In this document: piece by piece, positions 1 to 61,432 of the stretch
How positions within the stretch are numbered: the stretch's first letter is position 1
Layout: each line of letters opens with the position of its first letter
Assembly: GCA_944323335.1 (NCBI GenBank)
Contig: CALUSB010000009.1
Coordinates: forward strand, 1 to 61,432
DNA from: Candidatus Gastranaerophilales bacterium
GTDB taxonomy: Bacteria > Cyanobacteriota > Vampirovibrionia > Gastranaerophilales > Gastranaerophilaceae
Length of the DNA: 61,432 nt
Direction: 5' to 3'
The notes under the pieces: generated by a model
Seen by the model: the letters and a program-made list of their open reading frames with translations, nothing else
Told to the model about the DNA's origin: nothing
The model's database searches: none
Program-made: the position numbers and the translations under genes

Positions 1-217
1 TTTCGCACGAAGCTACTGAGGAATATTTTAGCAAATTATTTAATTGTCATTCGCTCAATGGCTCCGCTTGCTCCTATTTGCCATTCGGCAGTGCGTTTCG
101 CACGAAGCTACTGAGGAATATTTTAGCAAATTATTTAATTGTCATTCGCTCAATGGCTCCGCTTGCTCCTATCTGCCATTCGGCAGTGCGTTTCGCACGA
201 AGCTACTGAGGAATATT
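1..217. repeat. 95-bp direct tandem repeat, 2.3 copies
   Basis: Copies begin at 1, 96 and 191; the first two are full length and differ at one base (t78 versus c173), and the third stops near 217. The array is cut by the window edge, so the copy number is unknown. Each unit contains two adjacent small hairpins, TGCC-ATTC-GGCA (79-90, 174-185) and GTGCG-TTT-CGCAC (91-103, 186-198). The open frame across it (44-226) is only the repeat read through and has no gene features. It is not a CRISPR array: there are no unique spacers. It could be a MITE-like or REP-like intergenic element. Confidence 0.9.
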
Positions 218-399
218 TATCTTTAGACAATTTTTATTATAACAACAAAATAATTTTTGGCAAGTTGATTTTAAAAATCATACTAAAGTACTAATTTTAA
301 TTCAGATTTATATCTTTTGTTAAATAAATCAATCTAAGGGGTTTTATAGCTCAATAAAAAATGTTATAATTTATCTATTCTTAGTTAAGGAGTTTAAAT
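218..399 (+). promoter_or_regulatory. Promoter and leader region of the YtxH/DUF948 genes
   Basis: This AT-rich stretch between the tandem repeat and the first gene holds a TATAAT hexamer at 365-370 and an AAGGAG ribosome binding site at 387-392, seven bases before the ATG at 400. No good -35 hexamer is visible at the right distance, so the -10 call is tentative. No other structure was seen. Confidence 0.45.
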
Positions 400-708
400 A
401 TGTCAAAAAAGGACAGTTCAATTGGTTTTGCTATTGGTATTTTAGCAGGAGTTGTAGGCGGCATAGCGGCCGGTATACTTTTTGCACCAAAATCAGGTGA
501 AGAATCACGACGTGAGCTAAAAGATGCTTGTGAAGATTTAATGCAAAAGTATTCGCCTGAGATTACCCAAGCAAAAAAACAGGCAATGGAGATGATAAAA
601 TCTTCAAAAGAAAAAATTGAAGATACATATAAAAAGTTTAATGACAATTTAAAAGCGCAGAAGTTAGCGCATGCTAAAAACTGTGAAATAGACGTATATG
701 AAATTTAA
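400..708 (+). CDS. YtxH domain-containing protein
   Basis: A 102-residue protein whose first 40 residues form the YtxH signature: a glycine-rich membrane segment (residues 9-29), then FAPKSGEESRRELKD. The rest is a charged, probably coiled-coil tail. YtxH proteins are small envelope or stress-associated proteins of unknown biochemical role. The start is fixed by AAGGAG seven bases upstream. The gene is followed at 15 bases by a DUF948 protein and then a second YtxH protein (1096-1353), so the three probably form one transcript. Confidence 0.85.
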   Translation: MSKKDSSIGFAIGILAGVVGGIAAGILFAPKSGEESRRELKDACEDLMQKYSPEITQAKKQAMEMIKSSKEKIEDTYKKFNDNLKAQKLAHAKNCEIDVYEI

Positions 709-723
709 TGAAAGGTATTTTTA

Positions 724-1080
724 ATGAGCCCTGTAAATGTCAGCTTAACCGTATTATTAATTGTAACTGCCGTAGTGGTCTTAGTTTTGGGCATATTGCT
801 GGCTAAATTATTTATTAATTTAATCTTGCTTTCAAAAAATGTAGACTCTATCGCGCAAAGCGTACAAAACGAGATTGAGCCGACATTAAAAGAGCTACGA
901 GAAGCAGCACAGTCAATTAACTCTATTGCAAACAATGCAGATACGCAGTTTAGTGGTGTACAAAGTGCAATTAAAAGTTTCCTTGGTGCGTCAAGCGTTG
1001 TAGGCTGCAAAATGAAAGGCCTTATGGGCGGGCTTATTAAAGGTATTAACTTTGGTTTAAATTTATTTAACAAAAAGTAA
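724..1080 (+). CDS. DUF948-type small membrane protein
   Basis: A 118-residue protein with one N-terminal membrane helix (about residues 8-32), then an amphipathic region predicted to coil (NVDSIAQSVQNEIEPTLKEL) and a glycine-rich tail. This layout matches the DUF948 family, which often sits beside YtxH genes in Firmicutes and cyanobacteria. The function is not established. It lies between two YtxH genes with 15-base gaps, which suggests the three act together at the membrane. Confidence 0.7.
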   Translation: MSPVNVSLTVLLIVTAVVVLVLGILLAKLFINLILLSKNVDSIAQSVQNEIEPTLKELREAAQSINSIANNADTQFSGVQSAIKSFLGASSVVGCKMKGLMGGLIKGINFGLNLFNKK

Positions 1081-1095
1081 GAAAGGAATGAAAAT

Positions 1096-1353
1096 ATGTC
1101 AACAGGTAAATTCGTAGCAGGTTTTATTGTAGGTGGAGTAGTTGGCGCCGTAATTGGTGTGCTTTTAGCGCCTCAATCGGGCGAAGAAACTCGCGAAATG
1201 ATTAGTAAAGGCACAAAAGACGCTTATGACAAGGTTTCTGACGCAGCAAAAGAAATTCAACAAAAAGCAGAGTCTGTTGTTGATGAAGTTCAGAAAAAAG
1301 GTGAAGAAATTATAGATAAAATTCAAGATATGATTAACAAGCAAAAAAACTAG
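1096..1353 (+). CDS. YtxH domain-containing protein (second copy)
   Basis: An 85-residue protein with the same N-terminal plan as the product of 400-708: a Gly/Val-rich membrane segment, then LLAPQSGEETREMI. A charged helical tail rich in Lys, Glu and Asp (DAAKEIQQKAESVVDEVQKK) follows. A ribosome binding site (GAAAGGA) precedes the ATG. The two YtxH proteins differ mainly in the tail. The role is unknown; the family is linked to the envelope and stress. Confidence 0.85.
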   Translation: MSTGKFVAGFIVGGVVGAVIGVLLAPQSGEETREMISKGTKDAYDKVSDAAKEIQQKAESVVDEVQKKGEEIIDKIQDMINKQKN

Positions 1354-1383
1354 GCTTGTGATTTTTTGTGCTAAAATCTTTAT

Positions 1384-2682
1384 ATGATATATGATGTTGC
1401 TATAGTTGGGCTCGGCCCCGCAGGTATAAGATTTGCACAAGAGTCGCTTAAATTTGGACTTAAAACAATAGCTTTTGAAAAATCTTCCGTCGGCGGAACA
1501 TGTTTAAATTTAGGTTGTATACCTACAAAAACTATGCTCAACTGTTCGGAAGTTTTTTTGTGTGCTTGTAAGTCTTTTCCTTCAAGTATAGATAAAAACT
1601 CTGTTTCCTATGAATCTTTTTGTGACAAAAAAGATAAAATTGTCTCAAAATTATCAAGCGCCGTGCAAAAAGACCTGATAAACAAGGGTCTTATGATTAT
1701 AAATAGTGAGGCAAAAATCGTTGTTAACAACTCTGGCGCGCAAATTATTGCCGATAATCAAGTTTATGAAGCTGAAAAAATAATAATTGCAACGGGTTCA
1801 AAGCCCCTTGAGCTCAAGGGTTTGGAGTTTGATTCAAAAAATATTATAAGCTCCGATGATTTACTTTCGCTTAAGTGCCTGCCCGAGAGCATTTTAATAG
1901 TCGGCTCGGGCGCTATTGGAGTTGAGTGGGCAAGAATTTTAGGCAGTTTTGGATGCGCTGTCAGCGTTGTTGAGAAAGCACCTAATCTTTTACCTTTAAT
2001 GGATAAAGACATTTCGGCAAGAGTAGAGAGAATTTTTAAAATATCAAAAATTAAATATTACAAGTCAGTTTCTCTTGAGTCATTTGAAAACAAAAAAGCT
2101 ATACTATCTGACGGTACTGAGCTTTCTTGTGATATGGTTCTTTGTGCTGCAGGCAGAAAAAAGGTCTTTCCCGAGTTTGAAAATGATTTTAGTTTAGAAA
2201 TATATGACAATTGCAAAACAAATGTTCAAAATTTATTTGTTATTGGTGATGTTTCAGGCGAAAAAATGCTTGCGCATGCTGCATCTTATCAGGCATATGC
2301 GCTTTTTGAAAATCTTTATAAAGCAAAAGAGTTTAAAATACCCGATATACCGTCTGTTATCTACGGCTCGCCTGAGATTGCCTCAATCGGTATAAACGAG
2401 CAAGATATTTCAGATGATATTGAATCCTATAAAATTTATAAACTTCCTATTTCATTCCTGCCTAAGGCATGGTGCGATGATTCGGTTGACGGTTTTATTA
2501 AAATAATTACAAAAAATGATAAAATCCTGGGTGCTCATATTGTTTCAAAAGAAGCTTCGGCCCTCATTATGCAGATTTCTATTGCAATGAAGGCAAATTT
2601 TGGTGTAGATGATTTAAAAGAAATTATTTTCCCGCATCCAACATACAGCGAGGGAATTATAGAGGCGATTTTAAATGGATAG
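1384..2682 (+). CDS. lpdA: Dihydrolipoyl dehydrogenase (E3)
   Basis: A 432-residue flavin disulfide oxidoreductase. It starts with the FAD-binding Rossmann motif (GLGPAG), has the redox-active disulfide GTCLNLGCIPTKT near residue 40, an NAD-binding GSGAIGVEWA segment near 180, FAD-contacting FVIGDV, and the dimer-interface HPTYSE near the C terminus that supplies the catalytic His-Glu pair. E3 reoxidises lipoyl groups of 2-oxoacid dehydrogenases or the glycine cleavage system with NAD. It is slightly shorter than typical E3 (about 460-475). The stop overlaps the start of lipA by 8 bases, so the two are co-translated. No E1, E2 or GcvH gene is in the window, so its partner complex is unknown. 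Confidence 0.9.
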   Translation: MIYDVAIVGLGPAGIRFAQESLKFGLKTIAFEKSSVGGTCLNLGCIPTKTMLNCSEVFLCACKSFPSSIDKNSVSYESFCDKKDKIVSKLSSAVQKDLINKGLMIINSEAKIVVNNSGAQIIADNQVYEAEKIIIATGSKPLELKGLEFDSKNIISSDDLLSLKCLPESILIVGSGAIGVEWARILGSFGCAVSVVEKAPNLLPLMDKDISARVERIFKISKIKYYKSVSLESFENKKAILSDGTELSCDMVLCAAGRKKVFPEFENDFSLEIYDNCKTNVQNLFVIGDVSGEKMLAHAASYQAYALFENLYKAKEFKIPDIPSVIYGSPEIASIGINEQDISDDIESYKIYKLPISFLPKAWCDDSVDGFIKIITKNDKILGAHIVSKEASALIMQISIAMKANFGVDDLKEIIFPHPTYSEGIIEAILNG

Positions 2683-3553
2683 ATTAAGACTGCCTGATTA
2701 CCTAAAGCGCCCTATTGTAACTTCTGACGAGCCTTCTGCTAAGAAAGTAAGAGAGTTGTTAAAGAAATATAACCTAAATACTGTCTGCGACGGCGCTAGA
2801 TGCCCCAACAAATGTGAATGTTATACAAATCTTACCGCTACGTTTATGATTTTAGGAAAAACTTGCACCAGAAACTGTGCTTTTTGCAATATTTCCCAGT
2901 GCACCCCCCTTGGTGTTGATGAAGATGAGCCGCTAAATGTTGCAAGAGCTATTTGTGAGCTGGGGCTCAAGTATGCGGTAATTACTTCTGTTACAAGGGA
3001 TGATTTAGATGATTACGGTGCAAATCATTTTGCAAAAACTGTTTTTCAGATAAGAAAATTAGCGCCCGATGCTAAAATAGAGATATTAACACCGGATTTT
3101 TGCGGCTCAATTGAGTCTCTGCACAAAATAATTGACTATCCGCCCGATGTTTTTAATCATAACATTGAAACCGTACCAAGGTTATATAAAACTGCCCGTC
3201 AAATGGCTGATTATGATACATCGCTGAATGTTTTAAAATATATGAAAGAGGCAAAATCGGATTTAATCACAAAAACGGGTATTATGGTAGGGCTCGGCGA
3301 AACTCGCGATGAGTTGTATCAAACATTTTGTGATGTTAAAAATGCAGGAGTTGATATTTTAACTTGCGGGCAGTATATAGCGCCATCAAAAAATCATTTG
3401 AAAGTTGAAAAATATTATACAACAGATGAATTTAGTGAACTTGAAAAGCTGGCAAAAGACGCAGGCATAAAATATCCTATTTTTGCACCTCTTGCCAGAA
3501 GTTCTTATAAAGCTGCGCAAACATATGAGCAGATAGTAAACTCTAGAAACTAA
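2675..3553 (+). CDS. lipA: Lipoyl synthase, radical SAM
   Basis: A 292-residue protein with both LipA iron-sulfur motifs. The auxiliary cluster CX4CX5C appears as CDGARCPNKCEC (near residue 38) and the radical SAM CX3CX2C as CTRNCAFC (near residue 63). The family's C-terminal serine ligand region is present as LARSSYKA. LipA inserts two sulfur atoms into octanoyl-protein to make the lipoyl cofactor used by the E3-linked complexes. The 8-base overlap with the upstream dihydrolipoyl dehydrogenase gene agrees with a lipoyl pathway pair. The 3' end overlaps the convergent regulator gene by 4 bases. Confidence 0.95.
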   Translation: MDRLRLPDYLKRPIVTSDEPSAKKVRELLKKYNLNTVCDGARCPNKCECYTNLTATFMILGKTCTRNCAFCNISQCTPLGVDEDEPLNVARAICELGLKYAVITSVTRDDLDDYGANHFAKTVFQIRKLAPDAKIEILTPDFCGSIESLHKIIDYPPDVFNHNIETVPRLYKTARQMADYDTSLNVLKYMKEAKSDLITKTGIMVGLGETRDELYQTFCDVKNAGVDILTCGQYIAPSKNHLKVEKYYTTDEFSELEKLAKDAGIKYPIFAPLARSSYKAAQTYEQIVNSRN

Positions 3554-3948
3554 ACTTTAACTGCTTTGTTTAGTTTTTTACCTCTTTTTGAGAGTCTTTC
3601 AATGTTGTATTGCTGAGTTTTATTATCAATTTTTGCAGATTTTGCAACATCTTTAATGTACTCGATATAAAGCTCGGGTTTAACTTTGCCCACTTCGAGC
3701 AACTTTAAAATAATTCTTACTCCGGCTAAGTTTATTGCAAGGTTTCTAGTCAGAAATTGAATCAGTTTGCCTCTTTCTATGTCATTTAGGGAATAAAGGC
3801 GCCTGTTTTGTTTTGAACGTCTTGCAACAAGTAGGTCTTGTTCATCATAAATTCTAAGTGTTCTTTGGTGAAGATTAAGCGCTTGAGCAACCTTGCCTAT
3901 CGACAATACGGGCTCATCCGCATTTGTTTTGGTTTTTTTGCTATTCAT
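3550..3948 (-). CDS. MerR-family regulator, HspR-like
   Basis: A 132-residue protein with a MerR winged-helix domain: LSIGKVAQALNLHQRTLRIY, then YDEQDLL, the wing RRSKQNRRLYSLNDIER, and a helix ending in LAGVRIILKLLE. The wording LHQRTLRIYDEQ-L and INLAGVRIIL is typical of HspR, the repressor of dnaK-type chaperone operons, but no chaperone operon is next to it. I start it at 3948 because GGAG lies six bases upstream; an alternative ATG at 3969 overlaps the rimO stop as ATGA without a good ribosome site. It is the last gene of a minus-strand run with rimO and a membrane protein. Confidence 0.8.
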   Translation of the reverse strand: MNSKKTKTNADEPVLSIGKVAQALNLHQRTLRIYDEQDLLVARRSKQNRRLYSLNDIERGKLIQFLTRNLAINLAGVRIILKLLEVGKVKPELYIEYIKDVAKSAKIDNKTQQYNIERLSKRGKKLNKAVKV

Positions 3949-3965
3949 TTTTAACTCCAGACATC

Positions 3966-5270
3966 TCATAGCTTAGCAACTAAATCATAACTGTCAGCCC
4001 CTATAACTTCAACTTCGACAATTTGAGCAGGTGTCAGATACTCATTAGTTCTAATGTAAACCAGTCCGTCAACTTCGGGAGCATCGGCATAACTTCTGCC
4101 TATAGCTGTACCGTCATTGTGAACCTCTTCAATTATACATTGAATTCTTTTAGAAATAAAGTTTAAATTATTTTCTTTTGAAATTTGTTTTTGCAGTTTT
4201 AATATTTTATTTTTACGTTTATGCTTTATCTTTGCGCTTATTTGAGGCTTAAGCGAGTATGAGTATGTGTTTTTTTCTCTTGAATATTCAAAAACTCCAA
4301 GTCTGTCAAATTTCATTTCTTTGACAAAGTTAAATAAATGTTCAAATTCTTCCTCTGTTTCGCCCGGGTAGCCCACGATAAAGGTAGTCCTGATTATTAC
4401 ATTTGGAATTTCTTTTCTTAATTTTTCGATGAGCTCTTTTTGGTCTATAGCGGGTCTTTTCATCCTTTTTAGTACTTCAGGATGTGAGTGTTGCAGAGGA
4501 ATATCGATGTATTTGACTACCTTATCAAGATTTTTATATGCGTTAATTAACCCTTGTGTGAAATTTGTTGGATATGCATAAAGTACTCTAATCCACTCGA
4601 TGCCATCAATTTTGTTTAATTCTTCAAGAAGTTTATCAAGTGAGGGTTTCTTGTATAAATCTATACCATAACTGGTCGTATCTTGGGCTATAAGGACAAT
4701 TTCAGCCACACCTTTTTTTGCAAGATTTTTTGCTTCTTTTACAATATCTTCTATTTTTCTTGATTTATATTTGCCCCTGAGTGCGGGGATTACGCAGTAA
4801 CCGCAGGAGTAGTTGCAGCCATCTGCTATTTTAATGTATGATGAGCTGCCAACAGTAATTTGTGCTCTTTGGACACCTTCAGGGTATATGTAGCAAGGAT
4901 TTTCGCTGACTGAATAAAAATTATCAGACTCGATAGCTTTTACAATATCTCTTATGTTGCAAGTTCCAATAAAACCCGACACTTCGGTAAGCAGTTTTTG
5001 AAGTTCGTGCTTGTGTTTTTGCGGCAAACAGCCCGTTACGATTATTTTTTTACCGAGTGCAACCATATTGAAAATACTCTCAATACTTTCTTTTTCGGCA
5101 TCACAAATAAATGAGCAGGTGTTTATAACAACTGTTTTAACATTGTCATCTTCAACATCAAGGGTTGTTTGATAGCCCGCTTTTTCGAGCATTCCAAGCA
5201 TAAGTTCCGTATCTACAAGGTTTTTGGCGCAACCGTGCTGAATTATTCCAATTTTAGTTTTCTTTTTCAT
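3966..5270 (-). CDS. rimO: Ribosomal protein S12 methylthiotransferase RimO
   Basis: A 434-residue methylthiotransferase. It has the N-terminal UPF0004 domain (GCAKNLVDTELMLG, with Cys in NTCSF and VTGCLPQ as auxiliary cluster ligands), a radical SAM motif CNYSCGYC near residue 155, and a C-terminal TRAM domain. The GCAKNLVD and RGKYKSR wording marks RimO (S12 Asp) rather than the tRNA enzyme MiaB, which reads RGREKSR. It overlaps the upstream membrane protein gene by 17 bases. No strong ribosome site precedes its ATG, so translational coupling is likely. Confidence 0.93.
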   Translation of the reverse strand: MKKKTKIGIIQHGCAKNLVDTELMLGMLEKAGYQTTLDVEDDNVKTVVINTCSFICDAEKESIESIFNMVALGKKIIVTGCLPQKHKHELQKLLTEVSGFIGTCNIRDIVKAIESDNFYSVSENPCYIYPEGVQRAQITVGSSSYIKIADGCNYSCGYCVIPALRGKYKSRKIEDIVKEAKNLAKKGVAEIVLIAQDTTSYGIDLYKKPSLDKLLEELNKIDGIEWIRVLYAYPTNFTQGLINAYKNLDKVVKYIDIPLQHSHPEVLKRMKRPAIDQKELIEKLRKEIPNVIIRTTFIVGYPGETEEEFEHLFNFVKEMKFDRLGVFEYSREKNTYSYSLKPQISAKIKHKRKNKILKLQKQISKENNLNFISKRIQCIIEEVHNDGTAIGRSYADAPEVDGLVYIRTNEYLTPAQIVEVEVIGADSYDLVAKL

Positions 5271-7005
5271 TATCTGCTTTATCTTCTAAAAGTTTAAATA
5301 AAAATATCCTGAATTTATCGCCAAAGGCTGCTTCAAGTGTATAGTTGCTCACAACATATTTACAGGTTTCTATGCCGTAATCTCGGCAAATTCTTCCTTT
5401 TCCATACTCTGAAGTGTTTCTTGAGGTGAATATTATATAATCAGGCTTTTTATTTGTTATATCTTTTATTATATTATCCTCTCTAAATGATTCAAAGTCC
5501 AGAGGAATAAAACTTGTCTGGTAAAAATCCCATCTTAATCCGGATAGAAAGTTTAGCATTATACCCTCAGGCATAACAAGTAAGGTTTCATTTTTATTGC
5601 TGTGGCGATTTAAATATCCAAGGGTTTCGTTGAATGACTGAGCAATGTTTTTTGTTGTCTTATGCGTGCCAAATGCTGTTTTTACTATGTTATTTTCATT
5701 TACAAGAGTTATTAGCGTTTGATGTGCAAAAAGCAATATTATTGTTATTAAATACACCGTTAATGCGCCGTCATATTGGCGTTTTGAGTTGTATAAGAGG
5801 TTGTTTTCAAAAAATCTTTCAATAAAAACAGTGATTGATATTAAAAGCCCGCAGAGTGAATACGCACCGTAAAAACCAAGCATTAACGAGTGATAATTTT
5901 TTAGTGAGCATAAAAGTGAAAAGAAAATAAGTATCAGGAAAGCAACATGTTTTTGGTTTTTGTAATCTTTTGATTTCAGATAGTTTATTAACTTAAAAAT
6001 AAGTATTATTGTGCAAATATATGGCAATAGCGCAAACATCTTTTGAGGAACATCTTCCTGTAAGAAAAATATTAAACAGAAAAACGCTGTTACAGTTGAA
6101 CTTAAACCATATTTTAAAATTTGTTTTTTTGCGCGAAGCGCGTATAAAATCACTGTAAAAAATATTGCTGATATAAAAATAAGTGAGATTAAATCAACAA
6201 GATTTGAGCTAAAGTGATTAATATTAAAACTTACAAGAGAATAATTTGAATAAAAAGTTGCAAGTGACTCGCTTTTTATCATACTCGTCAAGTAGTGTGA
6301 ATTTTTAATAATATCAGATACCCTTAGTCCCTGTGCAAATAGTACCAAATATGTAACTACAGGCAGTGATATAGCATAAGCAAGAGATTTTACAAAAACT
6401 TCTTTTTTATCTTTTTCATACAACACATAGATGAATAATATCGGTAAAATTACAAATATGAAATCAATTTTGCTGACGCAAATCCCCCCCCATAGGAAAG
6501 CTGACATATACAGTAGATTTTTATTTTTAGTTTTTATGTAGCATAAAATAAAATACAATATCCATATCGCAAAAGTAGCACTAAAGACCATTGCATAGGA
6601 ATACGGAAATATAAAGTTAAAAATGCTGCCGTCGAACACGACAGACAACATGATTAATATTGCCAAACAAAAACTGATAATTTTTGGAAGAAAGTATCTT
6701 GAACAGGCGTATGCGCCAAGGGTGTACGCTGCAGCAAAAATTCCTCCTATAAAATAATATACTGATAAATTTGCTCCAAAAATTTTTATAAAAAATGTGT
6801 TAAAAAGGTATGGAAAAGCGCCGTAAATACAAAAAATATCCTTGTATAGCACTTCACCTTTTGAGATTGCATAAGGTATGTATACTTCTCTTCCGCAATC
6901 CAATATTAAATCGCCGCACTTGCCCCAGTTTAGAATAAACAAGAGTAAAAACACACAAAGTAATGTTATAATCGGTTTTTTTTCTTCCAAAAAAAAGTCT
7001 CTCAT
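5254..7005 (-). CDS. Multi-pass membrane protein, GT39/ArnT-like
   Basis: A 583-residue protein with about 10-12 hydrophobic segments and a soluble C-terminal part of about 130 residues. The first loop has DCGREVYIPYAISKGEVLYKD followed by IYGAFPY. This resembles the acidic-loop pattern (D-GRE-Y-P-G-LY-D) of glycosyltransferase family 39/83 lipid-linked sugar transferases. Family placement is inference from that loop and the topology; substrate and acceptor are unknown. It heads the minus-strand run that continues into rimO and the HspR-like gene, with 17 bases of overlap. Confidence 0.6.
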   Translation of the reverse strand: MRDFFLEEKKPIITLLCVFLLLFILNWGKCGDLILDCGREVYIPYAISKGEVLYKDIFCIYGAFPYLFNTFFIKIFGANLSVYYFIGGIFAAAYTLGAYACSRYFLPKIISFCLAILIMLSVVFDGSIFNFIFPYSYAMVFSATFAIWILYFILCYIKTKNKNLLYMSAFLWGGICVSKIDFIFVILPILFIYVLYEKDKKEVFVKSLAYAISLPVVTYLVLFAQGLRVSDIIKNSHYLTSMIKSESLATFYSNYSLVSFNINHFSSNLVDLISLIFISAIFFTVILYALRAKKQILKYGLSSTVTAFFCLIFFLQEDVPQKMFALLPYICTIILIFKLINYLKSKDYKNQKHVAFLILIFFSLLCSLKNYHSLMLGFYGAYSLCGLLISITVFIERFFENNLLYNSKRQYDGALTVYLITIILLFAHQTLITLVNENNIVKTAFGTHKTTKNIAQSFNETLGYLNRHSNKNETLLVMPEGIMLNFLSGLRWDFYQTSFIPLDFESFREDNIIKDITNKKPDYIIFTSRNTSEYGKGRICRDYGIETCKYVVSNYTLEAAFGDKFRIFLFKLLEDKADNEKEN

Positions 7006-7092
7006 AAGTCATTTATACCAAAAATACTTAATACGGGGCAATTTTTTAACATAAAATTTTTTTATTAAATTGTATGGAATAAGGAGTTTATT

Positions 7093-7536
7093 ATGCAGCC
7101 TGTTCTGCCCACTAATTTAGATAGAGCGTCAGCTCAAGTCCTTGGATTTGACGCAGCGGCATATATTACCGATACAAAATCTACACTAAATCAGCGACTT
7201 GGAATTCCTGCAACTTTTAATTCGGGTGATTATCTGGCAGGTAGTCTTGCAAAGCCTCAAAGCAATAAAAAATCAGACGTACCTGCGTTTATATCCGGAG
7301 TGCTTGCTGCAGGCGGGGTTGGACTGTTGACATTTCTCGGTATAAAAGGGAAAATTAAGCTCCCTAAGAAAATTGCTTCTAAGTTGCCAAAAATATCGGG
7401 TACAAAGGTTAAAAATGCCTTAAGCTCTGCAAAAGGCTTTATTGGAAATATTTTTAAAGGTATTAAATCAAAATTCAATATAGACTTTAGTCAAATTCCT
7501 AAAAAAATAAAAGGTATATTCAAAAAGGTAAAATAA
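7093..7536 (+). CDS. Hypothetical basic protein with one hydrophobic segment
   Basis: A 147-residue protein that I do not recognise. Residues 1-55 are neutral, a hydrophobic stretch (ISGVLAAGGVGLLTFLGI) lies near residue 65, and the remaining 70 residues are strongly basic and repetitive (KLPKKIASKLPKIS, IPKKIKGIFKKVK). AAGGAG precedes the ATG at the usual distance, and the gene stops one base before the convergent TPR gene stop. It may be a membrane-anchored protein with a cationic tail that binds nucleic acid or polyanionic lipid; that is a guess. Confidence 0.6.
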   Translation: MQPVLPTNLDRASAQVLGFDAAAYITDTKSTLNQRLGIPATFNSGDYLAGSLAKPQSNKKSDVPAFISGVLAAGGVGLLTFLGIKGKIKLPKKIASKLPKISGTKVKNALSSAKGFIGNIFKGIKSKFNIDFSQIPKKIKGIFKKVK

Positions 7537-9183
7537 CTAGACCTGATTTGCCATCTCGGCGTCAAGTAATTCTAAATTATGTGCTGCCTCTTGGTGTTCG
7601 GGTTGAACTTCAAGTGCCTTTTTATAGTATGTATGAGCATTTTCCTTTTCGCCCAGTATTTCATAGGCAAGTGCCAGATTGTACATGGTGTCGGCATCAT
7701 CAGGTGCAGATTTTAGAATTTCTAGAAACTGGTCAACGGCATTTGCGTATTCAAGCTCTTTGGTGAGAGTTATTGAATAAGCTTTTCGTGATTTTAAATC
7801 AAGCGGGTTTATACTTATAGCATCAAAGAATGCTGTTTTGGCGTTTTTTACGTCTCCCAATTCATCATAAGCGTAACCAAGCCCAAAATAGTATTTTGAC
7901 TCTTGCGGTGAAATTGCAATTGCACGTTTAAAGTGGCCGATAGCATCTTGGAAGCTTTTTATTTCGCAGTTACACTTGCCGAGTTTGTAATATATTTCAG
8001 CATTTTCGGGATTGTATTTTAGTCCCTCAAAGAATTTGTCAAAAGCTTTTGTATATTCTCCCTGATTAAATAAGTCTATCGCCCAGTTTGAAATAATGCT
8101 TGATATGTAGTTTCTTAGAATTTCTGTATGTTCGGGGGGCAGGTTTTCTATAAGATTTTCATATAGCGCCACCGCCTTTTCATAATCGCCGTTACCCGTG
8201 TATGCTTGAGCCAGAGTGTATGCCAATGATTCCTCATTTGGAAAATCGCTTATAAGATTTGTAAGTATTTCTATCGCCTCTTGAGCAAGACCTTTGTGAA
8301 TTAAGATTTCACAATATCTGTTTTGATAGTGAAGGTAATTTGTACTTTGTGAGCCCTCGATATCTATTAGTTTTCTGTATGCCAGAAGTGCTTTATCCCA
8401 ATCTTTGACATTAAAGTACATAAGGGCAATTTTTTCTAACAATTCAATATTTTCGCCCTTAATTTGTCCGAGTTTCTCATAACATGTAAGGCATTTTTGC
8501 CAATCACTTTTTTTGTATGCTAATTCGGAGATTATTTTAATGACATCTGTGTCATCGGGTGTTATTTCAAGTATTTCTTCGTATGTTTTTAGTGCATCAT
8601 CCGTATATCCTTCTAACAGATAAAGTTGTGCTATGGTATGTTTTATCTTTGAAATTTCTTCAGGGTCATCTTCTGCCTCAAGCAAGAGGTTATACATTTT
8701 TATAGCTTTTTCGGCACTTGAAATATCTCTGTATAACTGCGCGAGATTTTTAATAGCCACAATATCAGTCGGATTATAGGCATATATTGTTTCATACACG
8801 GCAAGTGCTTTTCTTTTATTGCCGTCTTCAAGATATATTCTACCCAGCTCTTCTCTTGATTCCATATCGCTAGGGTCAACCTTTAAGACTGCCTCAAGGT
8901 GAAGAGCTGCAAGATTTGTATTGCCTATATCAAGATATGACCTTATCAAAAGTTTTCTTAACTCAAGACTTTGGTATTTCTTTGTGAGTTCTTTTTTTAA
9001 GAACCTTTGAAGCTCAAGGTGCATACCGTTATTGTAGAGTTGTTGTGCCCTTTTAATTGTTTCATCAAGAGTTAATTCTTCAGGCGGTTTTTCTTCTTCA
9101 TGCAGTAAAAATAAGAAATAAACCCTAAGAATTATAAAAGCAAAAATAATTAAAGCGCTAATTAATAGAATATTATGGTTCAT
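7537..9183 (-). CDS. Membrane-anchored TPR protein
   Basis: A 548-residue protein with an N-terminal membrane helix (residues 5-26) and then about twelve tetratricopeptide repeats across the rest; canonical units include LYNNGMHLELQRFLKKEL, YYKLGKCNCEIKSFQDAIGH and TMYNLALAYEILGEKENAHT. TPR arrays are protein-docking scaffolds. The N-in anchor suggests the array is periplasmic or cytosolic at the inner face, but orientation cannot be read from sequence alone. It stands alone, between two plus-strand genes. The partner is unknown. Confidence 0.85.
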   Translation of the reverse strand: MNHNILLISALIIFAFIILRVYFLFLLHEEEKPPEELTLDETIKRAQQLYNNGMHLELQRFLKKELTKKYQSLELRKLLIRSYLDIGNTNLAALHLEAVLKVDPSDMESREELGRIYLEDGNKRKALAVYETIYAYNPTDIVAIKNLAQLYRDISSAEKAIKMYNLLLEAEDDPEEISKIKHTIAQLYLLEGYTDDALKTYEEILEITPDDTDVIKIISELAYKKSDWQKCLTCYEKLGQIKGENIELLEKIALMYFNVKDWDKALLAYRKLIDIEGSQSTNYLHYQNRYCEILIHKGLAQEAIEILTNLISDFPNEESLAYTLAQAYTGNGDYEKAVALYENLIENLPPEHTEILRNYISSIISNWAIDLFNQGEYTKAFDKFFEGLKYNPENAEIYYKLGKCNCEIKSFQDAIGHFKRAIAISPQESKYYFGLGYAYDELGDVKNAKTAFFDAISINPLDLKSRKAYSITLTKELEYANAVDQFLEILKSAPDDADTMYNLALAYEILGEKENAHTYYKKALEVQPEHQEAAHNLELLDAEMANQV

Positions 9184-9267
9184 AATATAATTATACAGTT
9201 TTTAATTTTATTTCAAATCTTTGTAAATTTCCTTTACATATTCAAAAATTTTATTATTATAGTATAT

Positions 9268-9861
9268 ATGAGGAAGTTATTAACAACATTTCTGGCTTTT
9301 ATATTTCTTTGCTCTTTTGCTCTTGCTGACGAGAGTATGCTTGATATGGATATGGATTTTATTGATAATCCCTTTAAAAACCAAAAGCCAGTGTCCGAGC
9401 AGGAATTTGACGAACTTGTAAACAAAATGACCACTCCCAGAAAAGGACTTATTCAGAAATTTAGAGATTTTTTAAACAGAAATAAACCTGAAAACGACCC
9501 TGTGCTAAAAAACTTTAAGTCAGACGGCGTAGGCGAGATGGGAATGAGTGCAAAAGAAATAAACAATGCCAAGCCAAATGTTGTTTTATCAAGCTCGCTA
9601 ATGGATTCGTACGGCAAAGTCATTCCAAGCGGGCATTATCAAATAGTTTTTAATAATAATGACAATCAAAAGTCTTTAAGCTTTGTTCAGGGGACTACGC
9701 AATACGGAACAATTCGAGCTATAGATACAAAAGACAACTGGGACTCAAATTCTATAATTTATGCAAGAATTATCTACCCGACACCTGACGTTGCAAGGGT
9801 AATATTTTCTAACCTTGATGTATGTGTAGAGGGGTTTGCACGTGTAGTGCAGCCTGATTAA
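9268..9861 (+). CDS. Hypothetical exported protein
   Basis: A 197-residue protein starting with a clear signal peptide (MRKLLTTFLAFIFLCSFALA) and cleavage likely after ALA. The mature part is acidic, then has a beta-rich C-terminal half (GHYQIVFNNNDNQKSLSFVQ, NSIIYARIIYPTPDVARVIF). An in-frame ATG at 9175 would add 31 hydrophobic residues ahead of the signal peptide, so I chose 9268. The gene ends directly against the pyrG stop codon on the other strand. No family recognised. Confidence 0.7.
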   Translation: MRKLLTTFLAFIFLCSFALADESMLDMDMDFIDNPFKNQKPVSEQEFDELVNKMTTPRKGLIQKFRDFLNRNKPENDPVLKNFKSDGVGEMGMSAKEINNAKPNVVLSSSLMDSYGKVIPSGHYQIVFNNNDNQKSLSFVQGTTQYGTIRAIDTKDNWDSNSIIYARIIYPTPDVARVIFSNLDVCVEGFARVVQPD

Positions 9862-11466
9862 TTATTTTTTATTTTTGAGAGCTGTTTTTATAAGTCCTAA
9901 AAAGAGCGGATGAGCGTTTTCGGGCCTTGATTTAAACTCAGGGTGGAACTGGCAAGCTACAAACCAGTCATTTTTAGGATACTCGACCATCTCTGCCAAA
10001 AGCCCGTCGGGAGACTTTCCGCTAATCACAAGTCCTGCGTCTTCTATTATTTTTTTATAATCATTATTAAATTCATATCTGTGTCTGTGGCGCTCTGAGA
10101 TAATCTTTTTGCCATATGCTTTTTGTGATTTTGTGCCGTCTTTTAAGTGGCATTCATACGCGCCAAGTCTCATTGTACCGCCGTATCCGCCAACATTTTT
10201 TTGCTCTGCCATAAGGTCAATAACAGGGTATGGTGTTTTTTCATCAAACTCTGTAGAATTTGCACCCTTTAGACCCGCAACATTTCTGGCATACTCAATT
10301 ACCGCGCATTGCATACCAAGGCACAGACCTAAAAACGGCAGATTATTTTCTCTGGCGTATTTAATAACATTCAATTTGCCCTCAATTCCTCTAAAGCCAA
10401 AGCCGCCGGGGACAACAAGGGCGTCAACATCTTTTAGCATTTCTTTTGCTTTAGAATCGCTTGTGCACTCCTCTGAGGCCAGCCATTTTATTTTTACTTT
10501 GGTATCATTAGCACAACCTGCATGCTTTAGCGATTCAACAACAGAAATATAAGCATCATTTAATTCCGTGTATTTGCCCGCAAGAGCTACTGTCAGTTCA
10601 TGTTTTGGGTGTTTGATTTTATCAACCAAATCTTTCCAGTTTTTTAGATTTGGGACTTTTGATTTGCAATTTAGAAGTTTTAGTACGCTTTGAGCCAGAT
10701 TTTGCTCTTCAAGTGCCAGAGGAACTTCATAAATTGTATCCATATCCTTGCACTCAATAACACACTCTTTTGAAACAGAGCAGAAAAGAGCAATTTTGTC
10801 TTTTTCAGATTGAGAAATCGGTACTTGTGTCCTTAGTACAAGTATTTCAGGTTGAATACCAAAGCTTCTTAGAGTGTTTACACTGTGTTGAGATGGTTTT
10901 GTTTTTAGCTCTCCCGATGTAGGCAGATATGGAAGTAGGGTAACATGGATTGAAATAGAATTTCCTATTCCTACTTCAGAGCGAAATTGTCTTATTGATT
11001 CGATGAATGGCAAACCCTCGATGTCACCTATTGTACCGCCGATTTCAGCTATTAAAAAGTCGGGGTTAAATTGTTTTGCAACCTTTTGAATTCTGGATTT
11101 AATTTCATTTGTAATGTGTGGAATTGTTTGAACCGTTGCGCCAAGGTATTCTCCCTGGCGTTCTTTGTTAATTACAGTTTGATAAACGCTTCCTGATGTA
11201 ACATTGTTAAATTTGCCTAAAGACGTGTTTGTAAATCTTTCATAGTGTCCTAAGTCAAGGTCTGTTTCAGCCCCGTCGTCCGTTACAAAAACCTCGCCGT
11301 GCTGAAAGGGGCTCATTGTTCCGGGGTCAACATTGATGTATGGGTCAAACTTTTGAATAGTAACACTAAAGCCCCTTGCTCTTAAAAGATTACCCAAAGA
11401 GGCGGCTACAATACCCTTGCCTAAAGAGCTTACTACACCGCCAGTAATAAATATGTATTTTGTCAT
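9862..11466 (-). CDS. pyrG: CTP synthase
   Basis: A 534-residue glutamine-hydrolysing CTP synthase, full length for the family. The N-terminal synthetase domain begins [17 protein letters not shown] (P-loop), with the feedback and metal region [19 protein letters not shown]. The C-terminal class I amidotransferase domain has the oxyanion GGFGFRG, the nucleophile in LGLCLGMQC and the His-Glu of [10 protein letters not shown]. It converts UTP to CTP. GGGGAAAG lies at the right distance before the ATG. gatC is transcribed toward it from 22 bases upstream, so they may share a transcript. Confidence 0.97.
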
Positions 11467-11487
11467 TATCTTTCCCCGAAAAATATA

Positions 11488-11769
11488 CTAGTTAATTTTT
11501 GGAACTTTAAAGAAGTCAGATTCGGCATCAGGAGCATTTGCCATAAGTTCTTCACGCGTGTTTTCGTATTTTACAACATCTTCTCTCATAACATTGTAAA
11601 ACTCCATAGCGTGATTCATTGGCTCAACGCCTGTCGTATCAACTTCATTCATTTGTTCTACGTATTTTAAAATGTCGCCAAGCTGTTTTGAAAATTTAAC
11701 TTTTTCTTCTTCACTCAGCTCCAGTCTTGCAAGTTTAGCAACATGTTCAACATCTTTTATTTCGATCAT
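11488..11769 (-). CDS. gatC: Asp/Glu-tRNA amidotransferase subunit C
   Basis: A 93-residue GatC with the family opening VEHVAKLARLELSEEE and the conserved VEPMNHAM segment. In the GatCAB complex it stabilises the GatA-GatB contact for converting Glu-tRNA(Gln) or Asp-tRNA(Asn) to the cognate amide form. AAGGGA precedes the ATG by eight bases. gatB is present at 19245-20696, but gatA is not in the window, so the three subunits are not in one operon. It diverges from a response-regulator gene. Confidence 0.93.
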   Translation of the reverse strand: MIEIKDVEHVAKLARLELSEEEKVKFSKQLGDILKYVEQMNEVDTTGVEPMNHAMEFYNVMREDVVKYENTREELMANAPDAESDFFKVPKIN

Positions 11770-11865
11770 TATTTTAGTCCCTTTTTATGTATGTACGATA
11801 GCAAAAAAATACAAATAATGCAAAATATCTTGCAAAAGAGCAAATAATTGTAATATAATTTAAAA

Positions 11866-12519
11866 ATGGGTAAGAAATACAATATTCTTTTAGTAGAGGA
11901 CCATGCGCTGACACGTTTTGCCCTTAAGACTTCACTTAGGGACGCGGATTTTGTTGAAAATGTCTTTGAGGCGTCTTGCGCCCAAGAGGCGTACGACAAG
12001 CTTGCACTTGAAGATATCGCACTTGTTGTTATGGATTTAGGGTTGCCCGGGATAAACGGTGTTAAGGCTACTCAAGAAATAAAAAAAATGTATAAAAACC
12101 TTAAGGTTATTATCCTCACCTCTCATAATGAGGAAGAAGAGGTTATAAAATGCCTTGAGGCAGGAATTAGCGCTTATTGCTCCAAGGATATTAAACCAGA
12201 TAAACTCATAGAGCTTGTGCGTGATATATTAAAGGGAAATCTTTGGTTTGACTCTACGGTTTCTCAGTATGTATTAAATACTAAGCGTACAAATACCGCT
12301 TCAAAACAAAAAAAAGACGATGTGTATAATCTGACACTTAAAGAGAAAAAAGTCCTCTCGCTGCTCGCTGACGGGAATTCAAATCAGCAAATTGCTAAAA
12401 AACTAAACATATCGGTTAACACGACAAAAGTTCATGTTTGTAATATACTGCAGAAGTTATCTGTAGATGACAGAACACAAGCTGCCATTAAGGCAATAAA
12501 AGAAAATATTTTAGGCTAA
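11866..12519 (+). CDS. NarL/FixJ-type response regulator
   Basis: A 217-residue two-domain regulator. The receiver has the acidic pair in VEDH, the phosphoacceptor D57 in VVMDLGLPG, the Thr of VIILTSH and a conserved Lys in CSKD. The C-terminal LuxR helix-turn-helix reads LTLKEKKVLSLLADGNSNQQIAKKL and ends VKHVCNILQKL-like (TTKVHVCNILQKLSV). It is a DNA-binding transcription factor controlled by phosphorylation. A second LuxR-type regulator follows 19 bases later with no histidine kinase gene beside them. Confidence 0.92.
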   Translation: MGKKYNILLVEDHALTRFALKTSLRDADFVENVFEASCAQEAYDKLALEDIALVVMDLGLPGINGVKATQEIKKMYKNLKVIILTSHNEEEEVIKCLEAGISAYCSKDIKPDKLIELVRDILKGNLWFDSTVSQYVLNTKRTNTASKQKKDDVYNLTLKEKKVLSLLADGNSNQQIAKKLNISVNTTKVHVCNILQKLSVDDRTQAAIKAIKENILG

Positions 12520-12538
12520 ATATAAGGATAGAATTTTA

Positions 12539-13168
12539 ATGAGCGTATTGGGCAAAATATTAATCATTGATGATAACCCAAAATTATTGGAAGACGCACT
12601 TCCGATGTATGGTTATGATGTTACAGTTGCAACAGACGGGCTTGTGGGTTTAAAAATTTTAAATGAAGAGCGTGAGCCTTTCGACCTTATTTTGCTTGAT
12701 GTTGTTATGCCCAATCTTGACGGTTGGGAAACCCTTAAGTCAATTCGAGAAAATGAAAAAACAAAGCATATCCCGATTATCATGTTAACAGCCGTAAATG
12801 AGGAAAATAAGCAAGTTTCGGGACTCAAATTCGGTGCTGATGATTATATTACAAAGCCTTTTATTTTGCCAAATCTGCTGGCTCGAATTGAGGCACTGTT
12901 AAGACGTTATAAATGGTCAAATGAAAAAAAGCACGCAGCAGCTTTGCCTTTTGTTTCATCCGAGCCTATTTCTCCTTTGACTTCAAGAGAAAAAGAGATT
13001 TTAACACTTGTTGCTAAGGGTGCAAGCAACGCTGATATTGCAGAAAAACTTTTTGTAAGAGAAGTTACGGTTAAAACTCATCTTAACAGTATTTATAAAA
13101 AGTTAAATGTAGACAACAGAGTGCAAGCAGTACTTTTGGCTATACAGACTCAAATTATTGACGGTTAA
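12539..13168 (+). CDS. Response regulator, CheY-like receiver plus LuxR helix-turn-helix
   Basis: A 209-residue regulator with receiver residues DD (11-12), phosphoacceptor D54 in LILLDVVMPNLDGWE, IIMLTA and the Lys of YITKPF. It ends in a LuxR domain (LTSREKEILTLVAKGASNADIAEKL, VKTHLNSIYKKLNV). The receiver is of the OmpR/PleD style (TKPF, LLARIEALLRR) joined to a LuxR output, an arrangement different from the NarL-type product just upstream. The two genes are probably co-transcribed. The cognate kinase is not visible here. Confidence 0.9.
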   Translation: MSVLGKILIIDDNPKLLEDALPMYGYDVTVATDGLVGLKILNEEREPFDLILLDVVMPNLDGWETLKSIRENEKTKHIPIIMLTAVNEENKQVSGLKFGADDYITKPFILPNLLARIEALLRRYKWSNEKKHAAALPFVSSEPISPLTSREKEILTLVAKGASNADIAEKLFVREVTVKTHLNSIYKKLNVDNRVQAVLLAIQTQIIDG

Positions 13169-13233
13169 AGATTATTTACTTGACTTAAAGTTAATATGAC
13201 GGAAAATAATAAAACGGGAGTATAAAAGGATAA

Positions 13234-13773
13234 ATGAGCATGAAATCAAAAGATGAAATCGTAAGTCTTGTTTTAAACAATAAAGATGAATTCAACAGTT
13301 ACTATAAGGATAATGCCGATAGTATCGACCTTAGTGAATGCGATTTTGCGGCAGGTGAAATATCAGATGTCAATTTTTCAAATATCGATTTTTCGGGTGC
13401 TACTTTTGCCGAATGCTCTTTAACCAATGTAAATTTCACGGGCTGCGACCTTACAAGTGCTAATTTCTCAAGAGCTACCGTTACCGAATGTGACTTTAGC
13501 GAATCTGTTCTAAATGGTACGGATTTTAGCTATTCAAGCGTTACATATTCAAACTTTAGCGATGCAGATATGGCAGGTTGTGTGCTAAACGAGGCCGACC
13601 TTACGGAGAGCGATTTTAGCACGAGTGAAAATATGAGCGCTTGCCGCTTTGATGAAGGCACAATGTGGCCCGATAACGACAAGCTTCCTGAGGATTTTGA
13701 CTCAACTTATAATTACGACTTATCATCTTTGCAAGATGAGGAAGATACTCAAAGCGATGATTTTGGGTATTAA
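13234..13773 (+). CDS. Pentapeptide-repeat protein
   Basis: A 179-residue protein whose residues 30-130 are built from consecutive five-residue units of the form A/S-x-F/L-x-x, for example VNFSNIDFSGATFAECSL and ANFSRATVTECDFSESVL. Such repeats fold as a right-handed square beta-helix. The C terminus is acidic (LSSLQDEEDTQSDDFG). Pentapeptide proteins include DNA-mimic gyrase protectors and scaffold proteins; nothing here decides between them. It follows the two response regulators in the same direction. Confidence 0.88.
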   Translation: MSMKSKDEIVSLVLNNKDEFNSYYKDNADSIDLSECDFAAGEISDVNFSNIDFSGATFAECSLTNVNFTGCDLTSANFSRATVTECDFSESVLNGTDFSYSSVTYSNFSDADMAGCVLNEADLTESDFSTSENMSACRFDEGTMWPDNDKLPEDFDSTYNYDLSSLQDEEDTQSDDFGY

Positions 13774-13798
13774 CTAAAAAACATGCTATAAAGTTATT

Positions 13799-14680
13799 AT
13801 GCTTAAGAAAATAATTTCTTGTTTGTTATTAATAAACATCTGTGTGCCCCTATCTATGGCTGAGGAGGAGATAAAGCCGAACAATCTGCAGGAGCATAAA
13901 ATTGAGTATAATGAACAGGTAAAAACGCTCAAAGGCTCGTTGTTTATTAATGATACCGAGCAGGCGCAAATTATTGTTAATAAGCAGCAGCAAAGCGATG
14001 TTGAGGATTTAGAAAATTTATGGAACGCTACAGTTGATACGAATCCTCTTATTAAGTTTTGCCTCAAAAAACTTGCAGTTCCTGAGGAACAAAGGAGAAT
14101 TCACTCCTCTCTTATGGCTAAAAGCATGAGTGCTCTTATAAGCGGTGCAGCTATGCTGCCTTCTTTTATGGGTATGCACTATACCTTGCAATCAGCGTCA
14201 TTTGCCGCTGCAAGAATTGCGAATAATCTGATAAACAAAGATAACTACAAAAAATTGCAAGATGTTCCTTTAACAGACACCGAAGCTATTGAGCTTGCGG
14301 CTCTTATTGAAGATTTGCAGGACGAAATTGTTGTAACTTATTATAACTACAAGGGTGCTCTTATGCGCCTAAAAGACTGCAGGGCGCAGCTTTTGCTCTA
14401 TAATAAAAACTATAATGAGGCGCTTAAGAAAAATGATTCCTTGGAGATTTCTGTCGCTTCTGCCCAGTGGGAAGAGCAGCTTGTTGAAGAGTATAAAATA
14501 AAACAGGATGTTAAAAAATATCACCTGATGCTTGAACGATTGGCAGGAAAAGAAACTACGGAAAATCTTAATGTTGCTCAATATAACCTTAAGACCCAGA
14601 ACATTGATGTTAATGACATTAACTTCTCAAAAAAAGAAATCCCTATAAATATTGAGGCTTATAATGTTAAAAAACGCTAA
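13799..14680 (+). CDS. Exported coiled-coil protein, TolC-helix-like (paralogue 1)
   Basis: A 293-residue protein with a signal peptide (KKIISCLLLINICVPLSMA), a middle region with two hydrophobic stretches (MSALISGAAMLPSFMGMHYT) and a long helical region from residue 155 to 260. It shares an order of blocks with the next gene product: DLENLWNATVDTNPLIKF versus DLQVLWNAAAQRSETIKY, then LIEDLQDEIVVTYYNY versus KIDDLQKKLLNLYIDY. The helices recall TolC-type outer membrane proteins, but the protein is too short for a full TolC. Function unknown. The 3' end overlaps the next gene. Confidence 0.6.
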   Translation: MLKKIISCLLLINICVPLSMAEEEIKPNNLQEHKIEYNEQVKTLKGSLFINDTEQAQIIVNKQQQSDVEDLENLWNATVDTNPLIKFCLKKLAVPEEQRRIHSSLMAKSMSALISGAAMLPSFMGMHYTLQSASFAAARIANNLINKDNYKKLQDVPLTDTEAIELAALIEDLQDEIVVTYYNYKGALMRLKDCRAQLLLYNKNYNEALKKNDSLEISVASAQWEEQLVEEYKIKQDVKKYHLMLERLAGKETTENLNVAQYNLKTQNIDVNDINFSKKEIPINIEAYNVKKR

Positions 14681-15539
14681 AAAATATACACTAAGTCTAA
14701 TATTTATTTTATCTTCTTTAGCTCCTTGTTTTTCAATTACGCTAAGCGAGCTTAATTACCCTATGCCGCCGGCTAATCGCCTTGGAGTCGGTCAAACTCC
14801 TGAAGCACCTTTTAAAGAAGTAAAAACTGTAAATGAAGGAAAAACCGTAACGCAAAAAACAGGAATTAAAGAAGCTGCTTATGACAGCTCATATGCTGAT
14901 TTGAGCTTAAAAAGGCTTGCTGATGATGTATCTTACGACTTAAACATTGAATCTGCGGATTTGCTGGCCGATTTGCAGGTTTTATGGAATGCTGCGGCTC
15001 AGAGGAGTGAAACAATTAAATATACAATCTATAAGCTATCAAATCCTGACGAAAATAAGCCCGATGAAAGTATAATAAAAAAGATAATTAAGCCAATTGC
15101 AAGTTTTTCAACAATAGCGGGTACTGCACTTAGTTCAAATCCTTACATGGCATCAGGCGCGCTTATTGGCGGAGGCTTGTTGGGTGCTCTTACAAGGGAT
15201 GATAAAGAGTTGAATTATAAATTTACCAAGGTAAATGACGCTGATATGGTTCTTCTGGTGCGCAAAATCGATGATTTACAAAAAAAACTATTGAACTTAT
15301 ACATTGATTACCTGACAAAAAAAGAAATAATGGCAATGACGCTTGATAATTTGGAAAAAAGAAGAGAAATTTATGACAAATCTCAAAACGCGCCAAGAGA
15401 AGAGTTGATTATTGCCGATGTTTACTACAGAAACGCGCAAAATGCCGCAAAAAAAGCTGAATCAGACTTTTGGGCATCACGTATGATACTTGAAAACCTC
15501 GTAGGGGCTCAAGTGCTTGCCCAGATTGAAAACAAGTAA
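14664..15539 (+). CDS. Exported coiled-coil protein, TolC-helix-like (paralogue 2)
   Basis: A 291-residue protein with a signal peptide (YTLSLIFILSSLAPCFS), a glycine/alanine-rich hydrophobic patch (SGALIGGGLLGALT) and a helical C-terminal half that ends SDFWASRMILENLVGAQVL. It is a diverged paralogue of the product of 13799-14680. GAGG six bases before the ATG at 14664 supports this start over an in-frame TTG at 14652. The start lies inside the upstream gene, so translation is probably coupled. The function is unknown. Confidence 0.6.
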   Translation: MLKNAKKYTLSLIFILSSLAPCFSITLSELNYPMPPANRLGVGQTPEAPFKEVKTVNEGKTVTQKTGIKEAAYDSSYADLSLKRLADDVSYDLNIESADLLADLQVLWNAAAQRSETIKYTIYKLSNPDENKPDESIIKKIIKPIASFSTIAGTALSSNPYMASGALIGGGLLGALTRDDKELNYKFTKVNDADMVLLVRKIDDLQKKLLNLYIDYLTKKEIMAMTLDNLEKRREIYDKSQNAPREELIIADVYYRNAQNAAKKAESDFWASRMILENLVGAQVLAQIENK

Positions 15540-15540
15540 A

Positions 15541-15897
15541 CTACTTGGATTTCATTATCCATTTAAGATTTGTGTCAACTGTTGAAAATACCCGATTTAG
15601 GTCTGGAATGTAATCTGTTGCAATTGCATTTCTTAATTCTTGAAATTCGCTATCGCTTAGCATTTGCCCGCCGCACTCTATCCATCCCTCAGGCACGTTT
15701 GGGCCATACCACAAGACTATAGCGCCTACAGGCAGTGTTTCTTGCGGTTGACTTTGTACAATTTCTACCTTTTGCTCTATTCGTTTTTTTGCTTTTTGTG
15801 TCATTACCGGAGCCATAACTACAAGCATAATTGAGAGTACAAGCGTTGCAACAAGTAACTCGGCAAGGGTAAAACCTTTTAAAATTCCTCTATTCAT
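15541..15897 (-). CDS. Type IV prepilin-like protein with tail-collar-like C-terminal part
   Basis: A 118-residue protein with a class III prepilin leader and hydrophobic helix (KGFTLAELLVATLVLSIML; cleavage expected after G, with Phe at +1 and Glu at +5 of the mature protein). After about 25 charged residues comes LPVGAIVLWYGPNVPEGWIE followed by CGGQMLS. That resembles the start of phage tail-collar/Mdp-type domains (PVGAI-W-G---PEGW--C-G). It is short for a complete collar domain. The protein is likely a minor pilin or pseudopilin exposed at a secretion or pilus tip; the fusion reading is inference. Confidence 0.75.
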   Translation of the reverse strand: MNRGILKGFTLAELLVATLVLSIMLVVMAPVMTQKAKKRIEQKVEIVQSQPQETLPVGAIVLWYGPNVPEGWIECGGQMLSDSEFQELRNAIATDYIPDLNRVFSTVDTNLKWIMKSK

Positions 15898-15934
15898 AAA
15901 GATATTCTACAATAGTTTTTATAAAACATAAATA

Positions 15935-16411
15935 CTATTTATAGGCTTGTTTTGCGCCGTAATTTTTTATATATTCTAAAATTGCCCCGCCAATTTCTTC
16001 TGTCGGGTCAAAATAAGGACTGTTCGGGCAAAATATCTGCTGCATTAACATTCTGTTAAGCGGGCCAAAAGCATCCGGTACAAGTGTTTTTCTGTATATA
16101 CCACTTAGCATTACCTGAATATCGGGAGATGTTGAGTTGTTAAATCTGCTTAATGTAGGGTAAGTTTTTTCTATTCCTTTAACACCTTTATCAAGCATAA
16201 TATTTAGTATATATAGTCCGTCAAGCACTGCCCTTGAGTCATTTGTAGTTTTAAGAACCTCTTCGATATAGGGAAGTGCTGCCTCCTTTTCTGCGACAAT
16301 TTTTTCAATTTTTTGCACGTCAAAACAGCAGTAGTTTTTTGAACTGTTTGCAGGTTTAATGTTTTTTCCTAAATTTTTTATGCTAAAAGCTACGATTGGA
16401 TTTATTTGCAT
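15935..16411 (-). CDS. Hypothetical helical protein
   Basis: A 158-residue protein that I cannot assign. It is predicted mostly helical, with a HEAT-like feel (AALPYIEEVLKTTNDSRAVL, DGLYILNIMLDKGVKGIEKT) and a possible repeat pair. It starts eight bases after the stop of the 510-residue membrane protein gene and is the third gene of the minus-strand run led by the riboswitch at 18660-18789, so it may be under the same control. Confidence 0.55.
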   Translation of the reverse strand: MQINPIVAFSIKNLGKNIKPANSSKNYCCFDVQKIEKIVAEKEAALPYIEEVLKTTNDSRAVLDGLYILNIMLDKGVKGIEKTYPTLSRFNNSTSPDIQVMLSGIYRKTLVPDAFGPLNRMLMQQIFCPNSPYFDPTEEIGGAILEYIKNYGAKQAYK

Positions 16412-16419
16412 AACTTTAC

Positions 16420-17952
16420 CTATGAATATACAAACGGCGGGCCGTTTTTGATTTCAAGCAAAATATTGTCAGCCATTACCTTGAGCTCAGATGGTGATTT
16501 ACCTTCTTTTCTCTGGCGTTCAAATTCTTCAATTAAAGGTGCAACCGCACTTTCTTTTTTGGCTTTAAAGTTATTTATTTCAACTTCCACAAGTCTTTTT
16601 TGCAGGTTTAGTTCGGTGTTAGCATTTTCTTTAAGGACGGCTATTTCTTTCATAGCGTCAGCACTTTGTTGCGCAATAAAACTTGTCCCGCTTACTGCTG
16701 CCATAGCAAAGAACAGATGTTTTAAAAATACATTATCACTATGTATTAACCAGTTATACAGGTGGCCTCTTGCTTCGTTTAAGTAGCAGTAAAAGAACGA
16801 TTTTCCGCTTTCGGTACTCATGCCTGTAGGTGCATTTCCCCAGATATTTTCAACGCTATTTGTAACACTTGCGGCAATCTCTTCTGCTTCTTTTTCACTA
16901 AAACCTGCCTTTTGGGCACATTCTTGGGCCTTTTCTTTCGTAGCGCCCATTTTTATTAATATATCTGTTATTAGCCCTTTGTCTTTTGTGCCGTTTTTTA
17001 TAATTTCATCCAGTGTATCACTTTTTCCTTTTATAAAATCATTTATATATTTGTCTTGGATTTGTCCGCTTTTTTTAATATTTTTAAGTGTAAATACACC
17101 TAAAGCCAGTCCGCCAAGCAGCATAAGAGCTGATATAACGGTGTAGGGATTGATTAGATTTTTTAGTTTTGAGTTTTTTTCATCTTCACTTGTGTCGGGA
17201 TTTCCGGTAAAATTAAAGTGTTTTGTGTATACAGATGTATCAAGATAGCTTTTTTGCGTTTGCGTATTTAGTGCTTTCTTAAGGTATTCGCCTTTTGAGC
17301 TCAACATATTCCTGAGCACTGCTAATTTACCTGAAAACGCCTCTGTTTCAACCGATATTAAATCTTCCTGCAGGTCTCTTTGAATATCAGCATCCTGCTT
17401 TTTTACCCAAATTTCTTTGACTCCTTCGACAAATTTTTTGGCAGACAAAGTTAAAGCACTAAATGCAAAAACTGCAATTGCCGCCATGACGTTTTTTCTG
17501 TTTGGGTCACGAAGTGCCATATAAGTTGCAAAGCCTGTTTCTTCAACAATATTTAAGTTCATGCCCATAGCGGGAAGCTGCTTTATAAAAGGTTCTGTCA
17601 GATTTTTCTTTGCTGAGCGCTTCAGGACAAGACTCAACAATGCACTTGAAACAAAAACTGTACCAGTACCCATAACAAGGGGCATCATGGCTTTTTTTGT
17701 GTCATAACCTCTTTGTGAGTTTGTATTTTTTAAATAATCATTTATGCCCGAGTCTTCTTTTTCTGAAATTACAAGGGCATTGTAAGTATCATCAAGGTTT
17801 GGTGTTTCATTTTGTGAGCTATCCTTGATGAAATTATTTACAACTACTCCCTCGAGTGTTGCGTTTTTTTGTTTTAACTGGCGGTCTGTGAGGTATCTTG
17901 TACCAACTTGGTTGTATTTAGGAGTCGCCGCGTTTATTCGTGCGTCGGGCAA
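16420..17952 (-). CDS. Hypothetical membrane protein in a riboswitch-led operon
   Basis: A 510-residue protein of unknown family. Hydrophobic segments lie near residues 95-115 (MPLVMGTGTVFVSSALLSLV), 155-175 (VMAAIAVFAFSALTLSA), 275-295 (VISALMLLGGLALGVFTL) and 410-430 (FLKHLFFAMAAVSGTSFIA), separated by charged helical stretches. The start is a TTG 35 bases inside the preceding gene with AAGGAAG upstream; no better start is in frame. The topology suggests an inner-membrane protein. The overlap implies production together with the CPHG/CPIC protein upstream. Confidence 0.6.
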   Translation of the reverse strand: MPDARINAATPKYNQVGTRYLTDRQLKQKNATLEGVVVNNFIKDSSQNETPNLDDTYNALVISEKEDSGINDYLKNTNSQRGYDTKKAMMPLVMGTGTVFVSSALLSLVLKRSAKKNLTEPFIKQLPAMGMNLNIVEETGFATYMALRDPNRKNVMAAIAVFAFSALTLSAKKFVEGVKEIWVKKQDADIQRDLQEDLISVETEAFSGKLAVLRNMLSSKGEYLKKALNTQTQKSYLDTSVYTKHFNFTGNPDTSEDEKNSKLKNLINPYTVISALMLLGGLALGVFTLKNIKKSGQIQDKYINDFIKGKSDTLDEIIKNGTKDKGLITDILIKMGATKEKAQECAQKAGFSEKEAEEIAASVTNSVENIWGNAPTGMSTESGKSFFYCYLNEARGHLYNWLIHSDNVFLKHLFFAMAAVSGTSFIAQQSADAMKEIAVLKENANTELNLQKRLVEVEINNFKAKKESAVAPLIEEFERQRKEGKSPSELKVMADNILLEIKNGPPFVYS

Positions 17953-18655
17953 TTTCTTCTTCCTTGTTTTTAGGGATAATTATTTTTCTTAGGGCTTCCT
18001 TAAGCTTTTCTATTTCAAATTCCTTGAATACAGACATTTCTTCTTTGATTTTTTCATCTTCTTCATATTCTTCTTCAAGTCCAAATATGCTTAAAAGCTT
18101 TCTGAAGCGTTTTTTGAGAGATTTTATTGAATCAGATATTTTCTTTTCAATAAAGTTTTGAACTTCTCCTATAAGGGCATTAACTTTCTCAGCTACTTTT
18201 GCAATTTCATTTCTTATATTCTCTATAGCATTTGGCAGAGACTTGATTATTTGAGGAAAATCTTTAACAATATTTAAAAGCGGTTTTAAAATGTTGTTTG
18301 AAATTCCTTCAAAAACTTTTGCAACCGGTTTAGGCAGAGAATTTTGTATTTTATTAAGAATATTTAAGGCAGTGTTTGCAAAGTTATTTAGTTGCTGTTG
18401 GAATTTCTCTGCAAGTTGTGCATTTTTTAACATTGCCTCCTGCAGCGCCTGTTCACGAGCCTCAGCTCGCTGCATTTGTTTCCACTGCGCATAACATTCC
18501 TGATATGTCATCTCGCCCGGACGCCTTGGTTCATCCATTTTTTTGGTTGATGAACCGCCGCCCATGCCGTTACAGATTGGGCATGCTCCAAGAGGAAGTC
18601 CATGCGGGCATGTATTTGCTCGATTATTGTTGACAGTAGAGATGGATGTTGTCAT
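17918..18655 (-). CDS. Hypothetical coiled-coil protein with CPHG/CPIC zinc-binding-like motif
   Basis: A 245-residue protein. Residues 16-32 carry CPHGLPLGACPICNGMGGG, a four-ligand Cys/His motif likely to bind zinc, followed by a long amphipathic helical region and an acidic patch (EEEYEEDEKIKEE). No known family recognised. I start it at ATG 18655 because AAGGAA lies seven bases upstream; that site is inside the riboswitch hairpin. An in-frame upstream start at 18712 would run through the riboswitch. It is the first of three genes that are probably co-transcribed. Confidence 0.65.
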   Translation of the reverse strand: MTTSISTVNNNRANTCPHGLPLGACPICNGMGGGSSTKKMDEPRRPGEMTYQECYAQWKQMQRAEAREQALQEAMLKNAQLAEKFQQQLNNFANTALNILNKIQNSLPKPVAKVFEGISNNILKPLLNIVKDFPQIIKSLPNAIENIRNEIAKVAEKVNALIGEVQNFIEKKISDSIKSLKKRFRKLLSIFGLEEEYEEDEKIKEEMSVFKEFEIEKLKEALRKIIIPKNKEEEIARRTNKRGDS

Positions 18656-18659
18656 TAAA

Positions 18660-18789
18660 AAGTTCCTTGGCTTGTGCCGCAGCAAGGAACTTATCATCTT
18701 AAAGCGGTGCACGCACTTTTAAGTGTTAATAAGTTTTCCGACTTTACGGCTGCGGTCCAGTTAAGGATTTTCACCTTATTTCCTTTATT
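18660..18789 (-). promoter_or_regulatory. Cobalamin-type riboswitch with ribosome-site-masking hairpin
   Basis: Read on the minus strand, the core from 18789 to 18728 has P3 AATAA/TTATT, P4 AAGG/CCTT around GTGAAAAT, P6 ACT/AGT and loop L5 with CCGCAGC, followed by AGTCGGAA. This matches the element before nrdD (37630-37692) almost base for base, with compensatory changes in P3 and P4. Downstream, a perfect 10-bp hairpin (AAGTTCCTTG/CAAGGAACTT, 18692-18660) carries GCTGCGG in its loop, the exact complement of L5, and holds the AAGGAA ribosome site in its stem. That is the expected L5-L13 kissing contact of a translational off-switch. Ligand identity is inferred from the core sequence. Confidence 0.85.
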
Positions 18790-18796
18790 TATGGCT

Positions 18797-18825
18797 ATAC
18801 TATCACGCTTAATATCAAGCGTCAA
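18797..18825 (-). promoter_or_regulatory. Promoter of the riboswitch-led operon
   Basis: On the minus strand, TTGACG (18825-18820), a 17-base spacer and TAGTAT (18802-18797) form a good vegetative promoter. Transcription would begin within a few bases of the first riboswitch stem, so this riboswitch has no room for P1/P2. A dyad ACGCTT-N6-AAGCGT (18805-18822) lies in the spacer and could be an operator. Confidence 0.6.
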
Positions 18826-18867
18826 ACATGCGCTTGTATAAAACATGTAAAAAATTTTTTTGAACAT

Positions 18868-18892
18868 AAAAAATCCCCCGCTAAGAGGGATT
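18868..18892 (-). terminator. Rho-independent terminator (minus strand)
   Basis: Minus-strand hairpin AATCCC/GGGATT (18892-18872) followed by a run of six U. It resembles, and probably duplicates, the terminator at 18983-19008 behind tRNA-Leu. Confidence 0.7.
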
Positions 18893-18900
18893 ACATATAA

Positions 18901-18979
18901 TTTATCTGCCCTTGAACGGAGTCGACTGAGCGACCGTGAGGTTGCGACTTCGCCAGATACGTGGGGTCGGTTCGACTCT
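18901..18979 (-). pseudogene. Degenerate copy of the tRNA-Leu 3' end
   Basis: This stretch keeps pieces of the tRNA-Leu 3' half and its flank in the same order: TTTATCTGCC (18901), CGGAGTCGA (18917) and ACGTGGGGT (18959), in plus-strand reading. About 30 foreign bases lie between them, and an inverted GGTTCGACTC piece is at 18969. It cannot fold as a tRNA. It is followed by its own terminator copy, which points to duplication of the tRNA 3' end with terminator and later insertion or rearrangement. Confidence 0.55.
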
Positions 18980-18982
18980 ATT

Positions 18983-19008
18983 AAAAAATCTCCCCTTTGA
19001 GGGAGATT
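18983..19008 (-). terminator. Rho-independent terminator of tRNA-Leu
   Basis: On the minus strand the tRNA-Leu gene is followed after about 15 bases by the hairpin AATCTCCC/GGGAGATT with a CAAAGG-type loop and six U. Confidence 0.8.
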
Positions 19009-19022
19009 ATATTTTATTTATC

Positions 19023-19109
19023 TGCCGGTGGCCGGAGTCGAACCGGCACGTGGGGTGAACCACACCAGATTTTGAGTCTGGCACGTCTACCAATTTCATC
19101 ACACCGGCA
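19023..19109 (-). tRNA. tRNA-Leu(CAA)
   Basis: An 87-base tRNA on the minus strand. The acceptor stem is TGCCGGT/ACCGGCA, the D arm has AAATTGGTAGACG, the anticodon stem-loop is CCAGA-CTCAAAA-TCTGG with anticodon CAA (codon UUG), a long variable arm follows as expected for a class II tRNA, and the T arm is GCCGGTTCGACTCCGGC. No CCA is encoded. It is flanked on both sides by partial copies of itself (18901-18979 and 19191-19223). Confidence 0.95.
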
Positions 19110-19129
19110 GGTAAATAGTATTTAATTGT

Positions 19130-19223
19130 CATGTCTGCTATGTGATGAAATTGGTCTGCATATTTTCTAAAACACGCTTCGCGCATTTTGCATCACACCG
19201 GCAGGTAAATAGTATTCAATTGT
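19130..19223. repeat. Duplicated tRNA-Leu 5' end and promoter flank with inverted repeat
   Basis: The 33 bases at 19097-19129 (tRNA-Leu 5' end plus upstream flank) recur at 19191-19223 with one mismatch, 94 bases apart. The bases between include TGTGATGAAATTGG (19141-19154), the exact inverse complement of the tRNA 5' region at 19090-19103, and CGCTTCGCGC. The duplicate stops after 13 bases of tRNA sequence, so it is not functional. This may be the trace of an inserted small element. Confidence 0.75.
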
Positions 19224-19244
19224 ATTCATAATACCAAAAAAAGA

Positions 19245-20696
19245 TTATTTTTCCAGTTCTTTTTTTAGAATTTCATTTAACATCTGAGGATTTGCTCTGC
19301 CCTTTGTTTCTTTCATAATTTGACCTACAAAGAAACCAAAGAGCTTATCTCTTCCGCCCTTGTATGCAGCAACCTGCTCTGGGTTTGCTGCTACTACTTT
19401 TCTTGCAAGCTCCTCAAGTGCGCTTGCGTCAGACAGGACGCTAAGACCTTTCTTTTCAACAAGCTCTTGAGCGTTATCGCCGGATTTTAGAATATCAACA
19501 ACAAGTTGTTTTGCAATATTGTTTGATATTGTACCTTTTTCAAGAAGAGAAAGAAGTTTTACAAAATTTTCAACCGTAAGTTTTGACTCGTTTATTGAAA
19601 TTTTTTCTTCTTTAAGATATGCGGCAACCTCACCCATTAGGAAGTTTGATGCAACTTTAGGATTTACGCCTAATTTTAGTGCTTCATCATAGAATAGCGC
19701 CATGTCCATTTGATTTACTATAACATTAGCATCGTATTCGCTTAAGCCAAGCCCCACATACCTTTCAACCTTTTGAAGCGGAAGTTCAGGCATCGTGGAT
19801 TTTATTTCATCAATCCATTCTCTGCTTATTTCTAAAGGCATAAGGTCGGGTTCGGGGAAGTAACGGTAGTCATGAGCGTCTTCTTTTCCTCTCATTGATG
19901 ATGTTGTACCGCTGTTATCGTCCCAAAGGCGGGTTTCTTGAATAACTTCGCCGCCATCTTCAATGATTTCTGTTTGCCTGTCAAATTCGTATTCAATAGC
20001 CCTTACAAGTGCTTTAAAGCTGTTTACGTTTTTAATTTCTGCTCTTGTGCCAAATTCTTTTTGACCTTTTAATCTTACAGAAATATTGGCATCAGCTCTC
20101 ATAGAGCCTTCTTCCAGGTTCCCATCGCACACACCGATGTATCTTAAGATATTTCTTAACTGCTCAACATATTCTCTTGCTTCTTCTGATGAGCGCATAT
20201 CGGGTTCTGATACTATTTCAAGCAGCGGTGTTCCTGCGCGGTTAAGGTCTACAAGTGAGTATGAAGAACCGTATAAACCTGCAGCGCCTGCGTGCACCAG
20301 TTTTCCAGCGTCTTCTTCAAGATGTGCTCTTGTTATGCCAATTTTTTTATTTGAAATTTGCACCCAACCGCCAAGACAAATAGGTTCGTCAAATTGAGAA
20401 ATTTGATACCCTTTTGGCAAATCAGGATAGAAATATTGTTTTCTGTCGAATTTACATCTTTTTGGTATTTCAGAATTTAGTGCAAGACCGGTTAAAATAC
20501 CCATTCTAACGGCTTCCTTATTTAAAACGGGAAGCACACCTGGCATACCTAGGGTAATAGCTGATGTTTGAGTGTTTGGTTCTTTACCAAAAGCAGCTCC
20601 GTCTGGCGCAAATATTTTTGTATTAGTCTTTAGCTGGGCATGGACTTCAAGTCCTATGACCATTTCATATTTTTCTTTCATATCAACAGGTGACAT
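19245..20696 (-). CDS. gatB: Asp/Glu-tRNA amidotransferase subunit B
   Basis: A 483-residue GatB, full length. It opens with YEMVIGLEVHAQLKT and has CKFDRKQYFYPDLPKGYQIS, the EEDAGKLVH segment, the kinase-like core NVNSFKALVRAIEYE and the C-terminal YqeY-like tail (GRANPQMLNEILKKEL). It phosphorylates misacylated Glu-tRNA(Gln)/Asp-tRNA(Asn) and transfers ammonia from GatA. AAGGAG five bases before the ATG at 20696 supports this start. gatC lies 7.5 kb away and gatA is outside the window. Confidence 0.96.
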   Translation of the reverse strand: MSPVDMKEKYEMVIGLEVHAQLKTNTKIFAPDGAAFGKEPNTQTSAITLGMPGVLPVLNKEAVRMGILTGLALNSEIPKRCKFDRKQYFYPDLPKGYQISQFDEPICLGGWVQISNKKIGITRAHLEEDAGKLVHAGAAGLYGSSYSLVDLNRAGTPLLEIVSEPDMRSSEEAREYVEQLRNILRYIGVCDGNLEEGSMRADANISVRLKGQKEFGTRAEIKNVNSFKALVRAIEYEFDRQTEIIEDGGEVIQETRLWDDNSGTTSSMRGKEDAHDYRYFPEPDLMPLEISREWIDEIKSTMPELPLQKVERYVGLGLSEYDANVIVNQMDMALFYDEALKLGVNPKVASNFLMGEVAAYLKEEKISINESKLTVENFVKLLSLLEKGTISNNIAKQLVVDILKSGDNAQELVEKKGLSVLSDASALEELARKVVAANPEQVAAYKGGRDKLFGFFVGQIMKETKGRANPQMLNEILKKELEK

Positions 20697-20841
20697 TTTC
20701 TCTCCTTGATAACTGTGTTTTTACTAAATATTATCACAAAAAATTTTATAAAAAAGTTAATAATTTGTAACATTTTATTCAAAATAAGCACATTATTTGT
20801 CTTTCGCGATTTTATTAATATAAGGAAGTGGAGTATAGAAT

Positions 20842-21600
20842 ATGAGTTATCCTCTTAACAATCAGCAACAGTATATGCCTCAGGGAATGCCTATGGCAAC
20901 TTGCGGTGCTGTTTCAATAAATATTATGAATCCGACAGTAGGCACAACAAATCCAATGTGCCAGCCTTATCAAAACGGAGTTTATCAATATCCTCAAAGT
21001 AGTCTGTATAGTTCTCAACCAATGCAGATGCAATATCCTATGAATTATAATAACAATGTAAACAATAACTCTCTTAATGCGGTGGGCGACAATCAAACTC
21101 CTGCGCCGCCCGCACCTCAAACAACTCAAGAAGAAGCAAAAACAGAAGATAAGAAAGAGGAAAAAAAGATGAAAGAAAAAGTTCCTCTTACTGATGATTA
21201 TATAAAATCACTTGAAAATTATTTAAACTCTCAAGACTCAAAGGTTCGCCTGATGGGTGCACAAGATGTACTTGAAAGATTTAAAGAAGATTCAGCAAGA
21301 AAAAACGATGCAGCTTTAACTGCACTTTTAAACAAGATACTACAAGACCCTAACTCTGCAGTAAGATTTCTTGGTTTGACAACACTTGAGGCAGGATACG
21401 CAACAGGTAATGAGCAAACAGTAGAAATCTTAAAAGCAATTCAAGCAGACGGTCAAAAAGAATACGGTGAAGATTCACTGTTAGCCTCACAGATACTTCT
21501 TAACATGAGCGCAGGAGAAAAGGTAAAATATGAATCTGACGAACCTGTTAACGAAGAGACAAAAAAACAAGAAACTCAAGAAACTAAGGAGGCTGCATAA
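20842..21600 (+). CDS. Gln/Pro-rich protein with HEAT-like C-terminal domain (paralogue 1)
   Basis: A 252-residue protein. Residues 1-95 are a low-complexity Gln, Asn, Pro, Tyr and Met-rich segment with a short conserved patch GAVSINIMNP. A highly charged linker (EEAKTEDKKEEKKMKEK) leads to two or three HEAT/ARM-like helical pairs (YLNSQDSKVRLMGAQDVLER, ILQDPNSAVRFLGLTTLEAG). The product of 22177-23268 has the same plan. HEAT domains bind proteins; the N-terminal part is likely disordered. GGAG precedes the ATG. The function is unknown. Confidence 0.65.
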   Translation: MSYPLNNQQQYMPQGMPMATCGAVSINIMNPTVGTTNPMCQPYQNGVYQYPQSSLYSSQPMQMQYPMNYNNNVNNNSLNAVGDNQTPAPPAPQTTQEEAKTEDKKEEKKMKEKVPLTDDYIKSLENYLNSQDSKVRLMGAQDVLERFKEDSARKNDAALTALLNKILQDPNSAVRFLGLTTLEAGYATGNEQTVEILKAIQADGQKEYGEDSLLASQILLNMSAGEKVKYESDEPVNEETKKQETQETKEAA

Positions 21601-22043
21601 TGACAGTACTTAATGTAGCTTCAAAAGCAGCAGCGTTAATGGCCTCGGGTGCTTCTTTGTATGACATTCATTCGTTGGCAAAAAGAGAAGCAAATATTAA
21701 GCGCGAAAGCAACTATGCAGATGACTTTATTGCTCAAAACATTGGAGCTTCGAAACTGAACTATCCAAGTGCTAAGCATAATGGCATGAAGCAATGGATT
21801 ATGGATTTTCAATATCCTCTTCAATTGTCCGAAGTTTGGAACTTGGCTTCAGGTTATGTTGTTGGAGCCGCTAAGGGTATATGTCATAATTTTGCTACAC
21901 TCGGCTTCTCTGCTTTAGCATTTTTTGCAAAGAAAGACGGCATGAAAAAGTTTGGCGTTATAGGTCTTGGTTTATCTGTGGCATGGGATTTTATTAAAAA
22001 CAGTACTAACTTATTTGAAAAAACAGATTATTTAAGAAAGTAG
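21600..22043 (+). CDS. Hypothetical protein between HEAT-like paralogues
   Basis: A 147-residue protein that starts on the last base of the previous stop codon (TAATG), so the two are translationally coupled. It has two hydrophobic stretches, ASGYVVGAAKGICHNF and ATLGFSALAFFA, and a third weaker one (FGVIGLGLSVAWDFI), with basic ends. It may be a small membrane protein that works with the upstream HEAT-like protein. No family recognised. Confidence 0.6.
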   Translation: MTVLNVASKAAALMASGASLYDIHSLAKREANIKRESNYADDFIAQNIGASKLNYPSAKHNGMKQWIMDFQYPLQLSEVWNLASGYVVGAAKGICHNFATLGFSALAFFAKKDGMKKFGVIGLGLSVAWDFIKNSTNLFEKTDYLRK

Positions 22044-22176
22044 TTTTTGTAACACCGTAACAGAGCCTGTTTTGACCTTAATTAACAAAACTTAATAAAA
22101 TAAAAAAAAATAGCAATTTATTTTAATCACAAGATTTATTACAACTGTTAAATGATATCTATCAAAGGAGATTTAT

Positions 22177-23268
22177 ATGATACAACCGCAGTATTCACAA
22201 CAGCAATACCCCCAAGTACCAAGCGCAGTAAGCATTAATATCTATGAGCCCAAAAGCTACGGTTCTGTTCCTACACAAGCTCCATATAATTATTCCAGCC
22301 AGCTTTATGCAATGCCTGAAGCTTCGGCATGGGGCCCGCAAACACAACAAATGGTGCAATCTCCTTATCAACAATATGCAGCAAATCCAATAATGCCTCA
22401 ACAAGCTCCTGTGGCTCCTGTTGCACCTCAACCAATGCCAGAGAGTACAATTGAGCCTCAACAAGCATCTGCAGCTCCCGCTGCTGAACAAACTCAAATG
22501 CCTGAGGTAAAGCAAGGAGAAGAGGCTCCTAAAGTTGATACAGATGCTTTAATTAAAGATTTAAAAAGCACAGACTATAATACACAAGCGGAAGCAATAA
22601 CTTCAATCGCTAACTTTACTCAAGCAACTCCTGACATAGCTCTTCAAGTTGCAACTGACCCTGTTAAACAGTCTTTAATTGATGTAATCAATACTGACAC
22701 AAGTGCTCTTCCTGACGCAACAGAAGAACAAAAGGCACTTGCCGAAAAACAAAATAAAGGTGAAAAATTAACTCCAGAAGAACAAGCACAATTAGACCAA
22801 CTTTCACCAAAAGTAGCAGCAAATAAAAACAAAATCTTTGCACTATTCACTCTTGCTATGGTTCAAAAACTTTCAAGAGATAATGAAGCTCAGTATGCTC
22901 AGTTCCAAACAGAGCAAGGAAAACAAGCTCCTGCTAACTTAGCTCTTAAAGATTTAATGGGTTATAACGAAATAGTTAACACTATCCAAAATGAACCTAA
23001 TAAAGAATTGAAAATAGCCGCTATTCAAGCTCTTCAATATATAGCTAAACCTGAAGAAAAAGCTGAAGTGGAACAAGTTCTTCAAGGTGCACTAAACGAC
23101 CAAGATGCTGATATTAAACAAACTGCTCAAGAAGCTATAGCAAAACTTGGTGATGTACCTGCAGCAGACACAGCTAATGCTCAAGCACCTCAGGCTGACG
23201 CTGCCCAAGAACAAGCTGCTCCTGCTCAAGAAGAACAAAAACCTGCTGAAGAACAAAAAGCAGCATAA
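22177..23268 (+). CDS. Gln/Ala/Pro-rich protein with HEAT-like domain (paralogue 2)
   Basis: A 363-residue protein with the same architecture as 20842-21600. The Gln/Pro/Tyr-rich N terminus carries SAVSINIYEPKSYG (compare GAVSINIMNP), followed by a helical region with HEAT-like units (LIKDLKSTDYNTQAEAITSI, ELKIAAIQALQYIAKPEEKA, GALNDQDADIKQTAQEAIAK) and an Ala/Gln/Glu-rich tail. Strong bias to Ala, Gln and Pro over both ends suggests disordered tails. AAAGGAGA precedes the ATG. The role is unknown; a scaffold is a reasonable guess. Confidence 0.65.
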   Translation: MIQPQYSQQQYPQVPSAVSINIYEPKSYGSVPTQAPYNYSSQLYAMPEASAWGPQTQQMVQSPYQQYAANPIMPQQAPVAPVAPQPMPESTIEPQQASAAPAAEQTQMPEVKQGEEAPKVDTDALIKDLKSTDYNTQAEAITSIANFTQATPDIALQVATDPVKQSLIDVINTDTSALPDATEEQKALAEKQNKGEKLTPEEQAQLDQLSPKVAANKNKIFALFTLAMVQKLSRDNEAQYAQFQTEQGKQAPANLALKDLMGYNEIVNTIQNEPNKELKIAAIQALQYIAKPEEKAEVEQVLQGALNDQDADIKQTAQEAIAKLGDVPAADTANAQAPQADAAQEQAAPAQEEQKPAEEQKAA

Positions 23269-23302
23269 ATTTTAAATAAGCACAAATAAGCTATTGTTAA
23301 GT

Positions 23303-23340
23303 AAATCCGCATTGAGTATATCTTGAATGCGGATTTTATT
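23303..23340 (+). terminator. Rho-independent terminator
   Basis: Perfect 11-bp stem AAATCCGCATT/AATGCGGATTT with a 12-base loop and TTATT after it. It closes the transcript of the HEAT-like gene group. Confidence 0.85.
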
Positions 23341-23391
23341 AATATATATTAATTTTTTGAAAAAAATATAAACATATTGTTTAATTGTTAT

Positions 23392-23706
23392 ATGAGTAAA
23401 ATAACCAGATTTATCCCGAACGGAAATAAAAAAATAGCACAGCTGAAAGCATATTTAGGTTTTGAATATATAAAACTAAAAAAAGATGTAAACGGTCTGG
23501 AGTTCAATTTAGAGCATTTGCTTGAGTATTCAAAAGACGTCAGATATATAATCTCTGTTGCTAGGAAAACTCAAGAGGGCACTTTTGTTTACAACTTTTT
23601 TGTAGAAGGTGCAAAATTAAATCTGTTTTTTGATGCTTATTTTAATGGTAAAATAGAGGGTGAGATAATAGATATAGACAAACTAAAGCCGGAAAATCTT
23701 GCATGA
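23392..23706 (+). CDS. Hypothetical small protein
   Basis: A 104-residue protein with alternating charged and aromatic residues and predicted alpha/beta content (YIKLKKDVNGLEFNLEHLLE, FVYNFFVEGAKLNLFFDAYF). I start it at ATG 23392; a TTG at 23377 is in frame but less likely. Its stop overlaps the start of the radical SAM gene by 4 bases (23703-23706), so it is probably co-translated with it. No family recognised. Confidence 0.55.
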   Translation: MSKITRFIPNGNKKIAQLKAYLGFEYIKLKKDVNGLEFNLEHLLEYSKDVRYIISVARKTQEGTFVYNFFVEGAKLNLFFDAYFNGKIEGEIIDIDKLKPENLA

Positions 23707-25481
23707 ACTCTCAAAAATTTTTAGAAGAATACGCGTCAATACTGCACTCTTGCGAACGCCCGTCCAGATACATAGGTTCAGAGTTTTTAAGCCAAAACAA
23801 GGATTTTGCATCTGCCGATGTTAGGGTTGCATTTGTTTTTCCAGATAAATACGAAATCGGTATCAGTAACTTTGGACATAAAATTTTATACCATGTAATA
23901 AATTCCTGTGAAAATTTCATGGCAGATAGAGCATATGCTCCCGATAAGGACTTTTTGGACTTGCTTCAAAAGGAAAATAAACTTCTTTATGCCCTTGAGT
24001 CTAAAGAGCCGCTTAAAGATTTTGACTTTTTAGCTGTAGCGCTGCAGTATGAAATGTCATACACTACGCTTCTTAAACTTCTTGAATGCTCGGGGATTTC
24101 ACCGTTTATAAAAGACAGAAAAAATGATGACCCGATAATTTTTGCAGGCGGGCCATGTGCCTTTAATCCTGCGCCATTGTCAAAATTTGTTGATTTATTT
24201 GTAATAGGTGATGGTGAAGAGGTTTGCGTTGAGATTTTAGAAAAATATAACTCGATTAAACACCTGGACAGATTTAAAATTCTTGAAGAATTGTCAAAAA
24301 TTGAGGGTGTTTATTGTCCTATTTATCCTAAAAAAACTAGAAAAAGGATATTTGTACCGGATAAAAAATCGCACCCGACAAAATCACCTATTTCACACTT
24401 TGTAAGTGTGCATGATAGGGCAACTGTTGAAATTAGACGCGGCTGCGGCAGATTGTGCAGATTTTGCCAAAGTTCACACACAAATTTGCCCATAAGGGAG
24501 AGAAAAAAAGACGATATCATCTCTCTTGCTTGTGATTATGTAAGAAACACGGGATACGACGAGTACTCGCTTTTGTCTCTTTCATCTAATGACCACAGCT
24601 CAATTGAAGAGATTATAGAAGAATTAAACAAGCATTTTAAGGGCACTGGCGTGAATGTTTCTCTGCCTAGTCAAAGGGCGGATAAGTTTTCTACTAAACT
24701 TGCAAAATTGATGCAAGCAGAGAAAAAAGCTACTGTTACAATCGCTCCTGAGGCCGGCAGTCAAAGAATGCGAGATATTATAAATAAAAATTTGACTCAA
24801 GAGCAAATATTAAATGCGGTTTTATCTTGTGTTGAAAACGGCTGGGATAAGATTAAGTTTTATTTTATCATCGGGCTGCCTTTTGAGACTGATGACGATG
24901 TTTTGGCCATTGCAGATTTAATTAAAACAATTAACTTTGAATGTAAGAAAAGAGGCTACAGAAAGCCTGCTATAACATGCTCTATATCTGTTTTTGTTCC
25001 AAAACCGCATACACCTTTTGCGTGGCATCCGCAAAATTCACTTGCTGAAATAGAGCGCAAAAAGGCGCTTTTGCTCTCAAGAAAACCTGAGATTAAAAAT
25101 GCCAGATTAAACTTCCACTCGCCGAGAGTTTCTCAGCTTGAGGCGTTTTTGACCCGTGGGGATATTAGAGTTGCTGATTTCATTTATGAACTTTATAAAA
25201 GCGGCTCATATCTTGATTCTTGGGAAGAAAATATTGATTTTGAGCTTTATCATAAGATTGCAAAAGACCTTGATATAGATATTGAAGAAGAGGCCACAAG
25301 AGCTTATACTACGGAAAATGAGCTGCCTTGGGATATTATTGACACGGGACTAGATAAAACTTGGCTTATAAACGAGTATAAGCTTGCCAAAGAGGCAAAG
25401 ACAACTATTCCATGTGATGTTAAATGCTCTAATTGCGGTGTATGTAAAAATCTAAAAACTCACAAAGTGCTTGATAAGTAG
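23703..25481 (+). CDS. B12-binding-domain radical SAM protein (TIGR03960-like)
   Basis: A 592-residue protein. The first 200 residues resemble a B12-binding-like domain that lacks an obvious DxHxxG (FPDKYEIGISNFGHKILYHV, IIFAGGPCAFNPAPLSKFVD). Then comes the radical SAM core with RRGCGRLCRFCQ (CX3CX2C) near residue 245 and IAPEAGSQRMRDIINKN. A Cys-rich tail (CDVKCSNCGVCKNL) may bind another cluster. This layout is the TIGR03960 family, common in anaerobes, cyanobacteria and Firmicutes, often next to a TIGR03936 protein. Its reaction is not established. Confidence 0.82.
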   Translation: MNSQKFLEEYASILHSCERPSRYIGSEFLSQNKDFASADVRVAFVFPDKYEIGISNFGHKILYHVINSCENFMADRAYAPDKDFLDLLQKENKLLYALESKEPLKDFDFLAVALQYEMSYTTLLKLLECSGISPFIKDRKNDDPIIFAGGPCAFNPAPLSKFVDLFVIGDGEEVCVEILEKYNSIKHLDRFKILEELSKIEGVYCPIYPKKTRKRIFVPDKKSHPTKSPISHFVSVHDRATVEIRRGCGRLCRFCQSSHTNLPIRERKKDDIISLACDYVRNTGYDEYSLLSLSSNDHSSIEEIIEELNKHFKGTGVNVSLPSQRADKFSTKLAKLMQAEKKATVTIAPEAGSQRMRDIINKNLTQEQILNAVLSCVENGWDKIKFYFIIGLPFETDDDVLAIADLIKTINFECKKRGYRKPAITCSISVFVPKPHTPFAWHPQNSLAEIERKKALLLSRKPEIKNARLNFHSPRVSQLEAFLTRGDIRVADFIYELYKSGSYLDSWEENIDFELYHKIAKDLDIDIEEEATRAYTTENELPWDIIDTGLDKTWLINEYKLAKEAKTTIPCDVKCSNCGVCKNLKTHKVLDK

Positions 25482-25841
25482 CTATTTTGTATGCTTTTCA
25501 ACAGTTGAGATAAAGTTCATAATATCAATGGGCTTTGTCAAATACTCCTCGCAGCCGAGCATTTTTGCATTTTGCTTATCTTTATCCATTGCAAAGGCTG
25601 ACACGACAATAGTTTTTGGAATTTTTATATTTTCTTCTTTTAGTTTTTTGATAAGCGAAAAACCGTCGAGTTTGGGCAGTTGAATATCAAGTATCATAAG
25701 GTCAAAAGAGTTATTTTTGATAGTTGTATAAGCCTCTTGTCCGTCAAAGTTTTTTGTTACCTTGTATCCTTTATACTCTAAAATATCGCAAAAAAGCTTC
25801 ATGTTTGTTTCATTGTCTTCAACAACGAGGATTTTTTTCAC
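25482..25841 (-). CDS. Single-domain response regulator (DivK/CheY-like)
   Basis: A 119-residue receiver with no output domain: acidic pair in VVEDNETN (E8, D9), phosphoacceptor D52 in LMILDIQLPKLDG, VVSAFAM and the Lys of YLTKPID. It starts with GTG whose GTGA overlaps the stop of the histidine kinase gene, so it is co-translated with the kinase and is almost certainly its partner. With no output domain it must act through another protein, perhaps the winged-helix protein at 27119-27625. Confidence 0.92.
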   Translation of the reverse strand: MKKILVVEDNETNMKLFCDILEYKGYKVTKNFDGQEAYTTIKNNSFDLMILDIQLPKLDGFSLIKKLKEENIKIPKTIVVSAFAMDKDKQNAKMLGCEEYLTKPIDIMNFISTVEKHTK

Positions 25842-27073
25842 GCTACAACTGCTCCTTTTAGTTCTACCCTAAATGTAGTCCCCTTGCCAACCGTACTTTC
25901 AAGTGTAATTTTCCCCTTGTGAAGTTTAACAAGTTCTTTTGTAATGGTTAGTCCAAGCCCCGTAGAATTTTGTGATTTAGTGTATAAGTTGTTCAAGTGA
26001 ACGAATTTGGTAAAAATTTTGTTATGGTATTTTTTATCTATACCAACACCTGTATCTTGCACTTCTAAGATAAAATCTTTGCCTGATGTTGATATTCTTA
26101 TATCAATTTTGCCTTTCTCGGGAGTAAATTTAATGGCATTACTCAAGAGGTTATACAGTATCTGTTGCAACTTTTGATAATCAGCTATTATGTGCTTTTT
26201 GCACTTATTAGAGAAATTTACTTTGATTGTTTTTTGCTCAAAAAGCGGCGTGAGGATATTTATGCCCTCTTGAATTACAACACCTGGGTCAAGCTCGCAA
26301 AGAGAAATTTTCATCGCTTTAGACTCAATTTTTGACAAGTCTAAAATCTCATTTATCATACCCAAAAGATGTAGGCCTGATATTTGAATATCTTTTATGT
26401 ATTCTTCCTGCTTTTGGTTCAAATCGCCAAAAATTTTACAACCTAAGGCCTGCGAAAAGCCGATAATAGCATTTAGTGGAGTCCTTAGTTCGTGAGAAAT
26501 GTTAGCCAAAAACGCGTTTTTTGTTTTATCAAGTTCAATTAATTTCTTGTGCTGTTTTTCAATAACATCATATGCGTTATTTTTTTCTATTATTGCCTCT
26601 TGCAAGGCTTTTAATTGCATTTTAAAGACATCGTTTAATTCATAGTCTTTAATTAAATAAGAAACAACTGCGCTATATGCCCCTAAGGTCGAAAGCTCAA
26701 GTTCGCTGAATTCTTTGTCTCTTGCAACGGTAATAATCCCGTAGAGAGAGTTTCTTATAAGTAATTTTGAAAATGCCGTGTAATTGTACTTTTTCTTTTT
26801 ATAGTCCAGATTTTTAACTACAAATGTATGTTCTTTAGAGTTTGAGACAAATTCATACAGATTTTCATCAAATATGAGCTCTTCAGAGTTATTTGAAATA
26901 ATTTGTTTTGGTGCAAAATTCTGCGAGTCAACAAAGTAAATAGCGCCGTAGTCAAATTTTATGGCAGATAAAAGGTCTTCTAAAATCTTTTTATAAAAAT
27001 CACCCTTAAGCGCATCTGTTCTGTTAATCGCAGAGGCTATAAGGGTGAAAGCTTGTTTTAAATTATTCTCCAT
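25838..27073 (-). CDS. GAF-domain hybrid-free sensor histidine kinase
   Basis: A 411-residue cytosolic kinase with no membrane segment. The N-terminal 145 residues look like a GAF sensor domain, and a coiled coil (150-185) leads to HisKA with H194 in FLANISHELRTPLNAIIGFS. The HATPase domain has N box QILYNLLSNAIKFTP, G1 DTGVGID and G2 TGLGLTITKELVK. The lack of a membrane helix implies an internal signal. It overlaps its response regulator gene by 4 bases. Confidence 0.92.
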   Translation of the reverse strand: MENNLKQAFTLIASAINRTDALKGDFYKKILEDLLSAIKFDYGAIYFVDSQNFAPKQIISNNSEELIFDENLYEFVSNSKEHTFVVKNLDYKKKKYNYTAFSKLLIRNSLYGIITVARDKEFSELELSTLGAYSAVVSYLIKDYELNDVFKMQLKALQEAIIEKNNAYDVIEKQHKKLIELDKTKNAFLANISHELRTPLNAIIGFSQALGCKIFGDLNQKQEEYIKDIQISGLHLLGMINEILDLSKIESKAMKISLCELDPGVVIQEGINILTPLFEQKTIKVNFSNKCKKHIIADYQKLQQILYNLLSNAIKFTPEKGKIDIRISTSGKDFILEVQDTGVGIDKKYHNKIFTKFVHLNNLYTKSQNSTGLGLTITKELVKLHKGKITLESTVGKGTTFRVELKGAVVA

Positions 27074-27118
27074 TGCCTGATTATATGATTTTTTTAAAAT
27101 TTAGGCAAATTCTTAACA

Positions 27119-27625
27119 CTATTGAATATTAAGTTTGTAACCGCCTTTTGTAGCGTTTTGGAGAATGTCTTCATTTATCTTTGTTCTTAGATTTTTGATG
27201 TATTTATAAACATAGTCGGTAGGCAAATCAAGAACACTTGCAAGGTCTTTTGCAAAGACAATTTGATTTTTATTTTTAATAAAGTGTTCCAGAACCGCCT
27301 GTTCTCTTTGTGTTAAAGACTTTTTGAAAGATATATTTAATGACGAGAAAATATCTTTTGATTTTTCTGTCTTGTTAATATGTTTTTCTTGTATTTCAAC
27401 TGATTTTGAAGCGATTTTAAGTATTTTATCCTTAGGTTTTTCATTTTTTATTTCAGAAACAGATGCTGAAATCTTTTCATTTTTAAGAACGATATCTACT
27501 ATATCTCTTGTCTGTTTTTCCTCTTTTAATGTCTTACCCAGACGTTTTGCATACTCCTCTAAAGTAATTTTTTCAAGAGAGCTTCTCCATTGTTTAATCT
27601 CTTCTTTACTTAGGTATTCACTCAT
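27119..27625 (-). CDS. Stand-alone winged-helix (OmpR/Trans_reg_C-like) DNA-binding protein
   Basis: A 168-residue protein. Residues 100-168 match the OmpR-type winged helix: LTQREQAVLEHFIKNKNQIV, YVYKYIKNLRTKIN, then NATKGGYKLN. The first 95 residues are polar and lysine-rich and contain no receiver domain. It lies 45 bases upstream of the histidine kinase and in the same direction, so kinase, receiver and DNA-binding domain may be separate polypeptides of one pathway. AAGGGG precedes the ATG at about ten bases. Confidence 0.75.
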   Translation of the reverse strand: MSEYLSKEEIKQWRSSLEKITLEEYAKRLGKTLKEEKQTRDIVDIVLKNEKISASVSEIKNEKPKDKILKIASKSVEIQEKHINKTEKSKDIFSSLNISFKKSLTQREQAVLEHFIKNKNQIVFAKDLASVLDLPTDYVYKYIKNLRTKINEDILQNATKGGYKLNIQ

Positions 27626-27764
27626 TTAGATTATTCCCCTTTTATGTGTGAAGTATTATCCATTTCCTCTCTTTTATAGCACAGATGGACTATAAAAATC
27701 AGCAAATATTTCATAAAGTAAATTTTTTTTTAAATATTTAAAATTTGTCAAAAAAGCCTTGACA

Positions 27765-27799
27765 ATAAAAAATGAGCCTCGTTATAAACAAGGCTCATT
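27765..27799 (-). terminator. Rho-independent terminator of the aldolase gene
   Basis: Minus-strand hairpin AATGAGCCT/AGGCTCATT (27799-27771) with an 11-base loop and a U-rich run after it, 22 bases past the aldolase stop. It separates the aldolase gene from the winged-helix/kinase genes. Confidence 0.88.
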
Positions 27800-27820
27800 T
27801 GAAAAACGATTATTTATTTA

Positions 27821-28780
27821 CTAGTCATCAGCGTGGCCAGCTGTGCCTAGAACATCTCTCATTTTGTGCATTACCATTTCTTTTACTGCAGTTCTGCCGG
27901 GGCCCATATATTCTCTCGGGTCGAATTTTTCGGGATGTTCAACAAAGAACTCGCGAATTGTAGATGTCATAGCCAATCTCAAGTCTGTATCGATATTGAT
28001 TTTAGCAACACCGTGTTTTGAAGCATATGCTAACATTTCTTCGGGAACACCTTGAGCATCAGGCAAGTTACCGCCATATTTATTACATTTAGCAACAAAT
28101 TCCTTAGGAACAGAAGATGAGCCGTGAAGTACGATAGGATAATCATAACCTACAACATCAAATATTGCTTTTTTGCATTCAGCAAGTCTTTCAAAGTCAA
28201 GTTTTGCTTCGCCTTTGAATTTGTATGCACCATGTGATGTACCGATTGCAATAGCAAGAGAGTCGCAGCCTGTTTCTTTAACAAATCTTGCTGCTTCTTC
28301 AGGGTCAGTGTATGTAGCGTGTTTAGCATCAACTTTAACGTCGTCTTCAACACCTGCAAGTTTTCCAAGTTCAGCTTCTACTGAAACACCTCTTGCATGA
28401 GCGTAGTCTACAACTTGTTTTGTAAGAGCTATATTTTCTTCAAGCGGGAATCTTGAACCGTCGATCATAACTGAAGAGAAACCGCCGTCGATACAAGCTT
28501 TACAAATTTCAAAGTCAGCACCGTGGTCTAAGTGAAGAGCAATCGGAACTGTAGTTGTAGCAAGAGCAGCTTCAACAAGTTTAATAAGGTATGTTTGGTT
28601 AGCATATTTCCTTGCGCCTGCAGAAACCTGCAAAATTATAGGTGAGCGAGTTTCTTCAGCAGCTTCTGCTATACCTTGCAAAATTTCCATGTTGTTAACA
28701 TTGTAAGCACCAATAGCGTATTTACCCGCAAGTGCTTTTTTGAACATTTCGCCTGTTCCAACGAGTTTTCTTTCTGTCAT
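27821..28780 (-). CDS. fba: Class II fructose-1,6-bisphosphate aldolase
   Basis: A 319-residue zinc-dependent aldolase. Metal and active-site segments are visible: ALHLDHGAD (catalytic Asp and zinc His), AELGKLAG, AIGTSHGAYK (zinc His), LHGSSSVPKE and KINIDTDLR. It cleaves fructose-1,6-bisphosphate to two triose phosphates in glycolysis. I start it at ATG 28780, which has GAGG upstream; an earlier start at 28813 adds 11 unlikely residues. Tagatose-bisphosphate aldolase is a close relative, but the genomic setting gives no tagatose pathway. Confidence 0.92.
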   Translation of the reverse strand: MTERKLVGTGEMFKKALAGKYAIGAYNVNNMEILQGIAEAAEETRSPIILQVSAGARKYANQTYLIKLVEAALATTTVPIALHLDHGADFEICKACIDGGFSSVMIDGSRFPLEENIALTKQVVDYAHARGVSVEAELGKLAGVEDDVKVDAKHATYTDPEEAARFVKETGCDSLAIAIGTSHGAYKFKGEAKLDFERLAECKKAIFDVVGYDYPIVLHGSSSVPKEFVAKCNKYGGNLPDAQGVPEEMLAYASKHGVAKINIDTDLRLAMTSTIREFFVEHPEKFDPREYMGPGRTAVKEMVMHKMRDVLGTAGHADD

Positions 28781-28816
28781 AATGTTTTCCTCATTAATGT
28801 ACCGTATACGCACACA

Positions 28817-28845
28817 ATCTTATAACAAAATTAAAGATATTACAA
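28817..28845 (-). promoter_or_regulatory. Promoter of fba
   Basis: On the minus strand TTGTAA (28845-28840), a 17-base spacer and TAAGAT (28822-28817), 37 bases before the fba ATG. It diverges from the rpiB promoter at 28873-28901. Confidence 0.6.
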
Positions 28846-28872
28846 GGACAGTAATTAAACTTAGTAATTTAG

Positions 28873-28901
28873 TTTACACGCTCTCAAAAAAACTGTATAA
28901 T
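28873..28901 (+). promoter_or_regulatory. Promoter of rpiB
   Basis: TTTACA (28873-28878), 17-base spacer, TATAAT (28896-28901): a near-consensus vegetative promoter 33 bases before the rpiB ATG at 28934. Overlapping control with the divergent fba promoter is possible. Confidence 0.75.
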
Positions 28902-28933
28902 TTTTATATACAGTTTAATGGGAGTGTTTTACT

Positions 28934-29368
28934 ATGGAAAACTTAAAAATTGCTATCGGCTGCGACCACGGCGGATTTCATCTTAAAGAAAAAATCCTTG
29001 AATACCTTGGTGTACACCACATAGAATATAAAGACTTTGGTATTTATACACTTGAACAAAGCGATTATCCGATTGTTGCAAAAGAAGTAGCTCAAGAGGT
29101 TGCAGCTGGCAATTTTGACCGCGGCATTTTGGTTTGCGGAACAGGTATCGGCATGTCAATCACTGCCAATAAAACAAAAGGTATTCGCGCAGTTTGTCTG
29201 GAAAATACATATTCCGCAAGGGTATCTCGCGCACATAACAATGCAAATATCCTTTGCCTCGGCGAGCGTGTAATTGGTCAAAACTTAGCACTTGATATTG
29301 TTGATGTATGGCTTAAAACAGGTTTCGAAGGCGGCAGACATAAACGCAGAATTGATATGATTGAATAA
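28934..29368 (+). CDS. rpiB: Ribose-5-phosphate isomerase B
   Basis: A 144-residue RpiB, full length. It has IAIGCDHGGFHLKEKI at the N terminus, the DYP motif, the catalytic Cys in LVCGTGIGMSI, the RAVC segment and ARVSRAHNNANILCLG. It interconverts ribose-5-phosphate and ribulose-5-phosphate in the pentose phosphate pathway. GGGAG lies near the ATG. It diverges from fba, so two sugar-phosphate genes share one control region. Confidence 0.95.
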   Translation: MENLKIAIGCDHGGFHLKEKILEYLGVHHIEYKDFGIYTLEQSDYPIVAKEVAQEVAAGNFDRGILVCGTGIGMSITANKTKGIRAVCLENTYSARVSRAHNNANILCLGERVIGQNLALDIVDVWLKTGFEGGRHKRRIDMIE

Positions 29369-29396
29369 TTGAATATCTATATGTTTGTTGTAAAAT
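29369..29396 (+). promoter_or_regulatory. Possible promoter of clpC
   Basis: TTGAAT (29369-29374), 16-base spacer and TAAAAT (29391-29396), 43 bases before the clpC ATG. The site starts directly after the rpiB stop. No CtsR or CIRCE operator was seen. Confidence 0.45.
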
Positions 29397-29438
29397 AAAT
29401 CTATAGAATTAGTAAATTGTATTAGGAAGTTTATAACA

Positions 29439-31886
29439 ATGTTTGAAAGATTCACCGAAAAAGCAATAAGAGTTATCATGCTTGCTCAAGAAGAAGCAAG
29501 ACGCTTGGGGCACAACTTTGTTGGTACCGAGCAGGTTCTTCTTGGTTTAATAGGCGAAGGTACTGGTATTGCAGCAAAAACCCTTAAATCGATGGGAGTA
29601 ACAATAAAAGAAGCACGTGCTCAGGTAGAAAAAATAATCGGAAGAGGCAGCGGCTTTGTTGCGGTTGAAATTCCTTTTACTCCGAGAGCCAAAAAGGTTC
29701 TTGAGCTTTCTTGGGATGAGGCCAGACAACTCGGTCATAACTACATTGGTACTGAACACTTGCTCTTAGGTCTTATAAGAGAGGGCGAAGGCGTTGCTGC
29801 TAAAGTCCTTGAAAACCTTGGAGTTGACCTGAACAAATGCAGAAGCAATGTTATTAAACTTCTTGGTGAAACAAAAACATCATCATCTGGGGCGCAAACT
29901 GCAACGCCTGGTGCTTCACAAAGCAAGGCAAAAACACCGAGTCTTGATGAGTTTGGTACAGATTTAACACTTGCTGCTCAAGAGCAGCGCCTTGACCCTG
30001 TTGTTGGCAGGGAAAAAGAGATTGAAAGAGTTATTCAAATTCTTGCACGTCGTACAAAAAATAACCCTATATTAATCGGTGAACCAGGTGTTGGTAAGAC
30101 TGCAATTGCTCAGGGCTTAGCACAAAAAATTGTCGACTGTGAAGTTCCTGATATTCTTGAAAATAAAAAAATTATTCAGCTTGATATGGGCTTACTGGTT
30201 GCAGGTACAAAGTATCGCGGTGAATTTGAAGAGCGCTTGAAAAAAATTATGGATGAAATTCGTCAAGCGGGAAATGTTATTCTTGTAATTGATGAAATGC
30301 ACACCTTAATTGGTGCAGGGGCTGCTGAAGGTGCTATTGATGCAGCAAACATCTTAAAACCTGCTCTATCACGTGGTGAAATTCAAGTTATCGGCGCTAC
30401 AACACTTGATGAGTATAGAAAACATATTGAAAAGGATTCTGCACTTGAGCGCCGTTTTCAACCAGTTATAATTGACCAGCCTTCAGTTGAGGAAACAATT
30501 GAAATCATTCGCGGTTTAAAACCAAAATACGAAGAACACCACAAACTTCATATATCTGATGAAGCAATAGTTGCTGCAACTGAACTTTCAAGCAAGTTTA
30601 TAACAGAGAGATTTTTGCCCGATAAAGCAATTGATATAATCGATGAGGCAAGCTCAAAAGTTCGCTTGAATGTCTCGGCCCTTCCTCCTGAAGGCAGAGA
30701 GCTTGAAAAACAACTCAAAGCAATTATCAAAGAAAAAGAAGATGCAATAAGAAATCAAGAGTTCGAAAAAGCATCTGATTTAAGAGATGATGAGGCTAAT
30801 CTTAAAGACCAGATAAGAGAAATTCAAGAACGCTGGAGAAATACACAAGATGAAAACAAACCGACAGTAGGTGTTGAGGAAGTTGCTCAGGTAATTTCAA
30901 CTATCACAGGTATTCCTGTAACAAAAATCACCGAGGGCGAATCTCAAAGACTACTTAAGCTGGAAGACACGCTTCATGCCCGTGTTATCGGTCAGCATGA
31001 GGCAGTTGTTTCAATTTCAAAAGCTATAAGACGTGCAAGAGTAGGTCTAAAAAGTCCAAATCGTCCGATAGGAAGTTTTATTTTCTCAGGGCCAACAGGC
31101 GTAGGTAAGACTGAACTTGCAAAAGCTCTAGCTGAAGCTGTATTTGGTTCCGAAGACAATATGGTCAGAATTGATATGTCTGAGTTTATGGAAAAACATA
31201 CAACAGCTAAGCTTATCGGTTCTCCTCCGGGGTATGTCGGATATGATGACGGCGGCCATATGACCGAGATTATCAGAAAAAAACCCTACTCTGTCGTGCT
31301 TTTTGATGAAATAGAAAAAGCTCACCCTGACGTATTTAACATAATGTTGCAAATACTTGATGACGGACGTTTGACCGATTCAAAGGGACGCCACGTCAGC
31401 TTTAAAAACACTATCATCATTATGACATCTAACGTAGGTGCTCATATGATACAAAATACATCAAAGCTCGGTTTTTCTGTTACAAACGACGAGAAGAAAG
31501 ACAAATATGAAAAACTGAAAGAAACAGTTATGGAAGAGCTTAAGAAGTCTTTTAGGCCGGAGTTTCTAAATAGGATTGACGATATTATTGTCTTTGCACA
31601 TCTAAACAAAGAAGAAATACGCGAAATCGTTGACCTGATGTTAAACGACTTGTTTAAACGACTAAATGAAAGACAGCTAAAAATCGAGGTTACAGATGCT
31701 GCCAAGGATTATCTTGCAAAAGAAGGATACTCTGAAACCTATGGTGCTCGTCCGCTAAGACGAGTTATTCAAAAGAAAGTAGAAGACGTATTAGCTGAAG
31801 AAATCCTTACCGGAAATTATCAACCAAACGATGAACTTGTTATGGATATGAAAGATGACAAGATAGTAATTGAGAAAAAACAATAA
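29439..31886 (+). CDS. clpC: ATP-dependent Clp protease ATP-binding subunit ClpC
   Basis: An 815-residue AAA+ unfoldase. It has two Clp N-domain repeats (residues 1-145), a first ATPase domain with Walker [14 protein letters not shown] and [11 protein letters not shown], a UVR motif in the middle domain ([20 protein letters not shown], marking ClpC rather than ClpA/B), and a second ATPase domain with [14 protein letters not shown] and [12 protein letters not shown]. It feeds unfolded proteins to ClpP. ClpC is typical of cyanobacteria and Gram-positives. AGGAAG precedes the ATG. Confidence 0.95.
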
Positions 31887-31911
31887 AATTATTACAAAAT
31901 ATTAACACTAT

Positions 31912-31945
31912 AAAAGCCTGAATTTAGTACATTTCAGGCTTTTTT
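31912..31945 (+). terminator. Rho-independent terminator of clpC
   Basis: Perfect 11-bp stem AAAAGCCTGAA/TTCAGGCTTTT with a 10-base loop and U run, 25 bases after the clpC stop. Confidence 0.9.
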
Positions 31946-31988
31946 GTTATAAATGAGATGTTAATATAAATTATTTTGGCAAATAAAA

Positions 31989-32016
31989 TTGTTTACAAAT
32001 GTTATTTGCGTATAAA
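31989..32016 (+). promoter_or_regulatory. Possible promoter of the degenerate-receiver regulator
   Basis: TTGTTT (31989-31994), 16-base spacer and TATAAA (32011-32016), 32 bases before the ATG at 32049. AGATAGGA serves as ribosome site. Confidence 0.4.
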
Positions 32017-32048
32017 TTAAATAGAATTTATAACAAGATAGGATTTAT

Positions 32049-32768
32049 ATGCAAAAATCACTCAGGCTTTCCCCAAGATTTAAAGATTCGCTCTCTGCGA
32101 AAGAAACAAATGTTTTTATAGTTGATTCTAATAAGCTATTAAGAGCATCACTAAGGCACAAAATATTTGAGGCATGTACTCTAAAGCGTGCAGGCGAGTG
32201 CAGCTATGAAGATAATTTTATATCTAAAATCTCACAATCTACACCCGATGTCGTTATATTTTCTTCGTTTGTGTATAAGAAGGAAACTCTTTTGCAGCTT
32301 GAAAAAATCAAGCAAGATAATCCTCTGTTAAAAATTATTATTATCACAAAATCCACCGATGAAAATGAATTTTTCAAACTTGTAAAATTTGGAATAAGAG
32401 CGTATTGCCTTAATAATTATCCTGATGAAAAACTAAAATTTATAATAAAACGAGTAATAAACGGCGAGCATTATTTTGATGATTGTATGTGTAATTTGTT
32501 TGCAAGATTAATATCTAATATGCCAAATGTCGAGTGTTTACCGATTGATAAACCTGTTGACGAGCAGTTTGGAATAACTCAAAGAGAACAAGAGGTGCTT
32601 TTAAGTGCAATTAAGTATAATACTTATAAAGAAATCGGTAAACATCTTTTTATCTCAAGACATACCGTAAAGGTTCACCTGACAAATGTCTATAGGAAAT
32701 TTAACGTAAACAACAAGCTTGATGCAATATTAAAAATGCTTGAAGTAAAATTTGGCATTAAAATATAA
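32049..32768 (+). CDS. LuxR-type regulator with a degenerate receiver domain
   Basis: A 239-residue protein laid out as receiver plus LuxR helix-turn-helix (ITQREQEVLLSAIKYNTYKE, VKVHLTNVYRKFNV). The receiver lacks key residues. The acidic pair is reduced to VDSN, the phosphoacceptor position after TPDVVIF is Ser (S72) instead of Asp, and the conserved Lys region reads YCLNNYPDEKL with Asn. It therefore cannot be phosphorylated in the usual way and is better called a pseudo-receiver, perhaps constitutive or controlled by ligand or protein binding. No kinase gene is adjacent. Confidence 0.85.
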   Translation: MQKSLRLSPRFKDSLSAKETNVFIVDSNKLLRASLRHKIFEACTLKRAGECSYEDNFISKISQSTPDVVIFSSFVYKKETLLQLEKIKQDNPLLKIIIITKSTDENEFFKLVKFGIRAYCLNNYPDEKLKFIIKRVINGEHYFDDCMCNLFARLISNMPNVECLPIDKPVDEQFGITQREQEVLLSAIKYNTYKEIGKHLFISRHTVKVHLTNVYRKFNVNNKLDAILKMLEVKFGIKI

Positions 32769-32820
32769 TTTTAGTGTTTACAAGCACATCTTCTTTAGGT
32801 AATATTGTTATATGCCTTTT

Positions 32821-32907
32821 GGAGAGGTGTCCGAGTGGTTTAAGGTGCAAACCTGGAACGTTTGTGTGGGGGTAACTCCACCGGGGGTTCGAATCCCCCC
32901 CTCTCCG
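32821..32907 (+). tRNA. tRNA-Ser(GGA)
   Basis: An 87-base class II tRNA. The acceptor stem is GGAGAGG/CCTCTCC, the D arm GTCCGAGTGGTTTAAGG, the anticodon arm CAAAC-CTGGAAC-GTTTG with anticodon GGA (codons UCC/UCU), a long variable arm, and the T arm GGGGGTTCGAATCCCCC. CCA is not encoded. The T-rich tract just after it may aid termination. Confidence 0.96.
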
Positions 32908-32982
32908 TTTTTTATTGCCGTTTTGTCGGATGTTTTTTGAGTGCTCATCGTTAATAATTTCTCTATACGATAAGGAGAAATT

Positions 32983-33288
32983 ATGTACTACAACGTATTA
33001 AACGCAAGTGAAATAGTCGAGCTTAACTCACAAAAAATGCAAAAGAAAACCCTCCTTGAGGATGGGGAAAGTAACTTAAATATTATTGCGCTCAAAAAAG
33101 ACGAGATAATTGACACTCATACTTCATCATGCAACAGTGCGGTCTATCTTATTGAAGGTCAAATTGAAATGCACTTTGATGCACAAAAGTTTCTGCTTGA
33201 TGAGGGTGATATTTTAATGTTTAAAAAAGACCACGAGCATAAAGTTTTGGCGCTTAAAGATTCTAAATTTTTATTGATTAAAATTTAG
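32983..33288 (+). CDS. Small cupin-fold protein
   Basis: A 101-residue single cupin domain: DEIIDTHTSSCNSAVYLIEG (motif 1 region), GQIEMHFDAQKFLLDEGDIL and MFKKDHEHKVLAL (motif 2 region). It retains His in DTHTS and in KDHEHKVLA that could bind a metal, but the usual full HxH pattern is partial. AAGGAG is upstream. Small cupins are sugar-processing or redox-sensing proteins; nothing decides here. It is followed by a DRE-TIM aldolase-like gene at 27 bases. Confidence 0.75.
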   Translation: MYYNVLNASEIVELNSQKMQKKTLLEDGESNLNIIALKKDEIIDTHTSSCNSAVYLIEGQIEMHFDAQKFLLDEGDILMFKKDHEHKVLALKDSKFLLIKI

Positions 33289-33315
33289 CCATTTTTTTTC
33301 TGCTATACTAAATTT

Positions 33316-34344
33316 ATGAACAAAAGGGTGCAAATTCTTGACTGTACACTAAGAGACGGCGGCTACGCCAACAATTGGACATTTGGTCAAAATTGTATTT
33401 TTGAAACAATTGATGTACTTGATAACTCTAAAATCGATTTTATAGAGTGTGGTTTTTTAACTAACAACATAAAAGACAGCAACCATACTTTGTTTAATGA
33501 TGTCTCTAAATTAGCACCATATTTGAGCAAAAATTTTGACATAAAAAAAGCTGTCTTTATGTTAAAGGTTTCTGATTATGATATTTCTTTGTTGCCTGAG
33601 GTAAAAAATAAATACTGCAGTATAATAAGAGTAATTTTTAAAAAATATCAAATTAAAGATGCTATAAAATCAGCGCAAGAACTCATAAATAAAGGGTATA
33701 AAATCTTTTTAAACCCTACTTTTATTACACTATACACTGAAGATGAGATTAAAACCCTGCTGAATGAAGTAAATAAGCTTAGACCTTTTGGTTTTTCGCT
33801 TGTTGATTCAATAGGTTCGCTTGATAAAGTATCACTGAATAAATTAGTAAATCTTGCTGACAATAGACTGGATGAAAGTATTTCTCTTTGCTTGCATACA
33901 CATAACAGTTTGCAGCTTTCAATGGCAAATGCCCAAGAGTTTCTAAATTCAAATATAAACAGAAACATTATTCTTGATTCTTCGCTTTATGGAATGGGCA
34001 GGGGTGCAGGTAATTTGCAAACAGAGGTTATAGCTGATTATCTGAATACAAATTACTCTAAAAAATACGATGTACAGGCGCTCTATAGGCTTTTAGATAA
34101 ATACTATTACGATTTTTATGAAAGCTGCAAGTGGGGTTTTTCTCTTAAATACTATCTGTGTGCTAAACTTGGTCTGCACACGGATTATGGCTATTATCTT
34201 GTTAAAAAATGTAATATCAATCACTCTCGTGCCTCAAAGATTTTATCACTTATTCCAAGGGAAAAAAGGGAGATTTTTGATAAAAAGCTTATACAAGAAC
34301 TTGTTGAAAAATATTCAAATGAAGATTTTATATTAACTAAGTAA
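33316..34344 (+). CDS. DRE-TIM metallolyase (HMGL-like aldolase family)
   Basis: A 342-residue protein with the DRE-TIM signature: ILDCTLRDGGYANNWTFG (metal and catalytic Asp-Arg), FIECGFL, GFSLVDSIGS and the metal-binding CLHTHNSLQLSMAN, then LYGMGRGAGN. It resembles 4-hydroxy-2-oxovalerate aldolase-like enzymes found in polysaccharide or nucleotide-sugar loci rather than citramalate or isopropylmalate synthases, which are longer. The substrate is unknown. The 3' end overlaps the convergent pflA gene by 12 bases. Confidence 0.8.
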   Translation: MNKRVQILDCTLRDGGYANNWTFGQNCIFETIDVLDNSKIDFIECGFLTNNIKDSNHTLFNDVSKLAPYLSKNFDIKKAVFMLKVSDYDISLLPEVKNKYCSIIRVIFKKYQIKDAIKSAQELINKGYKIFLNPTFITLYTEDEIKTLLNEVNKLRPFGFSLVDSIGSLDKVSLNKLVNLADNRLDESISLCLHTHNSLQLSMANAQEFLNSNINRNIILDSSLYGMGRGAGNLQTEVIADYLNTNYSKKYDVQALYRLLDKYYYDFYESCKWGFSLKYYLCAKLGLHTDYGYYLVKKCNINHSRASKILSLIPREKREIFDKKLIQELVEKYSNEDFILTK

Positions 34345-35076
34345 AACTTCAAAGCCCGCTTCTTCAATCCTTTGCCTTATATGTTTCATCTTTTGAGCGC
34401 TTGGCGGTTCGGCATTTAGTTCATATTTTAACCCAAGTTTTTTCCATTTTTCCTCGCCCATTTTATGGTAAGGCAAAAGCTCAACTTTATCTATAACCGC
34501 TCTATAGTTGTCTAAAAGTGAAATTAGTTCATTAATGTAGTTATCATCATCTGTAAGATTAGGAACTACAACCTGTCTAATCCAGATTTTTTTGTTATTT
34601 TTGTATAAATATTGCAAAAATTCCAGCGTTTTTTTGTTATCTTTGCCTGTTAGTTCTAAATGTTTAGTCTCATCCAAGTGCTTAATATCTAGTAAAAAAA
34701 GGTCGGTGTATTTTATAACTTCTCTTACCTGTTCAGTTATTTCAACATATCCGCAAGTGTCAACAGCTGTGTGTATACCTTCGTCCTTTAATTTTTTAAA
34801 TAATTTTGCAACAAAACCTGCTTGCAAAAGTGGCTCGCCGCCTGATACAGTGACACCTCCGCCTGAGAAATTGAAAAAATTTTTATACTTTAAAATATCG
34901 CTAAAAACACTATCAAAGGTTTTTATGCCAAGCTTATTTTTTGTCCAAGTATCGGGGTTATGACAGTATTTACACCTAAACGGGCACATCTGAAAAAAAA
35001 TTACATACCTGACGCCCGGCCCATCAACAGTACCGCCTGTTACAATTGAATGAATATATGCAAGATTATTATCCAT
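34333..35076 (-). CDS. pflA: Pyruvate formate-lyase activating enzyme
   Basis: A 247-residue glycyl-radical activase with radical SAM motif CPFRCKYCHNPDTW and the family TVDGPGVRYVIFFQ and FSGGGVTVSGGEPLLQ patches. It installs the glycyl radical on PflB. I start it at ATG 35076 because the longer frame to 35100 uses TTG. The ATG lies only about ten bases after a terminator-like hairpin (35086-35111), and no strong ribosome site is visible. Downstream of pflB on the same strand, the usual order. Confidence 0.93.
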   Translation of the reverse strand: MDNNLAYIHSIVTGGTVDGPGVRYVIFFQMCPFRCKYCHNPDTWTKNKLGIKTFDSVFSDILKYKNFFNFSGGGVTVSGGEPLLQAGFVAKLFKKLKDEGIHTAVDTCGYVEITEQVREVIKYTDLFLLDIKHLDETKHLELTGKDNKKTLEFLQYLYKNNKKIWIRQVVVPNLTDDDNYINELISLLDNYRAVIDKVELLPYHKMGEEKWKKLGLKYELNAEPPSAQKMKHIRQRIEEAGFEVLLS

Positions 35077-35085
35077 ATTTATACT

Positions 35086-35111
35086 AAAAAAGCGGCACAA
35101 AATTGTGCCGC
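35086..35111 (-). terminator. Terminator-like hairpin between pflB and pflA
   Basis: Palindrome GCGGCACA/TGTGCCGC (35111-35092 on the minus strand) with a 4-base loop, followed by six U. It would stop most transcripts after pflB and let a fraction through to pflA, a known way to lower activase level relative to PflB. Confidence 0.85.
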
Positions 35112-35126
35112 AATGCTTATTATTTA

Positions 35127-37379
35127 CTAAAAGCGCTCGTGAAAAGTCCTTGATATAACATCTTCCTGTTGAGCTCTTGTTAATTTGATGAAATTAACGG
35201 CATATCCTGAAACTCTTATTGTAAGTTGAGGATAGTTTTCAGGGTGTTCCATAGCGTCTTTTAGGGTTTCTCTGTCTAATACGTTAACATTGAGGTGCTG
35301 GCCCATATTTGACATATAACCATCAAGCATACCTTTTAAATTGCTTACCCTGTCATCCTCAGTTTTGCCTAAAGAGTTAGGAATAATTGAGAAAGTATTA
35401 GAAATGCCGTCTTTTGCGTGTTTAAAAGGTAATTTAGCAACTGAACAAAGCGAAGCCAAAGCACCGCACTCGTCTCTGCCATGAAGCGGGTTAGCTCCAG
35501 GGGCAAAAGGAACATTGGCTTTTCTGCCGTCAGGCGTGTTACCGGTCTTTTTGCCATACACAACATTAGATGTAATTGTAAGAATTGATTGTGTTGGAAT
35601 AGCGTTTCTGTATGTCGGCAATTTTTCAATTTTGCTCATAAAGCGCTCTACAAGGTCTGTAGCAATTGAGTCAACTCTATCGTCATTGTTGCCAAATTTA
35701 GGGAAATCACCTTCAATTTCAAAGTCAACCGCTATACCTTCTTCATTTCTTACGGGTTTAACTTTTGCGTACTTGATAGCAGAAAGTGAATCGACGGTAA
35801 CTGAAAATCCTGCAATACCGCAGCCTAATTTTCTGACTACATCGCGCTCCATAAGGGCAAGTTGGGCCTTTTCATAGTAATACTTATCATGCATAAAGTG
35901 AATTATATTTAGCGCATTTACGTATGTTTTTGCAAGCCATTCCATCATGGAGTCAAATTTTCTCATTACTTCATCGTAGTTAAGGTACTCTGATGTAATA
36001 GGCTCAAAGCCTTGTGCAACATGAGCAAAAGATTTTTCATCCACACCGCCGTTAATAGCGTATAAAAGAGCTTTTGCAAGGTTGGCACGAGCGCCGAAGA
36101 ACTGCATTTCTTTACCTATTACCATAGGAGAAACACAACATGCTATACCGTAGTCATCGCCAAACATTGGGCGCATCAAATCGTCATTTTCATATTGAAT
36201 TGATGAAGTATTTATTGACAATTTTGCACAGAATTTTTTGAAATTATCAGGTAAATTTACCGACCAAAGCACAGTCATGTTTGGTTCAGGCGCAGGGCCA
36301 AGGTTAGTTAGAGTATGTAACATTCTATAGCAGTTCTTTGTAACCAAAGTCCTGCCGTCATCTGCCATGCCGCCTATTGATTCTGTAACCCATACAGGGT
36401 CGCCGCTAAAGAGTTCATTGTACTCGGGTGTTCTTAAGAATCTTACCATTCTTAATTTGATTACAAAATCATCCATAATCTCTTGGGCTTCAGATTCTGT
36501 TAATGTGCCGTTTTCAATGTCTCTTTGAGAATAAATATCTAAGAAAGTTGATACCCTGCCAAGTGACATTGCAGCACCGTTTTGGTCTTTAATTGCTGCT
36601 AAGTAGCCAAAATAAGTCCACTGAACCGCTTCTCTAAAGTTATTTGCAGGCTTAGAAATATCATAGCCATACGTTTCAGCCATTCTTTTCATAGCTTCAA
36701 GTGCAAGGATTTGTTCTGATATTTCTTCTCTTTCTCTTACAATATCAGCAGTCATATTAAGAGCATCAGATGAGGCCTTTTCTTCAAGTTTTTCTTCTAT
36801 AAGTCTATCAATACCATATAGTGCCACACGTCTGTAATCACCTATGATTCTTCCTCTGCCGTAAGCATCGGGAAGACCGGTGATGATACCGCTTTTTCTG
36901 CAAGCGCGAATTTCAGGAGTATAAGCTTGAAAAACTCCTTCATTGTGTGTTTTTCTGTATTTTGTAAAAATTTCTTTTACTTTTTCATCTTCTTGAAGTC
37001 CGTAAGCTTTACAAGATGCTTCTACCATTCTGTGACCGCCATATGGCATAATTGCCCTTTTTAGCGGAGCATCTGTTTGCAGGCCGACTATTAATTCCTT
37101 TTCTTTATTTATATAACCTGCTTTATAAGCGTCAATTGCTGATGGAGTAGATACGTCCGCATCCAAGAGCCCGTTATTTTCATGCTCTTTTTTCATAAGG
37201 TCTTTAACAATATTCCAAACATCAATTGTTCTTTGTGTCGGGCCTTCTAAGAAACTATCATCACCGTCGTAGGGGGTGTAATTTCTTTTTATAAAATCTA
37301 CAACATCAATTGTCTCGCTCCACGCGCCTTTGTTAAAACCTTGCCAACATGGCACAGTTTTTTCTATAGTACATTCCAT
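35127..37379 (-). CDS. pflB: Pyruvate formate-lyase (formate acetyltransferase)
   Basis: A 750-residue glycyl-radical enzyme, full length. The catalytic Cys pair is in [21 protein letters not shown], and the radical glycine is in [16 protein letters not shown] near the C terminus. It converts pyruvate and CoA to acetyl-CoA and formate in fermentation. A consensus promoter lies upstream at 37465-37493. AAAGGAG precedes the ATG. Unlike a glycerol dehydratase, it keeps the adjacent Cys-Cys and the RVSGYA sequence of true PflB. Confidence 0.97.
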
Positions 37380-37464
37380 TATTTTCTCCTTTTCATTGTG
37401 TTGTTAACAAGCCGTATAAGGGCTTCATGCGATATTAGAAACTATAGGTGAAATCAGCAACAAA

Positions 37465-37493
37465 ATTATATTTTATACAAACATGCTTGTCAA
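37465..37493 (-). promoter_or_regulatory. Consensus promoter of pflB
   Basis: On the minus strand, TTGACA (37493-37488), a 17-base spacer and TATAAT (37470-37465) form a perfect consensus promoter 86 bases before the pflB ATG. The leader holds the 10-base palindrome TTGTTAACAA (37401-37410). Confidence 0.88.
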
Positions 37494-37522
37494 ATCCTGT
37501 CATATTTTTAATCTTTTTTAGT

Positions 37523-37540
37523 TGTTAATTTTTATTAACA
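37523..37540. promoter_or_regulatory. 18-bp perfect dyad between pflB and nrdD
   Basis: TGTTAAT-TTTT-ATTAACA, a perfect inverted repeat centred near -80 of nrdD transcription and about 40 bases upstream of the pflB -35. It resembles a redox-regulator operator (Rex or FNR/CRP class), but arm spacing differs from the Rex consensus TTGTTAA-N4-TTAACAA. The rest of the 352-base divergent region (37380-37731) contains the pflB promoter, a possible nrdD promoter (TTCGAC 37590-37595, TAAAAT 37614-37619) and the riboswitch. Confidence 0.6.
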
Positions 37541-37629
37541 TGCTCTAATTCAATATATACTACATTGATGTGATTTTTTCAAAAAAATGTTCGACCATGC
37601 TCGACTTGTGTATTAAAATAGAAAAATAA

Positions 37630-37692
37630 TTAAGGAAAGCAAGGGTGCAAGTCCCTCACTGGTCCGCAGCCGTTACAGTCGGAACACTTAAT
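37630..37692 (+). promoter_or_regulatory. Cobalamin-type riboswitch core before nrdD
   Basis: The core has P3 TTAAG/CTTAA (37630-37634, 37688-37692), P4 AGGG/CCCT around TGCAAGT, P6 ACTG/CAGT and L5 with GGTCCGCAGCC, then AGTCGGAA. The same core with compensatory changes occurs at 18728-18789. The L5 heptamer CCGCAGC finds no GCTGCGG partner in the next 100 bases, so the platform differs from the other copy or the contact is absent. AAGGGGA (37717-37723) is the nrdD ribosome site. A B12-sensitive RNR gene is biologically sensible when a class II (B12-dependent) RNR exists. Confidence 0.8.
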
Positions 37693-37731
37693 TTGTCATG
37701 ATATTACGAGACTAATAAGGGGATTTACATC

Positions 37732-39990
37732 ATGCAAAACGCACTCAACAATGACGAAAAAATTGTCAGTTTTAATTCGCACTTAGTTACCGATGCAGTT
37801 CAAAAAGCAAGAGAGGCTAATCTTGAATTTACAAATCAAGTAATCGACGCTTCGCGCTCAATTATGGAAAACGTCTGCATTATAAAGAAAGACGGCACTA
37901 AAGAAAAATACAATGTAGAAAAGGTTGTGTCAGCCGTTAAAAAATCTGCTGCCAGAATGCTGATAGAATTTAGTAACGAAGAAATTGATAAAATTTGTAC
38001 ATATGTCAACAAAAATGTTGCACAAATGAAAAAAAACGAGATTAATATCTTGGAAATTCACAACATTGTTGAAAGTGTGCTTGAAGAAATTAATCCTAAA
38101 GTTGCCCAAAGCTACAGGAATTACAGAAATTATAAGACAGATTTTGTTCATATGCTGGATAAGGTTTTCCAAGAAAGCCAAAAAATTATGTACATTGGCG
38201 ACAAGGAAAACTCAAACTCTGACTCTGCCCTTGTTTCCACAAAGCGTTCATTAATTTTTAATCAGTTAAATAAAGAACTTTATAAAAAATTCTTTTTAAC
38301 CGTTGATGATTTGCAAGCCATAAGAGAAGGTTATATATACATCCACGATATGTCCGCACGCAGAGATACCATGAACTGCTGCCTGTTTGACGTTGCAAAT
38401 GTGTTAAAGGGCGGTTTTGAGATGGGTAATCTCTGGTATAATGAACCTAAGACACTGGATGTAGCTTTTGATGTAATAGGTGATATTGTAATGGCGGCTG
38501 CAAGCCAACAGTATGGTGGTTTTACTGTTGCAGAAGTTGATAAGCTTCTTGCTCCATATGCTCAAAAATCATATGACTTAAGCTATGACAGATACGTTTG
38601 CCTGGGCCTGTCTTTCGATAAAGCAAAGGAAGAGGCGCTTAAAGATGTAAAACACGATTTTGAGCAAGGTTTTCAAGGTTGGGAGTATAAATTTAATACA
38701 GTAGCCTCATCCAGGGGAGATTATCCGTTTATTACTATGACATTTGGTCTTGGTACATCTGAATTTGAAAAGATGGCATCAATGACTATGTTGGAAATAC
38801 GTGAGGGCGGACAAGGGAAAAAATCTTGCAAAAAGCCTGTACTATTTCCAAAACTTGTATTCTTATATGACGAAAATCTTCACTCCAAGGGTTGCGAATT
38901 ATACGACCTTTATAAAGCAGGTATAAAATGTTCTAAAAAAGCGATGTATCCTGACTGGCTCTCACTTACAGGGGATGGCTATGTCGCTTCTATGTATAAA
39001 AAATACAAAAAAGTAATTTCACCTATGGGCTGCAGAGCGTTTTTATCCCCTTGGTTTGAAAGAGGCGGTATGACACCTGCTGATGAGAATGATACTCCGA
39101 TTTTTGTCGGCCGCTTTAATGTGGGCGCTGTAAGCTTACATTTGCCGATGATTTTAGCTAAAGCCAGAAAAGAAAGTAAGGATTTTTATGAAGTTCTGGA
39201 TTACTACATGGAATTAATCAGAAAAATTCATATAAGAACCTACGAGTATCTGGGTGAAATGAGGGCGTCAGTTAATCCACTTGCATATTGCGAGGGCGGT
39301 TTTTATGGCGGACATCTTAAACCGCATGATAAAATCAAACCTTTATTAAAGGCTGCTACAGCTTCTTTTGGTATAACTGCGCTTAATGAGCTTCAAGAGC
39401 TATACAACGGAAAATCTCTTGTAGAAGATGGTCAATTTGCACTTGAAGTAATGGAATACATAAACAAAAAAGTGGCTCAGTTTAAAGAAGAAGACGGTCA
39501 CTTGTACGCTATATACGGCACGCCTGCTGAAAATCTTTGCGGTTTGCAAGTGCAGCAATTCAGAAAAAAATACGGAATAATGCCTAAAGTATCTGACAGA
39601 GGCTATGTATCAAACAGCTTCCACTGTCATGTGGCTGAAAGCGTTACTCCAATTGAAAAACAAGATTTAGAAAACAGATTTTGGAATCTTTTTAACGGCG
39701 GAAAAATCCAATACGTTAAATATCCGATATCATACAATACTCAAGCAATCGAAACTCTTGTTGAGCGCGCTATGGATAAGGGCTTTTATGAGGGCGTAAA
39801 CCTCTCACTTGCCTACTGTGACGACTGTGGGCATAAAGAATTATCCATGGATGTTTGTCCAAAGTGCGGAAGCAAAAACCTCACTAAGATTGATAGAATG
39901 AACGGCTATTTGTCTTATTCAAGAGTCAATGGCGACACAAGATTAAATGACGCCAAAATGGAAGAAATTAAAGATAGAGTGAGTATGTAA
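37732..39990 (+). CDS. nrdD: Anaerobic ribonucleoside-triphosphate reductase, class III
   Basis: A 752-residue class III reductase. It has an N-terminal ATP-cone domain (VCIIKKDGTKEKYNVEKVVS), central substrate and radical region (ISPMGCRAFLSPWF), a C-terminal zinc ribbon (CDDCGHKELSMDVCPKCGS) and the radical glycine in RMNGYLSYSRVNGDTRLN. It makes deoxyribonucleotides without oxygen, using formate as reductant; PflB next door produces formate. nrdG follows two bases after the stop. Confidence 0.96.
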   Translation: MQNALNNDEKIVSFNSHLVTDAVQKAREANLEFTNQVIDASRSIMENVCIIKKDGTKEKYNVEKVVSAVKKSAARMLIEFSNEEIDKICTYVNKNVAQMKKNEINILEIHNIVESVLEEINPKVAQSYRNYRNYKTDFVHMLDKVFQESQKIMYIGDKENSNSDSALVSTKRSLIFNQLNKELYKKFFLTVDDLQAIREGYIYIHDMSARRDTMNCCLFDVANVLKGGFEMGNLWYNEPKTLDVAFDVIGDIVMAAASQQYGGFTVAEVDKLLAPYAQKSYDLSYDRYVCLGLSFDKAKEEALKDVKHDFEQGFQGWEYKFNTVASSRGDYPFITMTFGLGTSEFEKMASMTMLEIREGGQGKKSCKKPVLFPKLVFLYDENLHSKGCELYDLYKAGIKCSKKAMYPDWLSLTGDGYVASMYKKYKKVISPMGCRAFLSPWFERGGMTPADENDTPIFVGRFNVGAVSLHLPMILAKARKESKDFYEVLDYYMELIRKIHIRTYEYLGEMRASVNPLAYCEGGFYGGHLKPHDKIKPLLKAATASFGITALNELQELYNGKSLVEDGQFALEVMEYINKKVAQFKEEDGHLYAIYGTPAENLCGLQVQQFRKKYGIMPKVSDRGYVSNSFHCHVAESVTPIEKQDLENRFWNLFNGGKIQYVKYPISYNTQAIETLVERAMDKGFYEGVNLSLAYCDDCGHKELSMDVCPKCGSKNLTKIDRMNGYLSYSRVNGDTRLNDAKMEEIKDRVSM

Positions 39991-39991
39991 T

Positions 39992-40480
39992 ATGAATTAT
40001 CATGATATAACAACGGACGATATGCTTAACGGCGATGGTCTCAGGACTGTACTATGGGTTTCAGGCTGCACACACCATTGTGACGGTTGCCAAAACCCTA
40101 TTACCTGGGATGTTTCAGGAGGTTTGCCTTTTGATAAGGATGCAGAAGACGAGCTTTTTGAAAAACTAAATAAAGACCATATAGCAGGCATTACCTTTAG
40201 CGGCGGCGACCCTTTGCACCCACTCAACAGAGCAGAAGTGTGCAGGCTGATTAAAAAAACACATGACTTGTATCCAAATAAGACTATATGGGTCTACACA
40301 GGCTTTTTATTTGAAGATGTTAAAGATATTGACGAGTTAAAATACGTAGATGTCCTGGCTGACGGACGTTTTGAAAAAGACAAGCTGGATAACAATCTTC
40401 ATTGGGTAGGAAGCCCAAATCAGAGAGTAATAGACATCAAAAAAACTCTTGAACTTGGTCAAATTGTTCTTCACACATAA
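39992..40480 (+). CDS. nrdG: Anaerobic ribonucleotide reductase activating protein
   Basis: A 162-residue radical SAM activase with the motif GCTHHCDGCQNPITW (CX3CX2C) and LRTVLWVSGC; FSGGDPLHPLNR follows. It generates the glycyl radical on NrdD. The gene starts one base after the nrdD TAA, so both come from one message under the upstream riboswitch. Confidence 0.95.
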   Translation: MNYHDITTDDMLNGDGLRTVLWVSGCTHHCDGCQNPITWDVSGGLPFDKDAEDELFEKLNKDHIAGITFSGGDPLHPLNRAEVCRLIKKTHDLYPNKTIWVYTGFLFEDVKDIDELKYVDVLADGRFEKDKLDNNLHWVGSPNQRVIDIKKTLELGQIVLHT

Positions 40481-40485
40481 GTTTT

Positions 40486-40508
40486 GCGCCCCATATAGGG
40501 CGCTTTTT
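40486..40508 (+). terminator. Rho-independent terminator of nrdDG
   Basis: Stem GCGCCC/GGGCGC (40486-40491, 40498-40503) with a 6-base loop and five T. It sits between the nrdG stop and the convergent efflux gene stop. Confidence 0.85.
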
Positions 40509-42099
40509 AAATTATACCTCTGTGCTTAAATACACGATAATATGCCCTGACAATTGTTGTAATTTTCTTTTTCTTTGGCATTTTAAATAAGAAAATAAGC
40601 GGTATTGCTAAAATACACATAAGTGCCAAGAGCAAAAATACATCATAAAAGGCACAAAGTTTTGACTGCAAAAGCATTTGTTTATATAAATACCCGTTTG
40701 CTTTCTTTGCTGCTAAATATGGGGCAAAATATGTCATAAACTTTGTTTTTATAACCATTAACTTATATTGAAAATTCAAGTTTGTAGGGGATAAATAAGC
40801 AACTAAATAATTCTGATGAATTTGAGATACTCGCGTTACAAATGTTGATACAGCAGAGGTTGAAATAGCTGTTACTATGTTTTTAAAAAGTGCATGCAAG
40901 CCCGCAGCGTCTGCAAGTTTAGTTTTAGATAGTGTAAGGAATGATAGCGCGCTAACAGGCACAAAAGTTACTGCGATTCCTATACCTAAGATAATGTTAG
41001 GCAAAATTATGCTCTCTAAAGAGGAAGTTGTATTTAATTGGGAGAACATAAAGACTGATGAGGCCATAATAATTAGCCCTATTACTGTTAAAAGCCTGTT
41101 TTCAACTTTATCTGCAACCTTGCCCATAATTAATAAGCCAAGAAAACAGGAAATTGCTCTTGGAAACACAGAAACGCCTGCAAAATAAGGAGAATAACCA
41201 AGCATATTCTGCGTAAATGAAGGGATTAAAAGCAACGTGCCATAGAGCATAATATTTATGAACGAACTTACCATTGTCCCCACAAGGAAGTTTCTGTCTT
41301 TAAAAACTCTAACATCGACTACAGGTTTTTTTGTTTCCAGCTCCCAAATATAGAAGAACACAAAAGATACAACAGAAATGAGCGTCAGCCAGTATATCCA
41401 ATATGTATCGAACCAGTTAAACTGCTCGCCTTTATCAAGAACTATTTGCATGCACCCCATTCCTAGAATTATTGCCATTAAGCCGACCATGTCTATTTTT
41501 GTTTTAGGTTTTTCAGTTACCTTGTCGCTTTGTATAAAAAATTTAATCAAAATAAGACTGATTAAACATATTGGAATATTCATAATAAATACCCACTTCC
41601 ATGAGTAATTATCTGTTAAATATCCGCCCACAAACGGGCCAAAAAGCGGAGAAAACATTGCAGCAAAGCCAAAAAATCCCATTGCTACACCTTTTTTCTC
41701 GGGAGGAAATGTTTCAAGCAGAACTGCTTGCGCCAAAGGCAAAAGCGCGCCGCCTGCAGCTCCCTGAAAGACCCTGCAGAGTATGAGCATATGCAAATCA
41801 CGGCACAGTAAGCATAATATACAACCAATACAAAACGAGGCAACACTCCAATATGCAACTGTTTTTTTACTAAAAGTATTAACCAGCCAGCCAAATATAG
41901 GAAGCATAATGCCGCCTGAGATAATGTAGGCAGTTATTATACTGTTTGCCTCATACGGCGTTGCACCAAAATAGCCCGCTATGTGAGGCTGACAGACGTT
42001 AGTGGCTGATGATGCTACCATCGACATAAAAGCCGGCAATAGTATCGTAATCGCCACGATATAAGGGTTAACCCTTTTTGTTGCTTGTTGTTTCGGCAT
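40507..42099 (-). CDS. MFS drug efflux transporter, DHA2 (EmrB/QacA) family
   Basis: A 530-residue protein with about 14 membrane segments, the DHA2 plan. Motif A appears as GWLVNTFSKKTVAYWSV, and the family stretch LCRVFQGAAGGALLPLAQ is present. DHA2 pumps work with an HlyD/EmrA adaptor and a TolC channel; a TolC-like gene is 1.6 kb away on the same strand and an EmrA-type adaptor 3' end lies at 61262. The start codon falls inside a DtxR-type half-conserved site (42092-42105). An alternative is that the cargo is a metal chelate. Confidence 0.9.
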   Translation of the reverse strand: MPKQQATKRVNPYIVAITILLPAFMSMVASSATNVCQPHIAGYFGATPYEANSIITAYIISGGIMLPIFGWLVNTFSKKTVAYWSVASFCIGCILCLLCRDLHMLILCRVFQGAAGGALLPLAQAVLLETFPPEKKGVAMGFFGFAAMFSPLFGPFVGGYLTDNYSWKWVFIMNIPICLISLILIKFFIQSDKVTEKPKTKIDMVGLMAIILGMGCMQIVLDKGEQFNWFDTYWIYWLTLISVVSFVFFYIWELETKKPVVDVRVFKDRNFLVGTMVSSFINIMLYGTLLLIPSFTQNMLGYSPYFAGVSVFPRAISCFLGLLIMGKVADKVENRLLTVIGLIIMASSVFMFSQLNTTSSLESIILPNIILGIGIAVTFVPVSALSFLTLSKTKLADAAGLHALFKNIVTAISTSAVSTFVTRVSQIHQNYLVAYLSPTNLNFQYKLMVIKTKFMTYFAPYLAAKKANGYLYKQMLLQSKLCAFYDVFLLLALMCILAIPLIFLFKMPKKKKITTIVRAYYRVFKHRGII

Positions 42100-42105
42100 G
42101 TCTAA
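42092..42105. promoter_or_regulatory. Candidate DtxR/MntR-type site over the efflux gene start
   Basis: On the minus strand TTAGACATGCCGAA covers the efflux ATG. It differs at one position from the TTAGACATGCCTAA core of the operator at 43631-43648. It could let the DtxR-type regulator block the efflux gene separately. Chance match cannot be excluded. Confidence 0.4.
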
Positions 42106-42109
42106 TTCC

Positions 42110-42131
42110 TTGTGTTATCATAATAACACAA
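42110..42131. promoter_or_regulatory. 22-bp inverted repeat before the efflux gene
   Basis: TTGTGTTAT-CATA-ATAACACAA, a perfect 9-bp stem, lies between the DtxR-type gene and the efflux gene, with the AAGGA ribosome site right after it. It could be an operator or a hairpin that limits read-through. Confidence 0.5.
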
Positions 42132-42139
42132 AAAAAATT

Positions 42140-42556
42140 TTATAAATCAATTTTTTTTATAAACTCATCGCCGTATTTTTTTGAATAGTATTTAGTAAAA
42201 GAAATGATTCTTTTCATTGCATCAGGGGATATAATATGCTCAATTTTACAAGCATTTTCCTGAGCTTCATCGTGAGATGAACCTAAGACTTTAGCAAAAA
42301 ATTCATACAAAGAGTTGTGCTTTTCAATTATTAATTTTGCCTGTTTTTCACCCTCTTTTGTAATTGAAATAGCGTCGTATCTTCCGTAGTTTATTAAGCC
42401 TTTTTCGGATAGTTTTTTTAATGCTTCAGTTGTAGAGGCACGGCTGACATTAAGCATCTTTGCAATATCCACGGCTCTTACTGCGTTATCTTTTTTAATA
42501 AACGTATAAATCGCCTCTAAATAATCTTCTAAACTTGATGTCAACTTTTCACTCAT
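42140..42556 (-). CDS. DtxR/MntR-family metal-dependent regulator
   Basis: A 138-residue protein with the DtxR winged helix (SSLEDYLEAIYTFIKKDNAV, VDIAKMLNVSRASTTEALKKL) and a dimerisation and metal-binding domain (KIEHIISPDAMKRI). Its length and the lack of an SH3 domain match MntR (manganese) more than DtxR/IdeR, but both remain possible. AAGTTG-type ribosome site unclear. It is the middle gene of a minus run: membrane protein, regulator, efflux pump, behind two tandem dyads at 43631-43669. Confidence 0.88.
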   Translation of the reverse strand: MSEKLTSSLEDYLEAIYTFIKKDNAVRAVDIAKMLNVSRASTTEALKKLSEKGLINYGRYDAISITKEGEKQAKLIIEKHNSLYEFFAKVLGSSHDEAQENACKIEHIISPDAMKRIISFTKYYSKKYGDEFIKKIDL

Positions 42557-42559
42557 TCA

Positions 42560-43612
42560 CTAATTATGTGTATGATTTTTATCTTTGTCAAGATTTGTAT
42601 TTCTATAGCCAATAGCGCTCCTGTAGCCTGAAACTAGATACATAACAGGCAAAAGCGGCTCAATCCATTTTAGACCCGAGAGAACACCTGCCGTTGCAAT
42701 ATCATCAGTATGCAGTGCAATATCGAGTACTTCCGGCTTTCTTTCTTCTTTTTTGCAGGCATTTTTATCATCAGTTTTACTTAACTTGTTAACCAAAGGG
42801 TTTACTATTTTATTGCCGATAAAGTTTGCTATATGACTTCCTCCAAATACGCCGACCGCCAGTATTCCACCCAGTATCACACCTGTTTTTTTAAGAGGAG
42901 TCAGTTTTTTTATAAGACCTTTTTCATGCATTTTTTCAGCAGTGTAAAGAAAGGTTCCAGCGCCTACATTGCAGAGGAAAATATTGGCAAAGAACTGATA
43001 TATACCTTCTTTTAGCTTATTTGTAGTTTTTTCCTTTGAATATTCATTTGTTGCTTTGTCAGCCGCTATACCTCCTAAAATCCCGCTTGCAACAGGTATA
43101 AAGCCCATAATGGAAAGTTTAGATATTTCTTGTAATATTTTGCCTGAAGTAACATCTTCTTTGCCGCCAAACAGGGTTGCAACAAGCCCGTCTCGGTTTT
43201 TCATATCAATTGTTTGCTTAAGCAGGTTGTCAGTATCTTTTAGGCTCAGTATCTTATTTTTTGCCTTATTTAGAATATTAACCGTATCTTTCGCTATATT
43301 TTTATTTTCAGTAACAAAATCATCTATTACCTGTCTTTGCTTAAGTAAAATTTCTTCTTTTGGAATTGTATCAAGCAGAGTTTCGCCTTTAATTTTTATA
43401 AATCTTGAAGCAAAAACAGATGAAAGTGTTATTGTGCCAAGGATTATTGCGTTTTTAACCGCTCTTTTTTTACGCTCGTCTTTTGGCTGCTCAAGAGTAT
43501 CCTTAATTCCAAAAACCGCAGCGGAAGCGGTTAAAATTAACGGCATTTTTCTGCTTAATGAATTTGAGAGTAAGGGCTGGTCGAGAAACTTTCCTATCGA
43601 AGATACTTTCAT
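42560..43612 (-). CDS. Hypothetical membrane protein in the DtxR-type operon
   Basis: A 350-residue protein of no family I recognise. Hydrophobic segments: PLILTASAAVFGIKD, NAIILGTITLSSVFASRFI, IMGFIPVASGILGGIA, FFANIFLCNVGAGTFLY and GVILGGILAVGVFGGSHIAN. The C terminus is histidine-rich (DKNHTHN), which with the metal regulator next to it hints at metal handling. AAGGAA is six bases before the ATG at 43612; a TTG at 43618 is the alternative. It follows the tandem operators directly. Confidence 0.6.
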   Translation of the reverse strand: MKVSSIGKFLDQPLLSNSLSRKMPLILTASAAVFGIKDTLEQPKDERKKRAVKNAIILGTITLSSVFASRFIKIKGETLLDTIPKEEILLKQRQVIDDFVTENKNIAKDTVNILNKAKNKILSLKDTDNLLKQTIDMKNRDGLVATLFGGKEDVTSGKILQEISKLSIMGFIPVASGILGGIAADKATNEYSKEKTTNKLKEGIYQFFANIFLCNVGAGTFLYTAEKMHEKGLIKKLTPLKKTGVILGGILAVGVFGGSHIANFIGNKIVNPLVNKLSKTDDKNACKKEERKPEVLDIALHTDDIATAGVLSGLKWIEPLLPVMYLVSGYRSAIGYRNTNLDKDKNHTHN

Positions 43613-43630
43613 ATACAATTCCTTATTTAC

Positions 43631-43669
43631 TGTTAGACATGCCTAACATATTGTTAGGATAGACTAACA
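43631..43669. promoter_or_regulatory. Two tandem 18-bp DtxR/MntR-type operators
   Basis: TGTTAGACATGCCTAACA (43631-43648) and TGTTAGGATAGACTAACA (43652-43669) are inverted repeats with identical TGTTAG/CTAACA arms. Their centres are 21 bases apart, two helical turns, so dimers would bind on one face. They lie 19 bases before the first gene of the operon encoding a DtxR/MntR-type protein, so autoregulation is likely. Confidence 0.85.
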
Positions 43670-43703
43670 TTACAACCAACAAAAAAACATGTCAATGGTA
43701 AAT

Positions 43704-45002
43704 TTAAAGACTTGCAGTTGCATCAATACTTTCAACGTCAACTTCGCGCAGGAAGTTTATCCATGCGGAATAATATGCTGCAAGCGCACTTGTATAGCCA
43801 AGAATTATTGACCTGTAAGACTGCTCAATTAAGATAAGAGATGTAAGGTCTGTTTTACCTTCTTCATAGTTTTTCTTAGAAGTTTTCATCATCCTTTTTG
43901 AATCTTCAATTAAACTATCAGTATAGTAATTTAGGTTAACCCTTGCATTAATTAACTTTTCATAAGCACTGCTTAAATTTGCAAATGCGTTGTTTTGGGC
44001 TGCGGCATATTTTAATTCAGCTTTTTCAATTTCCAGTTTTGCATTTTTAATCTCAGGTGAATAGTTGTACAGCAATGGCAAATTTACAAGACTGGCGTTT
44101 ACGTATGCACCATTTAAATATCTTCCCGCATCAGACATACCAAGCGGCTGAAATAAGTAGCCTGCTCCTATTTCAACATCAGGGACGCGCTTACTTGTTT
44201 CTATTTTTAAATTATTTTTTGCAACATCTATTTCTTTTTGTGCAATTTTAAGGTCATATCTGTGCTGCTCAGCAAGCGCTAAAATGTCGCTAAACGGAGG
44301 TATTTCGGACTTTGGCGACGGTGTGAGCAAGAGATTGAAATTTATATCTTCATCAAAGGACTCGACAATAGAATCATATATGGGGTCTGTATCCATAACG
44401 CTGTTAAACTCAAATCTTGCAGCCATAATATTTGTTCTTGCTGTATTAAGTTGAGTTTTTATATGATTTATAGAAATATCAGATTGAATAACATCGGTTT
44501 CACTCGCCTGCCCGTTCTTGTACCTTAACTTTACAAGCCTGTTAATTTCAAGGAGGGATTTTTCTTCAACCTCAAGTGAATCTACAATTGATTTAGCACT
44601 TACAAGTCTTATATATGCCTCTCTAACATCCATTTTCAAATCAAAATTTGTAAACTGGCGAGCCTCATCACTTACTTCGTAACTTGCCTGAGCGCTTTTT
44701 TTGCGGTGCTTACGCTTAAAGAGCTCAACCATCTGGCTTACACCAATGCCATGCGGATTACCTGAGCCGGCTTCACCAAGCATCCAGCCGGTATCAATAG
44801 AGGGGTTTTGAAGCCTATTTGCTGCTTTAATATTATTTTTTGCAATTTCAACATTTAATTTTTGACTTTGCAGTTCAATGCTGTTTTCTACTGCAATATC
44901 AATTGCTTGCCCGAGAGTAATTTTAGTCATCTCTTCTATGGATAAGACACTCATAGAAAGAGAAAACAAAATTATTAATGTTATTAAAGCCTTTACTCTC
45001 AA
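43704..45002 (-). CDS. TolC-family outer membrane efflux protein
   Basis: A 432-residue protein with a signal peptide (ALITLIILFSLSMSVLS) and two repeats of the OEP domain: TLGQAIDIAVENSIELQSQK and DILALAEQHRYDLKIAQKEI open the repeats, each followed by long coiled helices and a strand pair. It forms the trimeric outer-membrane exit duct of efflux pumps or type I secretion. Starts here are TTG only: 45002 has a GGAA-type ribosome site and gives a clean signal peptide; 45026 is longer. It is close to, but outside, the metal-regulator operon. Confidence 0.88.
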   Translation of the reverse strand: MRVKALITLIILFSLSMSVLSIEEMTKITLGQAIDIAVENSIELQSQKLNVEIAKNNIKAANRLQNPSIDTGWMLGEAGSGNPHGIGVSQMVELFKRKHRKKSAQASYEVSDEARQFTNFDLKMDVREAYIRLVSAKSIVDSLEVEEKSLLEINRLVKLRYKNGQASETDVIQSDISINHIKTQLNTARTNIMAARFEFNSVMDTDPIYDSIVESFDEDINFNLLLTPSPKSEIPPFSDILALAEQHRYDLKIAQKEIDVAKNNLKIETSKRVPDVEIGAGYLFQPLGMSDAGRYLNGAYVNASLVNLPLLYNYSPEIKNAKLEIEKAELKYAAAQNNAFANLSSAYEKLINARVNLNYYTDSLIEDSKRMMKTSKKNYEEGKTDLTSLILIEQSYRSIILGYTSALAAYYSAWINFLREVDVESIDATASL

Positions 45003-45057
45003 AATAATTCCAAAACTAATATACAATTAGATTTTATCATCAACAGGAGGATATGGC

Positions 45058-45084
45058 ATGTTTTTAATAAATCTGTTATTCTAA
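45058..45084 (+). CDS. Possible 8-codon leader ORF before the sugar transporter gene
   Basis: ATG at 45058 with AGGAGG (45045-45050) seven bases upstream encodes MFLINLLF and stops at 45084, four bases before the ATG of the transporter gene at 45089. The transporter has no ribosome site of its own, so ribosomes ending the leader may restart there. The coding claim is inference from the ribosome site and spacing. Confidence 0.4.
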   Translation: MFLINLLF

Positions 45085-45088
45085 TAAT

Positions 45089-46447
45089 ATGAAAAAGCAT
45101 GATTTTTGGCTTTATTTTACTGCCCTTATGGCAGCCTTGGGCGGATTATTATCGGGTTATGACACAGGGGTAATCTCTGGAGCTTTGCTTTTTATTAATC
45201 AAACTTGGGATTTGAGCGTTTCGCAACAGGGTTTTCTTGTAAGTTCGGTTCTAATCGGTGCGCTGACAGGAGCTCTCACCACCGGCGCATTTGCTGATAT
45301 TTTCGGCAGAAAGAAAGTGATTATAGCAACTGCAATCATGTTTTTTGTGGGTTCAATTCTTTGTGCCGTAGCGCCAAGTGTTGAATTTTTAATCGCTTCA
45401 AGAATATTTACAGGCTTTGCAGTCGGTGCGGTAAACTTTACAACGCCTCTTTATTTATCTGAAGTATCTCCAAAAGAAAAAAGAGGGATGTTTGTTTCAC
45501 TCTTTCAACTGGCAATAACTGCAGGCATACTTTTTTCCTACGTTGTAAACGCAGTATTTGCAAATGTTACTCATGACTGGAGACTAATGCTTTTAGCAGG
45601 TGTCGTTCCTGCAGGTGTGCTTTTTATTGGCATGTTGTTCTTAAATGACACACCAAGATGGCTCGTACTAAAGGGAAGAGATGAAGATGCCAAAAATGCT
45701 TTTATAAAAATTCAAGGAAATATTGATACTGATTATGAAATTGGCGAAATAAAAAAATCTTTTGAAACCGGTTCATCTAAAAAATTTGAATTTAAAAAAT
45801 GGCTGATAATGCCTTTTGTCGTAGGCATTGGTATAATGTTTGCACAAATCTGCACAGGTATAAACACGATTATTTACTACGCGCCTACAATATTTAAAAT
45901 GGCTGGTTTTGACAGTAATCAAAGTGCAATTTATGCAACGAGTCTGATAGGCGTCGTCAATTTCTTAATGACTTTTGTTGCTATTGCATATTCTGATAAA
46001 ATCGGTAGAAAACCCCTGCTCTACATAGGTTTAACAGGTGTTATGCTGAGCTTAATTGTAATGGGCGGTGTGTTTGCACTCTCAAATGAACTTGGCTCGC
46101 TAGTTAAGTGGCTTGCAGTTGGCAGCCTGATGTTCTACATTGTCTGCTTTGCATTCAGCCTTGGCCCTATCGGTATGACTTTAATTTCTGAAGTATTTCC
46201 GCTTAAGGTTAGAGGTGTTGCGATGAGTATATGCATATTCTTTAACTTTGTATTTAATTTTATGGTTACATACAGTTTTCCGCTTATGCTGCATAAAATC
46301 GGCGCAGCCTATACATTCTGGTTCTTTGTAATAATTTGTATAATTTGCCTGTTCTTTGTTTATTACCTGGTACCTGAAACTAAAGGTATAGCACTTGAAA
46401 AGATAGAAGAAAACTGGAAAAAGGGTGTTGGGGCACGCGATTTTTAA
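45089..46447 (+). CDS. MFS sugar porter (XylE/GalP/GLUT-like)
   Basis: A 452-residue 12-segment transporter of the sugar porter family: GYDTGVISGALLFI at the N terminus, DIFGRKKVIIA and its repeat DKIGRKPLLYIG, QICTGINTIIYYAPTIF in helix 7, GPIGMTLISEVFPLKVRG and the terminal PETKGIALEKIEE. These mark proton-symport or facilitated uptake of a hexose or pentose. The specific sugar cannot be read. It has no ribosome site of its own; see the leader ORF at 45058-45084. Its end overlaps the convergent acyl-CoA synthetase gene by 4 bases. Confidence 0.93.
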   Translation: MKKHDFWLYFTALMAALGGLLSGYDTGVISGALLFINQTWDLSVSQQGFLVSSVLIGALTGALTTGAFADIFGRKKVIIATAIMFFVGSILCAVAPSVEFLIASRIFTGFAVGAVNFTTPLYLSEVSPKEKRGMFVSLFQLAITAGILFSYVVNAVFANVTHDWRLMLLAGVVPAGVLFIGMLFLNDTPRWLVLKGRDEDAKNAFIKIQGNIDTDYEIGEIKKSFETGSSKKFEFKKWLIMPFVVGIGIMFAQICTGINTIIYYAPTIFKMAGFDSNQSAIYATSLIGVVNFLMTFVAIAYSDKIGRKPLLYIGLTGVMLSLIVMGGVFALSNELGSLVKWLAVGSLMFYIVCFAFSLGPIGMTLISEVFPLKVRGVAMSICIFFNFVFNFMVTYSFPLMLHKIGAAYTFWFFVIICIICLFFVYYLVPETKGIALEKIEENWKKGVGARDF

Positions 46448-48129
46448 TTTACGCCCAATAGCTCTTTTACCTTATTCCTTTTGACTTTTCTGGTTGTTGT
46501 CCTTGGAAGAGGCTCATTTAGGATATAAACATTTATGGGACGCTTGTAGGGAGCAAGTTTTTCTGACTGAAGCTTAACCTCTGCTCTAATGATATCTGAA
46601 ACATTATTAAGTGCTGCTGTTTCATCAGACGGCACAACTGCAACACACACGTCTTCAGAGTTATCATTTTTATTGTTTTTTGCTCCAAAGACACAAATTT
46701 CCTTAAACTTATCCGACTGTTCAAGAGCTGCTTCAACCTCCTCGGGGAAGACCTTTTTACCGCCCGAGAGAACAATCATGCTTTTAATTCTGCCTGTAAT
46801 ATAGAGATAATTATCCTTATCTAGCCTGCCAATGTCGCCTGTATGCAGCCAGCCGTCAGAATCTATTACTTCTGATGTCATTTCAGGTTTATTGTAATAG
46901 CCTTTCATAACACTTAAACCGCGCAAAAGCAGCTCGCCTGTCGACTTATCAATCTTGGCTTCAAAACACTTAAGCGGTTTTCCGACTGACGCAAGATTTT
47001 TTCTATTCGTACAATTTACGCTCACTACAGGGCTTGCCTCACTGAGTCCATAGCCGTGATATACTTCTATACCTATTCTTTCAAAAAACTTCCCTACGGA
47101 AATATCAAGCGGCGCTCCGCCTGTTATACATCCTGTAAAATTACCGCCAAAAGCGTCATGAATGTTTTTAAAGAGCAATCTCTTGATTTTAGTTGATGCA
47201 ATAAACCCTGAAATAAAATAAGCGATTTTAAACATTGTGCGTTTTATAGGAGAGGAGTTTTTAATAGTATTTTCAATGCTTGTTTTTAAGAGCTTTAAAA
47301 ACGCAGGCACAACAATCATAAAACGAATTTTCTTTTCACGCATTATTGATAAAATATCTTTTGGCTTTAAACTCTGAGTGTAATAAATCGAAAGTCCCCA
47401 GCTTAAAAACAGCGAAAAACCGACAGTAAGCTCAAAAAGGTGATTCATGGGCAAAATCGACAGTACGGAAATATCGTTTTTACCATAATCAGGGAATACA
47501 ACGTCCCTCACCCACTCGAGAGACTCAATTTGAGTAATCATATTCAAATAGCTAATTTCAACACCCTTTGCAGCACCTGTCGTACCTGATGTATAGATTA
47601 AAATAGCTCCCGAGCGCAGATTTCTGCGTCTGAACTTGGCGTCATAATTATTCTTAAAATTATATATAGATAAATAATTTTCAACCTCAGAAGTGCTATC
47701 AATTAATACAACATGCTCAATAAAACCCAGTTTTTCTTGCAGCTCTTTTGCAGCTTTAAAGTAAGTATTACTTGCAAAAAGCACTCTTGGCGTACAGTCC
47801 GATAATATTGATGTAAGTTCATGTTCTGTAAGCTTAACATCAAGAGGTGTAAAAACAGCGCCTGACAGAACTGTTGCAAAAAAACATGCGCCAAACTCAG
47901 GTTTTGATTCGCTTAAGATTGCAATTCTATCCGAAGTGTTTATTTTAATTTCATTAATCAGCCAATAGGCGATTTTTCTTGAAAGAAGCCCTATGCCTCG
48001 GTATGTAAACTCCTTCCAGCCGTATTTTGTTTTTGTTGCAAGAGCTATTTTATTCTCAAAGTCATTAGTTTTACTTTCAAGAAAGATTAAAACATTCTTT
48101 TGAATAAAACTTTTTTTACCGCTTTTCAT
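46444..48129 (-). CDS. AMP-dependent acyl-CoA synthetase/ligase
   Basis: A 561-residue ANL-family adenylating enzyme: AMP-binding P-loop ILIYTSGTTGAAKGVE, the acyl-pocket motif YHGYGLSEASPVV, WLHTGDIG, GRIKSMIVLSGGKKVFP and the catalytic Lys near TTRKVKRNKV. Long-chain fatty acid activation to acyl-CoA (or acyl-ACP synthetase) is most likely; the substrate is uncertain. I start it at ATG 48129 with GGAG upstream, rather than a GTG at 48153. The promoter and a dyad are at 48148-48188. Confidence 0.87.
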   Translation of the reverse strand: MKSGKKSFIQKNVLIFLESKTNDFENKIALATKTKYGWKEFTYRGIGLLSRKIAYWLINEIKINTSDRIAILSESKPEFGACFFATVLSGAVFTPLDVKLTEHELTSILSDCTPRVLFASNTYFKAAKELQEKLGFIEHVVLIDSTSEVENYLSIYNFKNNYDAKFRRRNLRSGAILIYTSGTTGAAKGVEISYLNMITQIESLEWVRDVVFPDYGKNDISVLSILPMNHLFELTVGFSLFLSWGLSIYYTQSLKPKDILSIMREKKIRFMIVVPAFLKLLKTSIENTIKNSSPIKRTMFKIAYFISGFIASTKIKRLLFKNIHDAFGGNFTGCITGGAPLDISVGKFFERIGIEVYHGYGLSEASPVVSVNCTNRKNLASVGKPLKCFEAKIDKSTGELLLRGLSVMKGYYNKPEMTSEVIDSDGWLHTGDIGRLDKDNYLYITGRIKSMIVLSGGKKVFPEEVEAALEQSDKFKEICVFGAKNNKNDNSEDVCVAVVPSDETAALNNVSDIIRAEVKLQSEKLAPYKRPINVYILNEPLPRTTTRKVKRNKVKELLGVN

Positions 48130-48147
48130 AAGCACTCCAAATACACC

Positions 48148-48188
48148 TGACACAGTAATATTTTATAGTGTCATGGTGCATCTGGCAA
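48148..48188 (-). promoter_or_regulatory. Promoter with overlapping dyad for the acyl-CoA synthetase gene
   Basis: Minus strand: TTGCCA (48188-48183), 17-base spacer, TAAAAT (48165-48160). An inverted repeat TGACAC-N14-GTGTCA spans 48148-48173 and covers the -10, a place where a repressor would block transcription. The regulator is unknown. Confidence 0.55.
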
Positions 48189-48197
48189 TTATGTAAA

Positions 48198-49643
48198 CTA
48201 AACTATAGGCTTAGAATCTTTTGTAAATTCATTTATTGCTTTTGTTGCGGTTCTGACGTTATTTAGACAGTCATTACCTCCAACGCAGCCGCCCTCGCAG
48301 CACATAACCTCAATAAGGTTACCAAACTCGCATTCACCTTTTTTGGCAAAACCTTTTAAGGCACGTATGGATTCTTTGTTTATACCGTTTACAAGATGCG
48401 GTTTAACTTCTGATTTACCGTTATCCGCAACCTCAACAGATTTAGCCACACCGCCCGTTATACCAAAGTTTCTGCCTTCTCTGGAGGCTTCAGAGTCAAA
48501 TGAACCGGGCTCAAGTTCGCTAAGTTCAATCTTATGAGCCACAAACATAGCACCCATTTCTTCGTAGTTCATAACATAATCTACGTTAGGGTTATTCATG
48601 GCCTCAGTTTTCTTTGCCATACAAGGGGAAACAAACACTGACACTGCGTCAGGATATTTTTCTCTACAGATTTCAGCACTATAATACATTGGGGTTTTTG
48701 TATCAGACCTATACGGTGCAATTTCATTCAAGTGCTTATCTACAAGGTTGTTGTAGCCCGCACAGCAAGATGTTGTCATAAAAGGCTGACCCTCGTTCAT
48801 TCTTTCATGGAACTCCTTAGCTTCATTTGTTGCAGTAATATCAGCACCTTGAGCTACTTCTAGAACATCATGAAAGCCGCATTTTAAAAACGCAGTTTTC
48901 AATTGATAAATAGAACAAGGCAATTGCCCTGCAATAGAGGGAGCAATCATTGCTACAACCTTTTTACCCTGTTTAATTTTGTATAAAATATCAATTATTT
49001 GGCTTTTTTCATGAATTGCGCCAAAGGGGCATGAGCTTACACATTTGCCGCAAGCGATACATTTGTCAAAGTCAATTCTGGCATGTCCCTGCTCATCTTT
49101 TGATATTGCATCCACAGGACAAGCGTTTTCGCAAGGAACAACAATTTTAACAATAGCGTGATATGGGCAAACTTGAATACATTTTGTACAGTTCTTACAC
49201 TTTGAACTGTCAATTTGAGATTTGCCGTTAACGATCGATATTGCGCCAAATTTACAATTTTCAAGACATGGACGCGCAACACAACCCTGACATAAGTCTG
49301 TCACAAAAATTCTATTGGGTACGCAGCCCTTGCAAGCAGACTCAAGAACGGTTAAAGTGTGCTCATCTGGTTTTTCTCTCTCAGTTGCCCATTTGGCATA
49401 ATTAGAAAGTAATATCCTCTCGTCAGCCCCCTCCATAGAAAAGCCAAGAGAAGCTATAATTCTGTTTCTTAAAATTTCACGTTCCTTATAAATACAACAC
49501 CTGTATGGTACTTCATAGCCCTTAGGGCGCATTTCAAAAGGAATTAAGCGCGTATTTTCGCCAAAATCATCGGATAAAAATGCCTTTATTGTTTTAATTA
49601 ATATCTCTTTTTTTAGGTGAGCTGCTTGGTTATTCTTGTCCAT
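48198..49643 (-). CDS. [FeFe]-hydrogenase, group B-like
   Basis: A 481-residue hydrogenase. Three Cys clusters lie at about residues 118-130, 149-159 (CKNCTKCIQVCP) and 195-205 (CIACGKCVSSCP). The H-cluster motifs are FMTTSCCAGYNNL (L1, with AGY in place of the usual PAW), SPCMAKKTEA (L2) and EVMCCEGGCVGGNDC (L3, GGND where group A has GGGQ). These substitutions mark group B (M2e-like, TIGR04105 type). It probably exchanges electrons with ferredoxin; direction is unknown. Last gene of the minus operon; overlaps the small ferredoxin gene by 14 bases. Confidence 0.88.
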   Translation of the reverse strand: MDKNNQAAHLKKEILIKTIKAFLSDDFGENTRLIPFEMRPKGYEVPYRCCIYKEREILRNRIIASLGFSMEGADERILLSNYAKWATEREKPDEHTLTVLESACKGCVPNRIFVTDLCQGCVARPCLENCKFGAISIVNGKSQIDSSKCKNCTKCIQVCPYHAIVKIVVPCENACPVDAISKDEQGHARIDFDKCIACGKCVSSCPFGAIHEKSQIIDILYKIKQGKKVVAMIAPSIAGQLPCSIYQLKTAFLKCGFHDVLEVAQGADITATNEAKEFHERMNEGQPFMTTSCCAGYNNLVDKHLNEIAPYRSDTKTPMYYSAEICREKYPDAVSVFVSPCMAKKTEAMNNPNVDYVMNYEEMGAMFVAHKIELSELEPGSFDSEASREGRNFGITGGVAKSVEVADNGKSEVKPHLVNGINKESIRALKGFAKKGECEFGNLIEVMCCEGGCVGGNDCLNNVRTATKAINEFTKDSKPIV

Positions 49644-49893
49644 TTTTTAACTTTCTTTCAATTTCTTCTAATACACTTTCCACGGTTGCCTTGCTAACTA
49701 CAGTAAGGTCAACCATAACATAGGGCGCTTTAGCTTCTGAAGAAGTAGAGCACAAGTCAAGACAAGGTACTCCTTGAATTTCAACATCATCACCGTATTT
49801 GGAGGGGATTATATCCATTAGCTCCTGCAGGTCTGATGCCCCCATTACAAAGCATGTTGTACCCATGCACATTTTTACTTTAACTTTTGCCAT
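49630..49893 (-). CDS. Small thioredoxin-like 2Fe-2S protein
   Basis: An 87-residue protein with four cysteines placed as in the thioredoxin-like 2Fe-2S domain of NuoE: KMCMGTTCFVMGAS and PCLDLCS. AAGGAG precedes the ATG. It overlaps the group-B hydrogenase start by 14 bases, so it is probably an electron-transfer subunit or partner for it. A second protein of this kind starts the operon (52787-53032). Confidence 0.8.
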   Translation of the reverse strand: MAKVKVKMCMGTTCFVMGASDLQELMDIIPSKYGDDVEIQGVPCLDLCSTSSEAKAPYVMVDLTVVSKATVESVLEEIERKLKNGQE

Positions 49894-49902
49894 ATTTTCT
49901 CC

Positions 49903-51066
49903 TTATATATAACGAAGCGTTACCCTTTTAATATACTTGTCTTCAAGAATTTTTGCCATCTTTTTTATAATATTTTTTCTTATTTCAATTTCAATCGGCA
50001 AATTCGGGTCATAATGCGCCTGATTTAATTTTGCACCAACCATAAACTCTATGCAATCACTACTTAGTAAAAACTGCATAAGCTCATATGCCGCATTTTT
50101 TTCTTTCTCGTGAAATCCGTTCTCTAAATATTCAACAGTCCTTGTAAGTGTTAATATTCCCTCTGTTACAAGGTCTATACCATCCATGTGCGACACTGCG
50201 GGTAATTTACCGACACTTCGTGCTATATCACATCTTACAGGAATATTTAACTCACGAGAAATTAAATTTGCCGTAGTTCCGCCGCATATTGCTTTTTTTG
50301 CAGAAGATTTGAAAAATTCATTAGCATATTCATTATCTTTTTCCTGATGATATGGAGGTCCCGTAAAAATCAGCGCGCGTCGAGGTTCGCGGTAATAAAT
50401 AACACAACATGATGTATCATCTTTAGCCTTTCTGTCAGGCTCTGTGTTAATTGCAACTCTTACTACAAACTTTGCAAGCTCACTGCTTGAAATGTCAGGA
50501 GTATCTTTTATTTTTTCAAGCAAAAACCTTATCAATCCTGAGCGCCTTAAGCCAAGTTTTAAATCTGAACTGCCAAGTCCTGCTTGAGTTACGCCATCCG
50601 AGCAAAAAATCAACCTGTCACCGAGTTTTAGTTTTAACTTATAAACGTGCATATGGCGATTCTTAAACGTATCGGAATCAATTACCGTATACTCAGGCTC
50701 AACAACCTTGCCGTCACTAATGTAAATAAACTTTGGGTTGCCCTCTTCAACTATTTTTACTTCGCCGTCTTCACTGCAATGAGCCACAGAAAAAGTCGAG
50801 TAGCTGATTTTTCTAACCTGACAGACAGGCAACGAGTTCATAACAACTTCGCAGGCAAGTTTAATGTTTGCACTTGCTTCAACAAATTTTAAAAGCATTG
50901 TAGCTGTCATTGTGGCTAAAATATTAGCCTTTATGCCGCTGCCAAGTCCATCTGAGAGCACGGCAATTAAAGTATCTTTATCAGGGTATCTTTTAGACAA
51001 GAAATAATCACCGTAAGTATTTTGATTGTATTTTTTTTCTTGAGCACAATCAATATCTATAAACAT
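49903..51066 (-). CDS. SpoIIE-type serine phosphatase
   Basis: A 387-residue protein whose first 230 residues are a PP2C/SpoIIE phosphatase domain: metal-binding AVLSDGLGSGIKAN, IFCSDGVTQAG and DDTSCCVIYY. The remaining 150 residues are an unknown domain (CGGTTANLISRELNIPVRCD). It starts on the last base of the HydS stop codon (TAATG), so sensor and phosphatase are co-translated. SpoIIE phosphatases usually act on anti-sigma-factor antagonists; here the likely role is output from the sensory hydrogenase. No sigma or STAS partner is in the window. Confidence 0.9.
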   Translation of the reverse strand: MFIDIDCAQEKKYNQNTYGDYFLSKRYPDKDTLIAVLSDGLGSGIKANILATMTATMLLKFVEASANIKLACEVVMNSLPVCQVRKISYSTFSVAHCSEDGEVKIVEEGNPKFIYISDGKVVEPEYTVIDSDTFKNRHMHVYKLKLKLGDRLIFCSDGVTQAGLGSSDLKLGLRRSGLIRFLLEKIKDTPDISSSELAKFVVRVAINTEPDRKAKDDTSCCVIYYREPRRALIFTGPPYHQEKDNEYANEFFKSSAKKAICGGTTANLISRELNIPVRCDIARSVGKLPAVSHMDGIDLVTEGILTLTRTVEYLENGFHEKEKNAAYELMQFLLSSDCIEFMVGAKLNQAHYDPNLPIEIEIRKNIIKKMAKILEDKYIKRVTLRYI

Positions 51067-52784
51067 TACTTCTTATCACCGCCCTCAGAAGTTTCATAGT
51101 CTTGCGCTATAGTACTTAGCAAAAGTTCTGTTTCAACCATATGTTCACCCAGCAGACAGGCAATTTCCTGTACTATGGCAATATTTTTGTTTATTACCTC
51201 ATGTGCTTTTTGAGCTATTTTTTCCCTGCCGAGCTCACTTTGTGTAACATCAGTTATAATCGCGCCTGCAAGCTCATTTTTTTCAATCGTAAAAGCACTT
51301 ATATCATAGAGTCTGTTTTTAACAGGATAGTGTTCTTTGTGAATGTCTTTTGAAGTTTTAAGAGTTTCTTTAAAAATGTCTGAAAAATCGACAATTCTAT
51401 CTATACAAGCCCCATTTAAACCCTCGGGACGGTCGGAGAATATATCAATCATATCCTGACAAAACATCTTCATAAATGCTTCATTTGACTCAACAATTTT
51501 TAAGTCTTTATCAACCATAACAATTGCAGACGGCATGCACCTTAGCATTGCAGCTGCTTTTTGCATTGCAATTTTTCTCATATAAGAAACACACATTGAT
51601 GGCTCTGCTTCGCCCGAAATAAGCGCACTTGCAAGCTCTCTGCAGGTATTATAACCGCAGCCGCCGCAGTTAAGCTCATCTTCTTCCGAGAATTTGCCGA
51701 TTTTTTTAAGCGCCTCAGAAAGCGTTTCAAAGCTATATGTCTGTTTTTCCACAGGAACTTTCAGATATTCTTTTTCTACAACTGTCTTTGGCTCGTTTGG
51801 TATTTCATCTCTGGTTTTAACTTTGGATAAAACATCAGATATCCTTATAAGTTCCGACTTTTTACTTGAGTTGCATGGTCCTGCCAAACAACCGCCGTTA
51901 CAAGCTAAAGCTTCGATAAAAATTTTCTTGTTTAACAGATTGGCATCTAAACCCTTAAGAGCTTTTTCCAGATTTTCAATTGAGCTAATATTTAAAAGCG
52001 TTACATCATTGGCATTTTCACTCTTTTTAATGGTTTCATTCATACCGCCCTCAAGTGCGTAAAGTGAACCCTCGCAAGCAGATTCGGGGACAAAAGCCTC
52101 ATCTTTTGACTCTAAATCGTCAATTGAAATATACTCCTCTTGCAGCCAAAGTTTTAACTCTTCAAAAGTAAGCGCAACATCTATAAGCTCAGGATTTGAG
52201 TCAGACTCATTTTTCTTTGCTATACAGGGGCCGATAAAAACAACTCTTATGTGATTGCCATAAATTTCCTTGAGCATTTTAGCGTGTGTTAGCGCAGGAG
52301 AGGCAATAGGTACAACATTTTGCAAAAACTTAGGATTGTAAAGCCTGATGTAATCTACCACAACAGGGCAAGCGCTTGAAATAAACAGACCCTTATCATG
52401 CTCTTTCATAATTTTTGCACACTCAATAGAAACTTCCTGGGCTCCAAGCGCGGTTTCACTTACATGCTTAAAACCAAGCTTTTTTAAAAGCGCTATCATA
52501 GTGCCCGTACTATAGTCAAAAATGCCGCTCCAGCTTGGCGCCAAGGAAACATAAACCTCTTGCTGCGCACGGAAGAGGTTTTTTACTTTATCAACATCAT
52601 TTCTTACGCGTTTAGCATTGTTGGGGCAAGCCTTAACACAATCACCGCAAGCGATACACTTGTGCGGAATAACCGAAGCATGTCCGTTTTGTATACTTAT
52701 CGCTTTAACATGACATTCTCTTACGCATTTGTAGCAGTCATGACATTCGTTGTTCAAGGTATAAACAGGGTAGAGTTTATCCAT
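51066..52784 (-). CDS. hydS: PAS-domain sensory [FeFe]-hydrogenase, HydS/group C
   Basis: A 572-residue protein: two 4Fe-4S ferredoxin motifs (residues 14-53), H-cluster domain with altered motifs (LFISSACPVVVDYI 133-146, FIGPCIAKKNES 183-194, ALACNGGCLAGPCN 292-305), a further Fe-S segment CGGCGYNTC (373-381) and a PAS domain (about 410-510). The L1 TSCC is reduced to SSAC. This is the arrangement of group C putative H2-sensing hydrogenases (HydS). The order with SpoIIE phosphatase and a group B hydrogenase fits regulation of hydrogen metabolism. Sensing is inferred from family. Confidence 0.87.
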   Translation of the reverse strand: MDKLYPVYTLNNECHDCYKCVRECHVKAISIQNGHASVIPHKCIACGDCVKACPNNAKRVRNDVDKVKNLFRAQQEVYVSLAPSWSGIFDYSTGTMIALLKKLGFKHVSETALGAQEVSIECAKIMKEHDKGLFISSACPVVVDYIRLYNPKFLQNVVPIASPALTHAKMLKEIYGNHIRVVFIGPCIAKKNESDSNPELIDVALTFEELKLWLQEEYISIDDLESKDEAFVPESACEGSLYALEGGMNETIKKSENANDVTLLNISSIENLEKALKGLDANLLNKKIFIEALACNGGCLAGPCNSSKKSELIRISDVLSKVKTRDEIPNEPKTVVEKEYLKVPVEKQTYSFETLSEALKKIGKFSEEDELNCGGCGYNTCRELASALISGEAEPSMCVSYMRKIAMQKAAAMLRCMPSAIVMVDKDLKIVESNEAFMKMFCQDMIDIFSDRPEGLNGACIDRIVDFSDIFKETLKTSKDIHKEHYPVKNRLYDISAFTIEKNELAGAIITDVTQSELGREKIAQKAHEVINKNIAIVQEIACLLGEHMVETELLLSTIAQDYETSEGGDKK

Positions 52785-52786
52785 AA

Positions 52787-53032
52787 TTACCCCCTAACTT
52801 TATCCAGTATTTCCTTTAGTTTTTCTCTTGTGATGTTTGAGTATAGCGTTCCGTTAATTGTAATATTCGGGCCTTGAGCACACTTTCCCTCGCACCTTGA
52901 ACCTGAGATATCAATTTTTGCCTCAAGATTATTTTCTCTGACGTATTGCTCAATGAAACTTAAATGTTCCTCATTTCCTCTTGCAAAGCAAGAACTACCC
53001 AAACACACAGTAATATTAAGTTCTTTGGTCAT
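52787..53032 (-). CDS. Small thioredoxin-like 2Fe-2S protein (operon leader)
   Basis: An 81-residue protein with VCLGSSCFARGNEEH and SRCEGKCAQGPNITING, the four Cys ligands of the NuoE-type thioredoxin-like 2Fe-2S fold. I start it at ATG 53032, with AGGAA seven bases upstream; TTG at 53038 is the alternative. It starts the minus operon two bases before hydS and likely exchanges electrons with it. Confidence 0.8.
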   Translation of the reverse strand: MTKELNITVCLGSSCFARGNEEHLSFIEQYVRENNLEAKIDISGSRCEGKCAQGPNITINGTLYSNITREKLKEILDKVRG

Positions 53033-53058
53033 TATCAAATTCCTATAACAATATATAC

Positions 53059-53087
53059 AGTATAGTCTAAAGCGAGTATTTAGGCAA
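53059..53087 (-). promoter_or_regulatory. Promoter of the sensory-hydrogenase operon
   Basis: Minus strand: TTGCCT (53087-53082), 17-base spacer, TATACT (53064-53059). It faces away from the hydABC promoter at 53096-53124; the -35 elements are 8 bases apart, so one regulator could control both. Confidence 0.7.
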
Positions 53088-53095
53088 TTTAATAT

Positions 53096-53124
53096 TTGCT
53101 TTATATCAAAATGCGTGCAATAAT
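53096..53124 (+). promoter_or_regulatory. Promoter of the hydABC operon
   Basis: TTGCTT (53096-53101), 17-base spacer, AATAAT (53119-53124), 35 bases before the first ATG. Moderate match. No clear shared dyad was found between the two back-to-back promoters. Confidence 0.5.
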
Positions 53125-53159
53125 CATTTCATGGGTTGTTAGTTAATAAAGGAGAAGTC

Positions 53160-53660
53160 ATGAGCACTCAAACATCAGGTGTTATTAACTTTAAGAAAGT
53201 TGATGACATCATTAACTCTTGCGGTGCAAAAAAATCAAACCTTATTGCTATTTTACAAAAAGTGCAAGAAGAGTTCAGATACTTACCTCAAGATGCAATT
53301 ACCTACATTGGAACTAAAATAGATGAATTGTCACCTGCAACTGTATATGGGGTGGCAACTTTTTATGCGCAATTTTCGCTAGAACCAAAGGGAAAATACG
53401 AAATAAAATGCTGCGACGGTACAGCATGCCACGTTAGGGGCTCAATGCCTGTGTATACCTATTTAATGGAGAGATTTAACCTTAAAGAGGGCAAATATAC
53501 GTCGGATGACGGACTGTTTTCTGTTGAAACAGTCAGCTGCCTGGGTGCATGCGGACTTGCTCCTGTTGTTGTTATTAACGGAAAAGTCTATCCGCAAATG
53601 ACAACAGATGCAATAAAAATAATTATCGACACTATTGTGCGCGAAGAAAATGAGGGTTAG
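53160..53660 (+). CDS. hydC: Bifurcating hydrogenase subunit HydC (NuoE-like)
   Basis: A 166-residue NuoE-family protein: helical N terminus with LIAILQKVQEEFRYLPQDAI and VYGVATFYAQFSLEPKGK, then the 2Fe-2S ligands CCDGTACHVRGS and CLGACGLAPVVVI. It is the small electron-transfer subunit of the trimeric NADH/ferredoxin-dependent hydrogenase. AAAGGAG lies before the ATG at 53160; an upstream start at 53136 is less likely. Followed by hydB after three bases. Confidence 0.93.
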   Translation: MSTQTSGVINFKKVDDIINSCGAKKSNLIAILQKVQEEFRYLPQDAITYIGTKIDELSPATVYGVATFYAQFSLEPKGKYEIKCCDGTACHVRGSMPVYTYLMERFNLKEGKYTSDDGLFSVETVSCLGACGLAPVVVINGKVYPQMTTDAIKIIIDTIVREENEG

Positions 53661-53663
53661 CCA

Positions 53664-55532
53664 ATGGAAACAGAAGTAAAAAAACTTAGTATAAACATTG
53701 AAGAAGAAAAAAACAAAGCGCTTGAAACCATTAAAAAACAAGGCTTGAGAGTGCTTGTTTGTAACGGCACGGGTTGTATTGCAAACGGTTCAAACGAAGT
53801 TATAGAAAAATTCAGAGAACTTGGCGCAGATGTTTCAATTTTAAGCGAACATGACAAAGTTACAATTGTTCCCACAGGCTGCCACGGCTTTTGCGAACAG
53901 GGTGTACTCGTTATTATCCCCGATTTTGACATTACATATGTTAAAGTTAAACCCGATGATGTTGAAGAAATTGTTAACTCTCATATAAAAGACGGCAAAC
54001 CTGTTGAAAGACTTCTTTATACAGACCCAAAATCAGGTAATCATGTTTATAAGAATGAAGAAATCAATTTCTACGCCAAACAATCACGTACATCACTTAA
54101 AAACTGCGGTGAAATAAACGCCGAGTGTATTGATGAAGCTATTGCTAAAGGCGGCTACAGAGCACTAGCTAAGGTTCTGGAGCAAAATAACCCCGATGCG
54201 GTTATAGAAGAAATTGAAAAATCCGGTCTCAGAGGTCGCGGCGGCGGCGGTTTCCCGACAGGCAGAAAATGGCGTTTTACTGCAGCCAACAAAGGCGGCA
54301 AGTCTTATGTTGTATGTAACGGCGATGAGGGCGACCCCGGCGCTTTTATGGACAGGTCTGTTATGGAAGGCGACCCGCATAAATTACTAGAAGGTATGGC
54401 TATAGCAGGTTTTGCAATAGGCGCTGATGAAGCATACATCTACGTAAGAGCTGAATATCCGCTTGCAATTAAACGTCTTAAAATAGCTATAAAACAGGCC
54501 GAAGAGAGAAATCTGCTGGGTAAAAACATTATGGGCAGCGGATTTAACTTTGATATTCATATTAAAGAAGGTGCGGGCGCATTTGTTTGCGGCGAAGAAA
54601 CTGCACTTTTGGCGTCAATCGAGGGTGAGCGCGGTATGCCAAGACCAAAACCGCCGTTCCCTGCAAACTGCGGACTTTTTGGACGTCCTACACTTATTAA
54701 CAACGTAGAAACTTTGGCAAACGTACCCGTTATTATTGATAAAGGCGCTGACTGGTTTGCGTCATTCGGTACAGAAACATCGAAAGGTACAAAAACATTT
54801 GCCCTAACAGGTGAAGTAAACAACACAGGGCTTATTGAAGTTCCCATGGGTACAACACTTAGAGAAATCGTATTTGACATAGGCGGCGGCATCAGAAACG
54901 GCAAAAAATTTAAAGCCGTACAAATAGGAGGCCCCTCGGGCGGTTGTTTAACAGAAGAGCACCTTGATTTGCCTATGGATTATGACAACCTTATTAAAGC
55001 GGGCGCTATGGTCGGCTCAGGCGGTCTTGTAGTAATGAATGAGGACACATGTATCGTTGAAGTTGCAAGGTTCTTTATGCACTTTACTCAAAACGAAAGC
55101 TGCGGAAAGTGCGTTCCCTGTCGCGAAGGTACAAAAAATATGTTGAAAATTCTTGAAAAAATCGTCCGCGGCAACGGTGAAATGAAAGACCTTGATACAC
55201 TTGAAGAGCTCGCTATGGCAGTTAAAGAGGGTTCTTTGTGCGGGCTTGGTAAAACAGCTCCAAACCCTGTTTTATCGACTCTTAAATACTTTAGAGATGA
55301 ATATATTGCACACATTAAGGAAAAAAGATGCCCCGCAGGCGTTTGCAGTGCACTTAAAGTTATTAAAATCAATGAAGAGCTCTGCAAAGGCTGTACAAAA
55401 TGTGCCAGAAATTGCCCTGTTGGAGCTATTGAGGGAACAGTCAAAAATCCTCACAAAATTAATCAGGAAAAATGTATCAAGTGCGGTGCCTGCATAAGCG
55501 CATGCCCGTTCAAGGCAATTTCACAGGCATAG
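53664..55532 (+). CDS. hydB: Bifurcating hydrogenase subunit HydB (NuoF-like)
   Basis: A 622-residue protein with an N-terminal thioredoxin-like 2Fe-2S domain (CNGTGCIANGSNEV), the FMN/NAD-binding core (LRGRGGGGFPTGRKWRF, CNGDEGDPGAFMDRS, FVCGEETALLASIEG), the 4Fe-4S ligands SCGKCVPCREGT and two C-terminal ferredoxin clusters (CKGCTKCARNCPVGA, CIKCGACISACPFKA). It binds NAD(H) and FMN and is the site of electron bifurcation or confurcation in HydABC. Its stop is 12 bases before hydA. Confidence 0.95.
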   Translation: METEVKKLSINIEEEKNKALETIKKQGLRVLVCNGTGCIANGSNEVIEKFRELGADVSILSEHDKVTIVPTGCHGFCEQGVLVIIPDFDITYVKVKPDDVEEIVNSHIKDGKPVERLLYTDPKSGNHVYKNEEINFYAKQSRTSLKNCGEINAECIDEAIAKGGYRALAKVLEQNNPDAVIEEIEKSGLRGRGGGGFPTGRKWRFTAANKGGKSYVVCNGDEGDPGAFMDRSVMEGDPHKLLEGMAIAGFAIGADEAYIYVRAEYPLAIKRLKIAIKQAEERNLLGKNIMGSGFNFDIHIKEGAGAFVCGEETALLASIEGERGMPRPKPPFPANCGLFGRPTLINNVETLANVPVIIDKGADWFASFGTETSKGTKTFALTGEVNNTGLIEVPMGTTLREIVFDIGGGIRNGKKFKAVQIGGPSGGCLTEEHLDLPMDYDNLIKAGAMVGSGGLVVMNEDTCIVEVARFFMHFTQNESCGKCVPCREGTKNMLKILEKIVRGNGEMKDLDTLEELAMAVKEGSLCGLGKTAPNPVLSTLKYFRDEYIAHIKEKRCPAGVCSALKVIKINEELCKGCTKCARNCPVGAIEGTVKNPHKINQEKCIKCGACISACPFKAISQA

Positions 55533-55544
55533 GAGAAACAAGAT

Positions 55545-57305
55545 ATGACAAATACATTATTTATAAACGGCAAAGAATGCAGCTATACAAATGAGCCGAA
55601 TTTGCTTGAAGTTATCAGAAATAACGGTTTTAATGTACCAACATTTTGCTACAGACCCGATTTAACTCAATACGGCGCTTGCAGAATGTGCGTTGTTGAA
55701 ATTGAGGGCAGAGGCATACAGTCATCTTGCACAATGCCGCCTGAGCCCGGTTTAAAAATCCATACAAACACTGAAAAAACAAGAAGAATTAGAAAAATAG
55801 TTCTTGAACTTTTACTTGCAAATCACGATAGAGAATGTACAACTTGCGATAAGTCAGGAAAATGCGAACTGCAACAGTATGCGCAAGAGTACGGTATCAA
55901 AGATATCAGATTTGCAAAGAAAAAGCCTCAAGAGTATCTGCCGATAGACAACTCCAACCCATCAATCGTTCGCGACCCTAATAAATGTATTCTCTGCGGC
56001 GCTTGCGTACGTGCTTGCAGCGAGTTTCAGGGACATAGCGTGCTGGGCTTTGCAAACAGGGGTTCAAAAACAGTTGTTCAACCTATGGCAGGCAAGGCTC
56101 TTGGCAGCGTAGACTGCGTTTTCTGCGGTCAATGCCAAGCAGTTTGTCCGACAGGCGCACTGACTATTAAAACTGACATCGACAGAGCTTGGGATTTAAT
56201 TAACGATAAAGAAAAGAAAATTGCAGTACAGATGGCTCCATCTGTACGTGTGGCGCTCGGTGAAGAGTTCGGTTTAAATCCGGGGGAAAATGTAATAGGA
56301 AAACTAAACGCAGCGCTTAGACAGCTTGGTTTTGACCTTGTTTTTGACACAAACTTCTCTGCAGATTTAACTATTATGGAAGAAGCAAGCGAGTTTATAG
56401 GAAGAGTTACAAAAGGCGAAAACCTTCCCCTATTTACTTCCTGCTGCCCTGCTTGGGTCAGATACTTGGAAACTCAGCACCCTGATATGCTAAATCACTT
56501 ATCAACCTGTAAATCACCTCAGGGAATGTTATCTCCAATAATTAAAGAGCTTGTGCCCAAATACTACGAGGGTTATACAAAAGAAAACCTCTACGTTGTA
56601 TCAATTATGCCTTGCACTGCTAAAAAAGCTGAGGCAGTGCGCGGTCAACTGTTTGATTCAAACGGCAGAGCACAAACTGATGTTGTGCTAACAACACAAG
56701 AAATAGCAAGAATGATAAAATCAGCAGGCATAAACCTTGCTACAATTAACCCTGAAGAAAATGACTCACCCTTTGGTCAATACACAGGCGCCGGCACAAT
56801 CTTTGGAGCTTCAGGCGGGGTTGCTGAAGCTGCAGTTAGAACGGCTTATGAATTTATTACACACGAAGAGCTTAAAACACTCGATTTTAAACCTCTTCGC
56901 GGGGTTGATAAAGACCATAGAACAAAAGAAGCAGAAATTGACATAAAAGGTACAAAAGTAAAAGTAAGAGTGGTTTCAACCCTTAGAGAAGCCGAAAAGT
57001 CAATTCGTGAGATTAAAGAAGGCAAAGCCGATTTTCATCTTCTTGAAGTTATGGCGTGCCCCGGCGGCTGCATAAACGGCGGCGGTCAGCCAAGAAGCTG
57101 CGATGATTCAAAAATTAAAGAAGAAAGAGCAAAAGGCTTATACAAAGAAGATTCAGAGTTGCCTTATCGCAAATCACACCAAAACCCCGATATTGTGAAA
57201 CTGTATGAAGAGTTCTTAGAAAAACCAAACTCGCACAAAGCGCACGAGCTCTTACATACGACATATTCCAATATGTTTGAAAATTCATACAGGGATTTAA
57301 AATAA
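55545..57305 (+). CDS. hydA: Bifurcating [FeFe]-hydrogenase catalytic subunit HydA
   Basis: A 586-residue group A hydrogenase: N-terminal 2Fe-2S (CYRPDLTQYGACRMC), His-Cys 4Fe-4S (HDRECTTCDKSGKCEL), two ferredoxin clusters (CILCGACVRACSE, CVFCGQCQAVCP), and H-cluster motifs FTSCCPAWVRYLE (about 297-309), IMPCTAKKAEA (354-364) and EVMACPGGCINGGGQP (about 502-517). The C-terminal small-subunit helix HELLHTTYSN is fused. It reduces protons with electrons from NADH plus reduced ferredoxin. HydE, HydF and HydG for H-cluster assembly must lie elsewhere. Confidence 0.97.
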   Translation: MTNTLFINGKECSYTNEPNLLEVIRNNGFNVPTFCYRPDLTQYGACRMCVVEIEGRGIQSSCTMPPEPGLKIHTNTEKTRRIRKIVLELLLANHDRECTTCDKSGKCELQQYAQEYGIKDIRFAKKKPQEYLPIDNSNPSIVRDPNKCILCGACVRACSEFQGHSVLGFANRGSKTVVQPMAGKALGSVDCVFCGQCQAVCPTGALTIKTDIDRAWDLINDKEKKIAVQMAPSVRVALGEEFGLNPGENVIGKLNAALRQLGFDLVFDTNFSADLTIMEEASEFIGRVTKGENLPLFTSCCPAWVRYLETQHPDMLNHLSTCKSPQGMLSPIIKELVPKYYEGYTKENLYVVSIMPCTAKKAEAVRGQLFDSNGRAQTDVVLTTQEIARMIKSAGINLATINPEENDSPFGQYTGAGTIFGASGGVAEAAVRTAYEFITHEELKTLDFKPLRGVDKDHRTKEAEIDIKGTKVKVRVVSTLREAEKSIREIKEGKADFHLLEVMACPGGCINGGGQPRSCDDSKIKEERAKGLYKEDSELPYRKSHQNPDIVKLYEEFLEKPNSHKAHELLHTTYSNMFENSYRDLK

Positions 57306-57314
57306 ACGCTTAAA

Positions 57315-57341
57315 ACCGGACTTTAAAAGTCCGGTTTTTTT
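57315..57341 (+). terminator. Rho-independent terminator of hydABC
   Basis: Stem ACCGGACTT/AAGTCCGGT with a 3-base loop and seven T, ten bases after the hydA stop. Confidence 0.92.
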
Positions 57342-57379
57342 AATTGCAAATATGCGATTTTCTTAGTATTATTGTTCTT

Positions 57380-57467
57380 GGAGAGTTGTCCGAGCGGTTT
57401 ATGGTGCGGATCTCGAAAGTCCGTGCAGGCTAATTACCTGCCGAGGGTTCGAATCCCTCACTCTCCG
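57380..57467 (+). tRNA. tRNA-Ser(CGA)
   Basis: An 88-base class II tRNA: acceptor GGAGAGT/ACTCTCC, D arm GTCCGAGCGGTTTATGG, anticodon arm CGGAT-CTCGAAA-GTCCG with anticodon CGA (codon UCG), a long variable arm and T arm GAGGGTTCGAATCCCTC. CCA not encoded. The stop of the convergent AsmA gene is four bases away. Confidence 0.95.
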
Positions 57468-57470
57468 TAT

Positions 57471-60257
57471 TTATTTTATTTTCCTCAATGATGATATAAA
57501 GTTGTTTTTCTCAACATCACCGTCTACTTTTGTTAAAAATATCTGACAATCCTTTTCATCGGCATCAATTGACGGTAAGTATTTTAACTCGGCCGAGTAA
57601 TATGCACTGTCGTTGCGCGAGTTTGTAGAAACTCTGTTGGCAAGACTGTTTAGCGAGATATTTCTCATAAAGCCGCCAAAACCCTTGTGCTGGTTTGAAA
57701 ATTTTGTATAAATCCTGAGTGTAGCATCCCTTGTCATAAGGTCAAATCTGCCGACAATAAGTGAACTTAGTTGAGATGAGCGAGATTTTATAACAATCTT
57801 TTCTATTACATTGTCTTTGAGCTCCAAATCGCCGTCTATTTTGTCAAAATTGCCTTCAGGTATGTTTACAATGTCAAAAATCGTTGAGGGGCTAAGCATT
57901 GCTATAGGGTTTCTAAATAATGCGGCAAACTTAAGCACATACTCTATAAGTCCGATTTTACCTATCGTACCGTTTTTAACAGCAAATTTAATAAAGCCGT
58001 TAAGCTGAAGAGAATCATCGGTATCAATACTTATTATACCGCTTGCTTTGCCTGAAATCTCTCGACTCAAGCCCAATATTGAAGTTGCAAGAATATCTGA
58101 GTTTACATCTTTTACTCCAAGCACAAGGTGGTATTTGTGCTTAACCAAATCACAGTTGATTTTACAAGAAGAAATGCCCTCGGCAATATCAAACCTGTTT
58201 GAGAAGATATTTAAAATACCGTTTTTATCAAGCGTTAATGTAGCTTTTAAATTGCCGAAATTAACATTTTTATATTTACCCTTGATAAGGTTAAATACAC
58301 AATTTTCAACAATCAAAAGACCTGTATCAAATACGGGGGCGCTATCTATATCAGCGTTTTCATCGAGATTATTTTCATTTGCTACAACTAACTCTTGTTT
58401 TGCTTCCGTATCGGATGTTTTGGTATTTTGCACGTTCATTGAAGCAATGATGCGCTCAAGGTCAATATTATCAACCGTGAGGTTAACATCTTTTATTATC
58501 ACCGGAAGCTTAATCTCATTTAGCATTGTGCCTTTGAGGTTATAATCAGAGCGCTTAAACTTACCTTCGGCTGCAAGTTGAATTTTATCCCCCTCTGCCG
58601 TAAACTTGGCGTTGCGGATAAATAATCTCTGAGCAGGAACTGCAACTTTATCCATGGCCATGTTTGCTTTTATATACGGAACTTTTGCATCTGCAATAAG
58701 TTCTAAATCACCCGAAATTTTACCTTTTCTAAAGACTTTTTGACCTATTAAAACATTCAAAAACTCGCTTGGGAGTGGTCTTGGAATGGTAAAACCAATG
58801 TTTTTTAGAGCGCAGGTCTTGGCATCAAGTTTTGACCATATAGTCAACAATGGTTTTATTTTACTGTTCCTGTCAATGGTTGACGCTATATAGTAATTTA
58901 TTTTTTTGATGTTAATAATATCAGGGTCAAGGTCGATATCTACTGTTGCCACCCTGTCATAATTAACAGGGCTTAATGACGCGCCGTCAACTAAAACGTC
59001 ATTGCCTTTTTTAAGCATAAAAGCGCACCAGACATTCATATCTGAAAATTTAGACTTATAGTAAATCAAAGCATTTGCAACACCAACTATTTCAAGCGGA
59101 TAACCGACAATTTTTGAAAGATGGTTTTTGGAAAATTCTTTTCTTGCAAGCGCTTTAACTATAACATCAGTTTCAAACGACTTGTAGTAGTCCTTAATGG
59201 TCCCCTTTATATCAACAGTATTATCCTTATCATCACAATAATAACCCTTGATGTCTGATAGTGTTATTACATCGGGCTTTATATCAACATAACCCGAGTT
59301 TATTGTTAATTTTAAATCAGCAAGAGGAATTAGTGTCAGTTTGCCTTTATTGAGGTTAATAAAGCCGCTCAGACCTTTGTTTGTAACATCGACATTAAAG
59401 TCAAAATCCCCGCTAATATCTTTAAAATAAGAGAGCATCTCAGACCCGTTAGGAATAATAAAATTAGTCCTTATAAGCTCTACTACATTTGCTACGTCAA
59501 ACTTTCTTGAGTTAAAATTAGCTTTTATACCCCTCTCACTGAGTTCTGCATTAAGATACAATTTTGATTTATTAACTTCAAGAGCACAATTGTCTACAAT
59601 AAATTTTCTGTTTTTTGTATAAACGCAGTTATTATCTTTAATTTTAAATGTAAGTTTCTTACCCTTGTTGATAACATCAAGAATAATGTCAAAATGGAGG
59701 TATTTAGGGTTACGCTCGGCAGTAATTTCAAAATTATTACCGGTGTACACAATTCTTGTATCTTTTGAAAATTCATACTTAATTATGCATTTTTTTACAT
59801 ATAAGAGCGAATTAAATAAATCAGGCTTTATCTCTGGCGGTTTTGACTGTTTATTTTCTTGACCCGGAACAAGCGCAAGTAATTTATTTACGTCAAGATA
59901 AATATAGTCTGCACCCAGTTTGTTTATAATTATTCTTTTCTTAAAAATAGAAGCATAAGAAATTGAAGTATCAAAATTTTGTATATTTAATATCTCTTCC
60001 TTGCCTCTAAAAACAGACATTTTATCAACAGAAAAGTCAATAACGGGAGAAAAGGAAGTTTTTAAAACAGGGTTCTCAATTGTTAAATCAGCACCAAGTG
60101 ATTTTTTTGCAACTTTTTGTACAAAGTTTATTACAGTATTATTTGACACTAACGCGGGCAATATAACAAGATATGTCAGAAATAAAAAGAAAACAACTAC
60201 AAGTGTTGAAATTGCACTAATAGCCCAGAATTTTTTGCTTAAAAATATTTTTTTCAT
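57471..60257 (-). CDS. AsmA-family envelope protein
   Basis: A 928-residue protein with one N-terminal membrane anchor (AISTLVVVFFLFLTYLVILP) and a long beta-rich body. The C-terminal part has the AsmA-like pattern GKASGIISIDTDDSLQLNGF, then GTIGKIGLIEYVLKFAALF, IVNIPEGNFDKIDGDLEL and SSLIVGRFDLMTRDATLRI. AsmA/YhdP/TamB proteins bridge the periplasm and move lipids toward the outer membrane. This supports a two-membrane cell. It is a stand-alone gene; the start ATG at 60257 has no strong ribosome site. Confidence 0.87.
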   Translation of the reverse strand: MKKIFLSKKFWAISAISTLVVVFFLFLTYLVILPALVSNNTVINFVQKVAKKSLGADLTIENPVLKTSFSPVIDFSVDKMSVFRGKEEILNIQNFDTSISYASIFKKRIIINKLGADYIYLDVNKLLALVPGQENKQSKPPEIKPDLFNSLLYVKKCIIKYEFSKDTRIVYTGNNFEITAERNPKYLHFDIILDVINKGKKLTFKIKDNNCVYTKNRKFIVDNCALEVNKSKLYLNAELSERGIKANFNSRKFDVANVVELIRTNFIIPNGSEMLSYFKDISGDFDFNVDVTNKGLSGFINLNKGKLTLIPLADLKLTINSGYVDIKPDVITLSDIKGYYCDDKDNTVDIKGTIKDYYKSFETDVIVKALARKEFSKNHLSKIVGYPLEIVGVANALIYYKSKFSDMNVWCAFMLKKGNDVLVDGASLSPVNYDRVATVDIDLDPDIINIKKINYYIASTIDRNSKIKPLLTIWSKLDAKTCALKNIGFTIPRPLPSEFLNVLIGQKVFRKGKISGDLELIADAKVPYIKANMAMDKVAVPAQRLFIRNAKFTAEGDKIQLAAEGKFKRSDYNLKGTMLNEIKLPVIIKDVNLTVDNIDLERIIASMNVQNTKTSDTEAKQELVVANENNLDENADIDSAPVFDTGLLIVENCVFNLIKGKYKNVNFGNLKATLTLDKNGILNIFSNRFDIAEGISSCKINCDLVKHKYHLVLGVKDVNSDILATSILGLSREISGKASGIISIDTDDSLQLNGFIKFAVKNGTIGKIGLIEYVLKFAALFRNPIAMLSPSTIFDIVNIPEGNFDKIDGDLELKDNVIEKIVIKSRSSQLSSLIVGRFDLMTRDATLRIYTKFSNQHKGFGGFMRNISLNSLANRVSTNSRNDSAYYSAELKYLPSIDADEKDCQIFLTKVDGDVEKNNFISSLRKIK

Positions 60258-60314
60258 AATCCAAGTCCGTATAAGAAAATTATACCATGTTTAAATTTAT
60301 GCTATCATTAAAAT

Positions 60315-61220
60315 ATGAAAAGGATATTTTATTTATTTTTGTTAATATTTTTTCTTGGAGTTACGCCCGCTATTTCAATAGAGCAGACAAATATGCTTTC
60401 TAACGAAAATATTGAGGTTTTCTCCGAAGATAACAAATTCGGTCTAAAAGACAAAAGTGGAAATGTTCTTGTTGAGCCTAAGTATAAAAAATTAATCAGA
60501 CTCGGTACATCATCTTGGATTGCACAAAAGGGGTCAAAATTCGGCATAATAGATTCTGAAGGCAACATTCTAGTCCAACCTAAATACAGGCATGTCGACA
60601 GATTTTTTGCAAAATACGCTAAACTTGGCAACGATAATGATTACGGGCTCTATAACGAAAAAGGTGAAATCATAATAATGCCCGAGTATTCAAGAATAGA
60701 CCCGCTTTTTGGACAAATGTTTTTAACAAGAAAAAATTACAAGTACGGTATTGTTGACTCCAAAGGCAAAGAAATACTTGAAAATGACTACGACGACATA
60801 TATATGCCCGACCCGAACACCTTAATGATAAAGTATGAAGGTGAATGGTATGAAGTAGAACGCGCAGCGCAGGGAGAAATTACACTTCCTGACAACACAA
60901 GTAAAATCAGTGTCGGCGGAAATGAACTTAAAATCACAAAAGTTATAACAGACACAGGTCTTGTTTCCGGCTATGGGGCTCTCACGGCTGCAGACTATCT
61001 GCTTAAAATCTTTACTTCAATTTCTCCTGCCTATGAAGAAACAATAGATGAGCTAATGTTCTCTCAGGGCGCTGAAACGGTTAATATCTTCTTTCAACTT
61101 GGCTGGATTCCAAAATTCCCGTTCACTTATGCTAAAAAATATTATCAAAACCTTGTGCAGCCAAACAACGGGCCGCTTTCAGACATAAGGGAAGATGTTA
61201 AAAAACAACTTAAAAACTAA
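60315..61220 (+). CDS. Exported WG-repeat protein
   Basis: A 301-residue protein with a signal peptide (RIFYLFLLIFFLGVTPAIS), then four or five WG repeats: FGLKDKSGNVLVEPKYKKL, FGIIDSEGNILVQPKYRHV, YGLYNEKGEIIIMPEYSRI and YGIVDSKGKEILENDYDDI. The last 120 residues are a different helical domain. WG repeats form beta structures for binding; the ligand is unknown. It diverges from the AsmA gene with 57 bases between start codons. Confidence 0.88.
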   Translation: MKRIFYLFLLIFFLGVTPAISIEQTNMLSNENIEVFSEDNKFGLKDKSGNVLVEPKYKKLIRLGTSSWIAQKGSKFGIIDSEGNILVQPKYRHVDRFFAKYAKLGNDNDYGLYNEKGEIIIMPEYSRIDPLFGQMFLTRKNYKYGIVDSKGKEILENDYDDIYMPDPNTLMIKYEGEWYEVERAAQGEITLPDNTSKISVGGNELKITKVITDTGLVSGYGALTAADYLLKIFTSISPAYEETIDELMFSQGAETVNIFFQLGWIPKFPFTYAKKYYQNLVQPNNGPLSDIREDVKKQLKN

Positions 61221-61233
61221 TTTAAGTTGTTTT
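61203..61233 (+). terminator. Terminator overlapping the WG-repeat gene stop
   Basis: Perfect 11-bp stem AAACAACTTAA/TTAAGTTGTTT that starts inside the last codons (61203-61213) and ends 12 bases after the stop. The T run is short, so efficiency is uncertain. Confidence 0.6.
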
Positions 61234-61261
61234 AAACTATCGAATAGATAGGTAATGATAA

Positions 61262-61432
61262 TTATCTTATTTTTATTTTTGGCACGACAGACATGCCCGG
61301 AGCAATGTTATAATTCGAGATATCTTCAGTAAAAATAATTTTCACGGGGATTCTCTGAACTATTTTTACATAACTGCCTACAGCGTTTTCCGGAGGAAAA
61401 AGGCTTGATTTAGCCCCTGTAGCTCTCTGCAA
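61262..61432 (-). CDS. EmrA/HlyD-family efflux adaptor, 3' end only
   Basis: The last 56 residues of a minus-strand gene that runs off the right edge. It reads ATGAKSSLFPPENAVGSYVK then IVQRIPVKIIF and IAPGMSVVPKIKIR. This is the conserved end of EmrA-type membrane fusion proteins (LLPPENATGNFVKVVQRIPV and PGMSV). Such adaptors link a DHA2 pump to TolC; an MFS pump and a TolC-family gene are present at 40507 and 43704, though far away. Confidence 0.85.
   Translation of the reverse strand: MQRATGAKSSLFPPENAVGSYVKIVQRIPVKIIFTEDISNYNIAPGMSVVPKIKIR

Follow-up and report, generated by a model that had tools for sequence, protein, structure and literature searches.

Regulons under the control of cobalamin comprise four functional classes, i.e. 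biosynthesis, transport, cobalt transport and isozymes (PMC3766115). In one of the switches closest to the RNA described here, that of P. megaterium metE, CCG/CGG triplets were shown by mutation to act (PMC10653944). As for the bacteria concerned, Di Rienzi et al. reported that gut Melainabacteria make B2, B3, B5, B7 and B9, B12 being absent from the main text of that work (PMC3787301).

In this study, a window of 61,432 nucleotides (the whole stretch of DNA that was analysed) from a Candidatus Gastranaerophilales bacterium was examined. According to Rfam, the 1.67-Mb genome to which it belongs (G000) contains only two AdoCbl-II sites, both within the window, and one of these lies in the minus-strand leader of three genes. 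This RNA belongs to a known riboswitch family, and its expression platform is a variant one. The best explanation of the locus, to which we give an even chance, is that an AdoCbl-II-type switch represses translation of a three-gene operon serving cobalamin acquisition or intracellular handling; here we infer the binding of the ligand, the direction of switching and the function of the proteins. The relevant features of the window are:

18797..18825, minus strand: putative sigma-70-like promoter TTGACG-17-TAGTAT, from a consensus scan only (9 of 12 consensus matches)
18726..18791, minus strand: AdoCbl-II (cobalamin) riboswitch aptamer (RF01689, model R2, covariation)
18698..18723, minus strand: internal hairpin between the aptamer and the SD hairpin, with strong covariation and a conserved loop
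18688..18735, minus strand: candidate anti-sequestor, AACUUAU (18735-18729) with AUAAGUU (18694-18688), the presumed ON state
18660..18692, minus strand: 10-bp SD-sequestering hairpin (P13), with loop CTGCGG (18682-18677) complementary to L5
17918..18655, minus strand: gene 1, 245-aa protein with invariant Cys/His residues and a helical tail
16420..17931, minus strand: gene 2, 503 aa as read from the provisional start 17931; the longest ORF begins at TTG 17952
15935..16411, minus strand: gene 3, encoding a helical protein of 158 aa; it comes third in the conserved operon
37617..37697, plus strand: second AdoCbl-II riboswitch of the genome (Rfam 37.3 bits, R2 57.6 bits), before nrdD-nrdG
37732..39990, plus strand: nrdD, B12-independent anaerobic class III ribonucleotide reductase (Pfam NRDD, NCBIfam NrdD TIGR02487)

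A sequence-only reading of this DNA had proposed a complete compact switch of the cobalamin type in the minus-strand leader, and the aptamer, its L5 and the SD hairpin were indeed found at the positions given for them. The comparison with Rfam covariance models that it had suggested returned AdoCbl-II (RF01689, 18791-18726, minus strand) with 37.4 bits, above the gathering score of 36.5 (E-value of 2.8e-5 window-wide), and no rival family was reported at the leader by the Rfam scan. Our own RNA model, R2, gave 77.0 bits at 18789-18728. The transcript is predicted to start at about 18790, a few nucleotides 5' of the aptamer, whose helices are P2 (AAG/CTT), P3 (TAAGG/CCTTA), P5 (CTG/CAG) and P6 (CCG/CGG) and whose L5 loop reads GACCG (18757-18753). 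Across 29 leaders, these four helices and one crossing pair are formed by standard pairs in 97% of cells; slid out of register, the aptamer helices are at most 45% paired. Changes on both sides of a pair were counted in 55 cells of the aptamer helices (vs. 18.5 after shuffling, 0/500) and affected 8 of the 14 pairs, the core helices included.

The leader was also sought before homologues in related genomes. A query with the gene 1 protein, blind to the RNA, matched 221 stretches of the genome collection, and the 80 loci examined derive from Candidatus Gastranaerophilales (Melainabacteria) MAGs or from bacterial MAGs with the same operon. In each of these loci, and likewise in the window, the aptamer lies directly before gene 1 (81/81 loci, 64.6-89.3 bits with R2, a model built on 29 of the 81 leaders, so that the remaining 52 are independent of it). 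Together with the Rfam match and the covariation, this conservation backs the cobalamin type of the switch; its assignment to AdoCbl-II, with B12 as the predicted ligand, is well supported by these comparisons of RNA sequences. Within the family Gastranaerophilaceae, AdoCbl-II is present in 174 of 191 genomes and gene 1 in 167 of 191 (38 of 41 genera), while in the genus g27 (8 sampled genomes) the aptamer, the operon and NrdJ above the cut-off, the B12-dependent class II reductase, are all missing together. When the phylum was sampled, gene 2 turned up in Gastranaerophilaceae and in two other families of Gastranaerophilales, and none of the sampled genomes from outside this order contained it. 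Two genomes of another family of this order (G406 and G415) contain two gene 2 matches each, which are possible paralogues.

The expression platform is built around the SD hairpin. As first read, the ribosome site AAGGAA (18668-18663) lies inside the 3' arm of this hairpin, seven bases before the ATG of gene 1 at 18655. The kissing interaction had been described as an L5 heptamer, CCGCAGC, facing GCTGCGG in the hairpin loop; the two are complementary, but the heptamer as such is not a loop, as it overlaps the CAG strand of P5. Because pairing of the full heptamer would break P5, the core of the kiss is taken to be CCG/CGG, and the pairs are likely formed between CCG at 18755-18753 and CGG at 18679-18677. 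Loss of the L5/L13 complement in close relatives had been named as an observation that would speak against such a switch. The CCG/CGG complement is unchanged throughout the genus-level set (13/13 leaders); in most other genera an L13 complement was not found, and those genera keep the SD hairpin.

The proposed OFF switch, acting by hiding the ribosome site, gained support from the finding that the SD hairpin is conserved in most leaders and has a mutually exclusive alternative. In this candidate anti-sequestor, an element absent from the sequence-only reading, the terminal part of the aptamer, CGGAAAACUUAU, is joined with AUAAGUUCC, a stretch that takes in the 5' arm of the hairpin, so that both P2 and the SD hairpin are excluded. 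With the SD held free, it attains at least 8 pairs in 47 of 57 leaders, and its mean of 12.6 pairs (vs. 4.8 with a shuffled 3' part of the aptamer) is reached despite widely differing sequences. In the MFE fold of the complete window leader without ligand, the anti-sequestor is formed, yet the SD is paired with the P3 strand. A pairing of the SD-hairpin arm with AAGGAA at the aptamer's 5' end was considered and dropped, the anti-sequestor formed with the 3' part of the aptamer being longer and better conserved. In the internal hairpin (18723-18698), 5 of 5 pairs are changed on both sides, and the loop is of the UGCGNNNACCG type in the genus-level set and CGNGCA in other genera. Motifs of the GCGAGCAC type, resembling that of the internal hairpin, follow some btuB aptamers.

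With ligand, the aptamer would close P2, L5 would kiss the loop of the SD hairpin and AAGGAA would be hidden; in the absence of ligand, pairing between the aptamer's 3' part and the hairpin's 5' arm would free AAGGAA. Since P2 and the anti-sequestor share CUU (18733-18731), the leader should be unable to bind ligand and expose its ribosome site at the same time, and repression by B12 is therefore predicted, i.e. translation of the three genes would be repressed when cobalamin is plentiful. Were the SD hairpin with a U run an intrinsic terminator, the ligand would instead terminate transcription; this concerns the mechanism only and is compatible with any function of the operon. In many leaders the hairpin is directly followed by ...AGAGGA-UUUUUU-A-AUG, as such a mechanism would have it, but the SD forms the hairpin's own 3' arm, which ends a few nucleotides before the start codon, and the stem is short and A/U-rich in the genus. 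The terminator scan does not list the SD hairpin either, although the loop of this hairpin exceeds the length allowed by the scan. We consider termination unlikely. Far more improbable still is a decayed aptamer that has lost corrinoid sensing. Its short P2 and a score merely 0.9 bits above the Rfam threshold could be read in this way, but the core is invariant in the 13 genus-level leaders and compensatory changes occur across the order, which argues for purifying selection on the aptamer.

The operon extends further than originally read: genes 1 and 2 do belong to it, but it does not end there, as gene 3 (15935-16411) is also part of it, giving a span of approximately 15935-18790. Genes 1, 2 and 3 follow one another in this order, as a strict operon, in 79 of 81 loci, amid flanking genes that vary; their products measure 245 aa, about 500 aa and about 160 aa. 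The overlap between genes 1 and 2 has a median of 10 nt, and a gap of 12 nt separates gene 2 from gene 3. Directly behind gene 3 (15541-15897, minus strand) the window encodes a small protein that combines a pilin-like N-terminal methylation motif with a phage tail collar domain and is found at the same place in 16 of 81 loci. Another part of the window (48198-57305) holds a cluster of iron-sulfur proteins that resemble, by eye, [FeFe]-hydrogenase subunits and their partners.

The genes had been described as matching no recognized family, and this remained so in searches of Pfam, NCBIfam and PDB sequences, in which none of the three proteins produced a match above the cut-off (below it, there was only coiled-coil noise). 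In particular, TonB receptor, FecCD permease, ABC ATPase and BtuF domains were not detected above the cut-off with Pfam and NCBIfam. The gene 1 protein contains invariant residues C16, H18, C25, C28 and C54, with the motif CPHGLPxGACPIC, a set that looks like a putative metal site, and its long helical tail gave weak matches to coiled-coil and amphipathic families; its predicted structure (pLDDT 61) is too weak for a fold search. The gene 2 protein has four TM segments, a conserved C-terminus (GPPFVYS) and an internal duplication (local score of 73 vs. 34 +/- 5.5 for shuffled sequences). Its AlphaFold model (pLDDT 69.7) is helical and contains helices 75-80 residues long; Foldseek revealed no significant match to solved folds (VIA Z up to 7.4, ordinary for helical models), which is no proof of a new fold. 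Judging by hydrophobicity, no strong TM segment was seen in the products of genes 1 and 3.

The other targets of AdoCbl-II switches provide a context for the operon. Among the 152 sites listed in the family, 109 precede gene 1, at a median distance of 98 nt. A further 35 listed sites were read, of which 21 are located before nrdD(G), five before btuB-btuC-btuD(-btuF), eight before homologues of gene 1 that the list had not included and one before an unrelated small ORF. In genome G012 (L166:657-1059), an AdoCbl-II site (R2 69.1 bits) lies ahead of a 94-aa ORF, and not of the operon, nrdD or btuB. Downstream of the nrdDG aptamer of the window (37617-37697), no L13 complement of the GCTGCGG type was seen, and its expression platform must therefore differ. 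An nrdD gene within 8 kb upstream of the operon was found in three loci only, too few to serve as an argument.

The btuB leaders carry cobalamin-type elements, several of which are too divergent for Rfam; the btu identities are best matches among NCBIfam/Pfam models, the B12-specific NCBIfam models remaining below their curated cut-offs. The genome of the window has its own btuB-btuC-btuD-btuF locus (L212:1175-5834, contig C31) with a divergent cobalamin-type leader not reported by Rfam. As close relatives in the genus lack this locus, it was perhaps gained or retained. In G173 (L216:2011-9713), btuBCDF and the three-gene operon are divergent neighbours, and gene 1 is preceded by an AdoCbl-II site 0.5 bits below the gathering score.

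The distribution of B12-related genes was surveyed in the 191 family genomes by profile searches, which rely on single marker families and partly incomplete MAGs. NrdJ was found above the cut-off in 126 genomes, i.e. in 120 of the 167 operon-bearing genomes and 6 of the 24 others (Fisher p 1.4e-5, phylogeny not corrected). A BtuC-type permease occurs in 15 genomes, and a TonB plug in 17 (nearly the same ones); EcfT (PF02361) and, above the cut-off, the MetH activation domain were found in 0/191. BtuC is absent from 121 of the 126 genomes with NrdJ, and 115 genomes combine NrdJ and the operon with neither BtuC nor EcfT. Conversely, 47 genomes have the operon without NrdJ above the cut-off, and one genome (G080, 99% complete) contains NrdJ, with the operon and BtuC both absent. 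A clean mutual exclusion of the operon and BtuC was looked for and not found, as 11 of 15 BtuC genomes, including that of the window, have both (p 0.10). Cobalamin synthase, CobS, was detected in 0 of 18 family members tested.

Because most species have a B12-dependent enzyme and none of the searched importers, the operon is a strong candidate for obtaining or handling B12. Its role in cobalamin acquisition has circumstantial support, drawn from co-regulation, genome context and the missing importers. With CobS missing, biosynthesis and the cobalt supply for it are unlikely in the tested family members, and two classes of the cobalamin regulon remain, of which we hold uptake or handling to be about evenly probable and a B12-independent back-up to be rather improbable. 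Tentatively, and at a little less than an even chance, the three proteins may be taken as a new cobalamin acquisition or trafficking system, neither TonB/ABC nor ECF in type, that is order-wide and provides the main B12 route in most species. The operon is not a plain substitute for BtuBCDF, since 11 of the 15 BtuC genomes carry both. Several observations count against acquisition, namely the operon genomes without NrdJ above the cut-off, G080 with its NrdJ, the want of a strong TM segment in genes 1 and 3, and a gene 2 model that does not appear transporter-like.

As a back-up, the operon would be expressed when cobalamin is scarce and take the place of some B12-dependent process, though not of ribonucleotide reduction. 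The known classes of the cobalamin regulon include isozymes of B12-dependent enzymes (PMC3766115), nrdDG, the commonest other target of the switch, is exactly such a back-up, and the operon persists in the 47 genomes lacking NrdJ above the cut-off. However, there is no enzyme-like family or fold among the three proteins, a four-TM protein with long helices is unlike an isozyme, and the B12-dependent counterpart was not found (the MetH activation domain is absent from the 191 genomes). Slightly less probable again is that cobalamin acts only as a signal and that the operon does envelope or cell-organisation work tuned to the B12 supply. The long helical tail of the gene 1 protein, with its weak matches to coiled-coil and amphipathic families, and the 75-80-residue helices of the gene 2 protein would fit such work; nevertheless, the other AdoCbl-II targets read family-wide are nearly all for B12 uptake or a B12-independent enzyme, and the aptamer is kept in every one of the 81 loci. 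Cobalamin acquisition or handling remains our preferred reading.

B12 supply is a main currency of gut communities and, to our knowledge, B12 importers are known in few architectures only. Here, a common gut order has a B12-dependent ribonucleotide reductase, no CobS in the tested members and mostly none of the searched importer markers, and in nearly all species of the order a B12 switch stands before one and the same operon of unknown function. Its three unannotated proteins are thus a directly testable candidate for B12 entry or handling in Gastranaerophilales. In the open literature searched, nothing was found on the operon, its order-wide conservation or its link with B12.

Compared with known systems, the RNA has the same core sequence and helices P3, P5 and P6 as AdoCbl-II (RF01689, clan CL00101). 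Unlike in a typical member, P1/P2 is very short, the predicted transcript starts almost at the aptamer, and a covarying hairpin and a candidate anti-sequestor are added downstream. With the switches of E. coli btuB, env8HyCbl and P. megaterium metE (PMC10653944) it shares the CCG/CGG kissing triplets and a P13-type hairpin, and with the first two also the hiding of the RBS, as proposed here. In contrast to those L5-L13 kissing switches, a single hairpin would act as both P13 and RBS hairpin, the competitor would be the 3' part of the aptamer, and the L13 complement was not found in most other Gastranaerophilales genera.

At the level of the regulated genes, the BtuBCDF uptake operon has the same kind of leader in the family and is the divergent neighbour of the operon in one locus (L216), but the three proteins have no sequence relation to BtuB, C, D or F, and the two systems coexist in 11 genomes. 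The nrdDG genes under a B12 riboswitch, at the second AdoCbl-II site of the same genome, encode a known enzyme, whereas the operon has no enzyme signature. A further parallel is offered by the BtuH-type accessory B12-binding proteins of Bacteroidetes. Like the proteins considered here, they were formerly of unknown function, and they have been tied to B12 uptake (PMC8941943); the likeness drawn here is one of description. They accompany Bacteroidetes transport systems, whereas the products of genes 1 and 3 are without a strong hydrophobic segment.
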